Source: an uncultured Bacteroidales bacterium (GTDB lineage: Bacteria; Bacteroidota; Bacteroidia; Bacteroidales; UBA932). Taken from it: a stretch of 6,700 nt of DNA. Shown here in pieces: positions 1 through 6,700 of the stretch (the first letter of the stretch is position 1; every line of letters starts with the position of its first letter). Position numbers and translations under genes: made by a program. The DNA is taken from the NCBI GenBank assembly GCA_902461985.1, contig CABQAB010000110.1, forward strand, positions 1 to 6,700, written 5' to 3'. The notes beneath the pieces were generated by a model. That model was given only the letters and a program-made list of their open reading frames with translations. It did not search any database and was not told the DNA's origin.

Positions 1-419
1 GTTGGCCAGAGGAGCAAAGTGCTGACTGCAAACATAACTGTGACGGAGAGCGCATTCGGGAAAATCACCTCCGTCTGCTCCGGCCATATAAGCGAGACGA
101 TATACCCTATCGCGAAATATGTCAAGCTGCCGCAGAGACAGGCGAGGGCGACTCTTTGAAGGTCCACAAAAGAAGAATAGCGGACGATGCCGGTGTAGGT
201 GTGGAAAATGCGGAAACAGACGATGAAAGGGACCAGCCCCACAAGCAGTCCCAATGTCAATTGCCAGAAACTGCCTACGAAGACAGCCCCGCCCTGTTGG
301 AGATACCAGGCAAGATAGCCGGAGAACATCACTGCAGCGCAATCAATGCAGAGAATGCACCAGTACGGCAAAGCCTTTTTTGAAAAATACCAGTTGGATA
401 CTCTCTGAATAACATTCAT
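1..419 (-). CDS. CapD/WbpM-like membrane nucleotide-sugar epimerase/dehydratase, N-terminal part (3' end outside window)
   Basis: An ATG at 419 opens a frame with no stop to the window edge (139 codons visible). The protein starts MNVIQRVSNWYFSKKALPYW and shows about four hydrophobic segments (near residues 18-39, 49-69, 88-111 and 122-138). Between the second and third lies FRIFHTYTGIVRYSSFVDLQ (69-88), which I recognise from Bacteroidales polysaccharide biosynthesis proteins of the CapD/FlaA1/WbpM group. In that family this membrane region precedes a cytoplasmic Rossmann-type domain that dehydrates or epimerises UDP-activated sugars such as UDP-GlcNAc, an early step in making capsule or O-antigen sugars. 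That catalytic domain would lie beyond the window, so the reaction is inferred from the membrane part alone. The gene follows the antiterminator by 131 bases on the same strand with no recognisable promoter between, so it is probably the first structural gene of a polysaccharide operon. Confidence 0.85.
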   Translation of the reverse strand, partial: MNVIQRVSNWYFSKKALPYWCILCIDCAAVMFSGYLAWYLQQGGAVFVGSFWQLTLGLLVGLVPFIVCFRIFHTYTGIVRYSSFVDLQRVALACLCGSLTYFAIGYIVSLIWPEQTEVIFPNALSVTVMFAVSTLLLWP

Positions 420-550
420 AGTCAATAAATCTTCGGTCAAACAATGGGGAGGCCCGGTGGAAAGCATGCGTCCGTTCTCACCCGGTCAGAAGACCGGATG
501 CGCACGACATCACCCTTCCTTGACTATACAGCACCGGTGTAAAGTGAGCC
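420..550 (-). promoter_or_regulatory. Leader between antiterminator and CapD-like gene, with hairpin
   Basis: This 131-base non-coding stretch separates the antiterminator stop from the CapD-like ATG. In the minus-strand RNA, positions 500-492 and 487-479 form a nine-pair stem (CAUCCGGUC with GACCGGGUG, one U-G pair) closed by a UUCU loop. It has no T run behind it, so it is not a standard intrinsic terminator. A pause site or folding signal used by the antiterminator is plausible but unproven. A palindrome CACCGGTG lies at 532-539. No TAnnTTTG promoter element was found, which suggests the CapD-like gene is read from the promoter upstream of the antiterminator gene. Confidence 0.5.
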
Positions 551-1030
551 TCAATCCAATACTTCGAGCATCTCGGGCGGTATATACGACGTTGCTGCCC
601 AGATTATGCCCGCGACTTCGACAAGTACCCTTTTGCTTTTCCGCATCCTTACGACATAGCCTTCCGTGCCGCGTAATGGTCCGTCCTTCACACGGACGTG
701 GTCACCGAGAGTAATGACGGGTTTTTCCGTCATCAGAATCGGCATTTCGCAATACTTGCAGATCGAGATGAAAACATCCATATCCGCATCTCTCACGACA
801 ATCGGCTTGTAGTCCTGACGTGAACGCATAAAGGAGACTTTTCCCCCAAGAGGAGAAGAAGTCAGAAAGAGATCGATTATATCCTGAGTAGAATGGAGGA
901 AAATCAGATTCGTTATTTTCGGCGGAATGAAAAACTCCATGCCTGCGCTCTGCAGCGCAGGTGTCAGAGACTGCACCCGCAAATAGCGAAGGTTCATAAC
1001 ATACCATTGCAAACTAATCCCCCCCCCCAA
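551..1030 (-). CDS. NusG/UpxY-type transcription antiterminator of a polysaccharide locus
   Basis: This 159-residue protein has the layout of a specialised NusG paralogue. An NGN-like domain opens with QWYVMNLRY (8-16) and runs to about residue 100. A KOW motif follows at about 108-140 (LGDHVRVKDGPLRGTEGYVV), and the tail ATSYIPPEMLEVL is typical of the Bacteroidales UpxY-like group. Such proteins bind the elongating RNA polymerase and let it pass termination signals in long capsule operons; the CapD-like gene directly downstream fits this. The start is uncertain. No ATG lies upstream of the conserved WYV in this frame. I take the TTG at 1030, which overlaps a G10 run; a TTG at 1012, six bases after the run, would give MQWYVMNLRY. 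The first ATG in frame (997) would cut into the NGN domain. FIPP (34-37) is followed almost directly by KITNLIF, so the loop that usually lies between them appears short by nearly 20 residues, judged from memory of relatives. Confidence 0.85.
   Translation of the reverse strand: MGGGISLQWYVMNLRYLRVQSLTPALQSAGMEFFIPPKITNLIFLHSTQDIIDLFLTSSPLGGKVSFMRSRQDYKPIVVRDADMDVFISICKYCEMPILMTEKPVITLGDHVRVKDGPLRGTEGYVVRMRKSKRVLVEVAGIIWAATSYIPPEMLEVLD
1019..1028 (-). repeat. Homopolymer run, G10 on the coding strand, at the antiterminator start
   Basis: Ten consecutive C on the plus strand read as ten G in the antiterminator mRNA. The run begins with the third base of the proposed TTG start and supplies codons 2-4 (three Gly). 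With 10 G the frame continues into ISLQWYV. With 11 G it meets TAG at once, and with 9 G it meets TGA within twelve codons. If translation instead starts at the TTG at 1012, the run would sit at Shine-Dalgarno distance. Runs of this length are prone to slipped-strand change in bacteria; they are also a common sequencing-error site. Confidence 0.9.
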
Positions 1031-1071
1031 CTGGTTTAAATATAACGATCTTATACTGTCAAATTCGGCCG

Positions 1072-1103
1072 CAAAGATACGGCTTTTCCATGTAATTTAC
1101 AAA
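1072..1103 (-). promoter_or_regulatory. Bacteroides-type promoter for the antiterminator and polysaccharide operon
   Basis: Reading the minus strand, TTTG (1103-1100) is followed after exactly 20 bases by TATCTTTG (1079-1072). This matches the consensus known for Bacteroides primary sigma promoters: TTTG near -33, 19 to 21 bases, then TAnnTTTG near -7. Transcription would start near 1065, leaving an untranslated leader of about 35 bases before the TTG at 1030. It is the only promoter of this quality I noticed in the gaps between genes. Confidence 0.75.
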
Positions 1104-1206
1104 ACAATAATCAACTTGTCCAAGAAAGAGGCACGGAAAGGCAACAGACAGCCTCGGCAAGGATATTCCAACCGGAAATTCATCCGCCATGACCATAAGC
1201 GGCACT

Positions 1207-1248
1207 GCAACAGCAACAGCAATAGCAATAGCAATAGCAATAGCAACA
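1207..1248. repeat. Tandem hexanucleotide repeat, seven units of GCAAYA
   Basis: On the plus strand the units are GCAACA twice, GCAATA four times and GCAACA once, with no interruption over 42 bases. The array starts one base downstream of the OstA-like stop codon (1252-1250) and ends about 100 bases before the TTTG box of the antiterminator promoter. Four identical units make it a plausible site of copy-number change. A gain or loss of units would alter spacing but no identified reading frame. Confidence 0.9.
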
Positions 1249-1249
1249 C

Positions 1250-3961
1250 CTATTTCCTCCGGCTGAGATATTTGCGGCGGTAGTCTTCAAAGAGCCTGCG
1301 TTCGCGGGCAAGGTCGTCAAGTTCCTCCTGGATTGCGGCTCGCTTGCGTCTGCGTTCCTTTTCAAGTTTCCGCTGAGCCTTCGCAGCCTCTTTTTCCTTA
1401 CGTTTTCTTTCCTTTTCCTCCCATTTGGCCTGCTCACGCTCTTCCCTCGCCTTTTTTCTCTCCGCACGCAGTCTTGCCTTCTCCGCCTTTTTGTCATTTG
1501 GAGCAGATTTCAGGCTGTCCGCCACTGAAAGGGAATCGGCCGCAAGCCGTTCACCGGAAAGCGAGTCTGCGGGAACATTCAAGGAGTCGCGCACAGCCAA
1601 TGAGTCAAGACCGGGCACGTCAGACTTCAGAGAATCTCGTCCAAGCGAATCCGCGAAGTGGCTGAGACTATCCGCCTTAGCCAATGCCGCGAGCCGTTCC
1701 TGCTCTTCCTTAAGAAGTCTCTGCCTCTCCGCCCTGGCCTTGGCCAAAGAATCACGGAATGAAATTTCCGTATAGATTTTCTTCATGTAGCCAGGGAAAT
1801 AGCGGTCTGTCTGAATAAAGCGGGCACGGGGCCTGGAACGGAAAACTCCCCTTTCCGGCGAACGGTACGTAGCCTCCGTTACACTGTGCCTGTCTACCGG
1901 GCGGCGTTCCGGCTTCCAGTTGAAACCTTTGAGCAGACGCTCTTCCTCTTTCAGCTGAACTATAGGGTAGCCGTCATTTTTTGCCGCGTCGAAATAATAT
2001 ATCCGCTGGATTTCGCCATCCTTGAAATTGGCTGTAAGCATCTTTGATTCAGCTTTGTTGACTGTCGCCAGTTCATCCTCTTCCTTAATGAAGAACAATG
2101 CCTGCGCACCCCCAAGGGCATCGAAACGGCTGAGTCCGCCCTGCCCGTCGAAATATGCCATCATCTCCGCCGACTTGATCTGGTCGAAATGCTCTCTGTC
2201 CTCCTGAATGGTTATGAACGCGTTGGACATAAGGCTTGCCCTGTCCATAGCATTGTTATGGATAACGACATATATGCTGTCCGCCGCGTACTGACGGGTC
2301 TTTTCCTGCCACACAATCGGTTCGACATAAAGCCTCGCGAGGGAATCCAGGTCACTGTATGAAAGGGAGTCACACACAATCTGGGCATCATTGCGGAACA
2401 GCCGCACGTTCTTCAGTGCCGTCAGAAAGCCGACTTTCGTGGAATCCGGAACTGCAGGAACCGCCGCCAGCGAATCCGTAGCAGAAAACAATGAATCTAC
2501 AGCCGCCGAAAGGGAATCGGTTGCCGCTGACATAGAGCCAGCCGTATCTGCCGCCAAAGAATCCGTCGCCGCCACCAACGAATCAGCCGCCACAGTCAAA
2601 GAATCGCGCCCGTCTGACAACACTGACGAGTCTGCCGGCGATGCAAGCGAATCAGACGGCGTTGCAAGCGAATCAGGCAACGAAGCCGATGAATCCCCCT
2701 CCGCAAGTCCGGCCGTTCCCGAAACTGCGGAACCTTCAGCTGCTCCCTGAAGATTTGCATCCGCACCTTTACCTTTCTGGTTTTTCCTGTTCCTTATTTC
2801 CTCGGCCTGCTTCTTCGCCGCATAGTTCGCGTCATTTTCCCGAGCCGCCTGGTCCGCAGCCTTTGCAGCCTCCTCGGCAGCCTTGCGCCTGTATGTCGTC
2901 ACGGCATCCATAGAAAGGTTTTTCAGCCTTTCCTCCGCAGCCGCAACCGTCGCCGAATCAATGCTGAAACGCATTTCTGTCCAATAGTCAAGGAAATCTG
3001 CCGCCACATACACGGTATCGACAGCCCCGTCCTCGCCTCCGGTAGTCGCAATCACAGCCGGATCACGTCTCATCCTTATACGGGACAGCTTGTCACAATA
3101 GTCAGCCTTGCCCGCGACAGCGGAAACATTTCTCGTCGTGTCGATAATCTGCACGTTTCCGAGCATGGTCACATCATTGCTCACACGATAATAGAACACC
3201 GAATCGCACCACGCCTCCTGGCTGTCCGACATCAGATGCACATCCTTGTTGAACAGGAAAATCTCCTTCTCCCTGTTGTACCAGCCGGCATCCGATGAAA
3301 GCATATTCTCCTTGTTCCACATATCTGTCCTGCTTCCGAAAGTGGCAAAGGCCGTCTCCGAATCATAGTCCAATGAAGTGGTCTTCACGAAAACCGTGTC
3401 GGAGAACATATTCACGTCATTTCTGAACTGGAACAGCTTGAGTTTGGAATCATAGCGGCCGTCGATGCTCTCTATAATCTGGCCGTCCTTGTCCCTCATA
3501 GCCCCGCCTTCACGGAAAACCGCCACAGAATCCTTCGTGTTGTAGTCCAGGTTGCGGGTGCGGAGCGTGTTGTTGTCCTTGTCCTGAAGCTGCACAAGGC
3601 TGCCCCTGAACTCGGCCAGATCGCGGTCTATGAAATATGTGAGTTTGTCGCCGGTCAGCACGGTCTCGTCCTGCAGAATCTGCACGTTTCCGATTGCGTC
3701 TATGAATTTCTCGTCCACACTCCAGAATGCGGTGTCGCAGAGAAGGTATGTATTGTTATGGAAAAAGCGTGCCGGGCCTATGACTTTCCTATATGAGTTC
3801 CCGTCCACGTCCACCACCTGTGCCGATTTGGAACTGATCAGCACCACAAGACTGTCAGTGTCCTCACGCTGGGCATAAGAACGCAGCCCCGTGACACATA
3901 AAAGCATCACAGGCAGCAAAGTACGGACAATCCAGCCGGGAATCTGTTTTGAAATATCCAC
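1250..3961 (-). CDS. Large OstA/LptA-like periplasmic protein with DSL-rich linkers
   Basis: The 903-residue product starts with a GTG at 3961; a stop lies four codons upstream in frame, and the preceding gene ends 23 bases away. A signal peptide spans about residues 1-30 (hydrophobic LLPVMLLCVTGL, cleavage likely after RSYA). Residues 35-330 form repeated beta-strand units such as GNVQILQDETVLTGDKLTYF (91-110), typical of the OstA/LptA fold that carries lipopolysaccharide across the periplasm. A charged, Ala-rich helical stretch (340-398) and a low-complexity Asp-Ser-Leu tract (429-508) interrupt it. OstA-like sequence resumes at 511-670. A second DSL tract (763-818) and a strongly basic Lys/Arg/Glu coiled-coil-like tail (824-903) end the protein. 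It is far longer than LptA (under 200 residues in E. coli), and I see no clear LptD barrel. Placement after two SurA-like foldases supports an outer-membrane assembly role. The exact substrate is inferred. Confidence 0.85.
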   Translation of the reverse strand: MDISKQIPGWIVRTLLPVMLLCVTGLRSYAQREDTDSLVVLISSKSAQVVDVDGNSYRKVIGPARFFHNNTYLLCDTAFWSVDEKFIDAIGNVQILQDETVLTGDKLTYFIDRDLAEFRGSLVQLQDKDNNTLRTRNLDYNTKDSVAVFREGGAMRDKDGQIIESIDGRYDSKLKLFQFRNDVNMFSDTVFVKTTSLDYDSETAFATFGSRTDMWNKENMLSSDAGWYNREKEIFLFNKDVHLMSDSQEAWCDSVFYYRVSNDVTMLGNVQIIDTTRNVSAVAGKADYCDKLSRIRMRRDPAVIATTGGEDGAVDTVYVAADFLDYWTEMRFSIDSATVAAAEERLKNLSMDAVTTYRRKAAEEAAKAADQAARENDANYAAKKQAEEIRNRKNQKGKGADANLQGAAEGSAVSGTAGLAEGDSSASLPDSLATPSDSLASPADSSVLSDGRDSLTVAADSLVAATDSLAADTAGSMSAATDSLSAAVDSLFSATDSLAAVPAVPDSTKVGFLTALKNVRLFRNDAQIVCDSLSYSDLDSLARLYVEPIVWQEKTRQYAADSIYVVIHNNAMDRASLMSNAFITIQEDREHFDQIKSAEMMAYFDGQGGLSRFDALGGAQALFFIKEEDELATVNKAESKMLTANFKDGEIQRIYYFDAAKNDGYPIVQLKEEERLLKGFNWKPERRPVDRHSVTEATYRSPERGVFRSRPRARFIQTDRYFPGYMKKIYTEISFRDSLAKARAERQRLLKEEQERLAALAKADSLSHFADSLGRDSLKSDVPGLDSLAVRDSLNVPADSLSGERLAADSLSVADSLKSAPNDKKAEKARLRAERKKAREEREQAKWEEKERKRKEKEAAKAQRKLEKERRRKRAAIQEELDDLARERRLFEDYRRKYLSRRK
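1508..1675 (-). repeat. Second DSL-repeat tract within the OstA-like gene
   Basis: Codons 763-818 contain eight Asp-Ser-Leu triplets (for example ADSLSHFADSLGRDSL), spaced 5 to 10 residues apart with Ala, Pro, Ser and Gly between. The tract links the folded part to the basic tail. Each triplet matches the D-(S/T)-(A/I/L/V/M/T) motif described for Bacteroidota protein O-glycosylation. Confidence 0.75.
2438..2677 (-). repeat. First DSL-repeat tract within the OstA-like gene
   Basis: Codons 429-508 hold eight Asp-Ser-Leu triplets plus variants (DSS, DTA, DST), mostly in units of about seven residues such as AATDSLS and SATDSLA. The tract sits between two OstA-like regions and follows a charged helical stretch, so it is probably a flexible, exposed linker. 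The repeated codons also create the long plus-strand Ser/Glu-rich shadow frame in this region. Confidence 0.75.
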
Positions 3962-3984
3962 TTTCGTTCTTTAGAGACCTTTCT

Positions 3985-5361
3985 TTACTCCACTATCTTG
4001 TCCGACAGACCTTCCTGACTGAAATCGCAGTCCTTGAACAAAGGGTCTATGGTGATGTACGTGGTCTTTATTTTCTCCGCGAGGAACTTGTCTATTGCCT
4101 CCTGGGACAGTTTTTCCTTCGCGGCGTTCTGCATCAGGTCGTAGTCCTCGTCGAAAGAAGCGGCATGGGAAGGTATGATTTTGTCCACGCGTATGATTTT
4201 GTAGACCAGGTTTCCCCTGCCCTCATTGTCAACCGATTCCACAGGTTCGGAGATATCCCCCTCTTTCAGGCCCGAAATGGCAGTGTAGTCGGCCGGCTTG
4301 AGCTGGTCCTTCTCGAAATATGAAGAACCGGTGTTCGGGTCAGACATCTGGCCTCCGTTGGTGCGGGTTGCCGGATCCTGAGAGAAGAAACGGGCTGCCA
4401 TCTCAAATGAGATATTGCCTGAAGTGATTTCGTTTTTAAGGCTGTCAAGAGTTCCGAAAGCCTTTTCCCTGTCTTCGGAAGTATATTCCGGTTTGAGGAG
4501 AATATGCCTTGCATTGAACATATCCCCTTTCTTCTCTAATACCTCAATCAGATGGAAGCCGTCCGGAGTCTCCACTATCTGGGACACCATGTGAGGTTTC
4601 AGAGCCATCGCCGCATCGGAGAACGCCGGCCAGAAAATGGTCCTGGACGCCATTCCGAGTTCACCTCCCCTTCTCGCGCTGCCCGGGTCCTGGGAATAGA
4701 TGCGGGCAAGAGTGGCGAATTTCTCGCCGTTCATGATTCTGGACCTTATGGAAAGCAGTTTTTCCTTCACTTCCATAGCCGCAGTCTCCCGGTCGGGATA
4801 GACACAGATCTGGCTGAGCCGGTATTTTTCCGGCACCAGCGGCAGGTCTTCGGGATCGGTCTCCTCAATGAATTTCCTGACGTCATAAGGAGTCATTTCC
4901 GGTATGTCAGATGCCACTTTCTGCTGCATCTGCTGCATAAGGCTCTGGTCCTGAAAACTTTTCCTCCATTCCTGACGCAGTTTGTAAAGCGGTTTGCCGA
5001 ACATTTTCTCCACCTCCTCATCACCTCCGAGACGGCTGCGGATGTCATCTATACGTCCGCTCAAGGCATTCTCGACCATGTCATTGTTCACAGTCAGGGA
5101 GTCAACTCTTGCCTGCATAAGGAAAATCTTGGCGACAACCATCTGCTGGAGCAGTTCGCAGCGGGCGTTCCTGTCCGACATCATTCCGTTCGCCCTCATG
5201 ATTTTTATCTCCTCTTCGAGGTTGGAAACTTTTATCATCTCCTCACCCACGACTGCTATGGACTTGTCAATAAGACCGTTACCGTACTTCTGGGCGTTCA
5301 TGCCAGTTCCGCAGAACAACATGAGACCGGCACAGAGGAACAAAAACTTCATATTCTTCAT
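3985..5361 (-). CDS. SurA-like periplasmic peptidyl-prolyl isomerase/chaperone with two parvulin domains
   Basis: The 458-residue product from the ATG at 5361 starts MKNMKFLFLCAGLMLFC, a signal peptide with likely cleavage after MNA (23). A SurA-type helical chaperone region follows (about 28-175), then two parvulin domains. The first (180-277) has the classic FATLARIYSQDPGSARRGGE (215-234), LGM and a closing GFHLIEVLEKK. The second (283-393) opens with ARHILL and has SQDPATRTNGGQM, but the usual LG-[WY] after the GG is lost, so it may be weaker or inactive. A short helical tail follows. SurA proteins escort unfolded outer-membrane proteins across the periplasm and isomerise prolyl bonds. A TTG at 5382 would overlap the previous stop and spoil the signal peptide; the ATG at 5352 is a possible alternative. 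The gap to the lipoprotein gene is 17 bases. Confidence 0.88.
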   Translation of the reverse strand: MKNMKFLFLCAGLMLFCGTGMNAQKYGNGLIDKSIAVVGEEMIKVSNLEEEIKIMRANGMMSDRNARCELLQQMVVAKIFLMQARVDSLTVNNDMVENALSGRIDDIRSRLGGDEEVEKMFGKPLYKLRQEWRKSFQDQSLMQQMQQKVASDIPEMTPYDVRKFIEETDPEDLPLVPEKYRLSQICVYPDRETAAMEVKEKLLSIRSRIMNGEKFATLARIYSQDPGSARRGGELGMASRTIFWPAFSDAAMALKPHMVSQIVETPDGFHLIEVLEKKGDMFNARHILLKPEYTSEDREKAFGTLDSLKNEITSGNISFEMAARFFSQDPATRTNGGQMSDPNTGSSYFEKDQLKPADYTAISGLKEGDISEPVESVDNEGRGNLVYKIIRVDKIIPSHAASFDEDYDLMQNAAKEKLSQEAIDKFLAEKIKTTYITIDPLFKDCDFSQEGLSDKIVE

Positions 5362-5378
5362 ATCTCGATATTTTTCAT

Positions 5379-6239
5379 TCAATACATCTGGAACTGTCCG
5401 TTTTCCTTAGCCTGTTCCATAAGGCTGAGTTCAAGATTCGACACCAGTTCCCTTTTCCTTACACTCAGGAGTATATCCTTTATCAAAGGCATTGCATACT
5501 CGAGCGGAGACACTTTCCCGGCAGGCACAAATTCCTTTATATAAGCAAGATAGAGCAAACCGGTACCTCCTTCATATTCAATCCAGTCCCCCTTTCTGTA
5601 TGAGAGGAGCTGCACGTAGTCCAGGCCGAATTCGCGGGCCAGGTCAGTAAGGTTTATCCATTTTCCTCCATACGTCTCGAAACGGATTGCAGAGGCATAG
5701 GCGGCTGAATCGGCATATTGAAGCTGGGCGGCATCATCCGACGCCATACTTTCGCGGAACTCGTCCACATACTGGGAATCCGGGGATATGCAGAGGAAGT
5801 CCGCACGCACTACGGGAATTTTCAGCAGGAACTTGTCCTTGTGGTCATTATAGTATTGCTCAATCTGCTGTTTAGTGAAAACCGTGTCCAGACGCTCGTT
5901 CACGTAACGCTGTTCGTAGCGGTATTTCAGCAGGGACTTGCGATAGTCTTCAAGTTCCGCACTGACGTCGAGTTCCTCCTTGGACAGCTGGCTCTCGGCT
6001 ATCTGCAGGAAAACCATATCGGACGCCCACGTGTTGATGTACTGATGGGCGAGACGTATGCTGTCTTCCGGCACGAGCCCGGCCGGGAGGGCTTTGTCAA
6101 GTTCTGTACGGCTGAGCCTGGCCTTGCCGACAGATGCGACAATCTCGCCGGACATCACGTTGTCCACCCATTCGCAGGACAGGACAAGGGTACAGAGCAG
6201 GGCTGCCGACAACAGACGGAATATGATATTTACTTTCAT
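5379..6239 (-). CDS. Lipoprotein related to the SurA chaperone core, without an evident active isomerase domain
   Basis: The 286-residue product from the ATG at 6239 starts MKVNIIFRLLSAALLCTLVL and then SC, a clear lipobox with lipidated Cys22. EWVDN follows, which does not match the Bacteroides surface-export signal, so a periplasm-facing anchor is likelier. After the anchor come IVASVGKARLSRTELDKALP (33-52), the conserved entry of SurA/PrsA-type foldases, then long helices (60-140) including FTKQQIEQYYNDHKDKFLLK (121-140), and a degenerate C-terminal half. The parvulin marks GG-[DE]-LG and HIL are absent, so chaperone action without catalysis is probable. Many relatives are labelled simply peptidylprolyl isomerase. 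A longer frame from 6338 would overlap the DacB-like gene and hide the lipobox, so I reject it. Position directly before the SurA-like gene suggests the two act together. Confidence 0.8.
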   Translation of the reverse strand: MKVNIIFRLLSAALLCTLVLSCEWVDNVMSGEIVASVGKARLSRTELDKALPAGLVPEDSIRLAHQYINTWASDMVFLQIAESQLSKEELDVSAELEDYRKSLLKYRYEQRYVNERLDTVFTKQQIEQYYNDHKDKFLLKIPVVRADFLCISPDSQYVDEFRESMASDDAAQLQYADSAAYASAIRFETYGGKWINLTDLAREFGLDYVQLLSYRKGDWIEYEGGTGLLYLAYIKEFVPAGKVSPLEYAMPLIKDILLSVRKRELVSNLELSLMEQAKENGQFQMY

Positions 6240-6264
6240 TGCAGTGCCAATCAAACTCGCAAAT

Positions 6265-6700
6265 TTAATCAGAAAACTCAACAGATACAAGAAGAATGTC
6301 CTCAAGATGTCTGCGCATCCGGGAATATGACGCCACATTGCCGTTTGACATCAATGAAAAAACGAGAATCTGCCCGCCGGGCTTGCGCGGAAGAACATAA
6401 CCGCAATAGCACAGGACACCGGTCATCGAGCCGCTTTTGACCCTTACCCTACGACGCAATTCCGGCTCTGACGCTGTCAGGAACGCAGCATCTTCAGCGG
6501 TCGGGAAACAGTCGAGATATGCCTGGAACACATCGGTTTCCGCCATTGCCGCAAGGAATGCGGTCAGGAACTCCGGACTGACGCTGTTTTTACGGGAAAG
6601 TCCGCTGCCGTCCGCTATCCGGACATTGCTGCAGTCTATACCGAGCTGCGCAAGCATTTCCGCTTCTTTTTTCAATGACTCCCCGATGGTCCTGAGTGGT
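6265..6700 (-). CDS. dacB: DacB/PBP4-type D-alanyl-D-alanine carboxypeptidase, C-terminal part (5' end outside window)
   Basis: The visible 144 codons run from the window edge to a TAA at 6267-6265; the start is further right. ADGSGLSRKN (around 6615-6586) is the DGSGLSR.N signature of the class C penicillin-binding proteins of the PBP4 group. RVKSGSMTGV holds the third active-site box as KSG (6438-6430) in place of the more usual KTG. The nucleophile SxxK and the SxN box would lie upstream, outside the window. The family trims or cleaves peptidoglycan peptides in the periplasm as carboxypeptidase and endopeptidase. The tail, FSLMSNGNVASYSRMRRHLE and after, is typical of the end of the fold. 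The next gene starts 25 bases on, so cotranscription is likely. Confidence 0.88.
   Translation of the reverse strand, partial: PLRTIGESLKKEAEMLAQLGIDCSNVRIADGSGLSRKNSVSPEFLTAFLAAMAETDVFQAYLDCFPTAEDAAFLTASEPELRRRVRVKSGSMTGVLCYCGYVLPRKPGGQILVFSLMSNGNVASYSRMRRHLEDILLVSVEFSD

Follow-up and report, generated by a model that had tools for sequence, protein, structure and literature searches.

UpxY and related systems

UpxY proteins of Bacteroides fragilis and B. thetaiotaomicron, like the protein described here, are of the NusG type and head a polysaccharide locus (PMC7819879, PMC7315117). The reported role of UpxY in B. fragilis is to keep transcription from terminating in the 5′ leader that precedes upxY (PMC7819879). 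LoaP is also a NusG paralog with an RNA hairpin in its operon leader, and the paper describing it cites work on the contacts of UpxY with upstream DNA (PMC12691694, its reference 77). The dfn element of LoaP is a small UNCG hairpin (PMC12691694), whereas here a predicted 5-bp covarying stem closes a conserved 24-nt loop. Capsule switching in Bacteroides is described as occurring via invertible promoters (PMC12632263). The JUMPstart/ops element of RfaH (RF01707) is likewise a short conserved element ahead of polysaccharide genes.

The locus described here lies in a 6,700-nt stretch of DNA from an uncultured Bacteroidales bacterium (hereafter, the window). Its layout differs from that of B. fragilis, since UpxY is reported to act upstream of upxY there; here the leader is predicted to be only ~55 nt long and a conserved element is found downstream of upxY (Table 1). 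In Neisseria, Campylobacter and Helicobacter, long G tracts form contingency loci in genes with surface or regulatory roles. The tract described here lies instead in the likely leader of an antiterminator gene of a Bacteroidales bacterium.

Table 1. Features of the upxY-like locus, in window coordinates.
Feature	Coordinates	Strand	Basis or remark
Next gene, start only, runs off the window	3..419	−	shares 61% identity with the N-terminus of a Polysacc_synt_2 protein (643 aa) of G680
Conserved predicted RNA element	476..551	−	alignment A5 of nine loci
Hairpin P2	500-492 with 487-479	−	after P1
Helix P1	545-541 with 516-512	−	closes a highly conserved loop of 24 nt (540-517)
upxY-like antiterminator gene, 153 aa, TTG start 1012-1010	551..1012	−	NF033644; P0001; starts of L039 and L014
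Short 5′ leader with tract, probably ~55 nt	1013..1066	−	predicted transcription start
G10 tract (C10 on the + strand)	1019..1028	−	on the coding strand of the upxY-like gene; positions −19 to −10, with the CAA after the TTG start as reference
Predicted Bacteroidota promoter TTG-N20-TATCTTTG	1072..1102	−	box match and like boxes in relatives
OstA-like gene, upstream syntenic marker	1250..3961	−	PF13100; 66% identical in G690

The upxY-like gene and its neighborhood

A first, sequence-only reading of the window had taken the gene to be NusG/UpxY-like, a capsule-type antiterminator of a polysaccharide locus. The identification holds, if narrowly. Against NF033644 (antiterm_UpxY) the window protein scores 99.0 (E 2.7e−28) to 99.3 bits, short of the curated cut-off of 100, and all five clade proteins that were scored fall under it (84–99 bits; the four relatives at 84–98). 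Because the scores fall just under the cut-off we use the name UpxY-like, and we regard the UpxY assignment as borderline but sound, the proteins representing a divergent subclade. The window protein is not a LoaP by the NF033641 model (25.6 bits, cut-off 125). A Pfam search with it gave no family at E 0.001, and among PDB sequences there were weak NusG/Spt5 matches only.

A protein search returned 14 relatives at E 0.001. P0001 is 99% identical to the window protein and is likewise predicted to start with MQWYV, and P0002, labeled at source as Candidatus Cryptobacteroides, is 62% identical. Matches were present in 25 of 398 family genomes searched at E 1e−18 and in seven of 300 genus genomes at E 1e−30, and in none of 393 order genomes at E 1e−25. 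The clade set used below consists of the window and eight relative loci kept at a tblastn E of 1e−30 or better: L039 and L014 (61% protein identity to the window), L015 (58%), L040 (52%), and L041, L016, L042 and L043 (42–45%). None nearer than 61% carries the locus among the 398 family and 300 genus genomes. A scan of genome contigs for further upxY relatives found only two loci, 25–26% identical, and searches of plasmid DNA and viral contigs gave nothing useful.

The position at the head of a polysaccharide locus is confirmed in two relatives. In both G680 and G690 the order is OstA, two further genes, upxY and Polysacc_synt_2, followed by UDP-glucose dehydrogenase and epimerase-type genes, so that upxY is the first gene of the locus; the window shows the start of the first gene only, and this fragment (3..419) alone had no Pfam match. 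The distance from upxY to the next gene is 191 nt in G680, 236 nt in G690 and 131 nt in the window, which leaves no upxZ between them.

A conserved predicted RNA element downstream of upxY

The predicted RNA element that follows upxY is, in our judgment, a stronger and more testable find than the G tract. When the DNA 3′ of upxY was compared, a conserved block, ACACCGGTGCTGTAGAGTCAAGGA, and then a hairpin were found directly after the gene in all nine clade loci (the window, L014, L015, L016 and L039–L043). The structure tested for covariation was drawn by hand from these same nine sequences (A5). Its whole-structure covariation is 0.448, against 0.201 (sd 0.035) when shuffled, with none of 500 shuffles as high, and slid versions of the structure gave 0.065–0.190. 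Two measures lay within the shuffles, namely pairs changed on both sides (121/500) and further pair types (59/500). Each of the five pairs of helix P1 is altered on both sides in at least one sequence, and 88.9% of the helix cells are paired. Hairpin P2 is weaker (70.4% of cells paired), in our view partly from misalignment.

A model of the element (R1) recovers its own nine building loci at 63–87 bits, and on 25 other sources with more distant UpxY-like genes it found nothing above 14 bits. An RNA-model search of the family with strict filters returned one of 249 genomes, a count for which the number of genomes with this upxY among the 249 is not given. G680, G690, G808, G830, G902, G922 and G971 each have one copy of the core pattern, which is absent from the remaining 293 of the 300 genus genomes; the seven are exactly the genus genomes found with this upxY at E 1e−30. 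Both searches used the same draw of 300 genomes, as judged by their handles. Because the pattern derives from sequences of the clade itself and the element adjoins upxY, co-inheritance accounts for part of the match.

On the element, no Rfam family attains its gathering score. The sole match, CRISPR-DR9 over P2, was discarded (15.5 bits where the gathering score is 45; E 4.5), as was JUMPstart (RF01707), which was over its cut-off in none of eight genomes (and in one of 14 controls) and had no listed weak place on the element. Some letters of the element resemble JUMPstart/ops. We propose the element as a candidate site where UpxY may join the transcription complex or prevent termination, a concrete and cheap-to-test candidate for the recruitment of UpxY to operons.

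Start codon and reading frame

The main idea of the sequence-only reading was that changes in the length of a run of ten G would break the upxY frame, with lengths of 9 or 11 ending it; its fallback was a start at TTG 1012, with the run at the position of a ribosome binding site. The ten G are indeed present, and the interval 1012–1030 spans both candidate starts and the run. The arithmetic is also correct. From a start at TTG 1030–1028, which shares its G with the first base of the run, the frame is open at a run length of 10 and ends after 11 codons at length 9 and after 5 at length 11. From TTG 1012–1010 the protein is the identical 153 aa at every run length tried (7–13).

The relatives place the start downstream of the run. 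In L039 an in-frame stop lies seven codons ahead of the TTG, with no alternative start between, L014 has an upstream in-frame stop and then TTG codons as the sole possible starts, and L015 has an ATG start two codons earlier than the TTG position. The start that fits this set, and is therefore likely, is TTG 1012–1010. The GGGIS extension that a start at TTG 1030 would add is seen in none of 14 aligned relatives, and neither L014 nor L039 has an equivalent of the window ATG at 997. Thus, frame switching is unlikely, and the main idea gives way to the fallback, with which L039, L014 and L015 agree.

The leader and its G tract

The box consensus used for the predicted promoter is one that we take to be typical of Bacteroidota. 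Promoter-like boxes end 62 nt before CAATGG in the window and 63–65 nt before it in the three closest loci. The G10 run thus lies ~40 nt after the predicted transcription start, within the likely 5′ leader. A transcript starting right at the run had been our first guess and was dropped once the TTG-N20-TATCTTTG boxes appeared. Two other arrangements were also rejected: the run falls outside the promoter spacer, and no inverted repeat of at least 10, as expected of an invertible promoter, was found at window positions 540–1260. A hexamer repeat, (GCAATA)6.7, lies at 1207–1246, upstream of the upxY promoter in the gap that separates it from the OstA-like gene.

The run is the longest homopolymer in the window (the runner-up has length 6), and a first-order Markov model of this make-up predicts 0.012 G/C runs of at least 10 per window. 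It is therefore longer than chance would give, as contingency tracts are, and long tracts are in excess in G680 as well. A check of run length across relatives, which the sequence-only reading had called for, found G10 in only one of nine clade loci; in the other eight, G runs reach at most 5 within the 200 bases preceding the aligned protein start.

In a leader alignment the columns of the window's G run are occupied by a Shine-Dalgarno-like GGAGGA in L039, L014 and L015, at positions −16 to −11 with CAA as the reference. The leaders of these three relatives otherwise diverge, with L039 and L014 close to each other. Of the 229 predicted ORFs taken as a sample from their genomes, 10 have GGAGG 20 nt or less from an ATG start. 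Pairing energies were computed with an assumed 16S tail; the tail pattern was found in none of eight genomes, so the predicted pairing rests on that assumed sequence. Predicted values are −14.5 kcal/mol for the window, −12.7 for L039, −10.9 to −11.1 for L014, and −11.7 for L015 (−7.6 in a narrower stretch). In silico, pairing strengthens from 5 G (−8.4 kcal/mol) through 10 (−14.5) to ~11 G and is then flat, with a plateau near −15.3 at 12, and the spacing between the 3′ end of the run and the start is constant whatever the run length. Since pairing saturates, a change from 10 to 11 G would alter little.

In G680 pairing reaches −10 before 14 of 648 ORFs and in 16 of 648 mock regions, with means of −2.4 and −3.1, respectively. 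These counts are alike, so Shine-Dalgarno-like motifs are not generally enriched in G680, in agreement with the report that Bacteroidia ribosomes do not in general recognize them (PMC9976891). The exception described there is ribosomes lacking bS21, which favor very strong Shine-Dalgarno motifs (PMC9976891). An effect of the run on translation is thus possible, as a prediction only. Of the ways in which the length of a contingency tract can act, the frame is unchanged from TTG 1012, the promoter spacer is unaffected and translation is predicted to respond.

Poly-G tracts in related genomes

With overlapping matches merged, the genomes of the eight relatives contain 11 (G680), 7 (G690), 3, 3, 1, 1, 0 and 0 tracts of at least 9 G; six of the eight have some, and G830 and G922 have none. 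The 11 in G680 are distinct tracts in 2.6 Mb. The G/C run spectrum of 1.01 Mb of G680 counts 477 runs of length 5, 15 of 6, 5 of 7, 6 of 8 and 7 of 9. It was taken from 51 stretches, two of which (L132 and L133) were chosen with a tract in each already known; without these there are five runs of length 9 in 0.97 Mb. Extrapolation gives 0.11–0.74 runs of at least 9 in the 1.01 Mb, or ~0.3–1.9 when scaled to 2.6 Mb, against the 11 counted. One tract has 9 G in G690 (L066) and 8 in G680 (L116), with 200-base flanks 99.5% identical. These data support poly-G length variation in this bacterial group, as distinct from this locus. The slippage that the sequence-only reading proposed for the run is made plausible by the excess of long tracts in G680 and by the 8 and 9 G pair; that the run is not conserved in the eight other clade loci, and that two of the eight related genomes lack tracts of at least 9, count against it. 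L066 and L116 are near-identical DNA in the genomes of two species, and a C run beside the tract could pair with it.

Interpretation of the tract

We put at about even the chance that slippage in the leader G10, ahead of the likely TTG start, tunes UpxY translation rather than switching the frame. The tract would slip in living cells, and its length would change upxY translation via Shine-Dalgarno-like pairing. More UpxY would then yield more capsule transcript, with UpxY acting at the covarying RNA element directly 3′ of its gene and before the biosynthesis genes. A smaller but considerable possibility is that the tract is neutral, a G-rich ribosome-binding-like motif that drifted to a long run by slippage and whose length has no effect on capsule expression. 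Its absence from the eight other clade loci is consistent with neutrality, as are the saturation of predicted pairing near 11–12 G and the finding, reported for Bacteroidia ribosomes, that such motifs are largely disregarded (PMC9976891). However, GGAGGA is kept in place in three relatives with otherwise divergent leaders (L039 and L014 being close), and in G680 runs of 6–7 G are rare while longer ones are in excess.

It is improbable that slippage toggles UpxY, and so the capsule, on and off from a start at TTG 1030. The frame from that codon is open at length 10, and other G tracts of related genomes do lie inside genes, some out of frame. We nevertheless rejected frame switching as the main mechanism: the downstream TTG 1012 serves every length tried and is where the relatives start, and the extension is absent from the aligned relatives. 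Equally improbable is that the run length was misassembled or miscalled, or that the long run arose by chance. The 0.012 runs expected per window are not negligible over a large scan, but tracts of at least 9 recur in most of the related genomes.

Rather unlikely as a whole, though worth stating, is the joint reading that a slippery poly-G ribosome-binding element is a heritable dial on the capsule antiterminator and that UpxY works via a dedicated RNA element. Among the open-license papers searched we found none combining UpxY with a homopolymer, nor one combining Cryptobacteroides with phase variation, and slippage in upxY or this RNA element appeared in no title or abstract start among the open-license matches listed. 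If the joint reading is true, its two layers of control would be new for UpxY systems, as far as the titles and abstract starts of those matches go.

Genes carrying G tracts in related genomes

We inspected 31 distinct tracts of at least 8, of which 10 are clearly inside long ORFs; the other 21 (intergenic, in short ORFs or unclear) were left out. Seven are in frame (L097/L069, L070, L071, L075, L078, L117 and L103) and three are out of frame (L050/L073, L114/L083 and L086). L030 adds a G8 that is in frame within an open stretch of 389 residues. By Pfam, the hosts include TonB/SusC-type receptors (L050, L097, L075), a restriction specificity protein (HsdS, L103), a DUF4434 protein (L070), two propeller-type regulators (L114, a hybrid two-component regulator, and L078), an ECF-type sigma factor (L071) and a fimbrillin-like piece (L086); L117 and two of the pieces had no match. 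Together with the G tract of the window, these long tracts in receptors, regulators and a restriction-specificity gene suggest slippage-based variation in an uncultured gut group, which would stand beside the promoter inversion known in Bacteroides.

Several individual tracts are of separate interest. After the G9 in L050 (6339–6347), L114 (tract at 18571) and L086, reading continues in another frame. The type I restriction specificity gene (Methylase_S, L103:2604–3821) has an in-frame eight-base tract with C on the coding strand. By eye, the G9 of L068 lies between promoter-like boxes, and short MNYKTPEI genes in L065, L084 and L091 (around 1501) have G9 near the start, one in frame and two out. 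A G9 is also found ~145 nt upstream of a more distant UpxY-like gene, before promoter-like boxes (L035:1246–1254). In G690, a G14 tract precedes a short ORF (L088:448–461).
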